Shown in pieces: positions 1 through 64,000 of a DNA stretch of 64,000 bases (positions are counted from its first letter, which is position 1; each line of letters opens with the position of its first letter). Position numbers and translations under genes: made by a program. The notes below the pieces were generated by a model. It made no database searches. It worked only from the letters and a program-made list of their open reading frames with translations, and was not told the origin of the DNA. The DNA comes from Pseudomonas sp. TH31 (GTDB taxonomy: Bacteria > Pseudomonadota > Gammaproteobacteria > Pseudomonadales > Pseudomonadaceae), in the NCBI RefSeq assembly GCF_016650815.1, contig NZ_JAEKEZ010000034.1:124001-188000 (forward strand), read 5' to 3'.

Positions 1-1794
1 CCGCGTACCAGCGCAGTTGACCGGTTTCGGTACGGCTCAGGGCGGTGTGACCCCCTTGGCCATACGCGGGATCAAACCGATGGTCTGATCGAGCGGGTCT
101 TTGCGCAGTACGTGGCTGATCGCAAGGTATGGCTTGACGAACAGTTTGTCGTAGATCCAGTCGAAGCCCCAGGCAGCGAACCACCAGGCCGAAAGGAAGC
201 GGCCGATGCCGCTGTTGGCGATAGCAGTGACGAAACGACGCTTGCCGAGGAACAGCAGCGCGGCCAGCAGGATACCGGCCAGGGCGATGGCGCCCGAAGC
301 GATTTCCAGACTGTGCTTGGCTTCGCCGCCGGCATGGCCGACGCTCTCTGGCAACACACCGTGCAGTGGCGGAACGATCATCGCGCCGACGAAGGTCGAC
401 AGCACGATCAGCACCGACAGTGGCAGCCAGTGAGCGATGCCGTGACCGGCGTGGGCTTCGGTCTTCGCTTCACCGTGGAACGCGATGAAGATCAGGCGGA
501 AGGTGTACAGCGAAGTCATGAACGCGCCGACCAGGCCTGCATACAGCAGACCGTGGTTGCCGCTGGCGAACGCTTCCCAGAGGATTTCGTCCTTGGAGTA
601 GAAGCCCGCGGTCACCAGTGGCAGGGCAGACAGGGCCGCGCCGCCGACGATGAAGCTGGTGTAGGCCAGTGGCAGTTTCTTCCACAGACCGCCCATCTTG
701 AAGATGTTCTGCTCGTGGTGGCAGGCAACGATCACCGCACCGGACGCAAGGAACAGCAGCGCCTTGAAGAAGGCGTGGGTCATCAGGTGGAAGATCGCGC
801 CTTCCCATGCACCAACGCCCAGCGCCAGGAACATGTAGCCGATCTGGCTCATGGTCGAGTAGGCGAGGATGCGTTTGATGTCGGTCTGGACCAGTGCGGC
901 AAAACCGGCGAGTACCAGGGTCACGCCGCCGACAATGCCGACCAGGTGCAGGATATCCGGCGCCAGGGCGAACAAGCCGTGAGTACGGGCAATCAAGTAA
1001 ACGCCTGCGGTCACCATGGTCGCGGCGTGGATCAGTGCCGAAACCGGGGTAGGACCGGCCATCGCATCCGCCAGCCAGGTTTGCAGCGGCAGTTGCGCCG
1101 ATTTACCGACCGCGCCGCCCAGCAGCATCAGGGTCGCCAGAACGATCCAGAAGTCGCCGACCTTAAAGTGCTCAGGTGCCTTGACCAGCAGTTCCTGGAT
1201 GTTCAACGTGCCCAACTGTTGGAACAGGATGAACAGGCCGATGGCCATGAACACGTCGCCGATACGGGTGACGATAAAGGCTTTGAGTGCAGCGTTACCG
1301 TTGTTGCGGTTGCTGTAGTAGAAACCGATCAACAGGTACGAGCACAGGCCCACGCCTTCCCAGCCGAAGTACAGGAACAACAGGTTATCGCCCAGGATCA
1401 GGAACAGCATGCTGGCGATAAACAGGTTGGTGTAGGCGAAGAAGCGTGAGTAACCATCTTCACCGCGCATGTACCACGACGCAAACAGGTGGATCAGGAA
1501 GCCGACGCCGACGACCACACCGAGCATGGTCACGGACAGGCCATCCAGGTACAGCGCGAAGTTAGGCGTGAAGCCTTCAACGGCCATCCACTGCCACAAC
1601 ACCTGGGTGTAGTGACCGCCTTCTGGCGGGGCGACGTTGAATTGCCAGATCACATAAGCGGCGACGATCGCCGACAGGCCAATGGAACCGACGCCAATCA
1701 GCGCCGACAGGTTTTCCGAGAAGCGGCCGCGAGAGAACGACAGCAGCAGGAAACCTATAAGAGGGAATACGAAAGTCAGATAGAGAAGATTCAT
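1..1794 (-). CDS. nuoL: NADH-quinone oxidoreductase subunit L (partial, frame break near its 3' end)
   Basis: This is the large antiporter-like membrane subunit of complex I, which takes part in proton translocation across the inner membrane. About 585 residues read openly, with many hydrophobic helices and the family core motifs [16 protein letters not shown] and [15 protein letters not shown]. The frame then hits a stop at 37-39 after RMAKGVTPP. Adding one G to the five-G run (C5 at 51-55 on the plus strand) restores [17 protein letters not shown], the usual NuoL C-terminal region, and stays open to the window edge. The break is therefore probably a one-base deletion or sequence error rather than a real truncation. 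The ATG overlaps the nuoK stop by four bases. The remaining C-terminus, nuoM and nuoN should lie outside the window. Confidence 0.93.
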
Positions 1795-2099
1795 CCGCGC
1801 ATCTCGCTGGCAGCGTCGATATCGAGAGTGTGGAAGCGGCGATACAGCTGCAACAGAATCGCCAGGCCAATACTGGCCTCGGCGGCTGCCAGGCTGATCA
1901 CCAGGATGAACATGATCTGTCCATCCGGCTGACCCCAGCGGCTACCGGCAACGATGAACGCCAAAGCGGAGGCATTCATCATGATCTCCAGGCTCATCAA
2001 CACGAAGAGAATGTTGCGGCGGACCATCAGGCCGACCAGACCGAGGCAGAACAGGATGCCGGCAACGGCTAATCCATGCTCGAGAGGGATAGCAGGCAT
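1791..2099 (-). CDS. nuoK: NADH-quinone oxidoreductase subunit K
   Basis: This is a small membrane subunit of complex I with 102 residues and three predicted transmembrane helices, the normal length for NuoK. The helices carry the conserved glutamates of this MrpC-like subunit, visible in MSLEIMMNA and in [11 protein letters not shown]. It sits between nuoJ (3-base gap) and nuoL (4-base overlap), so translational coupling is likely. Start chosen: ATG at 2099, which gives [14 protein letters not shown]. Confidence 0.97.
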
Positions 2100-2102
2100 G
2101 AC

Positions 2103-2603
2103 TTACTCCTTAGCCTCGTTACGGCCCAAGTGGAACGCCGTGACGGCTGCGGCGAGCAGCAACATCGAGGCGAGTTCGACCACCAGCAGATACGGGCCGA
2201 ACAGGCTGATGCCCACGGCCTTGGCGTCTACGGTGGTGTGGCCGATGGCCTGGCCGCTGGAGTGGCTGAACAGTACATACAGCAGTTCAGCCAGCAGCAG
2301 GGCGCCGAGAATCACCGGGCCGATCCAGATACCGGGCTTGAGCCAGACGCGCTCTTGCTGAACCGAGGCGGGACCGAGGTTCAGCATCATCACCACGAAC
2401 ACGAACAGCACCATGATGGCGCCAGCGTAGGCGATCACTTCCAGCACACCGGCAAACGGTGCGCCGAGGGCGAAAAAGGTCATCGCCACGGCAATCAGCG
2501 AAATGATCAGGTAGAGCAGGGCGTGCACAGGGTTGGTGTTGGTGATCACGCGAAGCGTGGACACCACAGCGATACCCGATGCGAAATAGAAAGCGAATTC
2601 CAT
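2103..2603 (-). CDS. nuoJ: NADH-quinone oxidoreductase subunit J
   Basis: This is a 166-residue membrane subunit of complex I. Five hydrophobic segments are visible, the second and third containing LLYLIISLIAVAMTFFALGA and YAGAIMVLFVFVVMML. The YAGAIMVLFVF helix is the conserved NuoJ segment known in the family for a pi-bulge that rearranges during turnover. It lies between nuoI (9-base gap) and nuoK (3-base gap) in the nuo operon. Length and motifs are normal for the family. Confidence 0.97.
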   Translation of the reverse strand: MEFAFYFASGIAVVSTLRVITNTNPVHALLYLIISLIAVAMTFFALGAPFAGVLEVIAYAGAIMVLFVFVVMMLNLGPASVQQERVWLKPGIWIGPVILGALLLAELLYVLFSHSSGQAIGHTTVDAKAVGISLFGPYLLVVELASMLLLAAAVTAFHLGRNEAKE

Positions 2604-2612
2604 CTTTCTTCC

Positions 2613-3158
2613 TTAAGGCAGCAAGCTCTTCACGTTGATCGGCTGGGCTTCATTCTGCGCGGCGCCTTTCGGCTTCCCGGCAATCGCCATACCTGCAACA
2701 CGATAGAAGTTGTAATCAGGGTTTTTGCCGGGGCCGGAGATCAGCAGATCTTCTTTCTCGTAAACCAGGTCCTGACGTTTGAACTCGGCCATCTCGAAAT
2801 CCGGTGTCAGCTGGATCGCGGTGGTCGGGCAGGCTTCCTCGCAGAGGCCGCAAAAGATGCAGCGCGAGAAGTTGATGCGGAAGAAGTCCGGGTACCAGCG
2901 ACCGTCTTCGGTTTCGGCTTTCTGCAGCGAGATGCAACCGACCGGGCAGGCCACGGCGCACAGGTTGCAGGCTACACAACGCTCTTCGCCATCAGGGTCG
3001 CGGGTCAGGACGATACGGCCACGGTAGCGCGGCGGCAGGTACACGGCTTCTTCCGGGTACTGCAGCGTGTCGCGCTTGCGGAAGGCGTGGCCGAAGATCA
3101 TCACCAGGCTGCGAAGCTGGGTGAAGAAGCCATGCACGATGTCAAAAATGTACTTCAT
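2613..3158 (-). CDS. nuoI: NADH-quinone oxidoreductase subunit I (two 4Fe-4S clusters)
   Basis: This peripheral-arm subunit of complex I passes electrons through two tetranuclear clusters (N6a and N6b) towards NuoB. The 181-residue protein has two classic ferredoxin motifs: [12 protein letters not shown] with Cys 61, 64, 67 and 71, and [12 protein letters not shown] with Cys 100, 103, 106 and 110. An amphipathic N-terminus ([16 protein letters not shown]) probably contacts the membrane arm. It lies 12 bases after nuoH and 9 bases before nuoJ. Confidence 0.98.
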
Positions 3159-3170
3159 GATTCTCTATCC

Positions 3171-4178
3171 TCACTGAGCCGCGACGGCGGGCGTGTTGAG
3201 CAACACGATCGCAGCGGTCACCAGCATGTTGACGAGGGTCAGCGGCAGGCAGAACTTCCAGCTGAAATCCATCACTTGGTCATACCGTGGGCGCGGAATC
3301 GAGGCGCGCAGCAGGATGAAGATCATGATGAAGAACGCGGTTTTGAGCGCGAACCAGAGGAACGGGATCTGCGGCAGAATGCCGAACGGACCGTGCCAGC
3401 CACCGAAGAACAAGGTCACCAGCAGCGCCGAAACCAACACGATGCCGATGTACTCACCGACGAAGAACATGCCCCATTTCATGCCGGCGTATTCAATGTG
3501 GTAACCGTCGGCCAGTTCCTGCTCCGCTTCCGGCTGGTCGAACGGGTGACGGTGAGTCACGGCGACGCCAGCAATGAAGAAGGTCAGGAAACCGAAGATC
3601 TGCGGAATGATGAACCACAGGTGCTGGGCTTGATAATCGACGATGTCGCGCATGTTGAACGAGCCGACCTGGATCACGATGCCCATCAACGACAGGCCCA
3701 TGAACACTTCGTACGACACGGTTTGTGCCGAGGCCCGCAAGCTGCCCAGCAGGGCGAACTTGTTGTTACTCGACCAACCGGCGAACAACACGGCGTAGAC
3801 CGACAGGCCGGCCATGGCGAAGAAGAACAGGATGCCGATGTTCAGATCCGCCACGCCCCAGGTCGGGGTGATCGGGATGATCGCAAAGGCAATCAGCAGG
3901 GCGCTCATGGCCACGACCGGCGCCAGGGTGAAGATCATCTTGTCGGCGAACGGCGGCGTCCAGTCTTCCTTGAAGAACATCTTGATCATGTCGGCGGCAA
4001 TCTGGAACGCGCCGAACGGGCCGACGCGGTTCGGACCGTAACGGTCCTGCCAGAGGGCGAGCAGGCGACGCTCGACCCAGCTCAGCAGCGCGCCGCAAAC
4101 AACGACGGCGAGCAGAATCACGATGGCCTTGAGGACGGCGATGATTACGTCGATCACTTCAGGCGTGAACCAGGTCAT
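3171..4178 (-). CDS. nuoH: NADH-quinone oxidoreductase subunit H
   Basis: This 335-residue membrane subunit forms much of the quinone-binding cavity and links the peripheral arm to the membrane arm. It has about eight hydrophobic helices. The family motif region [20 protein letters not shown] near residues 37-56 is present, as is the acidic loop [20 protein letters not shown] near residue 219 that faces the quinone site. The ATG overlaps the nuoG stop by four bases. Confidence 0.97.
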
Positions 4179-6889
4179 TGAGCTGCCTCCTGCAGACCGT
4201 CAACGGTTTTGCCAAAGATCGCCGCTGGAATGCCGGCGATACCCGCAGGCAATGCCACCAGGCCAGCGCCCAGCTCTTCGTTGATACGCAGTGGCAGACG
4301 CAAGGTCTGGCCCTCTACGGTCAAGCTGAGCATTGCGCCCTCGTTGACACCCAGGCGATCGGCTTCGGATTTGGCCAGTGCGACGTAGGCGGCCGGGATA
4401 CGTTCCTGAACCGGTGCGGCTTTGGAAGAGGTCTCTTCGCTGCCGAGCAGGTGGAAGAACGGCACGACCTGCCAGGTCCCTTGAGCCGGGTTGAACGCGC
4501 GCGGAACACTGGCGAACCAGTTCAGAGAATCACCGGTGCTTTCGATCAGGCGGGTACCCGGATCGCCAGCACGGATGTGACCACCGACTTCGTCCTGGAA
4601 CTTGTTCCAGGCTTGCGGCGAGTTCCAGCCCGGCGACCAGGCAAACGGCACTTGCTGACGCGGTTCGACCGAGCCCGAGTAACCTTCCATCGAGAAGTTG
4701 AACGCGGTGTCGTTGTCTTGCGGGGTACGCGGTTCGTGAACGCTGATGTCAGCGCGCATGGCGGTACGACCGGAATAACGTAGCGGTTCGCGGGCCAGTT
4801 TCATGCCCTTGATACGGAACGCGGCGGACGGTGCAGCATCAACGATGCGCGCCAGTTGCGGCGTGCTCGAAGCGACTGCTGCGGTGACGTGGTCCAGCTG
4901 AGTCCAGTCGATCGGCTGATTCAGCAGGGTCGCGCGCAGGGCGTGCAGCCAGCGCCAGCCTTCGTGAACCAGGATGCTCGCGTCCATGTATTTCGGGTCG
5001 AACACCTGGAAGAAGCGCTGGGCGCGGCCTTCCTGGCTGACCAAGGTACCGTCGCCTTCAGCAAAGCTGGCAGCTGGCAGAACCAGGTGTGCGCGATCGC
5101 TGGTAGCGGTCTTCTGGTGGTCGGCCACGATCACCACTTTCGCGGCGTTCAGGGCAGCATCGACACGGGCTTTGTCGGTACGGGTGTACAGATCGTTTTC
5201 CAGCACGACGATGGCGTCGGCCTTGCCATCGATCACCGCTTGCAGCGCGTCGTCGACCGAATTGCCACCGAGCATGGCCAGGCCAAGGCTGTTGGCCTCT
5301 GGCACGATCAGGCTGATGGAACCGTTCTTCTCGCGCAGCTTCAGGGCCTTGGCAATGTTTGCCGCCGCTTCGATCAGCGCTTTGGAGCCCAACGAAGTAC
5401 CGGCAATGATCAACGGACGCTTGGCGGCCAGCAGGGCATTGGCGATGCGTTGAGCCAGTTCAACGGCTTCAGCGTCCAGGCCTTCAACGGCCGGTGCGCT
5501 GGCGTCGAGGGCGTGAGCCACGGCGAAACCGATGCGGGCCAGGTCGTCCGGGGCCGCGTGAACGCATTCTTCGGCGATGTCGTCGAGCTTGGTTTCAGCC
5601 AGGCTGGCGATGAACAGTGGGTTCATCTCATGCTGGCCGATGTTCTTCACCGCGGCATCGAGCCACGGCTGAACGCGCATGGCGTCGGCCATGTCTTCGG
5701 CTTTGCCCTTGACCGATTGACGCAGGGACAGGGCCATGCGCGCAGCCGTCTGGGTCAGGTCTTCACCGAGGACGAAGATCGCGTCGTGGTCTTCGATGTC
5801 GCGCATGTTCGGGATCGGCAGCGGGCTGTCTTTCAGCACTTGCATGACCAGGCGGATGCGATCCAGTTCGGCGGCTTCGATACCGGAGTAGAAGTGCTCG
5901 GCGCCGACCAGTTCACGCAACGCGAAGTTGCTTTCGAGGCTGGCACGTGGCGAACCGATACCGACGATGTTGCGGCCGCGCAGCAGGTCAGAGGCTTTAT
6001 CCAGTGCTTCGTCGAGGCTCAGCTTGGCGCCGTTGGCCAGCAGTGGCTGACGCGGGCGGTCTTCGCGGTTGACGTAGCCATAGCCGAAACGGCCACGGTC
6101 GCACAGGAAGTACTGGTTGACCGAACCGTTGAAGCGGTTTTCGATACGACGCAGTTCACCGTAGCGCTCGCCCGGGGAAATGTTGCAACCGCTGGAGCAG
6201 CCATGGCAGATGCTCGGCGAGAACTGCATGTCCCACTTGCGGTTGTAGCGCTCGGAGTGAGTCTTGTCGGTGAACACACCGGTCGGGCAGACCTCGGTGA
6301 GGTTGCCGGAGAACTCGCTTTCCAGCACGCCGTCTTCAACGCGACCGAAGTACACGTTGTCGTGGGCGCCGAATACACCGAGGTCGGTGCCGCCAGCGTA
6401 ATCCTTATAGAAGCGCACGCAGCGGTAGCAAGCGATGCAGCGGTTCATCTCGTGGGAAATGAACGGGCCCAGTTGCTGGTTTTGGTGAGTACGCTTGGTG
6501 AAGCGGTAACGGCGCTCGTTGTGGCCGGTCATTACCGTCATGTCTTGCAGGTGGCAGTGACCGCCTTCTTCACAGACCGGGCAGTCGTGAGGGTGGTTGG
6601 TCATCAGCCATTCGACGACGCTGGCGCGAAATACTTTCGCTTCCTCGTCTTCGATGGAGATCCAGCTGCCGTCGGTGGCGGGGGTCATGCAGGACATGAC
6701 GATCCGACCACGGGTGTCGTTGGCGTCGGTGTACTGCTTGACCGCGCACTGGCGGCAAGCGCCAACGCTGCCAAGGGCTGGGTGCCAGCAGAAATAAGGG
6801 ATATCGAGGCCTAGCGACAGACATGCCTGTAACAGGTTGTCTGCCCCATCGACTTCGAGCTCTTTGCCGTCTACGTGGATAGTGGCCAT
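4175..6889 (-). CDS. nuoG: NADH-quinone oxidoreductase subunit G (Fe-S protein)
   Basis: This is the largest peripheral subunit of complex I (904 residues), carrying the iron-sulfur relay between NuoE/NuoF and NuoI. The N-terminal 2Fe-2S ferredoxin domain shows C-x10-C-x2-C spacing ([19 protein letters not shown]). The His/Cys motif [18 protein letters not shown] binds the next cluster, and [12 protein letters not shown] with CPTG follows. [13 protein letters not shown] plus a later FLCDRG supply the four cysteines of the extra N7 cluster known from E. coli. The rest is a molybdopterin-oxidoreductase-like domain without cofactor motifs, normal for NuoG. It overlaps nuoH by four bases and is separated from nuoF by an unusually long 137-base gap that contains a hairpin. 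Confidence 0.97.
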
Positions 6890-6989
6890 GGTTCAAAGTT
6901 CTTCGTTGGCCCGGTGTCAGCGGGCGTGGCTAATGGAATCTTGTTATTCGTGTGAATCAACACAGCCGATGAAGGCGTCATCACACGAG

Positions 6990-7017
6990 AAGGCGAAGGG
7001 CACGGACCCTTCGCCTT
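6990..7017. repeat. Terminator-like hairpin between nuoF and nuoG
   Basis: A perfect 11-base stem (6990-7000 with 7007-7017) with a six-base loop lies in the nuoF-nuoG gap. On the plus strand it is followed by five T residues and looks like a textbook intrinsic terminator, although no plus-strand gene lies upstream. On the minus strand, the operon strand, no T tract follows, so it would act as a stem-loop in the nuo mRNA rather than as a terminator. Confidence 0.75.
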
Positions 7018-7026
7018 TTTAAGCGT

Positions 7027-8381
7027 TTACGCGCCGACTACGATCGGCCTTGCCAGGGGCGGGACGGCGGCGCTGGTAGGCGCGATGCCGGCTTCGAACT
7101 CTGGACGGAAGTATTTGATTGCGCTGCCCAGTGGCTCCACGGCGCCCGGTGCGTGAGCACAGAAGGTCTTGCCAGGGCCGAGGAAACCGACCAGACCCAG
7201 CAGGGTCTCGATATCGCCGGCTTGCCCTTCACCGTTCTCGATCGCACGCAGAAGCTTGACGCTCCACGGCAAACCGTCACGGCACGGGGTGCAGAAGCCA
7301 CACGACTCGCGGGAGAAGAACTCTTCCATGTTGCGCAGCAGGGATACCATGCTGACGCTGTCGTCCACCGCCATGGCCAGGCCGGTACCCATCCGGGTGC
7401 CCACCTTGGCGATGCCGCCGGCGTACATTTGTGCGTCCAGGTGTTCCGGCAACAGGAAACCGGTACCGGCGCCGCCAGGCTGCCAGCACTTGAGCTTGAA
7501 GCCGTCGCGCATACCGCCGGCGTAGTCTTCGAACAACTCGCGACCGGTCACGCCGAATGGCAGTTCCCACAGGCCCGGTTCTTGACCTTGCCGGAGAAGC
7601 CCATGAGCTTGGTGCCCATGTCTTCGCTGCCCGCGCGAGCCAACGATTTGTACCAGTCCACGCCGTCGGCAATGATCGCCGGCACGTTGCACAGGGTTTC
7701 AACGTTGTTCACGCAAGTCGGCTTGCCCCACACGCCAACGGCGGCAGGGAAGGGTGGCTTGGAGCGCGGGCTGGCGCGGCGGCCTTCGAGGGAGTTGATC
7801 AGTGCGGTTTCTTCACCGCAGATGTAACGCCCGGCGCCGGTGTGGACGAACAGCTCGAAATCGAAGCCGCTGCCCAGGATGTTCTTGCCCAGCAGGCCCG
7901 CTGCCTTGGCTTCTTCCACGGCACGGTTCAGGTGCTTGGCGGCGGTGGTGTATTCGCCACGCAGGAAGATATAGCCACGGTAGGTTTTCAGCGCGCGAGC
8001 ACTGATCAGCATGCCTTCGATCAGCAGATGGGGAAGTTGCTCCATCAGCATGCGGTCTTTCCAGGTATTCGGCTCCATTTCATCCGCGTTGCACAGCAGG
8101 TAGCGGATGTTGATGGATTCGTCCTTGGGCATCAGGCCCCACTTCACGCCCGTGGGGAAGCCTGCACCGCCGCGACCTTTGAGGCCGGCGTCTTTCACGG
8201 TCTGGACGATATCGTCCGTGGCCATGTCGGCGAAGGCTTTGCGCGCAGCGGCGTAACCGTTCTTGGCCTGGTACTCGTCGAGCCACACAGCCTCGCCGTC
8301 GTCACGCAGACGCCAGGTCAGCGGATGAGTCTCTGCGACACGCTTGATGCGGTTGGCAGGACCGAAGGAAGTCAGGGTCAT
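7027..8381 (-). CDS. nuoF: NADH-quinone oxidoreductase subunit F (one-base frame break)
   Basis: This NADH-binding subunit of complex I carries FMN and cluster N3. The first part (from ATG 8381) contains the nucleotide motif [14 protein letters not shown] and [13 protein letters not shown]. It runs out of frame after GFSGKVKN. The second part, in another frame, resumes with [20 protein letters not shown] and carries the cluster motif [12 protein letters not shown]. Restoring one G at the GG of 7577-7578 (plus strand) gives GKVKNPGLWEL and one continuous protein of about 451 residues, the expected length. A deletion or sequence error is therefore more likely than a real split gene. The start overlaps the nuoE stop by four bases. 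Confidence 0.94.
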
Positions 8382-8875
8382 ACGTAGCCCTCGAGCAATT
8401 TGGCGACGCCAGCAGGCTGCACGTCACCGAATGTGTCGTCGTCGATCATCAACGCCGGTGCCTTGTCGCAGTTGCCGAGGCAGCAAACCGGCAGCAGGGT
8501 GAAACGACCGTCGTCGGTGGTCTGACCCAGGCCGATGCCGAGCTTGCTCTGGATTTCGCCGACCACGGACTCGTGGCCGCCGATGTAGCAGACCATGCTG
8601 TCGCAGACGCGAATGATGTGGCGGCCGACCGGCTGACGGAAGATCTGGCTGTAGAACGTCGCCACCCCTTCAACGTCGCTGGCCGGGATGCCGAGCATTT
8701 CGCCGATGGCGTAGAGCGCGCCGTCAGGCACCCAGCCACGTTCCTTCTGGACGATCTTCAGGGCTTCGATCGACGCCGCGCGCGGGTCTTCGTAGTGATG
8801 CAGCTCGTGCTCGATGGCCGAGCGCTCGGTTTCGCTCAGGGCGAAACGGTCTGTCTGGATAAGCGTGTTATTCAT
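8378..8875 (-). CDS. nuoE: NADH-quinone oxidoreductase subunit E
   Basis: This 165-residue thioredoxin-like 2Fe-2S subunit (cluster N1a) pairs with NuoF in the NADH dehydrogenase module. The cluster ligands are visible as CDSMVC (C-x4-C) and CCLGNC (C-x3-C). The stretch [20 protein letters not shown] is typical of the helical N-terminal domain. It overlaps nuoF by four bases and follows nuoCD by two bases. Confidence 0.97.
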
Positions 8876-8877
8876 GC

Positions 8878-10668
<1,791 letters not shown>

Positions 10669-10734
10669 TTATCGCTTTCGGTCAACGTAAAGAATGAAGC
10701 CAGTGTCTCGTTCTATAAAAGAAGCAGAGCTGGA

Positions 10735-11409
10735 TCAGACTTCGTCGGGGCTGCGCAGGTTGGTGACTGCGATTCGCTGTTCGCGGCGCGCATCCTTTTG
10801 CGAAGGCATCTCGGCGCGGTATACGCCTTGATCGCCGACGACCCAGGAAAGCGGACGACGCTCCTGTCCAATCGACTCTTGCAACAGCATCAAGCCTTGC
10901 AGAAAAGCTTCAGGGCGGGGCGGGCAGCCAGGCACGTAGACGTCCACGGGCAGGAACTTGTCCACCCCTTGAACGACGGAGTAGATGTCGTACATGCCAC
11001 CGGAGTTGGCGCACGAACCCATGGATATAACCCATTTAGGTTCGAGCATTTGCTCGTAGAGACGCTGAATGATCGGCGCCATCTTGATGAAGCAGGTACC
11101 GGCGATAACCATGAAATCCGCCTGACGCGGCGATGCCCGGATAACCTCGGCGCCAAAGCGCGCGATGTCGTGGGGCGCCGTGAAGGCGGTGGTCATTTCC
11201 ACGTAGCAGCACGAAAGACCGAAGTTATACGGCCACAGGGAGTTCTTGCGCCCCCAGTTGATCGTGCCGTTAAGCACGTCTTCGAGCTTGCCCATGAAGA
11301 TGTTTTTGTGAACTTGATCTTCTAACGGATCGGAAACGGTTTCCCGCTCGCCAATCGGATACTGCTCGTTAGGAGCATCGGGGTCGATCCTGGTGAGATT
11401 GTATTGCAT
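10735..11409 (-). CDS. nuoB: NADH-quinone oxidoreductase subunit B
   Basis: This 224-residue subunit holds the terminal cluster N2, which reduces quinone. Its cysteines are seen as the adjacent pair in [10 protein letters not shown] (67 and 68), then in [12 protein letters not shown] and [11 protein letters not shown]. An in-frame TTG lies two codons upstream, but ATG at 11409 ([13 protein letters not shown]) is preferred because a GAGG sequence lies eight bases before it. It is separated from nuoA by ten bases. Confidence 0.96.
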
Positions 11410-11419
11410 TGCCAAAGCC

Positions 11420-11833
11420 TCATTGTTTCAGCTTCGCCTGCCGCTTGCGACGAGCTTCCGGAGCCCAGTCAAGGGCGCCCACTCGGAACAGGTAGACAAG
11501 ACCTGCCAACAGAATTGCTATGAAAACGAGAGCTTCGACGAATCCGGTCCAGCCGCTTTCGCGGACGGACACAGACCAGGCAAAGAGAAAGAGGGCTTCG
11601 ATATCGAAGATCACGAAGAGCATCGCGACCAGATAGAATTTGGCTGAGAGCCGCAAGCGGGCGCCACCTGTAGGTAGCATGCCGGACTCGAACGGTTCGT
11701 TTTTGCTGCGGCCCCAGGCTTTTGACCCGAGGAGGCTGGAGACGCCGAGCATGAAGGCGCAGAGGCCGACGACGCCCAGAAGGAAAATGGCAAAGCCCCA
11801 GTTGTGGGCCATGAGTCCTGTCGCTTCGGGCAT
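11420..11833 (-). CDS. nuoA: NADH-quinone oxidoreductase subunit A
   Basis: This is the first gene of the nuo operon, a 137-residue membrane subunit with three helices. The conserved loop [11 protein letters not shown] (which holds the reactive region near the quinone site in the family) and [11 protein letters not shown] are present. The frame is open further upstream, but ATG at 11833 ([17 protein letters not shown]) gives the family length and has AAGGA a few bases before it. Confidence 0.96.
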
Positions 11834-11949
11834 GCTGGTAATCCTTAACAGAGAGCAAAGGTCTCTGAGCTTGAAAAGAAACAAAGCAGTGACGATATGT
11901 CGCAGCAATCAATCGCGGTGATTTTATGGCTAAACACCCGGCAAGTAAA

Positions 11950-11978
11950 ATTCCTATAGCGAAATTATTTATAGGAAT
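11950..11978. promoter_or_regulatory. Palindrome in the nuo leader
   Basis: ATTCCTATA (11950-11958) and TATAGGAAT (11970-11978) form a perfect nine-base inverted repeat with an 11-base AT-rich spacer. It lies about 120 bases upstream of the nuoA start. The shape fits an operator or an mRNA stem. No regulator can be named from the sequence. Confidence 0.45.
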
Positions 11979-12069
11979 CAGGACATAGCGCACCTCCGAA
12001 GGCCTGCAGCCCATGCGGTTCGGGCATTAGGGGGCATTTCACCAATTATGTTTTGTGGGGGATGTAACG

Positions 12070-12101
12070 AATATAGTTGCAGCTAAATGATAATCAATAT
12101 T
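12070..12101 (-). promoter_or_regulatory. Candidate nuo promoter overlapped by a Fur-box-like site
   Basis: On the minus strand, TTGATT (12097-12092) and TATATT (12075-12070), 16 bases apart, resemble a sigma-70 promoter reading into nuoA. The 19 bases at 12083-12101 match the classic Fur box (GATAATGATAATCATTATC) at 14 positions by hand alignment and cover the -35 element. Iron control of the iron-rich complex I is a reasonable inference but is not shown. Confidence 0.4.
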
Positions 12102-12243
12102 GTTTGTGGTGGTTTTTAAACTGTTTAACGGGTGAGCGGCCGGGAAGTTGTCTTATATAGCTGTTACTGCAAGTAGCAGTGGGGCTCGTTTTACCGGACT
12201 TTTCTGATAGCGACGGTGCGCTGGATCAATGTGCCGCCGCTTT

Positions 12244-12333
12244 TGTAGGAGCAAGGCTTGCCCGCGAAGAACGATGACGCGGTATTCCTGATTCACCGCG
12301 GCGCATCCATCGCGGGCAAGCCTTGCTCCTACA
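12244..12333. repeat. REP doublet (REPIN-like), family B
   Basis: Two perfectly complementary 24-base arms (12244-12267 and 12310-12333), built on TAGGAGCAAGGCTTGCCCGC, flank a 42-base centre. It lies in the intergenic space between nuoA and aceA. The same family occurs near 15.2, 34.8, 45.0 and 60.6 kb. Confidence 0.9.
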
Positions 12334-12360
12334 GAATTGTGTCGAGGTCGAATTCCAGGC

Positions 12361-12389
12361 AAAAAAACGCCCCGAACAAGTCGGGGCGT
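12361..12389 (-). terminator. Intrinsic terminator of aceA
   Basis: On the minus strand, ACGCCCCGA and TCGGGGCGT form a stem with a short loop, followed by a run of seven T residues (A tract 12361-12367 on the plus strand). It lies about 60 bases after the aceA stop. Confidence 0.88.
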
Positions 12390-12447
12390 CAGATGTGCGG
12401 CGTTGCGGTTAGCTTTTACTCGGTCCGCAACGGCCGTTTACTCAGTA

Positions 12448-13773
12448 TCAGTGAAACTGTTCTTCTTCAGTCGAACCGGTCAGCGCGGTCACCGAAGACG
12501 AGCCACCCTGGATCACGGTGGTCATGTCGTCGAAGTAGCCGGTGCCCACTTCCTGCTGGTGAGCCACGAAGGTGTAACCCTTGGCGGCGTCAGCGAACTC
12601 TTGCTCTTGCAGCTTCACGTAGGCAGTCATGTCGTTGCGGGCGTAGTCGTGCGCCAGGTTGAACATGCTGTGCCACATGTTGTGAATGCCGGCCAGGGTG
12701 ATGAACTGGTGCTTGTAGCCCATGGCGGACAGTTCGCGCTGGAACTTGGCGATGGTCGCGTCGTCCAGGTTTTTCTTCCAGTTGAAGGAAGGCGAGCAGT
12801 TGTACGACAGGAGTTGGTCCGGGTATTCCTTTTTGATCGCTTCGGCGAAGCGACGAGCTTCGTCCAGGTCCGGCTTGGCGGTTTCGCACCAGATCAGGTC
12901 GGCGTACGGCGCGTAGGCCAGGCCGCGAGCGATGGCCTGGTCGAGACCGGCGCGCACTTTGTAGAAGCCTTCCTGGGTACGTTCGCCAGTCACGAACGGC
13001 TGATCGTACGGGTCGCAGTCCGACGTCAGCAGGTCAGCAGCGTTAGCGTCGGTACGGGCCAGAATGATGGTCGGTGTACCGGCAACGTCAGCAGCCAGGC
13101 GAGCAGCGGTCAGCTTCTGTACGGCTTCCTGGGTAGGAACCAGTACCTTGCCGCCCATGTGGCCACATTTTTTCACGGAAGCCAGTTGGTCTTCGAAGTG
13201 AACGCCGGCGGCGCCTGCTTCGATCATGCTCTTCATCAGCTCGTAAGCGTTCAGTACGCCGCCGAAACCGGCTTCAGCGTCAGCCACGATGGGTGCGAAG
13301 TAGTCGATGTAACCTTCGTCGCCCGGGCCTTTGCCGGCTTTCCACTGGATCTGGTCAGCACGACGGAACGAGTTGTTGATGCGCTTGACCACGGTTGGAA
13401 CCGAGTCCACCGGGTACAGCGACTGGTCCGGGTACATCGATTCGGCGGAGTTGTTGTCCGCAGCCACTTGCCAGCCTGACAGGTAGATCGCCTGGATACC
13501 GGCTTTAACTTGTTGTACAGCCTGGCCGCCAGTCAGGGCGCCCATGCAGTTGACGAAATCTTTCTCAGGACGGAAGGACGGCTTGGCACCCTGGGTCACC
13601 AGGTTCCAGAGCTTCTCGGCGCCCAGTTTTGCAAAGGTGTGCTCAGGCTGAACCGAGCCACGCAGACGGACGACGTCAGCAGCGGAGTAAGCGCGTGTCA
13701 CGCCTTTCCAGCGTGGGTTTTCAGCCCAATCTTTTTCAAGGGCTGCAATTTGCTGTTCGCGTGTCAGTGCCAT
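12448..13773 (-). CDS. aceA: Isocitrate lyase
   Basis: This glyoxylate-shunt enzyme splits isocitrate into glyoxylate and succinate, bypassing the decarboxylating steps of the TCA cycle. The 441-residue protein carries the catalytic signature KKCGHMGGK and the motifs [20 protein letters not shown] and [12 protein letters not shown]. Length and motifs match the tetrameric E. coli-type enzyme. It stands alone with its own terminator. Upstream are a candidate promoter and a palindrome similar to the RccR site. Its substrate is also the substrate of the two isocitrate dehydrogenases at 20.9-24.8 kb. Confidence 0.97.
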
Positions 13774-14160
13774 GGAGATAAACCTCGTCGCATAGGTCTG
13801 GGGTGGAAAATTCCTGCTCCTGCCGACTACGCGTAAAGGGGCGTAAAAGGCTGCTCGCTGACCAGAAGCTTAGGCGCTCAAGTCGGATTCGGCGGGGATG
13901 GCGACGGGATGAACGATGGGCTCGAGGGGAAGTGAGCAGGTAAGGGCGAACTGGCGAGCGCATTCGGGCGTCGTGGGCCTCTATACGAACTTCAGTGTGG
14001 TGCCGGGTTACCTAATTACGCTTCCGTCCCTCGGGACAACTTCGTTCCAGTCGGCAACCTCGTCAAACACACCTTGTGGGCGGTACAGACACGAAGCGGC
14101 TCGCGGGGTAGATGCGAGCGTCGCCTCGAAGGCCCTTGCCAGGGCCCCTGATTAGCGGGA
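13774..14160 (-). other. Long presumed 5' leader of aceA
   Basis: If the promoter at 14169-14197 is real, the aceA mRNA has a leader of nearly 390 bases. No convincing coding region was found in it on either strand. Short complementary stretches such as GTCCC/GGGAC near 14030 are present, but no clear terminator or known riboswitch fold was recognised. Confidence 0.4.
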
Positions 14161-14168
14161 GCGAGGCC

Positions 14169-14197
14169 ATCATGCCTTTGCTTTTTTGGCTCGTCAA
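14169..14197 (-). promoter_or_regulatory. Candidate sigma-70 promoter of aceA
   Basis: On the minus strand, TTGACG (14197-14192) and CATGAT (14174-14169) are separated by exactly 17 bases. The -35 matches consensus at five of six positions and the -10 at four of six. The TGTAGTGC/GCACTACA palindrome lies directly upstream. Confidence 0.5.
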
Positions 14198-14203
14198 ACA
14201 TTT

Positions 14204-14229
14204 TGTAGTGCTTTTTTTAAGGCACTACA
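14204..14229. promoter_or_regulatory. RccR/HexR-like palindrome upstream of aceA
   Basis: TGTAGTGC (14204-14211) and GCACTACA (14222-14229) form a perfect inverted repeat with a ten-base AT-rich spacer. RccR, a HexR-type regulator of P. fluorescens, is reported to bind TGTAGT/ACTACA palindromes at glyoxylate and pyruvate genes including aceA. Here the TGTAGT and ACTACA cores are 14 bases apart. Assignment to RccR is inference from this match and the position next to aceA. Confidence 0.55.
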
Positions 14230-14232
14230 TCT

Positions 14233-14250
14233 TTAGTCTAATACGACTAA
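14233..14250. promoter_or_regulatory. Second small palindrome upstream of aceA
   Basis: TTAGTC-TAATAC-GACTAA is a perfect six-base inverted repeat with a six-base spacer, placed between the secretin-like gene stop and the larger palindrome. It could be another operator or chance. No regulator is recognised. Confidence 0.25.
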
Positions 14251-14269
14251 TCAGTCAGTTTTTGGTGCT

Positions 14270-15031
14270 TTAGTCCAGCGTGTCGACTTTCACCCGCAAG
14301 GTCATGTCATCGCGGCCCTGAGTAGAGTAGCTGCGGGTTATGCCCTGTTTGTCGGCCTGAGTCTGGCGATTCACGCCGGCCAGGGTGATCCACTCGCCCA
14401 GCCGTCCCGTGACAGTTGTGTCGGTACTTTGCACATTCACTACATCGGGACGTTCCTGGCTCATGCGGTCACGGTTGGTACTGATCGCCAGGTGAACGAT
14501 GTCACCGGTGACGCTGGCGGTGACGTAGAACCCCTGGGTGACGTTGCGATACTGGGTCTGGCTTTGCACGCGACCGTAGGTGTCGGTTTGCGTGCTGGTC
14601 AGCGGCACGCTCTGGCCGACCTGGATCAGTGCCGGCGTACCTTCGCTGGCCTGGACCTGTTGGATGCCGCCGTCACGGCTGTCGGTGCTGCGATTGATGA
14701 TCCGCGTCTGGCTTGGCGCCGCGCCGTTCACCGAATAACCCTGGTCGCCCTGGAAGTTGTTTTCGTTGGTGTCGACGGTGATCAACAGGCGTTTGGCGGC
14801 CACATCAAGGTGACTGATCAGGGTCTTGAGTTCGTCGATCTTGCGTTGTTCGGCGTTGACAATCAGTTGATTGCCATAGGCGCTGACCTGGCCGTCCTTG
14901 CCGATAAAATTCTGCGCCACCGGTAGCATGTCGGCGCTGGTGCGGTAGCTCAGGGGCACGATCTCGGTAGCGGCGGTGACCGAAAAACTGCAGGTCAACA
15001 GCAGCGTGGTGAGCAGGGTGCGTAGGGACAT
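14270..15031 (-). CDS. Orphan secretin-like periplasmic protein
   Basis: This 253-residue protein has a Sec signal peptide (MSLRTLLTTLLLTCSFSVTA, cleavage after ATA likely). Residues about 24-75 (VPLSYRTSADMLPVAQNFIG to LKTLISHLDV) resemble the short secretin N domain that packs in rings. Residues about 125-250, with GTPALIQVGQSVPLTS and GEWITLAGV, resemble the beta-rich core of secretins. It is less than half the size of a real secretin and has no type II, III or IV pilus secretion genes beside it. The function is unknown. It may be a regulatory or vestigial relative. Its stop lies 40 bases from the aceA palindrome. Confidence 0.7.
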   Translation of the reverse strand: MSLRTLLTTLLLTCSFSVTAATEIVPLSYRTSADMLPVAQNFIGKDGQVSAYGNQLIVNAEQRKIDELKTLISHLDVAAKRLLITVDTNENNFQGDQGYSVNGAAPSQTRIINRSTDSRDGGIQQVQASEGTPALIQVGQSVPLTSTQTDTYGRVQSQTQYRNVTQGFYVTASVTGDIVHLAISTNRDRMSQERPDVVNVQSTDTTVTGRLGEWITLAGVNRQTQADKQGITRSYSTQGRDDMTLRVKVDTLD

Positions 15032-15110
15032 GTCCGTTATCTCCGCTTTCTAAAGGCTTGATATTGCCAGTTTGTCGGCCCGGGGTGGGGCAAGTTGAAT
15101 CGTAGACAGC

Positions 15111-15146
15111 AAAACGCCCCGGCATCGGTTGATGGCGGGGCGTTTT
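15111..15146. terminator. Bidirectional-looking terminator after the roxA-acetyltransferase pair
   Basis: AAAACGCCCC (15111-15120) and GGGGCGTTTT (15137-15146) form a stem with A and T tracts on both sides. It would stop minus-strand transcripts from the acetyltransferase gene before they enter the secretin-like gene. Confidence 0.75.
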
Positions 15147-15167
15147 GGGGTGTTCATGAAGCCGCTA

Positions 15168-15229
15168 TCGCGAGCAGGCTCGCTCCCACAGGTTCAGCGT
15201 AATCCTTGTGGGAGCGAGCTTGCCCGCGA
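15168..15229. repeat. REP doublet (REPIN-like), family B
   Basis: Arms at 15168-15190 and 15207-15229, built on TGTGGGAGCGAGC(C/T)TGC(C/T)CGCGA, are inverted about a 16-base centre with a few mismatches. It is intergenic and belongs to the same family as the elements near 12.3, 34.8 and 45.0 kb. Confidence 0.85.
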
Positions 15230-15245
15230 AGGCCGCGACTCGGTA

Positions 15246-15671
15246 TCAAGCCGAATGCCGCACCATGTCCACATGCGGAATTCCGGCTTCCAGGAACTCC
15301 TCACTGACCAGGCTGAAGCCCAGGCGCTCATAGAACGGCGTGGCCTGCACTTGCGCACTCAGCATTTGCTGCTTCAGCCCGCGCTTCTCGGCCTCGCCGA
15401 TCACCGCTTGCATCAGCGCATCGCCGACTTTCAAGCCGCGCCAGTCCTTGAGCACCGAGACCCGGCCGATGTGACCATCGGGCAGCAGGCGGGCGGTGCC
15501 AATCGGAAAGTCGCCTTCGAAAGCGAGGAAATGCACCGCTGTCGCGTCATCGGCATCCCATTCCAGTTCTGGCGGAACGGATTGCTCGGCGATGAACACC
15601 GTCTCACGAATGCGCCGTATCTCGGCGATATCCTTCTGCCAGTCTGCGACACGAACGTGGATTTTATTCAT
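15246..15671 (-). CDS. GNAT family N-acetyltransferase
   Basis: This 141-residue protein has the GNAT fold. It shows an acetyl-CoA binding stretch (RVSVLKDWRGLKVGDALMQA, residues about 72-91) and the C-terminal PFYERLGF segment. The substrate is unknown. The frame starts earlier, but ATG at 15671 (MNKIHVRVADWQ) is preferred. This ATG lies inside the end of roxA, so the two genes overlap by eight bases and are probably translated together. Whether it acts on the same pathway as RoxA is not known. Confidence 0.85.
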   Translation of the reverse strand: MNKIHVRVADWQKDIAEIRRIRETVFIAEQSVPPELEWDADDATAVHFLAFEGDFPIGTARLLPDGHIGRVSVLKDWRGLKVGDALMQAVIGEAEKRGLKQQMLSAQVQATPFYERLGFSLVSEEFLEAGIPHVDMVRHSA

Positions 15672-16832
15672 CAGCAAACCCCAGGCTGCCTTGTTTGACC
15701 AGTTCGCACAGCAGGCCGCGACCGTCTTCGTCGTTCAGCCAGTCACCGAGGTTGTCGGTGTGCAGGGCGTCGGCGGCGCAGATCAACTTCAGCAGTTCGC
15801 GCAGTTTGCCCGGCAGGTAGCGGCTCTGGCCGCTGGCGAACAGCAGCAGGTCGTCATCGACTTCGGACCAGGCCATGCGCGCGCTTGGGTTGCGGATCAG
15901 CACGGCGCCTTGTTCCAGGCTCGCGAGGAAGTCTTCTTCTTCGATTTCCTCCGGGCCGACCACCAGTTCCGGGTAGCGCGGCTCAGTCATGTACTGGCCG
16001 AACCAGGTCAGCAGCAGGCGCTCGTCGCTCATGTGCTCGGCCAGCAAAGCTTTCAGGCGATCAAGTGCGTCGTGCTGAATCTGGTGCGGATCGACCGCCG
16101 GCAGGGCGTCGGCATCGGTGTAGCGCTCTTCGTCCGTCAGGAACTGGCTGAGGAAGTCGGTGAAGTGAGTCAGCACTTCAGAGGCGCTCGGGGCGCGGAA
16201 GCCGACCGAGTAGGTCATGCAGTCATCAATCGCGACGCCGCAATGGGCCAGGCGTGGCGGCAGGTAAAGCATGTCACCCGGCTCCAGGACCCACTCATCG
16301 GTGGCTTCGAAGTCGGCGAGGATGCGCAGGTCCGCGTGTGGCAGCAGCTTGCTCTCGGAATCGCACATCTGGCCGATTTTCCAGTTGCGCTTGCCGTGAC
16401 CTTGCAGCAGGAACACATCGTAGTTGTCGAAGTGCGGGCCGACGCTGCCACCCGGGCGGCGAAGCTGATCATCACGTCGTCGACGCGCCAGCTCGGCAGG
16501 AAGCGGAACCGCTCCAGCAACTCGCCGACTTCCGGCACGAACTGGTCGACCGCTTGAACCAGCAGGGTCCACTCGGTTTCCGGCAGCTTGCTGAATTCGT
16601 CTTCGGCGAACGGGCCGCGGCGCAACTCCCAGGGACGCTCGCCGTGCTCGATCACCAGGCGCGATTCAACTTCTTCTTCAAGCGCCAGGCCGGCCAGTTC
16701 GTCGGGATCGATCGGGCTTTCGAAATCAGGGATCGCCTGGCGGATCAGCAGCGGTTTTTTCTGCCAGTAGTCACGCAGGAATTCGCGCGCCGTGATGCCA
16801 CCCAGAAGTTGAAGAGGAATATCAGGATTCAT
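15664..16832 (-). CDS. roxA: Ribosomal protein L16 arginine hydroxylase (JmjC/cupin, one-base frame break)
   Basis: This 2-oxoglutarate and Fe(II) dependent oxygenase of the YcfD/RoxA family hydroxylates an arginine of ribosomal protein uL16 in E. coli. The N-terminal part reads MNPDIPLQLLGGITAREFL to DDVMISFAA. The frame then breaks. The other frame resumes with PGGSVGPHFDNYDVFLLQG (the iron-binding H-x-D), GDMLYLPPRLAHCGVA (the distal His) and the C-terminal dimer and winged-helix region. One extra G at the GGG of 16454-16456 (plus strand) joins them as ISFAAPGGSVGPH in a protein of about 389 residues, the family length. This is probably a sequence error. It is followed by an overlapping acetyltransferase gene. 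Confidence 0.92.
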
Positions 16833-16870
16833 GTGTAACCTATTGAAAAAATGCACTTTTCAGACGGGAA

Positions 16871-16896
16871 TAAAAACGCCCGGCGCTGCCGGGCGT
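16871..16896 (-). terminator. Intrinsic terminator of purB
   Basis: ACGCCCGGC and GCCGGGCGT (16876-16896) form a strong stem with a three-base loop. On the minus strand it is followed by a T-rich tract. It sits just after the purB stop and before roxA. Confidence 0.85.
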
Positions 16897-16918
16897 CTCA
16901 AAATTGTCAAGCGGTCGA

Positions 16919-18376
<1,458 letters not shown>

Positions 18377-18416
18377 CTACGCGTTACTGACTACAAAGCG
18401 GTGTTGCGGGCGCGGC

Positions 18417-19040
18417 TCAGCTGCTGCGCATCAGCGGGTAAAGCTCTTTGAGCAACTTGCGACGGCTGATCACCAGCTGCCAGCGATGGCCGCCCAACTG
18501 TCGCCACAGCCGCGCCGAACGAATCCCGGCGAGCAACAGCGCGCGGATCTTCGAGGCATTGCTCGGTTGCTGCAAATTACGCATGTCGCCGTGGACCTGG
18601 ATCCGTTGGCGCAGGGTGCTCAGGGTATCCTGATACAGCGCACCGCAGGCCGCGATCACGTTTTCGTGGGCCGGGCCGAAGTGCTCAACCTGGGATTGAA
18701 TCTGTGGCAGGCGCTTGCCGATCACCTCGAGCATGTCGCCACGCTTGGCCAATTGACGCTCAAGACCCAGCATCGCCAGGGCATAACGCAGTGGTTCACG
18801 CTGTAGGGTGCTCGGGTCGCGTTCCAGGGCGCCGATCAACGCGCGATAACCTTCACGCAGATTGATGTCGTCGCCGCCGTAGACTTCCAGGGTGTCCTTG
18901 GGGTCGCGAATCAGCAGGCTGCCGAGCATGCACGTCAGTCCGGCTTCGCTGGTCTGGCCGCTCTTGGCAATCTTGTCCACCAGCACGGCGGCGAGAAACA
19001 CGCCGCCCAGTGCCGTCAATTGCTCCTGAGTCGGGCTCAT
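18417..19040 (-). CDS. hflD: High-frequency lysogenization protein HflD homolog
   Basis: This 207-residue, mostly helical protein starts [20 protein letters not shown] and contains [20 protein letters not shown]. In E. coli, HflD is a membrane-associated protein that affects lambda CII. Its normal cellular role is unclear. The preferred ATG (19040) overlaps the mnmA stop by four bases, so the two genes are translationally coupled. The conserved coupling with a tRNA thiolase suggests a role near RNA modification, but this is inference. Confidence 0.93.
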
Positions 19041-20182
19041 TGCTGTGCGCCTTGAGGAGTGCCTTTGCTGATCCATGGTTCGGCAATTTCGATCACGCCG
19101 CCGCCGAGGCAGATTTCCCCGTCATAGAACACCACGGATTGGCCTGGGGTGACCGCGCGTTGCGGGTCATCGAAGATCGCGCGGTAGCCGGTGGCGGTCT
19201 TTTCCAGCGTGCAAGGCTGGTCGCTTTGGCGATAACGGACCTTGGCGGTCAACCGGCGTGGCTCGTTCAGATCAATCGGGTTGACCCAGTAAATGTCCGA
19301 GGCGAGCAGGGCGCGGGAGAACAGGTACGGGTGGTCATTGCCTTGGCCAACGATCAGCTCGTTGTTGACCAGGTCCTTGATCAGCACATACCACGGCTCG
19401 TCACTGGCGTCTTTCAAGCCACCGATGCCCAGGCCCTGGCGCTGACCGATGGTGTGGTACATCAAGCCGTGGTGGCGGCCGATGACTTCACCTTCGGTGG
19501 TCTTGATCTCGCCTGGCTGCGCCGGCAGGTACTGTTTGAGGAAGTCGCTGAAGCGGCGTTCGCCGATAAAGCAAATCCCGGTGGAGTCCTTTTTCTTCGC
19601 GGTGGCCAGTTCGTGTTTCTCGGCAATCGCGCGGACTTCGGGTTTCTCCAGCTCGCCGACCGGGAACAGGGTCTTGGCGATCTGTTCTGCGCCCACGGCG
19701 TGCAGGAAGTAGCTCTGGTCCTTGTTCGGGTCCAGGCCCTTGAGCAGCTCGGTGCGGCCATCGATGTCGCGGCGGCGCACATAGTGGCCGGTGGCGATCA
19801 GGTCGGCGCCGAGCACCATGGCGTAGTCGAGGAACGCCTTGAACTTGATCTCGCGGTTACACAGGATGTCCGGGTTCGGCGTGCGCCCGGCCTTGTATTC
19901 GGCCAGGAAGTGTTCGAACACGTTGTCCCAGTACTCGGCGGCGAAGTTGGCGGTGTGCAGCTTGATGCCAATCTTGTCGCACACAGCCTGCGCATCCGCC
20001 AGGTCGTCCATGGCGGTGCAGTATTCCGTTCCATCGTCTTCTTCCCAGTTCTTCATGAACAGGCCTTCCACCTCATAACCCTGCTCGATCAGCAGGAGAG
20101 CGGAAACGGAAGAGTCCACGCCGCCGGACATGCCGACAATGACGCGCTTCTTTTGTGTGTCAGAAGGGGCTGGATCACGCAT
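19037..20182 (-). CDS. mnmA: tRNA 2-thiouridylase MnmA
   Basis: This enzyme adds sulfur to U34 of tRNA-Lys, tRNA-Glu and tRNA-Gln, taking it from the Tus relay. The 381-residue protein has the ATP-binding PP-loop [12 protein letters not shown], the catalytic cysteines in [11 protein letters not shown] and [13 protein letters not shown], and the C-terminal beta-barrel. Its sulfur donors TusBCD and TusE are encoded at 41.5-42.9 kb in the same window. It overlaps hflD by four bases and follows a NUDIX gene by 59 bases. Confidence 0.97.
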
Positions 20183-20241
20183 AGGGATTCAATGAGTGTC
20201 TTGAAAAAGGACGCGATTCTAACAGGCCGAAGCCCGCAAGG

Positions 20242-20688
20242 CTAAAGAGAAGGGCGGATCAGTTCGAGACCGAAGTGTTTACCGTCCAGATAATCATCGA
20301 TACAGCGGATGATCAGCTCACTGCGCCAGTTTGCGCGCTGTTCTACCAATTCGTCACGGGTCAGCCATTTGGCGCCGACGATGCCGTCGTCCAGCTGATA
20401 GTCGGGGTGGTGTTTGATGGCTTTGGCAATGAAGCAAACTCGCTGGTACGTCACGCCGTTGCTTGGGGCGGTGTAGAGATAAATGCCTGTCACGCCGGTT
20501 GGCTCGACGTCCCAACCGGTTTCTTCGAGGGTTTCGCGCACGGCGGCCTCGATCAGGGTTTCGTTGGGGTCCAGGTGGCCGGCGGGCTGGTTGAGTACCG
20601 CTCGTCCGCCCTTGAGTTCTTCGACCATCAGGAACCGGCCATTGTCTTCGACGATGGTGGCGACGGTGATGTGGGGTAGCCAGGTCAT
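20242..20688 (-). CDS. nudJ: NUDIX hydrolase (NudJ-like phosphatase)
   Basis: This 148-residue protein carries the Nudix box as GHLDPNETLIEAAVRETLEE, continuing into TGW. E. coli NudJ, which lies in the same place between icd and mnmA, hydrolyses thiamin diphosphate intermediates and nucleotides. The frame runs further upstream through a REP element. ATG at 20688 (MTWLPHITVATIVEDNGRFL) is the sensible start. The symbol is given from position and similarity rather than from substrate evidence. Confidence 0.88.
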   Translation of the reverse strand: MTWLPHITVATIVEDNGRFLMVEELKGGRAVLNQPAGHLDPNETLIEAAVRETLEETGWDVEPTGVTGIYLYTAPSNGVTYQRVCFIAKAIKHHPDYQLDDGIVGAKWLTRDELVEQRANWRSELIIRCIDDYLDGKHFGLELIRPSL

Positions 20689-20724
20689 GCTTTGTCCTCT
20701 GGTGGTTTTGGGCTTGATCATGGC

Positions 20725-20800
20725 GATCAAAAGATCGCAGCCTTCGGCAGCTCCTACAGGGCTCGGCGTAGGAGCTGCCGAAGGCTGCGATCTTTTGATC
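20725..20800. repeat. REP doublet (REPIN-like), family A
   Basis: Two perfectly complementary 33-base arms (20725-20757 and 20768-20800), built on GTAGGAGCTGCCGAAGGCTG plus a GATC-rich tail, flank a ten-base centre. The same family occurs near 28.2, 39.4, 43.1 and 48.8 kb. Confidence 0.93.
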
Positions 20801-20814
20801 TTGGGTGCAAACAC

Positions 20815-20839
20815 AAACCCCGGCACAAGGCCGGGGTTT
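20815..20839 (-). terminator. Intrinsic terminator of the monomeric isocitrate dehydrogenase gene
   Basis: AAACCCCGGC and GCCGGGGTTT form a ten-base stem with a five-base loop, 20 bases after the idh stop on the minus strand. The T tract is short. Confidence 0.75.
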
Positions 20840-20858
20840 GTGGTGTTCCCTTACAACC

Positions 20859-23083
<2,225 letters not shown>

Positions 23084-23577
23084 ATTCGGATTAACTCTCT
23101 CTTCTTTGCTAAAGCGTGCGCCGAAACTCGAGGGGCGCCGTGTAAGCGCGTTCGTTCAAAGTCATCCATGAGCCGAATGTCGAGGTTTCTTCGCGGTGAT
23201 GTTGGGTGCATCAGTCGAGCGTCAAGCGGGTGGGCTGCGGTAACAACCCGGCTTCAATCTGGCTGAAAGTCTCGTAATAGAGAGCTTGGCCTTTGTGACC
23301 CTTCGGTCAGCGGCGGCATTATACATAGGTAGCTGGCAATCTGCCGATGGTTCATAGGCAACGATTCTCGTCCATTGGTCTAAAGGTCGCAGGTCGGTGG
23401 GCGGCGTAGAGTCTTGCACCGTGCTTGAGTTTGGCGCTTTTCCCTTTGCTTTCAGGCTTGTAGATCACGAACTGCACAGCTTTGCGGCAGATGGGTGGAA
23501 CATAGGGTTTGCGCGCTGATTTAACTGGGGTACGCTCGAACGAAGCCAGATGTTCAATCCAAACAATGGAGTTCAGC
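23084..23577. other. Divergent intergenic region between idh and icd
   Basis: This 494-base gap must hold the promoters of both isocitrate dehydrogenase genes and the icd leader. A GGAG sequence lies near 23567, just before the icd ATG. No strong palindrome, repeat or small gene was identified. A 78-codon minus-strand frame near 23352-23588 has no recognisable features. Confidence 0.5.
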
Positions 23578-24834
23578 ATGGGATACAAGAAGATTCAGGT
23601 TCCAGCAGTCGGCGACAAAATCACCGTCAATGCAGACCATTCTCTCAATGTTCCTAACAACCCGATCATCCCCTTCATCGAAGGCGATGGCATCGGCGTT
23701 GATATCAGCCCGGTCATGATCAAGGTTGTCGATGCTGCTGTTAAGAAGGCTTACGGCGGCGAGCGCAAAATTTCCTGGATGGAAGTCTACGCCGGGGAAA
23801 AAGCGACTCAGGTTTACGATCAGGACACCTGGCTGCCTCAGGAAACCCTGGACGCAGTCAAGGATTACGTGGTTTCCATCAAGGGCCCTCTGACCACCCC
23901 GGTCGGTGGCGGCATCCGTTCGCTGAACGTGGCCCTGCGCCAACAACTCGACCTTTACGTCTGCCTGCGTCCGGTACGCTGGTTCGAAGGCGTGCCTAGC
24001 CCTGTCAAGAAGCCAGGCGACGTCGACATGACGATCTTCCGTGAGAACTCGGAAGACATCTATGCCGGCATCGAGTGGAAGGCCGGTTCGCCGGAAGCGA
24101 CCAAAGTCATCAAGTTCCTGAAAGATGAAATGGGCGTCACCAAGATCCGCTTCGACGAAAACTGCGGCATCGGCATCAAGCCGGTTTCGCTGCAAGGCAC
24201 CAAGCGTCTGGCGCGCAAGGCTCTGCAATATGTGGTCGACAACGACCGCGATTCGCTGACCATCGTGCACAAAGGCAACATCATGAAGTTCACCGAAGGT
24301 GCCTTCAAGGAGTGGTCCTACGAAGTGGCGGCTGAAGAGTTCGGCGCGACCCTGCTCGACGGTGGTCCGTGGATGCAGTTCAAGAACCCGAAAACCGGCA
24401 AGAACGTCATCGTCAAGGACGCCATCGCCGACGCCATGCTCCAGCAGATCCTGCTTCGCCCGGCCGAATACGATGTGATCGCGACCCTGAACCTGAACGG
24501 CGACTACCTCTCCGACGCCCTGGCGGCTGAAGTGGGCGGCATCGGCATCGCGCCGGGTGCCAACTTGTCCGACACCATCGCCATGTTCGAGGCGACCCAC
24601 GGCACTGCGCCGAAATATGCCGGCAAGGACCAGGTCAACCCAGGCTCCTTGATTCTGTCTGCCGAGATGATGCTGCGTCACATGGGCTGGACCGAAGCGG
24701 CTGATCTGATCATCAAGGGCACCAACGGCGCGATTTCCGCCAAGACCGTGACCTATGACTTCCATCGTTTGATGGAGGGCGCGAAACTGCTGTCTTCTTC
24801 GGCGTTTGGTGATGCGCTGATTTCGCACATGTAA
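23578..24834 (+). CDS. icd: Dimeric NADP-dependent isocitrate dehydrogenase
   Basis: This TCA-cycle enzyme converts isocitrate to 2-oxoglutarate. The 418-residue protein resembles E. coli Icd. It has the isocitrate-binding serine region [15 protein letters not shown]-type (seen as [18 protein letters not shown]), the metal site in [19 protein letters not shown], and the NADP-binding [20 protein letters not shown] at 23578 ([17 protein letters not shown]) is chosen because of GGAG about eight bases upstream. The conserved Ser in RENS is the residue phosphorylated by AceK in enteric bacteria. No aceK gene is in the window. Confidence 0.97.
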
Positions 24835-24846
24835 GAAATTTGCACG

Positions 24847-24875
24847 AAAAAAAACCGCCTTCGGGCGGTTTTTTT
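24847..24875. terminator. Bidirectional terminator between icd and cspD
   Basis: CCGCC-TTCG-GGCGG, with an A tract before it and a T tract after it, serves the convergent genes icd (plus) and cspD (minus). The UUCG tetraloop is typical of strong terminators. Confidence 0.9.
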
Positions 24876-24896
24876 ATGACTGGATGACGGGTTTCG

Positions 24897-25178
24897 TCAA
24901 CTTGGCACCGTTTCGTGGTGAGTGGAGGGCGTGACTGGTTCGTTCGCGACAGGCGCAGACGTGATCTTCACGGCGTGCAGGCCCTTGGGGCCCTGAACGA
25001 TCTCGAAGCTTACGGCCTGTCCGGCCTTGAGGGTCTTGTAGCCCTCCATTTCAATGGCCGAGTAGTGGGCAAAGAAGTCGATCTCTTTGCCCGCCTCATC
25101 GCGTCCATCTCTGGCGTCGGTGTTAATGAAACCGAACCCCTTGGCATTGTTGAACCACTTCACCTTACCGACTGCCAT
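24897..25178 (-). CDS. cspD: Cold-shock domain protein CspD
   Basis: This 93-residue protein starts [20 protein letters not shown], with the RNP1 motif KGFGFI and an RNP2-like DFFAHYSAI, so it binds single-stranded nucleic acid. The tail after residue about 70 is unlike classical Csp proteins and typical of CspD, which in E. coli inhibits replication in stationary phase. The start at 25178 is preferred over an ATG two codons upstream because the AGAGGG sequence is then well spaced. It is divergent from clpS, as in E. coli. Confidence 0.9.
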
Positions 25179-25403
25179 GCTCATATCCCTCTGCAACAGA
25201 CTCCATCACTGGAGTATCATCCAGTATATCCGCAGTCTAATCTTGCAAATAAGATTGACTCCGCGGACCTTTTTTACCCACTGTGGGCTCTATTGTTTGT
25301 AACACCGTTTTCCCGATAGTCAAGGTGACCGGGCAGTCGGAGTTGAAATCGTTGATAGCCGCCCCCACCACTGTATTTGCACAACTGACGAACCTTTCTT
25401 TCC

Positions 25404-25766
25404 ATGCATGCAATCAGCCAGATTCGACTAACATTCAATCAGGATCATCCTGATTTACACGACGACGATTCCGCAGGCATTGCTGTTCAGGAGGCTAAGC
25501 CTGCTTTACAGGCGCCGCCGATGTACAAGGTGGTTTTGTTTAATGATGACTACACACCGATGGATTTCGTCGTCGAAGTGCTCGAGGTGTTTTTTAACCT
25601 GAATCGCGAGCTGGCGACCAAGGTCATGCTGGCCGTCCACACAGAAGGACGGGCAGTGTGTGGCGTGTTTACCCGTGACATCGCCGAGACGAAGGCCATG
25701 CAGGTCAACCAGTACGCCAGGGAAAGCCAGCATCCGCTACTCTGTGAAATCGAGAAGGACGGTTAA
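25404..25766 (+). CDS. clpS: ATP-dependent Clp protease adaptor ClpS
   Basis: This 120-residue adaptor binds N-degron substrates and delivers them to ClpAP. The binding-pocket motif [20 protein letters not shown] (residues about 40-59) and [20 protein letters not shown] are conserved. It is 30 bases upstream of clpA and probably in its operon. Bpt and Aat, which make N-degrons by adding Leu or Phe, are encoded 3-5 kb downstream. Confidence 0.97.
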
Positions 25767-25796
25767 TCGCCGACCACTTGGGTATGAGGTGAAGCT

Positions 25797-28067
25797 ATGT
25801 TAAACCGCGAGCTCGAAGTCACCCTCAATCTAGCCTTCAAGGAGGCTCGTTCGAAACGTCATGAATTCATGACCGTCGAACACCTCCTGCTGGCCCTATT
25901 GGACAATGAGGCTGCCGCCACCGTTTTGCGTGCATGCGGCGCAAACCTCGACAAACTCAAGCATGACCTGCAGGAGTTCATCGACTCCACCACGCCGCTG
26001 ATCCCCGTCCATGACGAGGATCGCGAGACCCAACCGACACTGGGCTTCCAGCGTGTTCTGCAGCGTGCTGTCTTTCACGTACAGAGCTCGGGTAAACGCG
26101 AAGTGACTGGCGCCAACGTGCTGGTCGCGATCTTCAGTGAGCAAGAAAGTCAGGCGGTGTTCCTGCTGAAACAGCAGAGCGTTGCCCGCATTGATGTCGT
26201 CAACTACATCGCCCATGGCATTTCGAAAGTGCCGGGGCACGGCGATCACTCTGAAGGTGAGCAAGATATGCAGGACGACGAGGGCGGTGAGTCTTCTTCT
26301 TCAGGCAATCCTCTGGATGCTTATGCCAGTAACCTCAACGAACTCGCGCGCCAGGGTCGAATCGACCCGCTGGTAGGCCGTGAGCTCGAAGTCGAGCGCG
26401 TCGCGCAGATCCTGGCGCGTCGTCGCAAAAACAATCCGTTGCTGGTAGGCGAGGCGGGTGTGGGTAAAACCGCAATTGCCGAAGGCCTGGCCAAGCGCAT
26501 TGTCGACAACCAGGTGCCGGACCTGCTGGCCAACAGTGTGGTGTACTCCCTTGATCTGGGGGCCTTGCTGGCCGGGACCAAATACCGCGGCGATTTCGAG
26601 AAACGCTTCAAGGCGTTGCTCAATGAGCTGAAAAAACGTCCGCAGGCGATCCTGTTCATCGACGAGATCCACACCATCATTGGTGCGGGTGCCGCGTCCG
26701 GTGGCGTCATGGATGCCTCGAACCTGCTCAAGCCGTTGCTGTCGTCCGGCGATATCCGCTGCATCGGTTCGACCACGTTCCAGGAATTTCGCGGGATCTT
26801 CGAGAAGGACCGTGCCCTGGCACGACGCTTCCAGAAGGTCGATGTGTCGGAGCCTTCGGTAGAAGACACCATCAGCATCCTGCGCGGCCTGAAAGGGCGG
26901 TTCGAAACGCACCACGGCATCGAGTACAGCGATGAAGCCCTGCGTGCGGCGGCTGAACTGGCCTCGCGCTACATCAATGACCGGCACATGCCGGACAAGG
27001 CCATCGACGTCATCGACGAGGCGGGTGCCTACCAGCGCCTGCAACCGATCGAGAAGCGTGTGAAACGCATCGAAGTGCCTCAGGTCGAGGACATCGTGGC
27101 GAAAATCGCGCGGATTCCGCCTAAGCACGTCAACAGTTCCGACAGAGAGCTGTTGCGTAACCTGGAGCGCGACCTGAAGCTGACGGTATTTGGCCAGGAT
27201 GCCGCGATCGACTCGTTGTCGACGGCGATCAAACTGTCCCGTGCCGGCCTCAAGTCGCCTGACAAACCAGTCGGTTCGTTCCTGTTCGCCGGTCCTACCG
27301 GTGTCGGTAAAACCGAAGCGGCGCGTCAGTTGGCCAAGGCACTGGGTATCGAGCTGGTTCGCTTTGACATGTCCGAGTACATGGAGCGCCACACCGTATC
27401 GCGTTTGATCGGTGCACCTCCGGGCTATGTCGGGTTCGACCAGGGCGGCCTGTTGACCGAAGCCATTACCAAGCAGCCTCACTGCGTGCTGTTGCTCGAT
27501 GAAATCGAGAAGGCGCATCCGGAAGTCTTCAACCTGCTGCTGCAGGTCATGGATCACGGTACGCTGACCGATAACAACGGGCGCAAGGCGGACTTCCGTA
27601 ACGTGATCGTCATCATGACGACCAACGCCGGTGCCGAAACTGCAGCTCGCGCTTCGATCGGTTTCACCCATCAGGACCACTCGTCCGATGCGATGGAAGT
27701 GATCAAGAAGAGCTTCACGCCGGAGTTCCGCAACCGTCTGGACACCATTATCCAGTTTGGTCGCCTCAGTCATGAGGTCATCAAAAGCGTGGTGGACAAG
27801 TTCCTTACCGAGCTTCAGGCGCAGCTGGAAGACAAGCGTGTGCAGCTGGAAGTGACCGACGCTGCGCGCAGCTGGCTGGCGGCGGGTGGCTACGACTCGG
27901 CAATGGGTGCTCGACCAATGGCGCGTTTGATCCAGGACAAGATCAAGCGTCCGCTGGCCGAAGAGATCCTCTTTGGCGAACTGGCCGACCATGGCGGTGT
28001 GGTTCACATCGACCTCAAGGACGGCGAGCTGACCTTCGAGTTCGAGACCACGGCAGAAATGGCCTGA
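25797..28067 (+). CDS. clpA: ATP-dependent Clp protease ATP-binding subunit ClpA
   Basis: This AAA+ unfoldase feeds proteins to ClpP. The 756-residue protein has an N-domain (residues about 1-145) that binds ClpS. AAA module 1 has Walker A GEAGVGKTA and Walker B ILFIDEIHTIIGAG. AAA module 2 has Walker A GPTGVGKTEAARQ and Walker B VLLLDEIEKAHPEV. There is no middle coiled-coil domain, which separates it from ClpB. It follows clpS closely and ends at a clear terminator. The clpP gene is not in the window. Confidence 0.97.
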   Translation: MLNRELEVTLNLAFKEARSKRHEFMTVEHLLLALLDNEAAATVLRACGANLDKLKHDLQEFIDSTTPLIPVHDEDRETQPTLGFQRVLQRAVFHVQSSGKREVTGANVLVAIFSEQESQAVFLLKQQSVARIDVVNYIAHGISKVPGHGDHSEGEQDMQDDEGGESSSSGNPLDAYASNLNELARQGRIDPLVGRELEVERVAQILARRRKNNPLLVGEAGVGKTAIAEGLAKRIVDNQVPDLLANSVVYSLDLGALLAGTKYRGDFEKRFKALLNELKKRPQAILFIDEIHTIIGAGAASGGVMDASNLLKPLLSSGDIRCIGSTTFQEFRGIFEKDRALARRFQKVDVSEPSVEDTISILRGLKGRFETHHGIEYSDEALRAAAELASRYINDRHMPDKAIDVIDEAGAYQRLQPIEKRVKRIEVPQVEDIVAKIARIPPKHVNSSDRELLRNLERDLKLTVFGQDAAIDSLSTAIKLSRAGLKSPDKPVGSFLFAGPTGVGKTEAARQLAKALGIELVRFDMSEYMERHTVSRLIGAPPGYVGFDQGGLLTEAITKQPHCVLLLDEIEKAHPEVFNLLLQVMDHGTLTDNNGRKADFRNVIVIMTTNAGAETAARASIGFTHQDHSSDAMEVIKKSFTPEFRNRLDTIIQFGRLSHEVIKSVVDKFLTELQAQLEDKRVQLEVTDAARSWLAAGGYDSAMGARPMARLIQDKIKRPLAEEILFGELADHGGVVHIDLKDGELTFEFETTAEMA

Positions 28068-28085
28068 CGTTAACCGCAACAAAGC

Positions 28086-28110
28086 AAAAGGCGCCGAAAG
28101 GCGCCTTTTT
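28086..28110 (+). terminator. Intrinsic terminator of clpA
   Basis: AAAAGGCGCC and GGCGCCTTTTT form a stem with a short GAAA-type loop and a T tract, about 20 bases after the clpA stop. Confidence 0.92.
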
Positions 28111-28139
28111 GCTGTTTGTCAGATCTACGCCGATCCGCC

Positions 28140-28229
28140 GTAGGAGCTGCCGAAGGCTGCGATCTTTTGATCTTTGATTTTCAAGATCAGCATCAACATC
28201 AAAAGATCGCAGCCTTCGGCAGCTCCTAC
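28140..28229. repeat. REP doublet (REPIN-like), family A
   Basis: Arms at 28140-28172 and 28198-28229 are near-perfect inverted copies of the GTAGGAGCTGCCGAAGGCTG unit with its GATC-rich tail. It is intergenic between the convergent genes clpA and infA. Confidence 0.92.
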
Positions 28230-28260
28230 ACATGCAGGGTTGTTAAATCCCGGACAAACA

Positions 28261-28287
28261 AAAACGCCCGGCATAGCCGGGCGTTTT
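28261..28287 (-). terminator. Intrinsic terminator of infA
   Basis: AAAACGCCCGGC and GCCGGGCGTTTT form a 12-base stem with a three-base loop, 12 bases after the infA stop on the minus strand. The symmetry makes it likely to work on both strands. Confidence 0.9.
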
Positions 28288-28299
28288 GTATTGACTTGA

Positions 28300-28518
28300 T
28301 TAGCGAGCGCGGTAAGTAATGCGCCCTTTGCTCAAGTCATAGGGCGTCAGCTCGACGCGCACTTTGTCACCGGTAAGAATACGAATGTAGTTCTTGCGCA
28401 TCTTGCCGGAAATATGCGCGGTTACGACGTGCCCATTTTCCAACTCCACACGAAACATGGTGTTGGGCAGGGTGTCGACGACAGTGCCTTCCATTTCGAA
28501 GCTGTCTTCTTTCGACAT
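28300..28518 (-). CDS. infA: Translation initiation factor IF-1
   Basis: This 72-residue S1/OB-fold protein binds the ribosomal A site during initiation. The sequence [20 protein letters not shown] and the motif [20 protein letters not shown] are typical. The frame is open upstream, but ATG at 28518 gives the universal IF-1 start. It lies 111 bases after bpt and ends at a terminator. Confidence 0.98.
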
Positions 28519-28629
28519 GCAGTAAAGCCCTCGGTATCCAATGAATGGCCCGGTGCAACTGCGCCAGGCAAAAGCGGCGTGCATTGTGCCCGAAAAATGG
28601 GGTTTACGCCAAGCGGTTTACAGATTGCC

Positions 28630-29337
28630 TTAGTTGAGGATGACCCAGCGCTGATTAATCAGCAGTTCGATGGGGCGATACTGGGTCTTGTAGTTCATCT
28701 TTTTGCAGTTCTTGATCCAGTAGCCGAGGTAGACCGCTTCCAGTCCCAGTCGCTGGGCTTCGGCAATCTGCCAGAGGATGGCGTAACGTCCGAGGCTGCG
28801 ATGGTCCTCGGCGGGCTCGTAGAAGGTGTAGACCGCCGACAGGCCGTTGGGCAGCAGGTCGGTGACCGCCACGGCGACTAACCGGCCGTCGAGACGGAAT
28901 TCGTAGAACCGGGAAAACGGCAGGTCACGCACCAGGAACGTCGAAAACTGATCGCGGCTCGGCGGGTACATGTCGCCGTCGGCGTGACGCTGTTCGATGT
29001 AGCGTTGATAGAGGTCGAAATACTCTTCGCTGAACCCGGGCCTGGCCGGCCGTACCTGCAAGTCGGCGTTGCGCTTGAAAATGCGTTTTTGCTGACGGTT
29101 GGGCGCAAATTGAGCTACAGGGATGCGCGCAGGCACGCACGCATTGCAATTCTGGCAATGCGGCCGATAGAGATGATCGCCACTGCGACGAAAGCCCATT
29201 TCCGACAGGTCTGCGTAGACATGCACATCCATGGGCTGGCTAGGATCGAGAAACAGGGTCGTGGCCTGCTCCTCGGGCAGATAACTGCAAGAGTGAGGCT
29301 GAGTGGCATAGAACTTCAAACGCGCCAACTCGGTCAT
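28630..29337 (-). CDS. bpt: Leucyl-transferase Bpt (arginyltransferase-like N-degron enzyme)
   Basis: This enzyme adds Leu from tRNA to proteins with N-terminal Asp or Glu, creating a degron for ClpS-ClpAP. The 235-residue protein has the N-terminal cysteine motif [18 protein letters not shown] and the transferase region [23 protein letters not shown] at 29337 ([17 protein letters not shown]) is preferred over an upstream in-frame start because the region before it belongs to a mobile-element boundary. It would normally be close to aat. Here a 266-base MITE-like element separates them. Confidence 0.95.
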
Positions 29338-29364
29338 GATCAACCCTCGGGATAAGCTTTGATT

Positions 29365-29630
29365 GGGGGCGTTCTCAATGAGTTTCACCGCCGCGTTGTC
29401 GCCTTAAAACGGGCCAGGCAAGGCGCAGGCCGCTGGAAATGGTTGTTCCCTTTCCAAGGCCTGCAACGCAGCCTGGCCCGTTTTAAGGCACAACCCGAAG
29501 GGCCGGGCCTGCTGTTGTGCAGGGCTGCGTTGCTCGAAGCTTATTTGGAATAACCCAACCACGCTTCTCGCGCCTTGCCCTGCACAACAGCAGACCCGGC
29601 GCGGCGGCGAAACTCATTGAGAACGCCCCC
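29365..29630. mobile_element. MITE-like element with 31-base terminal inverted repeats
   Basis: The element begins GGGGGCGTTCTCAATGAG and ends with the complement, giving 31-base termini with one mismatch. Inside are two more inverted repeats: 29401-29419 with 29471-29489 (19 bases, perfect) and 29503-29525 with 29577-29599 (23 bases, one mismatch). The RNA or single strand would fold into two long hairpins. No transposase is encoded and no clear target-site duplication is seen. It lies between aat and bpt. Confidence 0.85.
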
Positions 29631-29659
29631 TAAGTGTAAGCCACGCGAACGAAAGTCGC

Positions 29660-30340
29660 TCAGCAAACCCAGGTAGCGCGATTGGGTTGATCCAGGTGTC
29701 GAGCCAGGTAACCGGCAAACTCGCTGCGCGGTATCGCCCGGGCGCCGAGGCTGTGCAAATGATCGGTGGGCATCTGGCAATCGATCAGTACAAAACCCGA
29801 GTCTTTCAGATGTCGCACCAGTGTGGCAAAGCCATATTTGGAGGCATTGTCGGCACGACTGAACATCGATTCGCCAAAAAACAGCTGCCCCATGGCCAGG
29901 CCGTACAAGCCTCCGACCAGCTCACCCTGGTCCCAGACTTCCACCGAATGGGCGTAGCCGCGCTTGTGCAGCTCCAGGTAGGCGTTCTGCATGGCTTGCG
30001 TGATCCACGTGCCGTCGGCGTAATCTCGCGGCGCGGCGCAGGCGCGGATGACGGCGGCAAAATCCTGATCGAAGGTCACTTGATAGCGTTGTTGGCGCAG
30101 TAACTTGTTCAGGCTGCGGGAAACGTGCAGTTCGTCGGGAAGCAGCACGGTGCGTGGATCGGGCGACCACCAGAGAATCGGTTGGCCTTCGGAAAACCAG
30201 GGAAAGCAGCCGTGGCGATAGGCCTGGATCAGCCGATCAGCGGACAGGTCGCCGCCCGCCGCCAGCAACCCGTTGGGATCGCGCATGGCTTTTTCCAGCG
30301 GCGGAAAAGTCAGGGTGTTGCGTTGTAACCAAGTCAGCAT
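29660..30340 (-). CDS. aat: Leucyl/phenylalanyl-tRNA--protein transferase
   Basis: This enzyme adds Leu or Phe to N-terminal Lys or Arg, making substrates for ClpS-ClpAP. The 226-residue protein has the family motifs GYRHGCFPW-type (seen as [20 protein letters not shown]), [18 protein letters not shown] and [18 protein letters not shown]. Start ATG is at 30340. It is upstream of bpt and infA on the same strand, but the MITE-like insertion may weaken read-through into bpt. Confidence 0.97.
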
Positions 30341-30404
30341 GGCATCCGGGCTTGCAGAAGGGGAGGGCAGGGGCGGACATGTCGGTCCGTCGTGAAGTGG
30401 TGCG

Positions 30405-31670
<1,266 letters not shown>

Positions 31671-34075
31671 TTGAAGAAATCCACCGCAGCACCTAAACCA
31701 GCCGTCGTTCCGCTCTGGCGCCAGCATTTGCACTACCGACTCAAGGAAGGTGCATTGATCGCCATCGGCGCCTTGTGCCTGTTCCTGATGATGGCCTTGT
31801 TGACCTATGGCAAGGACGATCCGGGCTGGAGCCATAACAGCAAGATCGACGATGTGCAGAACTTCGGCGGGCCGGTTGGCTCCTACAGTGCCGATATCCT
31901 GTTCATGGTGCTCGGTTACTTCGCCTACATTTTCCCGCTGTTACTGGCGGTCAAGATCTACCAGATTTTCCGTCAACGTCACGAACCGTGGCAGTGGAGC
32001 GGTTGGCTGTTCTCCTGGCGCCTGATCGGCCTGGTGTTCCTGGTGCTGTCGGGCGCAGCCCTGGCTCACATCCATTTCCATGCGGCGACCGGCTTGCCGG
32101 CCGGCGCAGGCGGCGCGTTGGGCGAAAGCCTTGGCGACCTGGCCAAAAACGCCCTGAACATCCAGGGCAGCACGCTGCTGTTCATCGCACTGTTCCTGTT
32201 CGGCCTGACGGTGTTCACCGACCTCTCGTGGTTCAAGGTGATGGACCTCACCGGCAAGATCACCCTCGACCTGTTTGAACTGTTCCAGAGTGCGGCCAAT
32301 CGCTGGTGGAGCGCGCGTACCGAGCGCAAGCAACTGGTCGCCCAACTGCGTGAAGTCGATGACCGCGTCCATGACGTGGTGGCGCCGACCGTCACCGACA
32401 AGCGTGAGCAGGCCAAGGTCAAGGAACGCCTGATCGAACGCGAGCAAGCGCTGAGCAAGCACATGTCCGAGCGCGAGAAACAGGTGCCGCCGGTCATCGC
32501 CCCGGCTCCGATCAAGGCGCCCGAGCCAAGCAAGCGCGTACAGAAAGAGAAACAGGCGCCATTGTTCGTCGACAGCGCCGTGGAAGGCACCTTGCCGCCG
32601 ATCTCGATTCTCGATCCTGCGGAAAAGAAACAACTCAATTACTCGCCTGAATCCCTGGCTGCAGTTGGCCACTTGCTGGAAATCAAACTCAAGGAATTCG
32701 GCGTCGAAGTCACCGTGGATTCGATTCACCCGGGCCGGTGATTACCCGTTACGAAATCCAGCCGGCAGCCGGCGTCAAGGTCAGTCGCATTTCCAACCTG
32801 GCCAAAGACCTGGCGCGTTCGCTGGCGGTGACCAGTGTGCGGGTGGTGGAAGTGATTCCGGGCAAGACCACGGTCGGTATCGAGATCCCGAACGAAGACC
32901 GGCAGATCGTGCGCTTCTCCGAAGTGCTGTCGTCGCCCGAATACGACAACTTCAAATCGCCGGTCACCCTGGCCCTGGGTCACGACATCGGCGGCAAGCC
33001 GGTCATCACTGACCTGGCGAAAATGCCGCATTTGCTGGTGGCCGGTACCACCGGTTCCGGTAAGTCGGTGGGTGTGAACGCGATGATCCTGTCGATCCTG
33101 TTCAAGTCCGGCCCGGAAGACGCCAAGCTGATCATGATCGACCCGAAAATGCTTGAGCTGTCGATCTACGAAGGCATTCCACACTTGCTCTGCCCGGTGG
33201 TCACCGACATGAAGGACGCGGCCAATGCCCTGCGCTGGAGCGTGGCGGAGATGGAGCGTCGCTACAAACTGATGGCGAAGATGGGCGTGCGTAACCTGTC
33301 GGGCTTCAACCAGAAGGTCAAGGATGCCGAGGAAGCGGGCACGCCGCTGGCCGACCCGTTGTACAAGCGCGAAAGCATCCACGACGAAGCGCCGCTGCTG
33401 CACAAGTTGCCGACCATCGTCGTGGTGGTGGACGAATTCGCCGACATGATGATGATCGTCGGCAAGAAGGTTGAAGAACTGATTGCCCGTATCGCCCAGA
33501 AGGCCCGTGCGGCCGGTATCCACTTGATCCTCGCGACCCAGCGTCCATCGGTTGACGTGATCACCGGTCTGATCAAGGCCAACATTCCGACCCGTATGGC
33601 GTTCCAGGTCTCGAGCAAGATCGATTCCCGGACCATCATCGACCAGGGCGGTGCCGAGCAACTGCTGGGCCACGGTGACATGCTCTACATGCCGCCGGGC
33701 ACCAGCCTGCCGATCCGTGTTCACGGCGCGTTCGTGTCCGATGAAGAGGTTCACCGGGTGGTCGAGGCCTGGAAACTGCGCGGGGCGCCGGAATACAACG
33801 ACGAGATCCTGGCCGGTGTCGAAGAGCCCGGTAGCGGTTTTGAAGGCGGCAGCGGCGGCGATGACGACAGTGAATCCGATGCGCTCTACGACGAAGCCGT
33901 GCAGTTCGTGCTGGAAAGTCGTCGGGCGTCCATTTCGGCGGTCCAGCGCAAGTTGAAAATCGGCTACAACCGCGCCGCGCGCATGATCGAAGCCATGGAG
34001 ATGGCCGGGGTCGTGACGTCCATGAACACCAACGGTTCGCGCGAAGTCCTGGCTCCCGGCCCGGTGCGCGACTGA
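31671..34075 (+). CDS. ftsK: DNA translocase FtsK (one-base frame break)
   Basis: FtsK couples cell division to chromosome segregation. Residues about 30-200 contain four membrane helices (for example [20 protein letters not shown]). A charged linker follows, then the motor with Walker A GTTGSGKS (about residue 459-466) and Walker [12 protein letters not shown], and a C-terminal winged-helix gamma domain ([20 protein letters not shown]) that reads KOPS sites. The frame breaks after DSIHPGR. One extra C at 32735-32736 restores [19 protein letters not shown] and a protein of about 801 residues. The start is a TTG at 31671. The N-terminal domain is essential in relatives, so sequence error is likely. 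Confidence 0.94.
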
Positions 34076-34144
34076 TTTGATTGAAGCAATGCGGTGGAGC
34101 AATGACGCACCGCCGCCACCCCACGAATACTAAAGAGGACTCCC

Positions 34145-34768
34145 ATGCGTCTTATCCGCATGTTGTTGCTGCCGGTTCTGGCTTTGACCACACTCTCGGC
34201 CCACGCCGATGACAAGGACGTGGCGCGTCTGACCCAATTGCTGGAAACATCCAAGACCCTGACCGCACGCTTCTCCCAGCTGACCCTCGATGGCAGCGGC
34301 ACCCGGTTGCAGGAAACCGCCGGTGACATGTCGCTGCAGCGTCCGGGCCTGTTCTACTGGCACACCAATGCGCCGGCTGAACAAACCATGGTTTCCGACG
34401 GCAAGAAGGTCACCCTGTGGGACCCGGACCTGGAACAGGTCACCATCAAGACCCTCGACCTGCGCCTGACCCAGACCCCGGCCTTGCTGCTGTCCGGTGA
34501 CGTGTCCAAGATCAGCCAGAGTTTCGACATCAGCGCCAAGGAAGCCGGCGGTGTGATCGACTTCACCCTCAAGCCGAAAACCAAGGACACTCTGTTCGAC
34601 AGCCTGCGCCTGTCGTTCCGCAATGGCCTGGTCAATGACATGCAACTGATCGACAGCGTCGGCCAGCGCACCAATATCCTGTTCACCGGCGTGAAGGCCA
34701 ACGAGCCGATCCCGGCGTCCAAGTTCAAGTTCGATATCCCTAAAGGGGCGGACGTGATCCAGGAATAA
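34145..34768 (+). CDS. lolA: Outer-membrane lipoprotein carrier protein LolA
   Basis: This periplasmic chaperone moves lipoproteins from LolCDE to LolB. The 207-residue protein has a signal peptide ([15 protein letters not shown], cleavage before DDKD). It has the family stretches [40 protein letters not shown] and [11 protein letters not shown] at the end. AGAGGA lies just before the ATG. It follows ftsK by 69 bases, as in E. coli. Confidence 0.96.
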
Positions 34769-34777
34769 AACACCGTA

Positions 34778-34871
34778 CCTGTGGGAGCGAGCCTGCTCGC
34801 GATGAGGGAGTGCCAGTCACCATCAATGTCGTCTGGCACACCGCATTCGCGAGCAGGCTCGCTCCCACAGG
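34778..34871. repeat. REP doublet (REPIN-like), family B
   Basis: Perfect 25-base arms (34778-34802 and 34847-34871), built on TGTGGGAGCGAGCCTGCTCG, flank a 44-base centre. It is intergenic between lolA and rarA. Confidence 0.9.
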
Positions 34872-34935
34872 GATTGTGGTGTTTAGCACTTTGACTGATC
34901 GGCATGCAGGACCCAGTGAGGTTTCATAAGTTGTG

Positions 34936-36258
34936 ATGGACCTGTTTCGCAGTGCCCCGATTGCTCAGCCCTTGGCCGCTCGCTTACGTGCGGCCAATCT
35001 GGATGAGTACGTCGGTCAGGAACACCTGCTCGCTCGCGGCAAGCCTTTGCGCGAAGCCCTGGAGCAGGGTGCCCTGCATTCGATGATTTTCTGGGGCCCG
35101 CCAGGGGTCGGGAAAACCACCCTGGCACGGCTGCTGGCAGAAGTCTCGGATGCGCACTTCGAAACGGTTTCGGCGGTGCTCGCCGGCGTCAAGGAAATCC
35201 GTCAGGCGGTGGAAATCGCCAGGCAGCAGGCCGGGCAGTACGGCAAACGTACGATCCTGTTTGTTGACGAAGTACACCGCTTCAACAAATCCCAGCAGGA
35301 TGCCTTCCTGCCGTATGTGGAAGACGGGACGCTGATTTTTATCGGTGCGACCACTGAAAACCCGTCCTTTGAACTCAACAATGCCTTGCTCTCGCGGGCT
35401 CGCGTGTATGTGCTCAAGAGCCTCGACGAGGCCGCCCTGCGCAAACTGGTGCATCGTGCGCTTACCGAAGAACGTGGCCTGGGCAAGCGGCAACTGACCC
35501 TCAACGATGAAGGCTTCCAGATGCTGTTGTCCGCCGCTGACGGTGATGGCCGGCGGCTGCTCAACCTGCTGGAAAACGCCTCGGACCTGGCTGATGACAA
35601 CAGCGAGATCGGCGTCGATCTGCTGCAAAGTCTGCTCGGTGATACCCGTCGGCGTTTCGACAAGGGTGGCGAAGCGTTCTACGACCAGATTTCCGCGCTG
35701 CACAAGTCGGTGCGAGGCTCCAACCCCGACGGCGCGCTGTACTGGTTCGCGCGCATGATCGACGGCGGTTGCGATCCGCTGTACCTGGCCCGGCGCGTGG
35801 TGCGCATGGCCAGCGAAGACATCGGCAACGCCGACCCCCGCGCCCTGAGCCTGTGCCTGGCGGCGTGGGAAGTGCAGGAACGCCTCGGCAGCCCCGAAGG
35901 TGAGCTGGCAGTGGCCCAGGCCATCACCTATCTGGCTTGCGCGCCAAAAAGCAACGCGGTGTACATGGGTTTCAAAGCCGCGCTGCGCAGCGCCGCCGAA
36001 CACGGTTCCCTCGAAGTGCCGCTGCACCTGCGTAACGCGCCGACCAAGCTGATGAAGCAATTGGGTTATGGCGATGAGTACCGTTATGCCCATGATGAGC
36101 CGGACGCCTACGCCGCTGGCGAAGACTACTTCCCGGAAGAGCTCGACCCGCAACCCTTCTATCAACCGGTGCCGCGAGGCCTGGAACTGAAGATCGGCGA
36201 AAAGCTTAACCACCTCGCGCAACTTGACCGTCTCAGCCCCCGGCAGCGGAGAAAATAG
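34936..36258 (+). CDS. rarA: Replication-associated recombination protein A
   Basis: This AAA+ ATPase of the clamp-loader family (RarA/MgsA, related to eukaryotic WRNIP1) acts at stalled replication forks. The 440-residue protein has Walker [14 protein letters not shown], Walker [19 protein letters not shown], sensor motif [15 protein letters not shown], and the C-terminal tetramerisation region [23 protein letters not shown] at 34936 is preferred over the GTG just before it. The stop overlaps the crcB start by one base. Confidence 0.96.
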
Positions 36259-36632
36259 TGATTCGAACGATTCTTGCGGTGTCCGTGGCCGGTATCGCTG
36301 GTACATTACTGCGTTTCGCAACCAGCACTTGGGTCAGCGCCAATTGGCCGCGGCATTTTTATGCGGCGACCTTGGCCGTCAATCTGGTGGGCTGCCTGAT
36401 CATCGGTTTGCTCTACGGGCTATTTCTGACGCGCCCGGAAGTACCAATCGAAATTCGCGCCGGCCTGATCGTCGGTTTTGTCGGCGGTCTGACGACTTTT
36501 TCATCCTTTTCACTGGATACGCTGCGCTTGCTGGAAAGCGGGCAGGCACCGATAGCCTTCGGTTATCTGGCCATCAGCGTATTCGGCGGGCTGCTCGCCA
36601 CCTGGGCTGGCCTGTCCTTGACCAAACTTTGA
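36258..36632 (+). CDS. crcB: Fluoride ion channel CrcB (Fluc)
   Basis: This small dual-topology membrane channel exports fluoride. The 124-residue protein has four hydrophobic helices and the pore motifs [13 protein letters not shown] and [20 protein letters not shown]. It begins with GTG at 36258, whose first base is the last base of the rarA stop, so it is probably translated by coupling. It lies between rarA and serS. No fluoride riboswitch could be expected here because there is no leader. Confidence 0.96.
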
Positions 36633-36635
36633 TAA

Positions 36636-37928
<1,293 letters not shown>

Positions 37929-39322
37929 ATGGACTATCTGCCGCTGTTTCATAACCTGCGCGGCAGTCGTGTGTTGGTCGTCGGCGGCGGGGAGATTGCC
38001 TTGCGCAAGTCCCGCCTGCTGGCCGAAGCCGGTGCGCAGCTGCGGGTGGTCGCACCTGAAATCGAACCGCAACTGCGCGAACTGGTGACCGGCAGCGGTG
38101 GCGAGTGCCTGTTGCGTGGCTACGTCGAAGCGGATCTGAACGGTTGCGGGCTGATCATTGCCGCCACCGACGACGAACCGCTGAACGCGCAAGTCTCTGC
38201 CGACGCTCATCGGCGTTGCGTGCCGGTCAACGTAGTGGATGCGCCAGCCCTGTGCAGCGTGATCTTTCCGGCGATTGTCGACCGTTCCCCGCTGATCGTT
38301 GCCATCTCCAGCGGCGGCGATGCGCCGGTACTGGCGCGGCTGATCCGGGCCAAAATCGAAACCTGGATTCCTTCCACCTACGGTCAACTGGCCGGCCTGG
38401 CAGCGCGTTTTCGTACTCAGGTCAAAAACCTGCTTCCGGATGTGCAGCAGCGTCGGTCGTTCTGGGAAGATGTTTTCCAGGGGCCGATTGCCGACCGGCA
38501 ACTGGCCGGGCAGGGCGCTGAAGCCGAGCGCTTGCTGCTGGCGAAAATCGCTGGCGAGCCGCCGAAAAAACCGGTGAAGTGTATTTGGTCGGTGCCGGGC
38601 CGGGCGATCCGGACCTACTGACCTTCCGTGCGTTGCGGCTGATGCAGCAAGCCGATGTGGTGCTCTACGACCGGTTGGTCGCGCCGGCAATTCTGGATTT
38701 GTGCCGTCGCGATGCCGAGCGGGTTTACGTCGGCAAGCGTCGTGCTGACCACGCTGTACCGCAAGATCAGATCAACCAGCAACTGGTGGATCTGGCCAAG
38801 GCTGGCAAGCGCGTGGTGCGGCTCAAGGGCGGTGATCCGTTCATCTTCGGTCGCGGCGGTGAAGAGATCGAAGAACTGGCGGCCCATGGCATCCCGTTCC
38901 AGGTCGTGCCGGGCATTACGGCGGCCAGTGGTTGCGCGGCGTATGCCGGGATTCCGTTGACTCACCGTGATTACGCGCAGTCGGTGCGGTTCGTTACCGG
39001 GCACTTGAAGGATGGTTCCACCGATTTGCCGTGGGCCGACCTGGTCGCCCCGGCGCAAACCCTGGTGTTTTACATGGGGCTGGTGGGCTTGCCGATCATC
39101 TGCGAGCAGTTGATCAAGCACGGTCGCGGGGCGGATACCCCGGCGGCGTTGATTCAGCAGGGCACCACGGTCAATCAGCGGGTGTTTACCGGCACACTGG
39201 CCGATCTTCCACGACTGGTGGCGGAGCATGAAGTGCATGCACCGACATTGGTGATTGTTGGGGAAGTGGTGCAATTGCGCGAGAAACTGGCGTGGTTTGA
39301 AGGGTCTCAGGCGCAGGTCTGA
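37929..39322 (+). CDS. cysG: Siroheme synthase CysG (one-base frame break)
   Basis: This trifunctional enzyme turns uroporphyrinogen III into siroheme, the cofactor of sulfite and nitrite reductases. Residues 1 to about 215 form the dehydrogenase/ferrochelatase part, with the NAD motif [20 protein letters not shown]. From about 218 comes the SAM-dependent methyltransferase part ([20 protein letters not shown] and [13 protein letters not shown]). The frame breaks after EPPKKP. One extra G at the GG of 38573-38574 restores [17 protein letters not shown] and a 464-residue protein, the family length. The two halves could act as separate proteins if the break were real. Confidence 0.94.
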
Positions 39323-39342
39323 ATACTGCGTCGCCTGTTGGA

Positions 39343-39410
39343 AAAAGATCGCAGCCTGCGGCAGCGCCCACAGGCGCGTAGGAGCTGCCGAAGGCTGCGA
39401 TCTTTTGATC
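39343..39410. repeat. REP doublet (REPIN-like), family A, one arm degraded
   Basis: The right arm (39378-39410) is an intact GTAGGAGCTGCCGAAGGCTG unit with GATC-rich tail. The left arm (from 39343) matches only part of its complement. The element ends directly at the stop codon of the following minus-strand gene. Confidence 0.8.
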
Positions 39411-40413
39411 TTAACGCTTCTGCCAAACCCCTTTCCCGCTCAACCGCGCCCGATCATGCGCTGCAGTAAAGTCCTGCGCCGGCCCTTTGGGCACAAATAC
39501 CCGTCGGATTGATGGTCTTGTGGCTAGCGTAGTAGTGATGCTTGATGTGCTCGAAATCCACCGTCTCCGCAATCCCCGGCCACTGATACAACTCCCGCAA
39601 CCAGTTCGACAGGTTCGGATAATCGGCAATCCGCCGCAGATTGCACTTGAAGTGCCCGTAATACACCGCGTCAAAGCGAATCAGCGTGGTGAATAGCCGA
39701 ATGTCCGCTTCCGTCAGGTATTCGCCGACCAGGTAGCGGTTCTCGCCTAACAGCAGCTCCAGCCGATCCAGTTCGGCAAACACATCATCGAACGCTTCTT
39801 CATAAGCCGTCTGCGACGTGGCAAACCCGGCGCGGTACACGCCGTTGTTCACCGCCGGATAAATCCGTTCGTTCAGCGCATCGATCTCGCCTCGTAGCGG
39901 CGCAGGATAGAAATCCAGCTCATTGCCGGTCAGGTCATCGAAGGCGCTGTTGAACATGCGGATGATCTCCGCCGATTCATTGTTGACGATGCGCTTGTGC
40001 TGTTTGTCCCAGAGCACCGGCACGGTGACGCGGCCGGTGTAGTCGGCGGTATCGGCGGTGTAGCGCTGGTGCATGAAAGTGAAGTGATTGAGCTTGTCGC
40101 CGGTGGATCCCAGGTTCTGGTCGAAGGTCCAGCCGTTTTCCAGCATCAGCCAACTGACCACCGACACGTCGACCAGGCTGTCGAGGCCTTTGAGTGTGCG
40201 CAGGATCAGCGTTCGATGGGCCCACGGGCAGGCGAGGGAGACATAGAGGTGATAGCGACCAGGTTCGGCCACAAAGCCACCGACCCCGGTCGGACCTGGC
40301 TTGCCGTCGGCGGTGAGCCAGTTGCGGCGCTGCGCTTGTTCACGCTGGAACGCGCCGTCCTTGCTGCTTTCGTACCACTGGTCTTGCCAGCGGCCTTCAA
40401 CTAACAAACCCAT
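39411..40413 (-). CDS. Glutathionyl-hydroquinone reductase (one-base frame break)
   Basis: This Xi-class glutathione transferase (YqjG/PcpF type) reduces glutathionyl-hydroquinones. Residues about 55-75 carry the catalytic cysteine in LYVSLACPWAHRTLILR, and the conserved GVYRAGFATSQTAYEEAF follows near 195. The frame breaks after HKTINPTG. Removing one A from the AAA at 39495-39497 (plus strand) gives INPTGIVPKGPAQDF and an end at GKGVWQKR, about 333 residues. It is the only insertion among the frame breaks of this window. ATG at 40413 has GAGGAG eight bases upstream, which supports it over an in-frame TTG. Confidence 0.9.
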
Positions 40414-40503
40414 GTTCAAGACTCCTCAACCTATAAGCGTTGGAGAGGAGTCTATGCCCATGAGTTCGAACAAAAAGCGCAAAGGTTGCACCGTTATAAT
40501 CGG

Positions 40504-41505
40504 TTAAATCGATCTGTCCCGGGCATCCCAGTACTGCTGGGCGGTTTCGAAAGCGTGCTCGCGGGGCTGGCCGAGGCCGCGCAAGGCCAGGGCCATGGTC
40601 GAAATCAGGGCCATTTTCGGGTAACTGTCGACCACATCGCCACGCCACACGGCTTTCATGTGTTCAGGGTCGAGCGCCACCGGTTTGACGTGGCGTTGTG
40701 CCGACAGTTGCGGCCATTCCTCATCCCAGCTTTCGCCGCCGGTGGTGCCATACAAGTGACTGTCGGCGTCCGGGTTGATCTCGATTTCGCCGCCGTCGCC
40801 CTTGACCACAATGGCCGTATCACCGAGCAAACCGCTGGCATCGCGATGCACGGCCTGGTAGCCGGGGTGGAAAATGCTTTGCAGGCCACAGCGCGCACTC
40901 AATGGATTGAGAATCCGCGTGAGGGAGTGGATTGGCGAACGCAGGCCCAAGGTGTTGCGCAGGTCGATCATGCGCTGAAGTTGCGGTGCCCAATCCACCA
41001 GCGGCATGAATGCCAGGCCGCCGTTATCCAGCGCTTCGCCAACCTGCTGCCAGGTGCGGCACAAGGGAATTTTCAATTCTTCCAGCAGTTGCTCGCTGTA
41101 CAGCCGACCCGCCGTGTGTGCGCCGCCGCCGTGCATAAAGATGCGCACGCCGTTCTGCGCCAGGCACTTGGCCGCCAGCAGATACCACGGCAGATGACGT
41201 TTCTTGCCGGCGTAGGTCGGCCAGTCCAGGTCGACATTTAACGCCGGAGCCTCCAACCGTTCACGAAGGGCCTGGGTGAAGCCCGCCATCTCCTCGGCGC
41301 TTTCTTCCTTGTGTCGCAACAGCATCAGGAATGCGCCGAGCTGAGTGTCCTCGACCTTGTCATCAAGCACGAAGCCCATGGCTTGTCGGGCTTCCTCACG
41401 CGTCAGGTCGCGGGCGCCGCGTTTGCCTTTGCCGAGGATCCGCACGAACTGGGCGAACGGATGCTCGGCGGGCGTTTCGAGGGTCAGAGCAGGGTAGTCG
41501 GTCAT
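40504..41505 (-). CDS. ybiB: YbiB-type glycosyltransferase-fold DNA-binding protein (TrpD2)
   Basis: This 333-residue protein has the anthranilate phosphoribosyltransferase fold: an N-terminal helical domain (DLTREEARQAMGFVLDD) and a C-terminal domain with IFMHGGGAHTAGRLYSEQLL. The TrpD substrate motifs are altered. E. coli YbiB, of the same family, is a nucleic-acid-binding protein with a proposed LexA-linked role. Enzymatic activity is not known. It overlaps the tusE stop by four bases and so probably belongs to the tusDCBE transcript. Confidence 0.88.
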   Translation of the reverse strand: MTDYPALTLETPAEHPFAQFVRILGKGKRGARDLTREEARQAMGFVLDDKVEDTQLGAFLMLLRHKEESAEEMAGFTQALRERLEAPALNVDLDWPTYAGKKRHLPWYLLAAKCLAQNGVRIFMHGGGAHTAGRLYSEQLLEELKIPLCRTWQQVGEALDNGGLAFMPLVDWAPQLQRMIDLRNTLGLRSPIHSLTRILNPLSARCGLQSIFHPGYQAVHRDASGLLGDTAIVVKGDGGEIEINPDADSHLYGTTGGESWDEEWPQLSAQRHVKPVALDPEHMKAVWRGDVVDSYPKMALISTMALALRGLGQPREHAFETAQQYWDARDRSI

Positions 41506-41837
41506 AAGCAGTTCGTCGGTTTGGGCAGGCCCGCCAGTTTTGCGGCGAGTTTGGCAGGGGTGCCTTTGAACAGTCGATTCAGGTGCAGGCTGTTGCCTTT
41601 TTCCGGACCGAGTTTCAACGCGGTGTATTTGATCAGCGGGCGTGTGGCCGGGGACAGCTGGAATTCATCGTAGAAACTGCGCAGCAGTTCGAGGATTTCC
41701 CAGTGCTCGGGGCTCAACTTGATGTCTTCGGCGGTGGCGAGGGCGCTGGCCACGTCAGTGGACCAGTCGCTCAGTTCGACCAGGAAACCATCCTTGTCCA
41801 GTTCGATGGCGCGGGCGCCGACGGTCAGGGAGTTCAT
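41502..41837 (-). CDS. tusE: Sulfur relay protein TusE (DsrC family)
   Basis: This last sulfur carrier of the Tus relay passes persulfide to MnmA for 2-thiouridine. The 111-residue protein starts MNSLTVGARAIELDKDGFLV. It has LSPEHWEILELLRSFYDEFQ and ends PKPTNCL, with the single reactive penultimate Cys of TusE. The upstream extension of the frame is rejected in favour of ATG 41837, which overlaps the tusB stop. Confidence 0.94.
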   Translation of the reverse strand: MNSLTVGARAIELDKDGFLVELSDWSTDVASALATAEDIKLSPEHWEILELLRSFYDEFQLSPATRPLIKYTALKLGPEKGNSLHLNRLFKGTPAKLAAKLAGLPKPTNCL

Positions 41838-42127
41838 AGCCAACTGTTGACCTTGTCGTAGTGAATCGACAACTCGACGAAGGACGAGTAGTCGATGGCT
41901 TGGGCCCAATCGGGCACTGGGAGCGCGCGAGCCTGGGCGTCTTCAGCCAGTACGAACAGTTTCAGGCCACGAATGCTCAATGCGTTGAACGGCGCGGTGC
42001 CTGGCTGCAAGGCATAAGCCGCGTCGCCAGACAGCAGCAGCGCATCGTTGGCGCCGATCACGCGCAGGCAACTGGTCAGGCGATCGTCGCCAAACGGGGA
42101 ATGAGACAACACATGCAAAGTCGACAT
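41834..42127 (-). CDS. tusB: Sulfur relay protein TusB
   Basis: This 97-residue DsrH-like subunit of the TusBCD complex starts MSTLHVLSHSPFGDDRLTSC and contains ALLLSGDAAYAL. It touches tusC (one-base overlap) and overlaps tusE by four bases. TusBCD passes sulfur from TusA to TusE. Confidence 0.94.
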   Translation of the reverse strand: MSTLHVLSHSPFGDDRLTSCLRVIGANDALLLSGDAAYALQPGTAPFNALSIRGLKLFVLAEDAQARALPVPDWAQAIDYSSFVELSIHYDKVNSWL

Positions 42128-42489
42128 CAGAGGGTGATCACCTGGTCGTAACGGTCAATAAGGGCGGTGATTTCACTGGCGGTCAGTGGCAGCGCTTCTT
42201 CCAACGATAATCCTGTCGGGTCGAGGCCTCGTTCGGCGGCACTGTCGGCGCAGACAAACAATTCCTCGACGCCGAACATCGGCAACGCTTGCAGGTTGGC
42301 GCTCAGGTCTTTTTGCTGCAGGGCCTTGGCGTCCTGTTTCGACGCGAGTTGGAAAACCCCGTCATCGAGAAACAGCAGGCCGATCGGCAAGTCGAACGCG
42401 CCGCCGGCCAGCACGATGTCCAGCGCTTCGCGCGCGTTCGGCCCGGACCACGGCGCCTGACGGCTGATAATCAGCAAGGATTCAGGCAT
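42127..42489 (-). CDS. tusC: Sulfur relay protein TusC
   Basis: This 120-residue DsrF-like subunit of TusBCD starts MPESLLIISRQAPWSGPNAR. LDIVLAGGAFDLPIGLLFLD is typical of the DsrE/F fold. ATG at 42489 is preferred because it lies one base after the tusD stop codon. Confidence 0.94.
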   Translation of the reverse strand: MPESLLIISRQAPWSGPNAREALDIVLAGGAFDLPIGLLFLDDGVFQLASKQDAKALQQKDLSANLQALPMFGVEELFVCADSAAERGLDPTGLSLEEALPLTASEITALIDRYDQVITL

Positions 42490-42490
42490 G

Positions 42491-42883
42491 TCACGCGCCT
42501 CCAAAACAGATCAGGCGGTCGGCGTCTTGTACCGCGTCATGCAACTGGCCGAGGCCGGACAATTCCCACGGCGCACCGACCGCAACCGCTTCACGCTGAT
42601 AGCGCTTGGCTTCTTCTTCGTTCAACACCCCACGGCGCAAAGCGGCGGCGATGCAGACAACAGCATCAAGTTGATGCTCGGCGACAAAGGCGCGCCATTG
42701 CTTGGGCAAGTCTTGCTCGTCCTGGGGTGTGACCACGCTGCCGGACGCGTTGTAGACGCCGTCCTGATAGAAAAACAGCCGGACAATCTCATGCCCGCCA
42801 GCCAGCGCGGCCTGGGCGAACAGCAAGGCACGGCGCGAGGAGGGCGCATGGGCGGCGGAAAACAGCGCGATGGCGAACTTCAT
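42491..42883 (-). CDS. tusD: Sulfur relay protein TusD
   Basis: This 130-residue DsrE-like subunit of TusBCD starts MKFAIALFSAAHAPSSRRAL and contains VRLFFYQDGVYNASG. The probable sulfur-carrying cysteine is in AVVCIAAALRRGV. It is the first gene of the tusDCB-tusE-ybiB set. All are spaced by one base or overlap. Confidence 0.94.
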   Translation of the reverse strand: MKFAIALFSAAHAPSSRRALLFAQAALAGGHEIVRLFFYQDGVYNASGSVVTPQDEQDLPKQWRAFVAEHQLDAVVCIAAALRRGVLNEEEAKRYQREAVAVGAPWELSGLGQLHDAVQDADRLICFGGA

Positions 42884-43019
42884 GACGGACTCGATCAGCA
42901 AAACTGCGGCCATGATAAAGCTTTATCGGTGGGGCGGCGAAGGGGGTTTGCTCGCGGACTGGGTTACTGCCTTCGCGAGCCTGCGTCCAGCCACGGTTTA
43001 GTGATCAACACAACACCGT

Positions 43020-43115
43020 GTAGGAGCTGCCGAAGGCTGCGATCTTTTGACGTTGATTTTTACAGCAAGATCAAAAGATCGTCCGAATGCGGCCCAAACC
43101 TTCGGCAGCTCCTAC
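43020..43115. repeat. REP doublet, family A, with an interrupted right arm
   Basis: The left arm (43020-43050) is a normal family A unit. The right arm begins as expected at 43069 but has about 15 unrelated bases in place of three at 43082-43098. It then resumes as CCTTCGGCAGCTCCTAC to 43115. Confidence 0.8.
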
Positions 43116-43136
43116 GGTGATGGGGGCAACCGGTGT

Positions 43137-43841
43137 TCAGCGTGGCATGTAACCCAATTGCCAGCGCCGCGGAATCTTCAGCGACAGCAATCCCACCGCC
43201 CCGGCCAGCAGGCCGCTGACAAGCAGGGCCTTGAGCCCCAGGTGATGCTCCAGCACCGCGCCGAGGATCGCCCCGGCGAACATGCCGCTCCACGGAATCA
43301 ACTGGACCCGCCATCCATTGCGCCGCTCGCCGAGCATCCAGCGTCCCAGGCCACGGCCGAAGCGCGAGAGGGCGCCGGTGACGTAGGTCAGGCCGACCGG
43401 CAGTCCGTTCACTTCTTCCACGGCAGCATTGAGCATGCCCATGGCGATGATCGCCGCCAGCAGCGCCGGCAGTTGCTCGTCATAGGGCCACGCGGCCGCA
43501 CCGCAGAGCAGAGTGGCGATGCATAACAGCAAGGGCAGCGCCCGACGTCCGCCGAGGCGGCTGACGACAATGCCCAAGGCATTGCCGACGATAAACGTGG
43601 TCACGAGGATCAACAAACGCACGGTCAGGCCGAGGTCACCATCGCTGATGGCCACGGCGAGACGAGTGGTGTTACCGCTCATGAAGGACACGAAGTCGCC
43701 GCTGGCCATGAAGCCAATGGCATCGGTCATGCCGGCGAGCACTGAAAGTGTAGCCACCAGCGACATGCCAATGCGTCCGCGCCATTTCTGGATATGCAAA
43801 TGGCCAGGGCTGGCGCGGTGAGTGGAGGCAGATGGCAGCAT
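43137..43841 (-). CDS. YoaK/DUF1275 family membrane protein
   Basis: This 234-residue protein has about six hydrophobic helices. It carries the family motif FMASGDFVSFMSGNTTRLAV near residues 44-63 and GALSRFGRGLGRWMLGERR in a cytoplasmic loop. The family is a putative inner-membrane transporter of unknown substrate. It stands alone between a REP element and a small hypothetical gene. Confidence 0.85.
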   Translation of the reverse strand: MLPSASTHRASPGHLHIQKWRGRIGMSLVATLSVLAGMTDAIGFMASGDFVSFMSGNTTRLAVAISDGDLGLTVRLLILVTTFIVGNALGIVVSRLGGRRALPLLLCIATLLCGAAAWPYDEQLPALLAAIIAMGMLNAAVEEVNGLPVGLTYVTGALSRFGRGLGRWMLGERRNGWRVQLIPWSGMFAGAILGAVLEHHLGLKALLVSGLLAGAVGLLSLKIPRRWQLGYMPR

Positions 43842-43876
43842 TGGTGCAGGTCTTCCTCAGGCAGTAGTCGAGACGG

Positions 43877-44206
43877 TCACTTACTCAATCCATATAACTC
43901 GCAATACTCCAGCCAGTCCATGCCGGCCATCTCGGCCACTTCCTTGTGCACTTCCAGACGCTGGGTCTGGTAGTCCTCGGCAGTGGACGCGGTCAGTTGC
44001 AGGGTCAGCTCCCAGGCAAACAGCCCCAAGCGCTCAGCCTCGGCTTCGAAGGCTTCGTGCAAGCGCTCCTCGCGGTACTCGGCCGCAGTTTCACCCTTGG
44101 CCTGGGCGAGCAACGGGTTGAGATTGTCGAGCTCGTGACGCAGTTGCGGGCGCTCATCGAGAAACTTCTTCAGCGCCTGCTCGTGTTGCTGTTCGGTGGC
44201 TGCCAT
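43877..44206 (-). CDS. Small conserved protein (possibly DUF6388)
   Basis: This 109-residue acidic, helix-rich protein without membrane segment starts MAATEQQHEQALKKFLDERP and ends EMAGMDWLEYCELYGLSK. It resembles small Pseudomonas proteins that I believe are classed as DUF6388. No function is known. It lies 21 bases after the next small gene upstream (44228-44473), so the two may be co-transcribed. Confidence 0.75.
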   Translation of the reverse strand: MAATEQQHEQALKKFLDERPQLRHELDNLNPLLAQAKGETAAEYREERLHEAFEAEAERLGLFAWELTLQLTASTAEDYQTQRLEVHKEVAEMAGMDWLEYCELYGLSK

Positions 44207-44227
44207 GGTCGCTCCTTGAACGTCAGG

Positions 44228-44473
44228 TTACGAAGACTGCTTCTTGGCTTTGGCTGCTGCGGCCAGGCACTCGAGGGCGAACTGCTCGGGGTAGGTCATC
44301 TGGATCGGCGTGGTTTCGCCTTTGACGGTTCTTTCGCCGTCGAGGATGTAACGAATCCGCTTGTCGGTAACGCCGATTCGCTTGGCGATCCAGGCAGGCG
44401 TCTGACCGATCTGGCTGATCAGCTTGTCGGCGTATTCGGCAGTTGGTTTGTAAAATTCGGCGTTGGGTGTCAT
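44228..44473 (-). CDS. Small helix-turn-helix-like protein
   Basis: This 81-residue protein starts MTPNAEFYKPTAEYADKLIS. Residues about 22-48 (IGQTPAWIAKRIGVTDKRIR, then YILDGER) look like a helix-turn-helix of the lambda-repressor or MarR-like kind, suggesting DNA binding. The frame is open far upstream, but ATG at 44473 fits the folded unit. The long upstream part overlaps the promoter and start of the divergent lipoprotein gene. Target and role are unknown. Confidence 0.72.
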   Translation of the reverse strand: MTPNAEFYKPTAEYADKLISQIGQTPAWIAKRIGVTDKRIRYILDGERTVKGETTPIQMTYPEQFALECLAAAAKAKKQSS

Positions 44474-44622
44474 GTGGCTTTCCAGAAAAAGAGCTGATGC
44501 GCTGTGAATTGCGCGACAGGGTGCGCGAATCGTCACGCGGTGTCGCGCTATAAATGAAGTAAAGCAGAACGATACGCTGCGCCACGGTGATACAGTCCGC
44601 TTTTTCTTGATGAGCGAACACA

Positions 44623-44973
44623 ATGCGAATTCTGATGGTGGTGCTGGCCGCAACCCTGCTGGCGGGATGTGCGGGCTCGGTGATGGACAACTCCCGCACC
44701 AAATCCCCGACCAAGGTCCTGAACTCCGACAAACCGGAAAAAGTCGTCGCCCAGTGTGTGCAATTCGCCTGGCAGGACGAAGCGGTGTTCGGTGTCGATG
44801 CCGGGGCTTACCTGCAACCGGGCCGCAAGGGCGGTTCTACGGTCTACACCCGTTCGGCGGAATCCTTTGTGGACGTGTCCAGCGATGCATCCGGTACGGT
44901 GCTGAGTTATTACGCGCAGCACGATGATTTTGTGGCCAAGCGCCGGTTGGCGGCGTTGGCGACCTGTTTGTAG
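44623..44973 (+). CDS. Small lipoprotein
   Basis: This 116-residue protein has a lipoprotein signal (MRILMVVLAATLLAGC) with lipobox LAGC and Cys 16 as the lipidation site. The mature part (FAWQDEAVFGVDAGAYLQPG) is of unknown family. Residue +2 is Ala, which in the usual rule directs the protein to the outer membrane. It is divergent from the small HTH-like gene. Confidence 0.8.
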   Translation: MRILMVVLAATLLAGCAGSVMDNSRTKSPTKVLNSDKPEKVVAQCVQFAWQDEAVFGVDAGAYLQPGRKGGSTVYTRSAESFVDVSSDASGTVLSYYAQHDDFVAKRRLAALATCL

Positions 44974-44978
44974 GATCT

Positions 44979-45060
44979 TGTAGGAGCAAAGCTTGCTCGC
45001 GAAGAACGATGACGCGGTGTGTCAGTACCGACGCCATCGCGAGCAAGCTTTGCTCCTACA
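44979..45060. repeat. REP doublet (REPIN-like), family B
   Basis: Perfect 24-base arms (44979-45002 and 45037-45060), built on TAGGAGCAAAGCTTGCTCGC, flank a 34-base centre. It lies between the convergent lipoprotein and acetyltransferase genes. Confidence 0.9.
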
Positions 45061-45075
45061 GAAGACCGATGTCGT

Positions 45076-45495
45076 TCAGAGGCGCTTCTGGAAGAAGAAG
45101 CGCTGGTGCCCCGGCGGGTAGTCAGCGATGTGGCCCAGCTCGCTATAACCGAGCTTCTTGTAGAACGCCGGCGCCTGGAAGTCGAAGGTATCGAGCCAGA
45201 TCCCCACGCATTCTTTCTCTCTGGCCAGTTCTTCGGCCATGTTCATCAGCCTGGAGCCCATGCCCTGTCCCCGGGCCTGTTCCGGTACCGATAGTAATTC
45301 GATGAACAACCATTGGTAAAACACCCGGCCGTAGAGCCCGCCGAGAATCTCGTCGTTGTCGTCGCGCACCAGCAGGGCAAACGGTTGTGGGTTGGCGGGC
45401 CCGGCTTGCGCTGCGTTATAGGCGCGCAGCGGCGTCAGGATGGCCTCGCGCTCTTCATGGGTGGGGTCCAGCGAGCGCTCGATACGCAAAGTCAT
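45076..45495 (-). CDS. GNAT family N-acetyltransferase
   Basis: This 139-residue GNAT protein has acetyl-CoA motif A VPEQARGQGMGSRLMNMAEE (residues about 81-100) and the C-terminal APAFYKKLGYSELGHI. The substrate is unknown. ATG at 45495 (MTLRIERSLDPTHEE) is chosen. The upstream nine codons are not conserved in style. It is a single-gene unit. Confidence 0.86.
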   Translation of the reverse strand: MTLRIERSLDPTHEEREAILTPLRAYNAAQAGPANPQPFALLVRDDNDEILGGLYGRVFYQWLFIELLSVPEQARGQGMGSRLMNMAEELAREKECVGIWLDTFDFQAPAFYKKLGYSELGHIADYPPGHQRFFFQKRL

Positions 45496-45637
45496 GGCTA
45501 CGTCCTTATGGCAGTGAGCCAAGAGACTATCCGGCTCGCCGAGATTGTTCCATCCCTCAACGCAGTGGAACCGCCGATTGCGCGCGGATGTCTAGCCTCT
45601 AGAGCAGCATTTCAGAACGCGGCCACGAGGAGCGCCC

Positions 45638-46075
45638 ATGAACATTTTCGAAGCCTTGCGCGAAAGCCACGACCGCCAGCGCCGCTATGCCGACGCGCTG
45701 ATCCAGACCCGCGGTGACACCCCGGAGCGGGCTGAGGCTTACAAACAGCTCAAATCCGAGCTCCAGGCCCATGAAACCGCGGAAGAACGGTATTTCTACA
45801 TTCCGCTGATGGAGTTCGACAACGGTGTCGATCTGAGCCGCCACGCCATTTCCGAACACCATGAAATGGACGAAATGATGGAGACGCTGGATGAGACACA
45901 AATGTCTGATCCAACGTGGCTGGTGACGGCGAAAAAGCTGTCCGAAAAGGTCCATCACCACCTCAAGGAAGAAGAGCAGAAGTTCTTCCAGATGGCTGGC
46001 AAGTTACTCGATGAAAAACAGAAAGAATCCCTCGCCGGCCAATATGAGAAGGAATACAAGGCACAGCTTTCCTAA
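45638..46075 (+). CDS. Hemerythrin domain-containing protein
   Basis: This 145-residue four-helix protein has the HHE iron ligands visible as ESHDRQRR, QAHETAEERYFYIP, SEHHEMDEMME and VHHHLKEEEQKFFQ. Such proteins bind a di-iron site and have been linked to oxygen, NO or oxidative-stress sensing. GGAG lies before the ATG. It lies 221 bases upstream of the LPMO gene. A functional link is not evident. Confidence 0.88.
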   Translation: MNIFEALRESHDRQRRYADALIQTRGDTPERAEAYKQLKSELQAHETAEERYFYIPLMEFDNGVDLSRHAISEHHEMDEMMETLDETQMSDPTWLVTAKKLSEKVHHHLKEEEQKFFQMAGKLLDEKQKESLAGQYEKEYKAQLS

Positions 46076-46252
46076 GGTGAGAATCGTTCCGATTGCTGCC
46101 TTGCGGCGTAGTCCTTCTGCTACACGGGCTGTAGGACTTGGCTTAAACAGCTGTGTTTATATCCAGTGTTTGTCGGTGGCAGGCCAAGTAAACATCACTC
46201 GAGGCGGTAAATCGGTCGGTGGACAAAAAAGCAGCTTCGTTAGGTTGGAGGC

Positions 46253-46271
46253 CTCTCCTCAGGAAGGAGAG
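46253..46271 (+). promoter_or_regulatory. Hairpin with GGA in the loop, candidate RsmA/RsmE site in the LPMO leader
   Basis: CTCTCCT-CAGGA-AGGAGAG forms a seven-base stem with GGA in the loop, 25 bases before the LPMO ATG. The ribosome binding site itself reads CAACGGAG, an A-N-GGA motif. RsmA/CsrA proteins bind GGA in hairpin loops and commonly control exoenzyme genes in this genus. The match to the full consensus is partial. Confidence 0.45.
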
Positions 46272-46296
46272 TTCTTAAATCAACGGAGTGAAAAAG

Positions 46297-46932
46297 ATGA
46301 ACAAGCCACAGACTCAACCAGAACTACGACACGGTCGTGTCACCTCCCCATCCAGCCGCGGCGCGGTAGCCGTCGAGCTGGGGCTGCTGGGTAACTGGCA
46401 AGTCAACGAAATGGAAGGCGGCAAGAACTTCCCGTCGTTGGTCGCCGGGCCATTCCCGGCGCCGTATCAAACCGACACGGCCAGCGACGTACCACCGGCC
46501 GACGGCCATATCCTCAGTGGCGGCAAGGTCGACGCCCGTGACTGCATCAACTTCACCAACGAGGAACTGAGCAAAAAGCTCAACCGTCCGTTCGCCTGGC
46601 CGCTGCTGAATGTCGAGCCGGGCCAGACCTTCAAGGTCACCTGGGAATACACCGCCCCCCACGTCACCCGTGGCTACAGCTGGTTTATCACCAAGGACGG
46701 CTGGGACCCGAAACAGCGCATCAACCGCGCGCAGCTGGAGCCTAAATCGTTCTTTGAGGACTTCTACACCCAGGTTCCGTACTACAGCCATTCCGAAGAA
46801 ATGAAGGCCAAGGTCAACCACGAAGTGAAATTGCCGGGCAACAAAAGCGGTCATCACGTGATCGTGCTGGTGTGGATCGTGGCCAACACGGGCAACGCCT
46901 TCTATCAAGCGTTCGACGTGGACTTCAAGTAA
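46297..46932 (+). CDS. AA10-type lytic polysaccharide monooxygenase without signal peptide
   Basis: This 211-residue protein resembles chitin-active copper oxygenases that cut chitin oxidatively. RHGRVTSPSSRG places the copper-ligand His at residue 12. The second ligand is His 122 in YTAPHVTRGYSWF, followed by FITKDGWDP and the C-terminal AFYQAFDVDF. There is no Sec or Tat signal. The His brace needs the His as residue 1, so 11 residues (MNKPQTQPELR) would have to be removed. Only one Cys is present, so the usual disulfides are missing. ATG 46297 has GGAG nine bases upstream. The GTG three codons earlier overlaps it. It precedes the GH18 gene by 42 bases. Confidence 0.88.
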   Translation: MNKPQTQPELRHGRVTSPSSRGAVAVELGLLGNWQVNEMEGGKNFPSLVAGPFPAPYQTDTASDVPPADGHILSGGKVDARDCINFTNEELSKKLNRPFAWPLLNVEPGQTFKVTWEYTAPHVTRGYSWFITKDGWDPKQRINRAQLEPKSFFEDFYTQVPYYSHSEEMKAKVNHEVKLPGNKSGHHVIVLVWIVANTGNAFYQAFDVDFK

Positions 46933-46974
46933 GCCGACTGCGTTAACTCCCCACACGTTCTGAAGGAATAGAAC

Positions 46975-48039
46975 ATGTCAAAGATCGACTTTACGTTAAT
47001 GAAATCTCAACTGAGTGACGCTGCTTCGTTGATGCCGAGCATTGCCGACAAAAAAATCCTGATGGGCTTCTGGCATAACTGGCCCGCGGGGCCGAGTGAC
47101 GGTTACCAGCGTGGCCAATTCGCCAACATCGCGCTGCAGGACGTGCCCAAGGATTACAACGTGGTGGCCGTGGCCTTCATGAAGGGCAATGGCATCCCGA
47201 CCTTCAAACCGTACAACCTGTCCGACACCGAGTTTCGCCGCCAGGTCGGCGTGCTGAACAGCCAGGGCCGTGCGGTGCTGATTTCCCTTGGCGGCGCCGA
47301 TGCGCACATCGAACTGCACAAAGGCAACGAGCAGCCACTGGCTAACGAAATCATTCGTCTGGTGGAAACCTACGGCTTCGATGGGCTGGACATCGATCTT
47401 GAACAAAGCGCGATTGATTTCGCCGATAACAAGACTGTCTTGCCTGCCGCGCTGAAACTGGTCAAGGACCATTACGCCGGTGAAGGCAAACACTTCATCA
47501 TCAGCATGGCGCCGGAATTCCCGTACCTGACCAGCGCCGGCAAATACGTCGGCTACCTCCAGGCCCTGGAAGGCTATTACGACTTCATCGCCCCGCAGTA
47601 TTACAACCAGGGCGGTGACGGGATCTGGGTGCAGGAAGCCAATAACGGTAACGGCGCGTGGATTGCCCAAAACAACGACGCGATGAAAGAGGACTTCCTG
47701 TTTTACCTGACCGAAAGCCTGGTGAGTGGTACTCGCGGGTTCACCAAAATCCCGGCGGACAAGTTTGTGATCGGCTTGCCGGCCAACGTCGACGCCGCGG
47801 CCACCGGGTATGTGATCGACCCGGCGGCGGTGGTAAATGCCTTCAAGCGTCTCGACGCCAAAGGGCTTTCGATCAAAGGCCTGATGACCTGGTCGGTGAA
47901 TTGGGATAACGGGGTCAACAAAGACCATGTGCCATACAACTGGGAATTCAGCCGTCGCTACGGGCCGTTGATCAACGGCAAGCGGCTTTCTTCCCACGAG
48001 GAAGAGTTCGCGACGCCTGAAGTCGCCAGCCAGCAGTAA
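46975..48039 (+). CDS. GH18 family chitinase without signal peptide
   Basis: This 354-residue enzyme is a single TIM-barrel domain. It has the GH18 signature FDGLDIDLE (residues 125-133, catalytic Glu 133), the SLGG motif in VLISLGGADA, and substrate-site stretches DFIAPQYYNQGG and LMTWSVNWDNG. No signal peptide and no chitin-binding module are present. It follows the LPMO gene by 42 bases with its own GGA-containing ribosome site, so the pair is probably one operon for chitin or a related glycan. Export would need a holin, lysis or a special system, none of which is encoded here. Confidence 0.93.
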   Translation: MSKIDFTLMKSQLSDAASLMPSIADKKILMGFWHNWPAGPSDGYQRGQFANIALQDVPKDYNVVAVAFMKGNGIPTFKPYNLSDTEFRRQVGVLNSQGRAVLISLGGADAHIELHKGNEQPLANEIIRLVETYGFDGLDIDLEQSAIDFADNKTVLPAALKLVKDHYAGEGKHFIISMAPEFPYLTSAGKYVGYLQALEGYYDFIAPQYYNQGGDGIWVQEANNGNGAWIAQNNDAMKEDFLFYLTESLVSGTRGFTKIPADKFVIGLPANVDAAATGYVIDPAAVVNAFKRLDAKGLSIKGLMTWSVNWDNGVNKDHVPYNWEFSRRYGPLINGKRLSSHEEEFATPEVASQQ

Positions 48040-48044
48040 AAAGA

Positions 48045-48070
48045 AGCCCGGCAGAGATGCCGGGCTTTTT
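48045..48070 (+). terminator. Intrinsic terminator of the LPMO-chitinase operon
   Basis: AGCCCGGC and GCCGGGCT form a stem with a six-base loop, followed by T residues, a few bases after the chitinase stop. Confidence 0.92.
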
Positions 48071-48118
48071 GGTTTTCGCCTACCATGGGGCTCTTCTCAC
48101 GAAAAAGGATGCGTTGTG

Positions 48119-48712
48119 ATGGCGAATACAGCCGACCGGGTCAACATCATTGAATCCCAGGTGTTGTCCCACGACTGGTACCTGCTGAAGAAAATCACCT
48201 TCGACTACCAGCGCAATGATGGCGAATGGCAACGCCAGACCCGCGAGGTCTACGACCGGGGCAATGGCGCGGCGATTCTGCTTTTCAACCGCGAGAAGAG
48301 AACCGTGGTGCTGACGCGCCAGTTCCGGTTGCCGGTGTTCGTCAACGGCCACGATGGTTTGCTGATCGAAGTGGCTGCCGGGCTGCTCGAAGGCGCGGCA
48401 CCTGAAGAGCGCATCCGCGCTGAAGCCGAAGAGGAAACCGGCTATCGCGTTCACCACGTGCAAAAGGTTTTCGAATCCTACATGAGCCCCGGCTCGGTCA
48501 CTGAAAAGCTGCACTTCTTCATCGCTGAATATGATGCAACGTCGAAAGTCAGTGATGGCGGTGGGCTGGAGGAAGAGACGGAAGAGCTGGAAGTGCTGGA
48601 GTGGACATTTGACGAGGCGCTCGAGGCGTTTTATCGCGGGGAAATCTGCGATGCGAAGACCATCATGCTGTTGCAGTACGCCGCGATGAAAAACCTCTTC
48701 GCCCCGGTTTAA
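48119..48712 (+). CDS. nudK: NUDIX hydrolase, NudK-like
   Basis: This 197-residue protein has the Nudix box GLLEGAAPEERIRAEAEEET (residues about 88-107), continuing GY. It also has the ADP-sugar type features TRQFRLPVFVNGH and SPGSVTEKLHFFIAEYD. E. coli NudK splits GDP-mannose. The symbol is a similarity-based suggestion. ATG 48119 is preferred over the GTG just before it. It is a single-gene unit between a terminator and a REP element. Confidence 0.82.
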   Translation: MANTADRVNIIESQVLSHDWYLLKKITFDYQRNDGEWQRQTREVYDRGNGAAILLFNREKRTVVLTRQFRLPVFVNGHDGLLIEVAAGLLEGAAPEERIRAEAEEETGYRVHHVQKVFESYMSPGSVTEKLHFFIAEYDATSKVSDGGGLEEETEELEVLEWTFDEALEAFYRGEICDAKTIMLLQYAAMKNLFAPV

Positions 48713-48727
48713 GAGTGCATTACGCGC

Positions 48728-48815
48728 CCTGTAGGAGCTGCCGAAGGCTGCGATCTTTTGATCTTTTTTTAGACGCGAAGATCAAAAGATCGCAGCCTTT
48801 GGCAGCTCCTACAGG
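48728..48815. repeat. REP doublet (REPIN-like), family A
   Basis: Arms at 48728-48763 and 48780-48815 (36 bases, one mismatch) of the GTAGGAGCTGCCGAAGGCTG family flank a 16-base centre. It is located between the convergent nudK and ogt genes and ends one base before the ogt stop. Confidence 0.93.
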
Positions 48816-48816
48816 A

Positions 48817-49329
48817 TCAAAAGCCCTCGAGTCTTGCAGACCCCAGCCACTGGCGGCCCTCAAGTGTGAGTAACAATTCCTTCGCCTCAAGCCCCCCGGC
48901 AAACCCGGTCAATTTCCCCGACGCCCCAATCACCCGGTGACACGGCGCGACAATCGAGATCGGGTTCTTGCCATTCGCCGCCCCCACCGCCCGAACCGCA
49001 CTCGGATTGCCAATCTGCTCGGCAATCTGGCTGTAGCTGCGGGTCTCGCCAAACGGGATAGTCAGCAGCGCCTGCCAGACCTTTTTCTGGAACTCGGTCC
49101 CGGCAAAATCCAGCTCCAGGTCGAACTGATTGCGCGTACCGGCAAAGTATTCCTGCAACTGTAGAACGGCGCGTACCAGGATTGGATTGTCCGCCGCTTC
49201 CGTCATCGGCCCGAGCCTGACGCGGTTCGGTTTGTCGTTTTCCCAGAGGATGGCCGCCAGTCTTGAACCGTTCGCGACCAGCTTCAACTCGCCGACCGGG
49301 GAGGGCATGGTGGTGCAGGTGTAGGTCAT
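48817..49329 (-). CDS. ogt: Methylated-DNA--protein-cysteine methyltransferase
   Basis: This suicide enzyme repairs O6-methylguanine. The 170-residue protein has the DNA-binding helix region SYSQIAEQIGNPSAVRAVGA and the active site IVAPCHRVIGASGKLTGFAG with acceptor Cys 130. No AdaA regulatory domain is attached, so Ogt or a plain Ada C-terminal relative is meant. It is divergent from ggt. Confidence 0.94.
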   Translation of the reverse strand: MTYTCTTMPSPVGELKLVANGSRLAAILWENDKPNRVRLGPMTEAADNPILVRAVLQLQEYFAGTRNQFDLELDFAGTEFQKKVWQALLTIPFGETRSYSQIAEQIGNPSAVRAVGAANGKNPISIVAPCHRVIGASGKLTGFAGGLEAKELLLTLEGRQWLGSARLEGF

Positions 49330-49478
49330 GCCGGCGGACTCCGAAAAAGACTGAACAGGCGCTCAGCATACTGCCTGATCGGGGAGGCGCAATACGCAAT
49401 CCCAGCCATACTGGCTACTGCTCTTGAAGCGTTCCCTCTGTTTGATACAGAGCCTGAAAACAAAAAAGAGACCGAATC

Positions 49479-51205
49479 ATGAAGTTCGAACCTTTTGCCA
49501 AATCGCTGTTAGCGACCTCCTTGGCGCTCAGTTGCCTCAGTGCATACGCCGCTTCCGTGGCCCCGGTTGCGGCCGAAAACGGCATGGTGGTCACCGCCCA
49601 GCATCTGGCCACTCACGTGGGCGTGGATGAACTCAAGAACGGCGGCAACGCCGTAGATGCCGCGGTTGCGGTCGCCTATGCGCTGGCGGTGGTTTATCCC
49701 GCGGCGGGCAACCTGGGCGGCGGTGGTTTCATGACCATTCAACTGGCGGACGGGCGCAAGACCTTCCTCGATTTCCGCGAAAAAGCCCCGCTGGCGGCCA
49801 CCGCCAATATGTACCTGGACAAGGACGGCAACGTCGTCCCGGACCTGAGCACCCGTGGCCACTTGGCCGTGGGCGTGCCGGGCACCGTGTCTGGCATGGA
49901 ACTGGCCCTGAGCAAATACGGAACCAAACCCCGTAAGGAGGTGATCGCCCCGGCGATCAAATTCGCCGAAGAAGGCTTCGTGCTGGAACAGGGCGATGTC
50001 GATCTGCTGGAAACCGCGACCGACGTGTTCAAGAAGGACATGCGTGATTCGGGTTCGATCTTCCTGAGCAATGGCGAACCGATGCAAGTCGGGCAAAAAC
50101 TGGTGCAAAAGGACCTGGGCAAAACCCTGCGGGAAATCTCCGAGAAGGGCGCCGACGGGTTCTATAAAGGTTGGGTGGCCGACGCCATCGTCACGTCCAG
50201 CCAGGCCAACAAGGGCATCATTACCCAGGCCGACCTCGATAAATACAAGACCCGTGAACTGGCCCCGGTGGAGTGTGATTATCGCGGCTACCATGTGGTC
50301 TCGGCGCCACCACCAAGCTCCGGCGGCGTGGTGATCTGCGAGATCATGAACATCCTCGACGGCTACCCGATGAAAGACTTGGGCTACCACTCGGCCCAGG
50401 GCATGCACTATCAGATTGAAGCGATGCGCCACGCCTATGTGGACCGCAACAGCTACCTCGGCGACCCGGACTTCGTGAAGAACCCGATTGCCCACCTGCT
50501 CGACAAAAACTACGCGACCAAACTGCGCGCCGCCATCGAACCGCAAAAGGCCGGCGTGTCCCGCGAGATCAAACCCGGCGTAGCGCCGCATGAGGGCAGC
50601 AACACCACGCACTTCTCCATCGTCGACAAGTGGGGCAACGCGGTGTCGATGACCTACACCCTCAACGACTGGTTCGGCGCTGGCGTCATGGCCAGCAAAA
50701 CCGGGGTCATTCTCAACGACGAAATGGACGATTTCACCTCGAAAATCGGCGTGCCAAACATGTACGGCCTGGTACAAGGCGAGGCAAACGCCATCGCCCC
50801 CGGCAAGGCCCCGCTGTCCTCCATGAGCCCGACCATCGTCACCAAGGACGGCAAAGTGGTCATGGTCGTCGGCACGCCTGGCGGTAGCCGCATTATCACC
50901 GCGACCTTGCTGACGATCCTCAACGTCATCGACTATGGCATGAACATTCAGGAAGCCGTGGATGCGCCGCGTTTCCACCAGCAGTGGTTGCCGGAAGAGA
51001 CCAACCTGGAGACCTTCACCACCAGCCCGGATACGGTGAAGATCCTCGAAAGCTGGGGACATAAATTTGCCAAGCCTCAGGATGCCAATCATGTGGCGGC
51101 GATTCTGGTCGGCGCGCCTTCGCTGGGGGTAAACCGGTGGGCAATAATCGCTTCTATGGGGCGAATGATCCGCGCAGGAATACCGGGTTGTCGTTGGGGT
51201 ATTGA
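49479..51205 (+). CDS. ggt: Gamma-glutamyltransferase (one-base frame break near the end)
   Basis: This periplasmic enzyme cleaves gamma-glutamyl bonds of glutathione. It has a signal peptide (LLATSLALSCLSAYA) and processes itself at the conserved Thr 376 in GSNTTHFSIVDK, giving large and small subunits. The substrate loop stretch PLSSMSPTIV and GGSRIITATLLTILNVIDYG are conserved. Near the end the frame breaks at a five-G run (51125-51129). Adding one G gives SLGGKPVGNNRFYGANDPRR and a stop at 51203-51205, the family C-terminus. Without it the frame runs into a non-homologous tail to 51311. The catalytic core is intact either way. Confidence 0.94.
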
Positions 51206-51319
51206 GTTCTTGCAACACCGCCTCGGCCACCCTGAGCGGGTTGGTCGAGTTGAAGGTGTTCGAGAAGCGAAAAAGGGGGCGAGAGTGGGTAATACCGATC
51301 AGTTAAGCTAAACACGATC

Positions 51320-51452
51320 TGTAGCAGCTGGCGAAGCCTGCGTTCGGCTGCGCAGCAGTCGTAAAATCTGAGAACGCGGTCTTTCGGATACACCGCGTCG
51401 TCTGGATTGACGACTGCTACGCAGCCGAACGCAGGCTTCGCCAGCTGCTACA
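51320..51452. repeat. Long inverted repeat, family C
   Basis: Two 43-base arms (51320-51362 and 51410-51452) with one mismatch, built on TGTAGCAGCTGGCGAAGCCT and CGTTCGGCTGCG, flank a 47-base centre. The centre contains a smaller stem (ACGCGGT/ACCGCGT). It differs in sequence from families A and B and occurs once in the window. Confidence 0.9.
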
Positions 51453-51648
51453 AAGCGTGTGTCACCTTGAGATCTTCTTAACTGATCGGCATTACGCGAG
51501 CGTGGGTGTTCTTCTTGCGAGCAGCGCCCTAGGGCTGTTCTATATAACAGCGTTTTGCGGCATTATCGACGATGCGCGTCCATGCCCGGCCTCCAGTGAG
51601 CAGGTTGCGTCCCCCCTTAATCTGATGGACTACTTTAAGGCTCCTGTC

Positions 51649-52182
51649 ATGACCACTGCACTGCTGATCATCGATGTCCAACAAGCCCTGTGCTCCGGCG
51701 AGTTCGAATGCTTCGACATCAAACACGTCATCCAAAACATCAACAGCCTGAGCGCCAAGGCCAGGGGAACCGGGATCCCGGTGATCCTGATCCAGCACGA
51801 AGCCAAGGATGATTTACTGCAGCACGGCTCTGAAGGTTGGCAATTGGCCGAAAGCCTGGAAACGTCGCCGCAAGATCTGCGTGTGCGCAAAACCACGCGG
51901 GACTCGTTCTATCAGACTAACCTTGGTCAGCTCTTGCCTAAAGAGGACTTCGAACGCCTGATCATCTGCGGCCTGCAAACTGACTATTGCGTCAACGCCA
52001 CTGTCCGCCAGGCCCTGACGCTGGGCTACGACGTGGTCCTCGCCGGCGACGCGCATTCCACTGTCGACAACGGCAACCTCAGCGCTGAAGAGATCATCGC
52101 CGAACACAACGCAGACCTGGCGCATTTGACGGGCCCTGTGGCGCGAATCGACGTGCTACCTACCGCCAAAATCCACCTCTAA
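51649..52182 (+). CDS. Isochorismatase-like cysteine hydrolase
   Basis: This 177-residue protein has the catalytic Asp in TALLIIDVQQALCSG, the Lys region RVRKTTRDSFYQT and the nucleophile Cys in IICGLQTDYCVNATVRQALT. Members hydrolyse small amides (nicotinamidase-like) or isochorismate. The substrate here is not known. ATG 51649 (MTTALLII) is chosen. The open frame upstream of it (51457-51648) has no family similarity. Confidence 0.88.
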   Translation: MTTALLIIDVQQALCSGEFECFDIKHVIQNINSLSAKARGTGIPVILIQHEAKDDLLQHGSEGWQLAESLETSPQDLRVRKTTRDSFYQTNLGQLLPKEDFERLIICGLQTDYCVNATVRQALTLGYDVVLAGDAHSTVDNGNLSAEEIIAEHNADLAHLTGPVARIDVLPTAKIHL

Positions 52183-52214
52183 AACCACTCCGAATCCTCA
52201 AGCGAGCGAGCTCT

Positions 52215-52264
52215 CCTGTGGCGAGGGGGCTTGCCCCCGTTGGGTTGCGCAGCAGCCCCCCCCC
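52215..52264. repeat. Solitary REP-like unit
   Basis: A GC-rich unit of the kind TGTGGCGAGGGGGCTTGCCC-CCGTTGGG with TTGCGCAGCAGCCCC lies between the hydrolase and the convergent TetR gene. It has internal short palindromes but no inverted partner. It ends in a run of nine C followed by A residues. Confidence 0.65.
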
Positions 52265-52272
52265 AAAAAAAT

Positions 52273-52914
52273 TCAAGTTGCAAACAACAACCCGCCTATC
52301 GCTCCAACCCGCTCCGGCACCACACCCCCCAAAACCAACCGCGTAATCGTCGCCGCAGCCTGCGAAAAGTCCCCATCGTCCGGCACCTGCCGCCCGGTGA
52401 TATGCGCCATCTGCCAACCCAGATTGGTATAGGTGCGCGTCGCCGACCAGATAAACAACATCAAATGCTCTGGATCCACCGGCGCCAGCAACCCGCGATC
52501 AATCCAGCTGCGCAGGCACTCGACATTGCGCTGAGCCTCGGCATACAACAAATCCCGACACTCCTCAGGCAACTGCCGACCACCCAGCAGCAACTCACTA
52601 CTGAACACCTTGGCAATGTGCGGATGTTCCCGCGCGATGCGGATCCGCGCCGCAATATAAGCCTGCAACCCCGCCACCGGATCGTCGCTCTCGCGCAACA
52701 CCGCCGAGGCCTCCAGCAACGGTTCGACAAACTCCAGTAACACCTTGGCGTAGAGGTTTTCCTTGCTCTGGTAGTAGTAATAAAGATTCGCCTTCGCCAG
52801 CCCCGCGCGCAGCGCGATGTCCAGGGTCTGGGTGGCGTCGAAGCCTTTGGCGGCGAATTCTTCGCTGGCGGCGGCCAGGATCAGGCGCTGATTGCGTTGG
52901 CGAATGCTGGTCAT
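52273..52914 (-). CDS. TetR/AcrR family transcriptional regulator
   Basis: This 213-residue regulator has the N-terminal HTH (ILAAASEEFAAKGFDATQTL to LAKANLYYYYQSKENLYAKV, residues about 12-58). The C-terminal domain (EHPHIAKVFSSELLLGGRQL) resembles the RutR-type effector domain. No target is clear. The convergent cysteine hydrolase gene downstream is not obviously controlled by it. RutR relatives regulate pyrimidine catabolism, in which hydrolases of the neighbouring kind occur, but this link is inference. Confidence 0.88.
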   Translation of the reverse strand: MTSIRQRNQRLILAAASEEFAAKGFDATQTLDIALRAGLAKANLYYYYQSKENLYAKVLLEFVEPLLEASAVLRESDDPVAGLQAYIAARIRIAREHPHIAKVFSSELLLGGRQLPEECRDLLYAEAQRNVECLRSWIDRGLLAPVDPEHLMLFIWSATRTYTNLGWQMAHITGRQVPDDGDFSQAAATITRLVLGGVVPERVGAIGGLLFAT

Positions 52915-53060
52915 GGAGAAGGAACGAAAGATAAGGACATGAGAAGGACTTGGGGGATTCTGGCTCGTAATATATAAAACTATACAGCGAATGAGCCAGA
53001 CGCGACGGTGCGAATCGTCTGATCCCTACGGCAAGGATGTCGCACATGCAATGTGTGAAT

Positions 53061-53692
53061 TTACGGCGAACCGAAAATCTCGATCAACTCGCTCAGGAAG
53101 GCACTCACCAAATCCCGCTGCCGGGCAGAGTGTCGTACCGCCGCATGAAAGCCGACCTCATAGCGTAGAAGTTCAGGATTGAGCGGATGTAACTGCCCCA
53201 ATTGTTCATGCTTCGCCGCATAGTGTTGCGGCAGAAACCCCAAGTGTTGGCCTGACAGAATCAGCAGCGCGGCGCCGTCCATGCTGTCGGTGAGTACCGT
53301 CAAGCGTTCTATCGCGGCCGGTGCCGGCATTTCCGGCAAAGGATGGCTGGGCCATACCCAGTCATGCCCGGCGACTTCCTTTCTGGTCAACTCGCCTACA
53401 TGTTCGAACAGCGGGTGAGTGGGCGCGCAATAAGCGATTTGGGTTTCCTGGAACAACGGGAAGTAGTCGATGTTGGGCAAGCGGTGCCAGAAGTAACCGA
53501 TCGCCAGATCGATATGGCTGTTGATGATTTTCTCTTCCAGCAGTGATGACGACAGCTCGGTGAAGTGGAAATACAAGCCCTCATGCCGAGAGTGTAAACG
53601 GGCGATGGCCAGGGCGATTTTCTTATTGGCAACAGGATCGATTTGACCGAGCAGGCCAATGTTGATGTTGCCCGAGACCTTTCGGTTGAGCG
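53061..53692 (-). pseudogene. LysR-type regulator, N-terminal HTH lost
   Basis: About 209 residues of a LysR effector-binding domain read openly, from LNRKVSGNINIGLLGQ to LSELIEIFGSP at the stop. They include LRYEVGFHAAVRHSARQRDL near the end. The preceding HTH and linker (about 90 residues) are absent. At about 53690 the sequence changes to the opposite strand of a nitrilase-family gene. The frame continues upstream only through the complement of that gene, so the long open frame starting near 53837 is not a real protein start. The gene is most likely non-functional. Confidence 0.85.
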
Positions 53693-54026
53693 CTGGCCGG
53701 CGCCGATCTGCTCTGCGCCCCGTCAACTGGCCCGACGGCCCAAGGCCGCAAACCGAGCGCCCCGCAGAAGTCGTACGGGTCCAGGCCAATGCATCAGTGA
53801 ACGAATGTTCATTGCCGCGTGTGACCGACATGGCCACGAGCGCGGCGTCAGCTGGGTGCAGGGTTCAGTCATCGTCGATGCCGATGGTTACCCTTTGGCG
53901 GGGCCGGCGGAGCAGGGCGGCGAGCAAATTTTGCTCGCAACACTTAACCTGGTCGAGGCGCGGAACAAGCGGATCAGTGAGCGTAATGACCTGCATCGTG
54001 ATCGGCGGCCATCGTTGTACGGGTGA
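53690..54026 (+). pseudogene. Nitrilase/carbon-nitrogen hydrolase family, C-terminal fragment
   Basis: Read across two single-base gaps, the fragment gives ALAGADLLCAP-VNWPDGPRPQTER, VVRVQANASVN, then RMFIAACDRHGHERGVSW and ISERNDLHRDRRPSLYG before the stop. This matches the C-terminal third of nitrilase-superfamily amidases. The catalytic Glu, Lys and Cys would lie upstream and are missing. The two frame gaps, near 53722 (one G) and 53802 (one C), have the same form as those in intact genes of this window. The 5' end abuts the truncated LysR gene. Confidence 0.75.
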
Positions 54027-54221
54027 GGCATGAAATGCCCCGTGCACCGAGTTCCTTGGCCGTAAGCACCACTTTTCCTTGTATCGCATGGTCCGGCATA
54101 GCGTAACGCCTGCAAGTGAAGGTATGACCGGGTCTGGAGTGGCATCGTCAAAAGATAAGCCAGTGCGGGCGGGATGAACTGTTCAGTTTTTTTTCGGACA
54201 ATCGCCAGCGCTGCGGGAGTC

Positions 54222-54752
54222 TCAAGTCAGATAGGGGCTGGCAGTCCCGGGGTGTTCCGTACACGCTGAAGCCTGAAGAAAGATCGGGAGGTCTGTTGCC
54301 GGTGGAGAAATGTCGAGGTGATACAACATGCTCGCGATGTTTCCACGGTGATAGGTCGTGTGATTGACCACATGCAGAAAAATGTCTTCGCGGGACATGT
54401 TGCCAAGGCCTCCGCCGATGAACTGAAACTCGATCACTTCACTTAACTGCACCGGGGACAGCGAATCCGCATAGTTGACATACCAACGGTCTATCTCGCG
54501 TTGAGCGGCGACAAGATCCCGGATAGAAGGGTGGTCGGCCGGATTGCGCGTAGTAAGACCATGAGGCTCGCCAAGCAAGTGGCACTTCCAGACAAAATCC
54601 ATGGCGTACGAATGATTGAGCGTTCGGATGATATTGCCGAAAAATCCCGGGTCCGGTGCAGTCAGTTGAGATTCCGGAAGGTTTTCCAGCGCGGATAAAA
54701 AAGTGTCGTCCGCCCACGCCTTGTAGCGTGTGAGAGTGTGTACCGAGTTCAC
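54222..54752 (-). CDS. DinB family protein (1)
   Basis: This 176-residue four-helix DinB/YfiT-like protein has the metal-binding histidines in TLNHSYAMDF and FLHVVNHTTYHRGNIASMLY. Family members include bacillithiol- and mycothiol-dependent transferases and metal-dependent isomerases or hydrolases. The role here is unknown. It is followed on the same strand, upstream, by a second DinB gene of similar sequence, suggesting an ancient duplication. Confidence 0.85.
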   Translation of the reverse strand: MNSVHTLTRYKAWADDTFLSALENLPESQLTAPDPGFFGNIIRTLNHSYAMDFVWKCHLLGEPHGLTTRNPADHPSIRDLVAAQREIDRWYVNYADSLSPVQLSEVIEFQFIGGGLGNMSREDIFLHVVNHTTYHRGNIASMLYHLDISPPATDLPIFLQASACTEHPGTASPYLT

Positions 54753-54839
54753 AATATTTCCTTATGTAGTCAAACCGGGTGGAACAGCGTAGGTCTCAGG
54801 CGCCAACAGTCCTGGTTGCTGATTATTTTGGGGCGCCCA

Positions 54840-55352
54840 TCACAATGCGTGTGATCGACGTGAAGGTTCAGTGCGATGCAGATACACGGCAAACGTATCC
54901 CACGGCAGTTCAATAGACAGTTGCTTCATGATTTGACCCACTTCACCGCGGTGGTACCCGGCATGCGTGACGACATGGGTCAGCATTTCTTCACGTGACA
55001 TATAGCCGGCGTCTGCGTCGGTAAAAACGAAAGGCACGGATTCGGACAACAAGGACGGGGTCACGTTCTCCAGGTACTCGAGGTACCAACGATCGGTGGC
55101 TGCTACGGCGACGCGCAGATCAGCCAGTGAAGGTATCTGCGGTGTGTTGTCTGTGGAAAATCCGTGTGGCTTGCCCACCAGATGCGCAGCAAATATCTGG
55201 CTGACGACATGGGCGTGATTGATCAACCGCAATGCAGTGCGGAGTTCTTCTTTGTGGCGTTCGGGATCAAAGCCTTCCATCTTGTTTAGCAGCTCGCTGT
55301 TGGCCCATGCCTGATAGCTGAAAAGCGTACGAAGTAAGGGTGATGCGCTCAT
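54840..55352 (-). CDS. DinB family protein (2)
   Basis: This 170-residue DinB-fold protein starts MSASPLLRTLFSYQAWANSE and has the His motif LTHVVTHAGYHRGEVGQIMK. It shares the plan of the neighbouring gene (YQAWAN/YKAWAD start, LVGKPHGFST/LLGEPHGLTT, DRWYLEYLEN/DRWYVNYADS). ATG 55352 is preferred. The frame's upstream extension crosses the divergent TetR promoter. It probably forms an operon with DinB (1), 87 bases downstream. Confidence 0.85.
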   Translation of the reverse strand: MSASPLLRTLFSYQAWANSELLNKMEGFDPERHKEELRTALRLINHAHVVSQIFAAHLVGKPHGFSTDNTPQIPSLADLRVAVAATDRWYLEYLENVTPSLLSESVPFVFTDADAGYMSREEMLTHVVTHAGYHRGEVGQIMKQLSIELPWDTFAVYLHRTEPSRRSHAL

Positions 55353-55422
55353 GATCCGTGATCCCTTCTGAAGTTCTAGAATGTGAATACTCTGTTTATA
55401 TTTTGATTCCAGGGAGCGATTT

Positions 55423-56037
55423 TTGACTACTCGCATTTCATCGACGCATTCCCGGATGCGAAAGGAGCCACGCCAGGCGCGTTCTCGTGCCACGGTCGAT
55501 TCCATTGTTCAGGCAGGTGCTCGCGTTTTGAGCGACCGGGGATGGGCGGGTTTCAATACCAACGACGTGGCTGATGCGGCTGGCGTGAGTATTGGATCGC
55601 TCTATCAGTACTTTCCAGACAAGCAAGCGCTGGTCGAAGCCATTCGGCAACATCACCTCAATGATGTTCTGGCGGTCATACGCACCGTGGGTAGCGGCGA
55701 AAAACATCCCGGGCAGCTAGTGGACGAGCTGGTCGACGGCATGATTGCGGCACACAGCATTCATCCGGAACTTCATCGAGTGTTGCTTGATATTGCCCCG
55801 CCGCATTCAAGTGCCATATCCGCTCATAGCGTGTTCGAAGCGCAATATCTGGCGCGATATAGAGCCGTTGTTGAGGCTTACCCGGGCTCACGAGGCCGCG
55901 CGGTGAACTCAATGGTGGCGCAAGTACTCTGCGCCGCAGTGGAAGGGGTCATTCATGGCGCAGCCAGAAGCGGAACGTTGAAATCCAAAGAGCTGAAAGA
56001 AGAGCTTGTGCACTTGGTCTGTTCGTATTTAGGTTAG
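55423..56037 (+). CDS. TetR/AcrR family transcriptional regulator
   Basis: This 204-residue regulator has an N-terminal HTH (VDSIVQAGARVLSDRGWAGF to GSLYQYFPDKQALVEAIRQH, residues about 25-75). The start is taken as TTG at 55423 because GGGAG lies six bases before it. An ATG at 55456 (MRKEPRQARSRATV) lacks such a site and is the alternative. It is divergent from the two DinB genes with only 70 bases between, the usual arrangement of a local repressor and its targets. Confidence 0.88.
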   Translation: MTTRISSTHSRMRKEPRQARSRATVDSIVQAGARVLSDRGWAGFNTNDVADAAGVSIGSLYQYFPDKQALVEAIRQHHLNDVLAVIRTVGSGEKHPGQLVDELVDGMIAAHSIHPELHRVLLDIAPPHSSAISAHSVFEAQYLARYRAVVEAYPGSRGRAVNSMVAQVLCAAVEGVIHGAARSGTLKSKELKEELVHLVCSYLG

Positions 56038-56069
56038 GGCCTGCCACGTAACCAACAGGATAAGAACAA

Positions 56070-57089
56070 ATGGGGGAGGGTAACGAAGTCGGTGCCATGG
56101 CCACGCTCAATGCATTCAGTCGCTGCGTGCTGCACCTCGGTCGTCTGGCCCAGGAGCGCGACGCCTCTCAGTTTATCGAGGACGGTTTGCAGGCATTCAG
56201 CGAACTGGTGCCATTCGCGTCCGCCTGGTGGGGCGAAATGTCGGCGTCAGAGGCCGATGCACCGCCGAAAAGCTGGATGCACGGGCGCATCAATCTGCCG
56301 CAATCGTTTGCCGTGGAATGGCACCAGGGCGCGGGCAGCGACGGTTTTTCCCATAACACATTGAGTCAGCCCGGTGAGGTTGTGCGCGAAAGCGGGTTCG
56401 ACGATCTGGACGAGGTGGTGAGCGCGTTTGCGCGGCGCCACGATCTTTTCCACGCGATGTGCATTACCTTCGAATTGCCCGAAAGCGGCTTGATGTTCTT
56501 CGTTTGCCTCTACCGTGGCATCGATGCGCCGGGGTTTGGCGACGCTGAGGCCGATTTGTTTTCGGCGTTCTGTGATCATCTGTTGCAGCTCTGGCGATTT
56601 CAGGTGCAGGAGATGATCCGCTTCGACACGGGCAGTGGCGCGACCGACTTCGGGATCGCCCGTATGGACGGCAGCCTGCTGTACGTGGGGGCCAGTCTAT
56701 GCGCGGTCATTCAGCGCGAGTTGCCGGGCTGGAGCGGTTCAATGCTGCCCTTTGAGGTGACGGCGCAACTGCCGAAAGCGCCATGCGTGATTCGCCTCGG
56801 TCGCTGTGCGCTGACCCTGAGCCCGAACGCCGAACATGTGATTCTGTCCCTCGAAGCCCAGTCGCGTGGTGCGGTGCTGGCGCCGCGGGAGCGCACGGCT
56901 GCGCTGCTGTTCGCCGCTGGCCATTCCTACAAGGAGATCGCCAAAACCCTCGGGCTCAGCCCGGCCACCGTGCGCACTTATCTGCGCAACTGCTACTTGC
57001 AGCTCGGCGTAAAGAGCAAGGTGGAATTGGGTTCTGTACTGCGTTCGCCGACGTCGTTTTCCCACGATACCCGGCGTATTTCCCACTAA
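56070..57089 (+). CDS. LuxR family transcriptional regulator
   Basis: This 339-residue protein has a C-terminal LuxR HTH, with LAPRERTAALLFAAGHSYKE, IAKTLGLSPATVRTYLRNCY and LQLGVKSKVEL at residues about 271-321. The N-terminal 250 residues (LHLGRLAQERDASQFIEDGL) show no autoinducer or receiver motifs that I recognise and may be a PAS- or GAF-like sensor. It starts 32 bases after the TetR gene. It lies 131 bases upstream of an amidohydrolase-permease pair, which it may control. Confidence 0.85.
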   Translation: MGEGNEVGAMATLNAFSRCVLHLGRLAQERDASQFIEDGLQAFSELVPFASAWWGEMSASEADAPPKSWMHGRINLPQSFAVEWHQGAGSDGFSHNTLSQPGEVVRESGFDDLDEVVSAFARRHDLFHAMCITFELPESGLMFFVCLYRGIDAPGFGDAEADLFSAFCDHLLQLWRFQVQEMIRFDTGSGATDFGIARMDGSLLYVGASLCAVIQRELPGWSGSMLPFEVTAQLPKAPCVIRLGRCALTLSPNAEHVILSLEAQSRGAVLAPRERTAALLFAAGHSYKEIAKTLGLSPATVRTYLRNCYLQLGVKSKVELGSVLRSPTSFSHDTRRISH

Positions 57090-57220
57090 TTTCCTGACCC
57101 CTCCTCATTTGCGGAGGTCCGAATTTCGACGGCGCTCTATAGGCTAGGCCCTGCCTGCCACGGGCGTGCACAGCCGGCGGTTCGGGCACTTCAAAAACTA
57201 TAAGAACAGAGGTGGGTCAG

Positions 57221-59086
57221 TTGAAATTTTCCAGGTTATTTATCGCGATTGCCGCGACGACGGTATGTGCGGGTATGGGGTTGGTGGGGTGCCAGACGCA
57301 GGGTTCGACCGGCGCCGACATGGTCATGCGCAACGGTTATGTCTACACCGTCGATGGCAGGAATTCGGTGCAACAGGCGATTGCCGTGACGGGCGGCAAG
57401 ATCGTTTATGTCGGCAGCGATGAAGGCGTTGCCTCGTACATCGGCAAGCAGACCCAACTGGTCGACCTGGCCGGGCGCATGCTGATGCCGGGCTTCATTG
57501 ACGCGCACATGCACCCGGGGGACGGCGGCCGCGCCATGACCTTGTGCGACCTTAACTACCAGACCATGACCCGCAAGGTGTTCCAGGAAACCGTTCAGGC
57601 TTGTCTCGATGCCGAGAAGGACAAGGGGCCCGATGTGTGGCTTGAAGTCGGCAGTTGGGACCGCATGGGCATGGAAGGCCTCGATGGCGATCCGGACAAA
57701 TCAACGCTCGACGCGCTCAAGACCCAACGGCCGATTCAGGTGCGCTCCACCGATTTTCATACGGTGCTGGTCAACTCCCGCGGCCTGGAAGTCGCCGGCA
57801 TCAACAAGCACACGCCCAACCCGGGTGATGGCAAATACGCCCGCGACAGTGCCGGCAACCCAACCGGTATCTGCGAAGACGGCGCTGCCGAGAGCATGGC
57901 CGCCGTGGTGCCGCCGGCCACCGATGCACAGAAGCTGATCCAGATTCGCGCGGCACTTGATGCGATGCGCCAGCAGGGCATCACCAGTTTCTTCGACGCC
58001 TTGTCGGGGCCGGAGAATGGCAAAGCCTTCACCCGCCTGCAGCAGTCCGGCGAACTGACGGCTCGGGCGTTGCTGGCGATCAAACTGGACCCGTCCGCGG
58101 CGGCGGCAGATCCGGCGAAAACCATCGTCGAGGCCAAGGCATTGGCCGATCTCTACGATCAGGGCGAAGCCAAAGTCGCGCCGGGCGTGAGCATGCGCCA
58201 CGTCAAATTGTTCATGGATGGGATCATCAACGCGCCGGCAGACACGGGCGCGATGTTGACGCCTTACCTGCACAATGCGGGCACCGCCAAGGTGCCGAAG
58301 TGGGGGCCGGGCAAGAATGTCGGCGAGCTGTACTTCCCGCCGCCAGTGCTCGATGCGCTGTTGCTGAAGGCTGTTCAGGCCGGCTTCGACCCGCACCTTC
58401 ATGCCACTGGCGACCGCGCGGTGCGTGACTCGTTGAACGGCATCGAGTACGTGCGCCAACAACTGCCGGGCAATGCTTTCCGTCCAGCCATCGCCCACGC
58501 CGAGTCGGTGGACCCTGGCGACTATGCGCGCTTCAAGGCGCTCGACGTGACGGCCACCATGTCCTTCCAGTGGGCCCAACAGGCGCCGTCCACCGTCGAT
58601 GGCACCAGTGAACACCTGGGTGCCGAGCGTTTTTCCCGTATGGAACCGTCCGGTAGCATCGCCCGTGCCGGCGGCCGCATAGCGTATGGCAGCGACTGGC
58701 CGGTTGATCCGCTCGACGAATTCCTTGCGCTGAAAGTCGGCGTCACCCGCTCCGGTGATCCGCTGAACCCGCACAGCTACGGCGCCGAGTACGCGGGCCG
58801 GCTGAATGCCGATCCGGCGCTGTCACGCGCGCAAGTTCTGCGCAGTATCACCCTCAATGCCGCCGAGCAATTGAAGCTGGACGCGGTGGTCGGCTCGGTC
58901 GAAGTCGGCAAGTTCGCGGACCTGATCGTGCTCGACAAGAACTTCATGCAGGTGCCCGAGGCTGAACTGGCGCGCAATAACGTGGTGCTGACGATGGTCG
59001 GCGGCAAAGTCGTGTGGGCCAAGGCTCCGTTCGTTGGCCTGGATCGGCAATCGGTTGCCGTCGCCGTTTTGAACGCTGAACAATAA
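57221..59086 (+). CDS. YtcJ-type amidohydrolase with lipoprotein signal
   Basis: This 621-residue metal-dependent hydrolase has the metal motif PGFIDAHMHPGDGG, VKLFMDGIINAPADTG, DPHLHATGDRAVRDSLNG and YGSDWPVDPLDEF, all typical of the amidohydrolase 3 group. The first 25 residues form a lipoprotein signal ending in GLVGC, so the enzyme should be anchored outside the cytoplasm. The start is read as TTG 57221, with GAGG nine bases before it. A GTG at 57212 overlaps that site. The substrate is unknown. The next gene (20-base gap) is a nucleobase-type permease. Confidence 0.87.
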   Translation: MKFSRLFIAIAATTVCAGMGLVGCQTQGSTGADMVMRNGYVYTVDGRNSVQQAIAVTGGKIVYVGSDEGVASYIGKQTQLVDLAGRMLMPGFIDAHMHPGDGGRAMTLCDLNYQTMTRKVFQETVQACLDAEKDKGPDVWLEVGSWDRMGMEGLDGDPDKSTLDALKTQRPIQVRSTDFHTVLVNSRGLEVAGINKHTPNPGDGKYARDSAGNPTGICEDGAAESMAAVVPPATDAQKLIQIRAALDAMRQQGITSFFDALSGPENGKAFTRLQQSGELTARALLAIKLDPSAAAADPAKTIVEAKALADLYDQGEAKVAPGVSMRHVKLFMDGIINAPADTGAMLTPYLHNAGTAKVPKWGPGKNVGELYFPPPVLDALLLKAVQAGFDPHLHATGDRAVRDSLNGIEYVRQQLPGNAFRPAIAHAESVDPGDYARFKALDVTATMSFQWAQQAPSTVDGTSEHLGAERFSRMEPSGSIARAGGRIAYGSDWPVDPLDEFLALKVGVTRSGDPLNPHSYGAEYAGRLNADPALSRAQVLRSITLNAAEQLKLDAVVGSVEVGKFADLIVLDKNFMQVPEAELARNNVVLTMVGGKVVWAKAPFVGLDRQSVAVAVLNAEQ

Positions 59087-59106
59087 AAATAAAAGAGCAC
59101 ACAGTC

Positions 59107-60504
59107 ATGACCCAACAACGAAGTCCCCTGATCGAGACACGTTCGATCGATTACATTCCCGAGGCCGAGCGCCACGGCAGCCTCTACAGCCAGTTCACGT
59201 TGTGGCTCGGCGCCAACCTGCAAATCACCGCCATCGTCACCGGCGCGCTGGCGGTGGTACTGGGCGGTGACGTGTTCTGGTCACTGATTGGCTTGCTGAT
59301 CGGCCAGTTGCTTGGCGGCACCGTCGTCGCCCTGCATGCCGCGCAGGGGCCGAGGCTTGGGCTGCCGCAGATGATCTCCAGTCGGGTGCAGTTCGGCGTC
59401 TACGGCGCGGCGATCCCGATCGTGCTGGTGTGCCTGATGTACCTCGGTTTCAGCGCCACCGGCGCGGTGTTGTCGGGGCAGGCGATTGCGCAGTTGATCA
59501 GCGTCAGCGACAGCACCGGTATCCTGATTTTCGCCGCGTGCATCGCGTTTCTGACGATCTTCGGTTACCGGGTTATTCATGTGGTCGGCAGGGTGGCCAG
59601 CGTGCTGGGCATCATCGCCTTCGCCTACCTGTTTACCCGGCTGATAACCCTCAACGACATCGGCCTGTTGCTGGAAAACCGTCACTTTGGCTGGAGTACT
59701 TTTCTGCTGGCGGTGTCGCTGTCGGCGTCCTGGCAGATCGCGTTTGGCCCTTATGTGGCCGACTACTCGCGTTATCTGCCGAGCAAGACCTCGTCGTGGA
59801 AAACGTTCGCCGCTGTCGGGCTGGGCACCGTGCTTGGCGCTCAAGCGTCCATGGTGCTGGGGGTGTTCGCTGCCGCGTTGGCGGGGGCGAACTTCCGTGG
59901 TCACGAGGTGGCGACCATCGTCGGGTTGGGCAGCACCGGCGTGATGGCTTCGCTGCTGTACTTGAGCGTGGTGTTCGGCAAGGTCACGGTGTCGACGCTC
60001 AACGCCTATGGCAGCTTCATGTGCGTGGCCACGATTATCAGCGGCTTTCGCAGTCGTCTGGAAATCACCGCCAAACAACGCATGGTATTTGTGCTGCTGA
60101 TCGTCGCCGCGTCGACCACGCTCGCTTTGTTGGGGCAGTACTCGTTTTTGAACACGTTCAAATACTTCATCCTGTTTCTGCTGACGTTCTTCACGCCGTG
60201 GAGCGCGATCAACCTGGTGGATTACTACTTCATCAACAAAGAGCGTTATGACATCCCGGCATTGTCCGACCCGGCGGGGCGTTATGGTCGCTGGAACGGG
60301 CGCGGGATCAGCGTGTACGTTATTGGAGTGTTGATCCAGTTGCCCTTTGTCGACACGCACTTCTACTCAGGGCCGATGGTTGCGCAGCTGGGTGGTGTGG
60401 ATATTTCCTGGATCGTGGGGTTGGTGGTGCCGGGGGTTCTTTATTACTGGCTGGCCAGGACGTCGGCGTTGGCGGTGGGTTTGGAGCAGCAATCGAAGGC
60501 GTGA
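59107..60504 (+). CDS. NCS1 family purine/cytosine-type permease
   Basis: This 465-residue inner-membrane transporter with about 12 helices starts MTQQRSPLIETRSIDYIPEA and has the family motifs ERHGSLYSQFTLWLGANLQI, FGPYVADYSRYLPS and FTPWSAINLVDYYFINK. NCS1 carriers import nucleobases, allantoin, hydantoins or related compounds with a cation. Co-transcription with the amidohydrolase suggests that one takes up what the other makes, or both act on one nitrogen compound. Confidence 0.92.
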   Translation: MTQQRSPLIETRSIDYIPEAERHGSLYSQFTLWLGANLQITAIVTGALAVVLGGDVFWSLIGLLIGQLLGGTVVALHAAQGPRLGLPQMISSRVQFGVYGAAIPIVLVCLMYLGFSATGAVLSGQAIAQLISVSDSTGILIFAACIAFLTIFGYRVIHVVGRVASVLGIIAFAYLFTRLITLNDIGLLLENRHFGWSTFLLAVSLSASWQIAFGPYVADYSRYLPSKTSSWKTFAAVGLGTVLGAQASMVLGVFAAALAGANFRGHEVATIVGLGSTGVMASLLYLSVVFGKVTVSTLNAYGSFMCVATIISGFRSRLEITAKQRMVFVLLIVAASTTLALLGQYSFLNTFKYFILFLLTFFTPWSAINLVDYYFINKERYDIPALSDPAGRYGRWNGRGISVYVIGVLIQLPFVDTHFYSGPMVAQLGGVDISWIVGLVVPGVLYYWLARTSALAVGLEQQSKA

Positions 60505-60556
60505 AGGACGCGAAATCGTATTGAGCGCTTACACTCCCTGCCGAGTGTTCGCTTTT

Positions 60557-60624
60557 CGTAGGAGCCAGGCTTGCCGGCGAAAGCGTTCTTGAGGACGCCT
60601 TCGCCGGCAAGCCTGGCTCCTGCG
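60557..60624. repeat. REP doublet (REPIN-like), family B variant
   Basis: Arms at 60557-60581 and 60600-60624, built on GTAGGAGCCAGGCTTGCCGG, are inverted with one mismatch about an 18-base centre. It lies between the permease and the acetyltransferase gene. Confidence 0.88.
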
Positions 60625-60664
60625 AGTCCGATGCTTTCATCCAATCTGTACGGAGACAGTCACC

Positions 60665-61122
60665 ATGGCCATTCACGCCCAACGCGCCGACGCCAGCCAC
60701 CTCGACCCCGTCGCGCAGTTGTTCGACGCCTACCGAGGTTTCTACGGCCAGCCTTCAAACCTGCCGCAATCCGGGACTTTATCGCCGAGCGCCTCGCCAG
60801 GGATGAATCCGCAATCTTCCTGGCGCTGGACGCCGACGGCGAAGCGCTGGGTTTCGTGCAGTTGTACCCGACATTTTCGTCCATCGACGCCCACCGCGCA
60901 TGGTTACTCAGTGACCTGTTCACCACACCGGCCGCACGGGGCCGCGGGGTAGGGACGTTGCTGATGAATACCGCCCGCAGCTTTGCACTGTCGACGGGGG
61001 CGAAGGGTTTGTTATTGGAAACAGCGACCGACAATTACGGCGCGCAACGTTTGTATGAGTCGCTGGGTTATGTGCGGGATGAGGGTTACTACACCTACTT
61101 GCTCGATTTGAAGCAGGGGTGA
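60665..61122 (+). CDS. GNAT family N-acetyltransferase (one-base frame break)
   Basis: The first part reads MAIHAQRADASHLDPVAQLF to YGQPSNL. The frame then breaks, and the other frame continues AIRDFIAERLARDESAIFLA, the acetyl-CoA region LFTTPAARGRGVGTLLMNTA, and the end LYESLGYVRDEGYYTYLLDL. One extra G at 60763 gives SNLAAIRDFIAERL and a protein of about 152 residues. The substrate is unknown. As with the other breaks in this window, sequence error is the likely cause. Confidence 0.82.
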
Positions 61123-61127
61123 GCGCG

Positions 61128-61439
61128 TCAGCTCAACAGCCGCTCGATCTGCGCCAGCTCCCAGGTACTCAGTAAACTCACCGGGTCCGTGCCAAAGCGC
61201 CAGGCTTCAAGCGTTCCTTCTCGACCGTCCGGGCTTAGGCAGTATTGGCAGTGGTACAAGCGCTTGCCGTCGAAGTCGAGGATCAGGCGCCAGCCTTCGA
61301 TTTCGACCTGTACCTGGCCGGGCTCGCTGTTTTCCAGGCCACGCCGTAACGGACGGACCTCCAGGGCGGCGTCTCGCAGGATTTGGCAGACTTCGCGGGC
61401 GGTGAGGTCGGGCATCGGGGTCAGGCTCTGCAGATTCAT
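61128..61439 (-). CDS. Conserved hypothetical protein
   Basis: This 103-residue protein starts MNLQSLTPMPDLTAREVCQI. It contains two cysteines in YHCQYCLSPDGREGTLEAWR and ends LLSTWELAQIERLLS. It has no signal or membrane segment. It resembles short Pseudomonas proteins of unknown function, and I cannot name the family with certainty. The frame is open upstream to 61568, but that part runs over an antitoxin remnant on the other strand. It is convergent with the acetyltransferase gene, five bases apart. Confidence 0.7.
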   Translation of the reverse strand: MNLQSLTPMPDLTAREVCQILRDAALEVRPLRRGLENSEPGQVQVEIEGWRLILDFDGKRLYHCQYCLSPDGREGTLEAWRFGTDPVSLLSTWELAQIERLLS

Positions 61440-61500
61440 TATCGGGATCACTTTCGCAGCAGTGTAGCGAGAGAGGCAAGCTACCTCGCTACCGGATTGC

Positions 61501-61677
61501 GTGACGACTGTTTCAACGTTCGACACCAGAGGGCAGGCCGCCAGCCATGACTGTGGGTTCCCTGCCAAGCTGCAAGCTTCGCTGGATGATCCACACCCGA
61601 ATGTTCCACATGATCAGGTGATGGCGCAGATGCGAGTCCTTATCGAATCAAAGCGTAATAAGCGCGATGCGGGTTGA
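61501..61677 (+). pseudogene. Type II antitoxin remnant (C-terminal part)
   Basis: A 58-codon plus-strand frame from GTG 61501 ends HDCGFPAKLQASLDDPHPNV followed by PHDQVMAQMRVLIESKRNKR and DAG. This resembles the C-terminal, toxin-binding tail of RelB/StbD-like antitoxins (usually HDRWFRAKVQASLDDPRP with IPHDEVMAEM). The N-terminal DNA-binding part is absent, with a stop just upstream, and no toxin gene follows. It is probably a decayed gene. Confidence 0.5.
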
Positions 61678-61812
61678 GTGGCAACCGAGTCCGTCACCGC
61701 CAGGCCGCTTCCCAATCACTGGCCCCGCACGCCCCAATTCCGTAACATCCGCAACCCTCTTTCCCCCGCAACTCCCGCGGCCCATTTCACCGGCCCGCCA
61801 TTCAGGTACGTC

Positions 61813-63258
61813 ATGAAATCTCAACGTCTACGCGCCGATGCCCTGGCCGGGCTCACTACATCCTTTGCCTTGCTGCCCGAATGCATCGCTTTCGCCCTGG
61901 TGGCTCATCTCAATCCGCTGATGGGCCTGTATGGCGCGTTTATCATTTGCACGTTGACCGCGCTGTTCGGCGGGCGGCCGGGGATGGTGTCCGGGGCGGC
62001 CGGGTCGATGGCGGTGGTGATCGTTGCGCTGGTGGTGCAGCACGGCGTGCAGTACTTGCTGGCCACCGTGTTGTTGGGTGGGTTGATCATGATGGCGTTC
62101 GGGTTGCTGCGGCTGGGCAAACTGGTACGGATGGTGCCGCACCCGGTGATGCTCGGCTTCGTCAACGGCCTGGCGATCATCATTGCGCTGGCGCAGTTGG
62201 AGCACTTCAAGAGCGGCGACACCTGGCTCAGTGGCATGCCGCTTTACGTGATGAGCGGGTTGGTGGTGCTGACGATGGCCATCGTTTACCTGCTGCCGCG
62301 CATGACCCGCGCGGTGCCGCCGGCACTGGTGGCGATTCTCGGCGTCGGGTTGGCGGTGTATGTGCTCGGCTTGCCAACGCGTACCCTCGGCGACATGGCG
62401 CACATTGCCGGCGGCTTGCCGGGCTTCGCGCTGCCGGACATTCCCTGGAACCTTGAAACCCTGCGCATCGTCGCGCCTTACGCGATTTTGATGGCGCTGG
62501 TCGGCCTGCTTGAAACCCTGCTGACGCTGAACCTCACCGACGAAATCACCGAGAGCCGGGGCTACCCTGATCGCGAGTGCGTGGCGCTGGGCGCGGCGAA
62601 TATGGTCTCGGGTGTGTTCGGCGGCATGGGTGGCTGCGCGATGATCGGCCAGACCGTCATCAACCTTGGTTCCGGTGGCCGTGGCCGACTTTCCGGCGTG
62701 GTCGCCGGGGTGATGATTCTGCTGTTCGTGTTGTTTCTGTCGCCGCTGATCGAGCGTATTCCTTTGGCGGCGCTGGTCGGCGTGATGTTCGTGGTTTCGC
62801 AGCAAACCTTCGCCTGGGCCTCGCTGCGGGTGCTCAACAAAGTGCCGCTCAACGATGTGCTGGTGATCATCGCCGTGACCACCATCACCGTGTTCACCGA
62901 CCTGGCCACCGCCGTGCTCTGCGGGATCATCATCGCCGCGCTCAACTTCGCCTGGCAACAGGCCCGTGAGCTGTACGCCGACACGTATCTGGAAGCCGAC
63001 GGCAGCAAACTCTACCGCCTGCACGGCACGCTGTTTTTCGCCTCAACGGCGCCGTTTTTCAACCAGTTCGATCCGGCCAACGATCCGGCTCAAGTGACCC
63101 TCGATTGCCGTCACCTGAGCTTCGTCGATTATTCGGCCATCGCCGCGCTGAAAACCCTGCGTGAACGCTACGGCAAGGCCGGAAAGCATCTGCGGGTGTT
63201 TCATTTGTCGGAACGCTGCAAGCAGATGCTCAAGCGTGCGGGCGTGGATCACGACTGA
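61813..63258 (+). CDS. SulP family anion transporter
   Basis: This 481-residue transporter has about ten to twelve helices. The SulP core is visible as [20 protein letters not shown] and [18 protein letters not shown]-terminal STAS domain (residues about 395-481, [20 protein letters not shown]) follows. It may move sulfate, bicarbonate or dicarboxylates. A GTG start at 61678 would add 45 residues without family character, so ATG 61813 ([13 protein letters not shown]) is chosen. The 3' end overlaps the convergent lipA end by ten bases. Confidence 0.9.
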
Positions 63259-64000
63259 CGCGTGATGTTCTTCACCCCTTGAACTTGCTCATCGGCATGG
63301 TACGACGAGCGCACCAACGGGCCGGAAGCCACGTTCTTGAAGCCCATCTTGTAACCTTTCTCGGCAAACCAGGCGAACACGTCCGGGTGGACGAAACGCT
63401 GCACCGGCAAGTGGCTGCGGGACGGTTGCAGGTACTGGCCGAGGGTCAGCATGTCGATGTCGTGTTCGCGCATGCGCTTCATGACTTCGATGACTTCTTC
63501 GTCGGTCTCGCCCAGGCCAAGCATCAGGCCGGACTTGGTCGGAATGTGCGGCATCATCTGCTTGAAGCGTTGCAGCAGCGTCAGCGACCACTGGTAATCC
63601 GACCCAGGACGCGCAGCCTTGTACAGGCGCGGCACGGTTTCCAGGTTGTGGTTGAACACATCCGGCGGCTCGGCGGCGGTGATTTCCAGTGCCACGTCCA
63701 TGCGGCCACGGTAGTCCGGGACCAGGGTTTCGAGTTGCACGTTCGGCGACAGCTTGCGGATCTCGCGGATGCAGTCGGCAAAGTGCTGGGCACCGCCGTC
63801 GCGCAGGTCGTCGCGGTCCACCGAGGTGATCACCACGTACTTGAGTTTCAGGTCGGCGATGGCAATCGCCAGGCTTTGCGGCTCGTTGACGTCCAGTGGT
63901 TTCGGACGGCCGTGGCCGACGTCGCAGAACGGGCAGCGACGGGTGCAGATGTCGCCCATGATCATGAACGTCGCGGTGCCGCCGGAGAAACATTCACCCA
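63249..64000 (-). CDS. lipA: Lipoyl synthase (partial, 5' end outside the window)
   Basis: This radical SAM enzyme inserts two sulfurs into octanoyl groups to form lipoate. The visible part begins at [15 protein letters not shown] and carries the radical SAM cluster motif [53 protein letters not shown] and [20 protein letters not shown] follow. The N-terminal auxiliary cluster cysteines lie mostly outside the window. It is convergent with the SulP gene. Confidence 0.96.

What the first reader, a model, noticed from the sequence alone, without database searches (positions are those of the whole stretch)
46297..48039. LPMO-chitinase pair without signal peptides
Both proteins lack any Sec or Tat signal. 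The LPMO has its copper His at residue 12 instead of residue 1 and only one Cys, so the active His brace cannot form unless 11 residues are cut off. Either a special export and processing route exists (holin-type release, contractile system or lysis), or the enzymes act inside the cell or on an unexpected glycan. The paired loss in both genes argues against chance misannotation.
Basis: partly seen in the sequence, partly recalled or inferred. Interest (0 to 1): 0.65.

Follow-up and report, generated by a model that had tools for sequence, protein, structure and literature searches.

The report
Chitin-cutting enzyme pair lacking export signals
A soil bacterium makes a copper chitin-cutting enzyme and a chitinase without the usual export tags; sequence comparisons suggest the copper enzyme is made as an inactive precursor, set free by a phage-type lysis system, and switched on when a protease cuts just before its key histidine.

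Summary
Confirmed: 46297-46932 encodes an AA10 LPMO whose copper His is residue 12, with one Cys and no Sec/Tat-like start; 46975-48039 encodes a ChiC-type GH18 chitinase, also without one. It is not a paired loss: ChiC of Serratia and P. aeruginosa lacks a signal too, and this LPMO belongs to a clade in which no member read has one before the His. In 106 distinct members the residue before the His is Arg (84) or Lys (22) while the rest of the leader varies; 13 of 13 Sec-type AA10s compared have Ala/Ser there. AlphaFold2 gives low confidence to leader residues 1-8. On two Enterobacterales plasmids the LPMO, with an intact or decayed ChiC gene, lies beside phage-type holin and lysozyme genes; two prophage-like contigs carry it as well. 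Best reading: a cytosolic pro-LPMO, released with ChiC by a holin/lysis route and matured by an Arg/Lys-type cut that exposes the His. Release and cut are untested, and no lysis gene adjoins the pair here, though a tailocin-like cluster and a prophage elsewhere in the genome have holins. My paper searches listed no description of such a clade.

The parts
46297..46932 (+). AA10 LPMO (chitin-type), 211 aa, without signal peptide
   Evidence: PF03067 1-183 of 183, E 7e-30; 3uam E 4.7e-38; Foldseek 3uam TMq 0.79
46297..46329 (+). 11-residue leader MNKPQTQPELR; low confidence in the model, variable except M, N, L and the final R/K
   Evidence: pLDDT below 50 for residues 1-8
46327..46332 (+). Arg11-His12 junction: predicted maturation cut before the copper-binding His
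   Evidence: R/K at this place in 106 of 106; the cut is inferred
46543..46545 (+). only Cys codon (C83)
   Evidence: one Cys in 93 of 93 distinct close relatives
46660..46662 (+). second brace His, H122
   Evidence: invariant in the 24 rows
46900..46902 (+). axial Phe, F202
   Evidence: invariant in the 24 rows
46975..48039 (+). ChiC-type GH18 chitinase, catalytic domain only, no signal peptide
   Evidence: PF00704 E 3e-11; 4axn E 4e-169
47380..47403 (+). DGLDIDLE, GH18 catalytic motif (motif DxxDxDxE recalled)
   Evidence: sequence
46253..46271 (+). hairpin CTCTCCT-CAGGA-AGGAGAG upstream of the LPMO start
   Evidence: a stem of 6 or more pairs in this region in 91 of 93 upstream regions against 41.5% after mononucleotide shuffling
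48044..48067 (.). terminator-like hairpin after the chitinase (nearly palindromic)
   Evidence: listed on the - strand, whose total was not above its shuffles

Best explanation
The pair is a co-exported chitin-attack unit. ChiC and a pro-LPMO are made and folded in the cytosol without a Sec step, which fits the lack of cysteine pairs. They leave by a holin/endolysin (type 10 secretion-like) or tailocin/prophage lysis event, probably in part of the population. Outside, a protease cuts the flexible leader after Arg11 (Lys in some relatives); this frees the amino group of His12 and completes the copper site. The LPMO then opens crystalline chitin (insect peritrophic matrix, fungal wall) for ChiC. 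Shown: no signal, a leader with R/K before the His, low model confidence for the leader, gene pairing, lysis genes beside relatives. Inferred: release route in this strain, the protease, activity, substrate.
For: 1) R 84 / K 22 of 106 distinct members before the His; 9 parsimony changes, all between R and K, against 15-26 changes over 9-13 residues at each of positions -3 to -9. 2) 13 of 13 Sec-type AA10s (by eye) have A or S there, including two Burkholderia proteins 49% identical to the Enterobacter member. 3) pLDDT below 50 for residues 1-8. 4) Chitinase motif directly downstream in 100 of 110 loci, 83 of 93 distinct LPMOs. 5) Enterobacter plasmid: GH18+CBM gene, LPMO, Kil-like gene, holin PF16931, and 3.3 kb further on a lysozyme PF00959. 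Sodalis plasmid: a gene I read as decayed ChiC, then LPMO, holin PF05106, lysozyme PF00959 in a row. 6) Prophage-like contigs L139 and L140 carry the LPMO 5-6.5 kb downstream of endolysin and Rz-like genes. 7) Own genome: a phage-tail cluster next to mutS with a PF16085 holin, and a prophage with PF16085 holin and GH19-type endolysin; two strong serralysin-type hits. 8) Precedents in passages: Serratia ChiC release needs ChiX (PMC5778951); Yersinia entomophaga chitinolytic cargo, incl. a chitin-binding protein, depends on a lysis cassette (PMC10847048, PMC10101115); P. aeruginosa ChiC loses 11 residues (PMC11218509); AprA cuts the N-terminus of pre-monalysin (PMC10194917).
Against: No lysis gene adjoins the pair here. 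Four lysis proteins and three fibre proteins of L139/L140 gave no hit in the flanks (up to 5 kb) of 80 named loci (12 flanks truncated; a narrow query set). The ChiX-type family PF13539 gave no match in the genome. Ten loci keep the LPMO without a chitinase beside it. The R/K rule is not seen in ChiC leaders, so the two need not share a protease. Signal-less exceptions: L121 (LPMO fused behind ChiC, Ala) and Streptomyces L157 (Leu). A K/R-only column with several changes is rare but not unique: 1 of 200 mature columns (99 K, 7 R, 6 changes). Trypsin-family hits in the genome are two proteins I read as HtrA-type, so no obvious own trypsin. P. aeruginosa ChiC release was reported as not due to lysis (recalled; paper not held).
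Confidence: 0.5

Rival explanations
1. The LPMO is never trimmed and serves as a chitin-binding protein without copper chemistry; the R/K-His-Gly start is structural.
For: The leader is kept in 93 of 93 close relatives. The nearest solved protein, 3uam, is apparently listed without copper in a table of PMC5094447 (passage).
Against: H12, H122 and F202 are invariant in 24 rows, hard to explain without copper. The 3uam chains listed model 193-200 of 216 residues, so its leader seems mostly unmodelled (inference). A structural Arg/Lys fits poorly with an otherwise freely varying leader.
Confidence: 0.2
2. Both proteins leave by an active, non-lytic, still unknown route that reads their N-termini, with trimming during passage, as once proposed for P. 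aeruginosa ChiC (recalled).
For: P. aeruginosa ChiC loses 11 residues (PMC11218509, passage); here 11 residues precede the His. The ChiC N-termini printed keep a short [IF][DN]F-like motif.
Against: LPMO leaders of distant members share little but the R/K, unlike an export signal, and vary from 9 to 27 residues. LPMO and ChiC leaders are not alike.
Confidence: 0.17
3. No dedicated route: the proteins are stored in the cytosol and freed by ordinary cell death, and any protease in the surroundings trims them.
For: No adjacent lysis genes found at the Pseudomonas loci; the leader has low model confidence.
Against: Holin/lysozyme linkage on two plasmids, prophage-like copies and strict R/K conservation point to selection on release and on the cut.
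Confidence: 0.12
4. A misannotated start or a frameshift hides a signal peptide.
For: A common cause of such observations; possible upstream starts exist in 6 of 93 close relatives, and in L115-L118 and L140 the frame stays open upstream through a short hydrophobic stretch.
Against: Same ATG in 93 of 93 close relatives, upstream frame closed within 20 codons in 86. In L115-L118 and L140 the stretch lies dozens of residues before the His, so signal peptidase would not expose it.
Confidence: 0.01

Closest known systems
Burkholderia pseudomallei AA10 (PDB 3uam)
   Same: Best sequence and fold match; Arg directly before the His
   Different: 38% identity; the passages seen in PMC5094447 and PMC4144037 say nothing of its export or maturation
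Serratia marcescens ChiC and the ChiWXYZ type 10 secretion system
   Same: ChiC without obvious signal peptide, highly similar catalytic domain; release needs ChiX (PMC5778951, passages)
   Different: Its LPMO, Cbp21, has a Sec signal (same passages); no PF13539 match in this genome; pair not next to a cassette
Yersinia entomophaga lysis-cassette cargo
   Same: Chitin-active proteins, incl. a chitin-binding protein, in an exoproteome whose release needs a lysis cassette; nearly all enriched cargo lacks a signal (PMC10847048, PMC10847046, PMC10101115, passages)
   Different: No LPMO maturation in the passages seen; whether its chitin-binding protein belongs to this clade was not tested; TcB family not found here
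P. aeruginosa ChiC
   Same: No signal; first 11 residues reported removed (PMC11218509, passages)
   Different: A chitinase, which needs no trimming for activity (general knowledge); its sequence was not compared
CbpD-like, Sec-type AA10s of Pseudomonas (L124, L127)
   Same: AA10 fold and brace
   Different: Signal-like start ending in Ala before the His, more cysteines, much longer frames

Membership tests
AA10 LPMO | AA10/LPMO_10 fold | tested here: met
   PF03067 full length E 7e-30; best Foldseek hits are AA10 structures
AA10 LPMO | Two brace His plus axial Phe | tested here: met
   H12, H122, F202 invariant in 24 rows
AA10 LPMO | Brace His is residue 1 of the mature protein | not testable with these tools
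   Residue 12 of the gene product; trimming inferred from R/K conservation
AA10 LPMO | Copper-dependent oxidation of chitin | not testable with these tools
   needs bench work
ChiC-type GH18 chitinase | Close homology to Serratia ChiC and the acidic GH18 motif | tested here: met
   E 4e-169; DGLDIDLE in sequence
Type 10 secretion system cargo | Cargo without Sec/Tat signal | tested here: met
   by hydropathy and comparison, no SignalP
Type 10 secretion system cargo | Holin and endolysin genes linked to the cargo genes | tested here: inconclusive
   met for Sodalis and Enterobacter relatives, not met at the window locus
Type 10 secretion system cargo | Release depends on that cassette | not testable with these tools
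   needs deletion strains

The most novel reading that the evidence does not exclude
A clade of AA10 LPMOs works as true zymogens: inert in the cytosol because the histidine brace is incomplete, set free by a lytic event, and completed only when a trypsin-like enzyme of the target organism (for example in an insect gut, beside the chitinous peritrophic matrix) cuts after the invariant Arg/Lys.
Probability: 0.25. Interest if true: 0.8.

Novelty: new variant of a known kind. Interest (0 to 1): 0.52.

Why it matters
LPMOs need an N-terminal His, which signal peptidase normally provides. A clade that makes it by another cut, after non-Sec release, would change how LPMO genes are predicted and produced, would extend type 10 secretion to a copper enzyme, and would give a direct test of how signal-less chitinolytic enzymes of Pseudomonas get out and become active in biocontrol and in insects.

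Tried and rejected
Upstream signal-peptide start: rejected for the window. Paired loss: rejected. Tc-toxin partner: TcB family PF12256 gave no match in the genome. ChiX-type peptidase PF13539: no match. One cut rule for ChiC and LPMO: not supported, ChiC residues 10-11 vary in the N-termini printed. RsmA/CsrA control of the 5' hairpin: considered, not claimed, since the loops differ among relatives. Class-wide search: 7 of 369 genomes matched at E 1e-12, one being the own genome; the six others have Sec-type starts and A/S before the His. A second viral scan, with the enterobacterial branch, confirmed none of 55 pattern matches. The P. aeruginosa ChiC paper is not held, and its sequence was not compared. 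Paper searches. Listings (capped, titles and abstract starts) and the passages cited are all that was seen; none of these told of a signal-less AA10 clade or an Arg/Lys-His site.

Rows left out of the count of 106: L121 (fusion, Ala), L126 (gap of N, Arg), L145 Photobacterium (frame broken, Lys), L141 viral contig (more distant, Arg), L157 Streptomyces (Leu), the frameshifted second copy in the own genome (Lys). With them the tally is 110 R/K of 112. For L114-L120, L122, L123, L140, L143 and L144 I chose the start codon myself from an open frame (annotated starts agree for L143 and L144); this does not change the residue before the His.

Full report
What is there. The window lies in a Pseudomonas-like genome (7.2 Mb, 38 contigs; 79 of the 80 named relatives are labelled Pseudomonas, one Pantoea; best identity 90%). 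46297-46932 encodes a 211-residue AA10 LPMO (PF03067 E 7e-30) and 46975-48039, after a gap of 42 bases, a 354-residue GH18 chitinase whose best solved relative is Serratia ChiC. A terminator-like hairpin follows (48044-48067, not above chance by that scan). The copper His is residue 12, H122 and F202 are present, there is one Cys, and neither protein starts with a signal-like stretch (by hydropathy and eye, no SignalP). PF03067 finds one further LPMO in this genome, on a 13-kb contig, and it is frameshifted.

Not a misannotation, not a recent loss. The frame upstream is open for at most 20 codons in 86 of 93; six have a possible start more than 10 codons upstream, none of which I read as a signal ending at the His. 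A chitinase motif follows within 1.6 kb in 100 of 110 loci. The hemerythrin-like gene upstream of the window pair is present in 39 of 80 named flanks and the NUDIX gene downstream in 31, so this is an old chromosomal site. In the genus search 140 of 298 genomes match at E 1e-10; by my count 70 matches in 68 genomes are at 73% identity or more along nearly the full length. More distant members (37-59% identity: L114-L120 without L121 being needed, L122, L123, L140, L143, L144) also show no signal before the His. In L115-L118 and L140 the frame stays open far upstream and passes a short hydrophobic stretch; I took the nearest Met as start, and a signal peptidase cut up there would not expose the His.

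The residue before the His. In 106 distinct members it is Arg 84, Lys 22, found with a pattern that allowed any residue; codons CGN 76, AGR 8, AAR 22. On a FastTree tree of the mature domain, Fitch parsimony needs 9 changes there, all between Arg and Lys; positions -3 to -9 need 15-26 changes each and use 9-13 residues; position -2 is Leu 95, Pro 9, Val 1, Ile 1. As a control, 1 of 200 mature columns shows a similar K/R-only pattern (99 K, 7 R, 6 changes), so the pattern is rare but not unique. Among Sec-type AA10s at hand 13 of 13 have Ala or Ser there (L124, L127, L129, L130, L131, two ORFs of L132, L133, L134, L136, L142, L155, L156), as signal peptidase would demand. Signal-less exceptions are L121, where the LPMO domain is fused behind ChiC and a CBM in one frame with Ala before the His, and Streptomyces L157 with Leu. 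AlphaFold2 on 35 aligned sequences gives mean pLDDT 79.6; residues 1-8 and 49-56 are below 50. The best fold match is 3uam (TMq 0.79); its listed chains model 193-200 of 216 residues. I infer a flexible leader with a basic residue kept for a protease.

How it may get out. On the Enterobacter huaxiensis plasmid a GH18 gene with a CBM5/12-like end (6801-7925 of L144; absent from the supplied annotation, which is known to be incomplete) is followed by the LPMO, a Kil-like gene, a holin (PF16931) and, 3.3 kb on, past a LysR gene on the other strand, a phage-type lysozyme (PF00959). On the Sodalis praecaptivus plasmid a gene that I read as a decayed ChiC (PF00704 finds no match on that plasmid) is followed by the LPMO, a lambda-type holin (PF05106) and a phage lysozyme (PF00959) on one strand. 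Two IMG/VR contigs that read as Pseudomonas prophage ends carry the LPMO 5-6.5 kb downstream of an endolysin and an Rz-like gene: L139 (PF07486; Rz family PF03245 just under its cut-off), with ChiC, an FAD/BBE oxidase and an integrase-like gene, and L140 (PF00182; Rz-like spanin by PHROG). A 91-kb viral contig encodes a more distant LPMO, also without a signal and with Arg before its His, ending 60 bases before an Amidase_2 gene. The window locus has no such neighbour. Elsewhere the genome holds a phage-tail cluster next to mutS with a PF16085 holin, which I read as a tailocin, and a prophage with a PF16085 holin, a GH19-type endolysin and an Rz-like gene by eye only. PF13539 (ChiX type) and PF12256 (TcB) gave no match. 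PF08548 has four matches, two of them strong serralysin-type; PF00089 has two that I read as HtrA-type.

Literature seen (passages unless stated). Serratia ChiC has no obvious signal and its release needs ChiX, while Cbp21 has a Sec signal (PMC5778951). In Yersinia entomophaga the enriched secreted cargo, incl. chitin-modifying enzymes, nearly all lacks a signal and is released by cassette-driven lysis (PMC10847048); a chitin-binding protein is among exoproteins whose release is lost in cassette mutants (PMC10101115), and Chi3 and Cbp are raised together with the toxin parts (PMC10847046). P. aeruginosa ChiC has no signal and its first 11 residues are reported removed (PMC11218509). In P. entomophila chiC (PSEEN2568) and an LPMO gene (PSEEN2567) are both raised by Pvf, and AprA cuts the N-terminus of pre-monalysin (PMC10194917). 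In P. protegens Pf-5 PFL_2090 (chitin-binding protein) and PFL_2091 (ChiC) rise together at the protein level under iron limitation (PMC3377617). That these tags are this pair is inferred from order and names; a P. entomophila strain does carry the pair (L083). I saw no mention of a signal-less AA10 clade or an Arg/Lys-His site in the listings.

Verdict. A real, conserved feature: most likely a pro-LPMO released with ChiC by a holin/lysis route and matured by an Arg/Lys-type cut (confidence 0.5). Shown are the absence of signals, the conservation pattern, the gene pairing and the lysis-gene linkage in relatives; release in this strain, the protease, copper binding and substrate are inferred.

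Noticed in passing
L125 (own genome contig C11), 2650-6884: Second copy of the pair: ChiC with extra C-terminal domains intact, LPMO broken by two frameshifts near homopolymers, an FAD/BBE oxidase and a transposase-like gene nearby; may be mobile or from a contaminant (genome contamination 3.69%).
   Followed up: partly
L139 5760-7460, L110 2760-4460, L113 about 2915-4609, L125 5103-6884: FAD_binding_4 plus BBE oxidase (Pfam tested for L139 and L125; AA7-like by recall) next to mobile-looking copies of the pair; might supply hydrogen peroxide to the LPMO.
   Followed up: partly
window 46253-46271 and upstream regions of 93 relatives: Hairpin upstream of the LPMO start, with base changes on both arms in several relatives; in some rows the best stem found lies elsewhere; role unknown.
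   Followed up: partly
L121 (G080): One frame fuses ChiC-GH18, CBM and an LPMO domain, so the LPMO His is internal; the genome is 86% complete, so a frame error is possible.
   Followed up: no
L141 7950-9973: Viral contig LPMO without signal, Arg before the His, 60 bases ahead of an Amidase_2 gene.
   Followed up: partly
L043, L044, L064, L091, L098, L102, L103, L104, L111, L112: LPMO gene with no chitinase motif within 1.6 kb downstream.
   Followed up: no
L143 6794-7630: Gene upstream of the Sodalis LPMO looks like a decayed ChiC, while LPMO, holin and lysozyme are open.
   Followed up: partly
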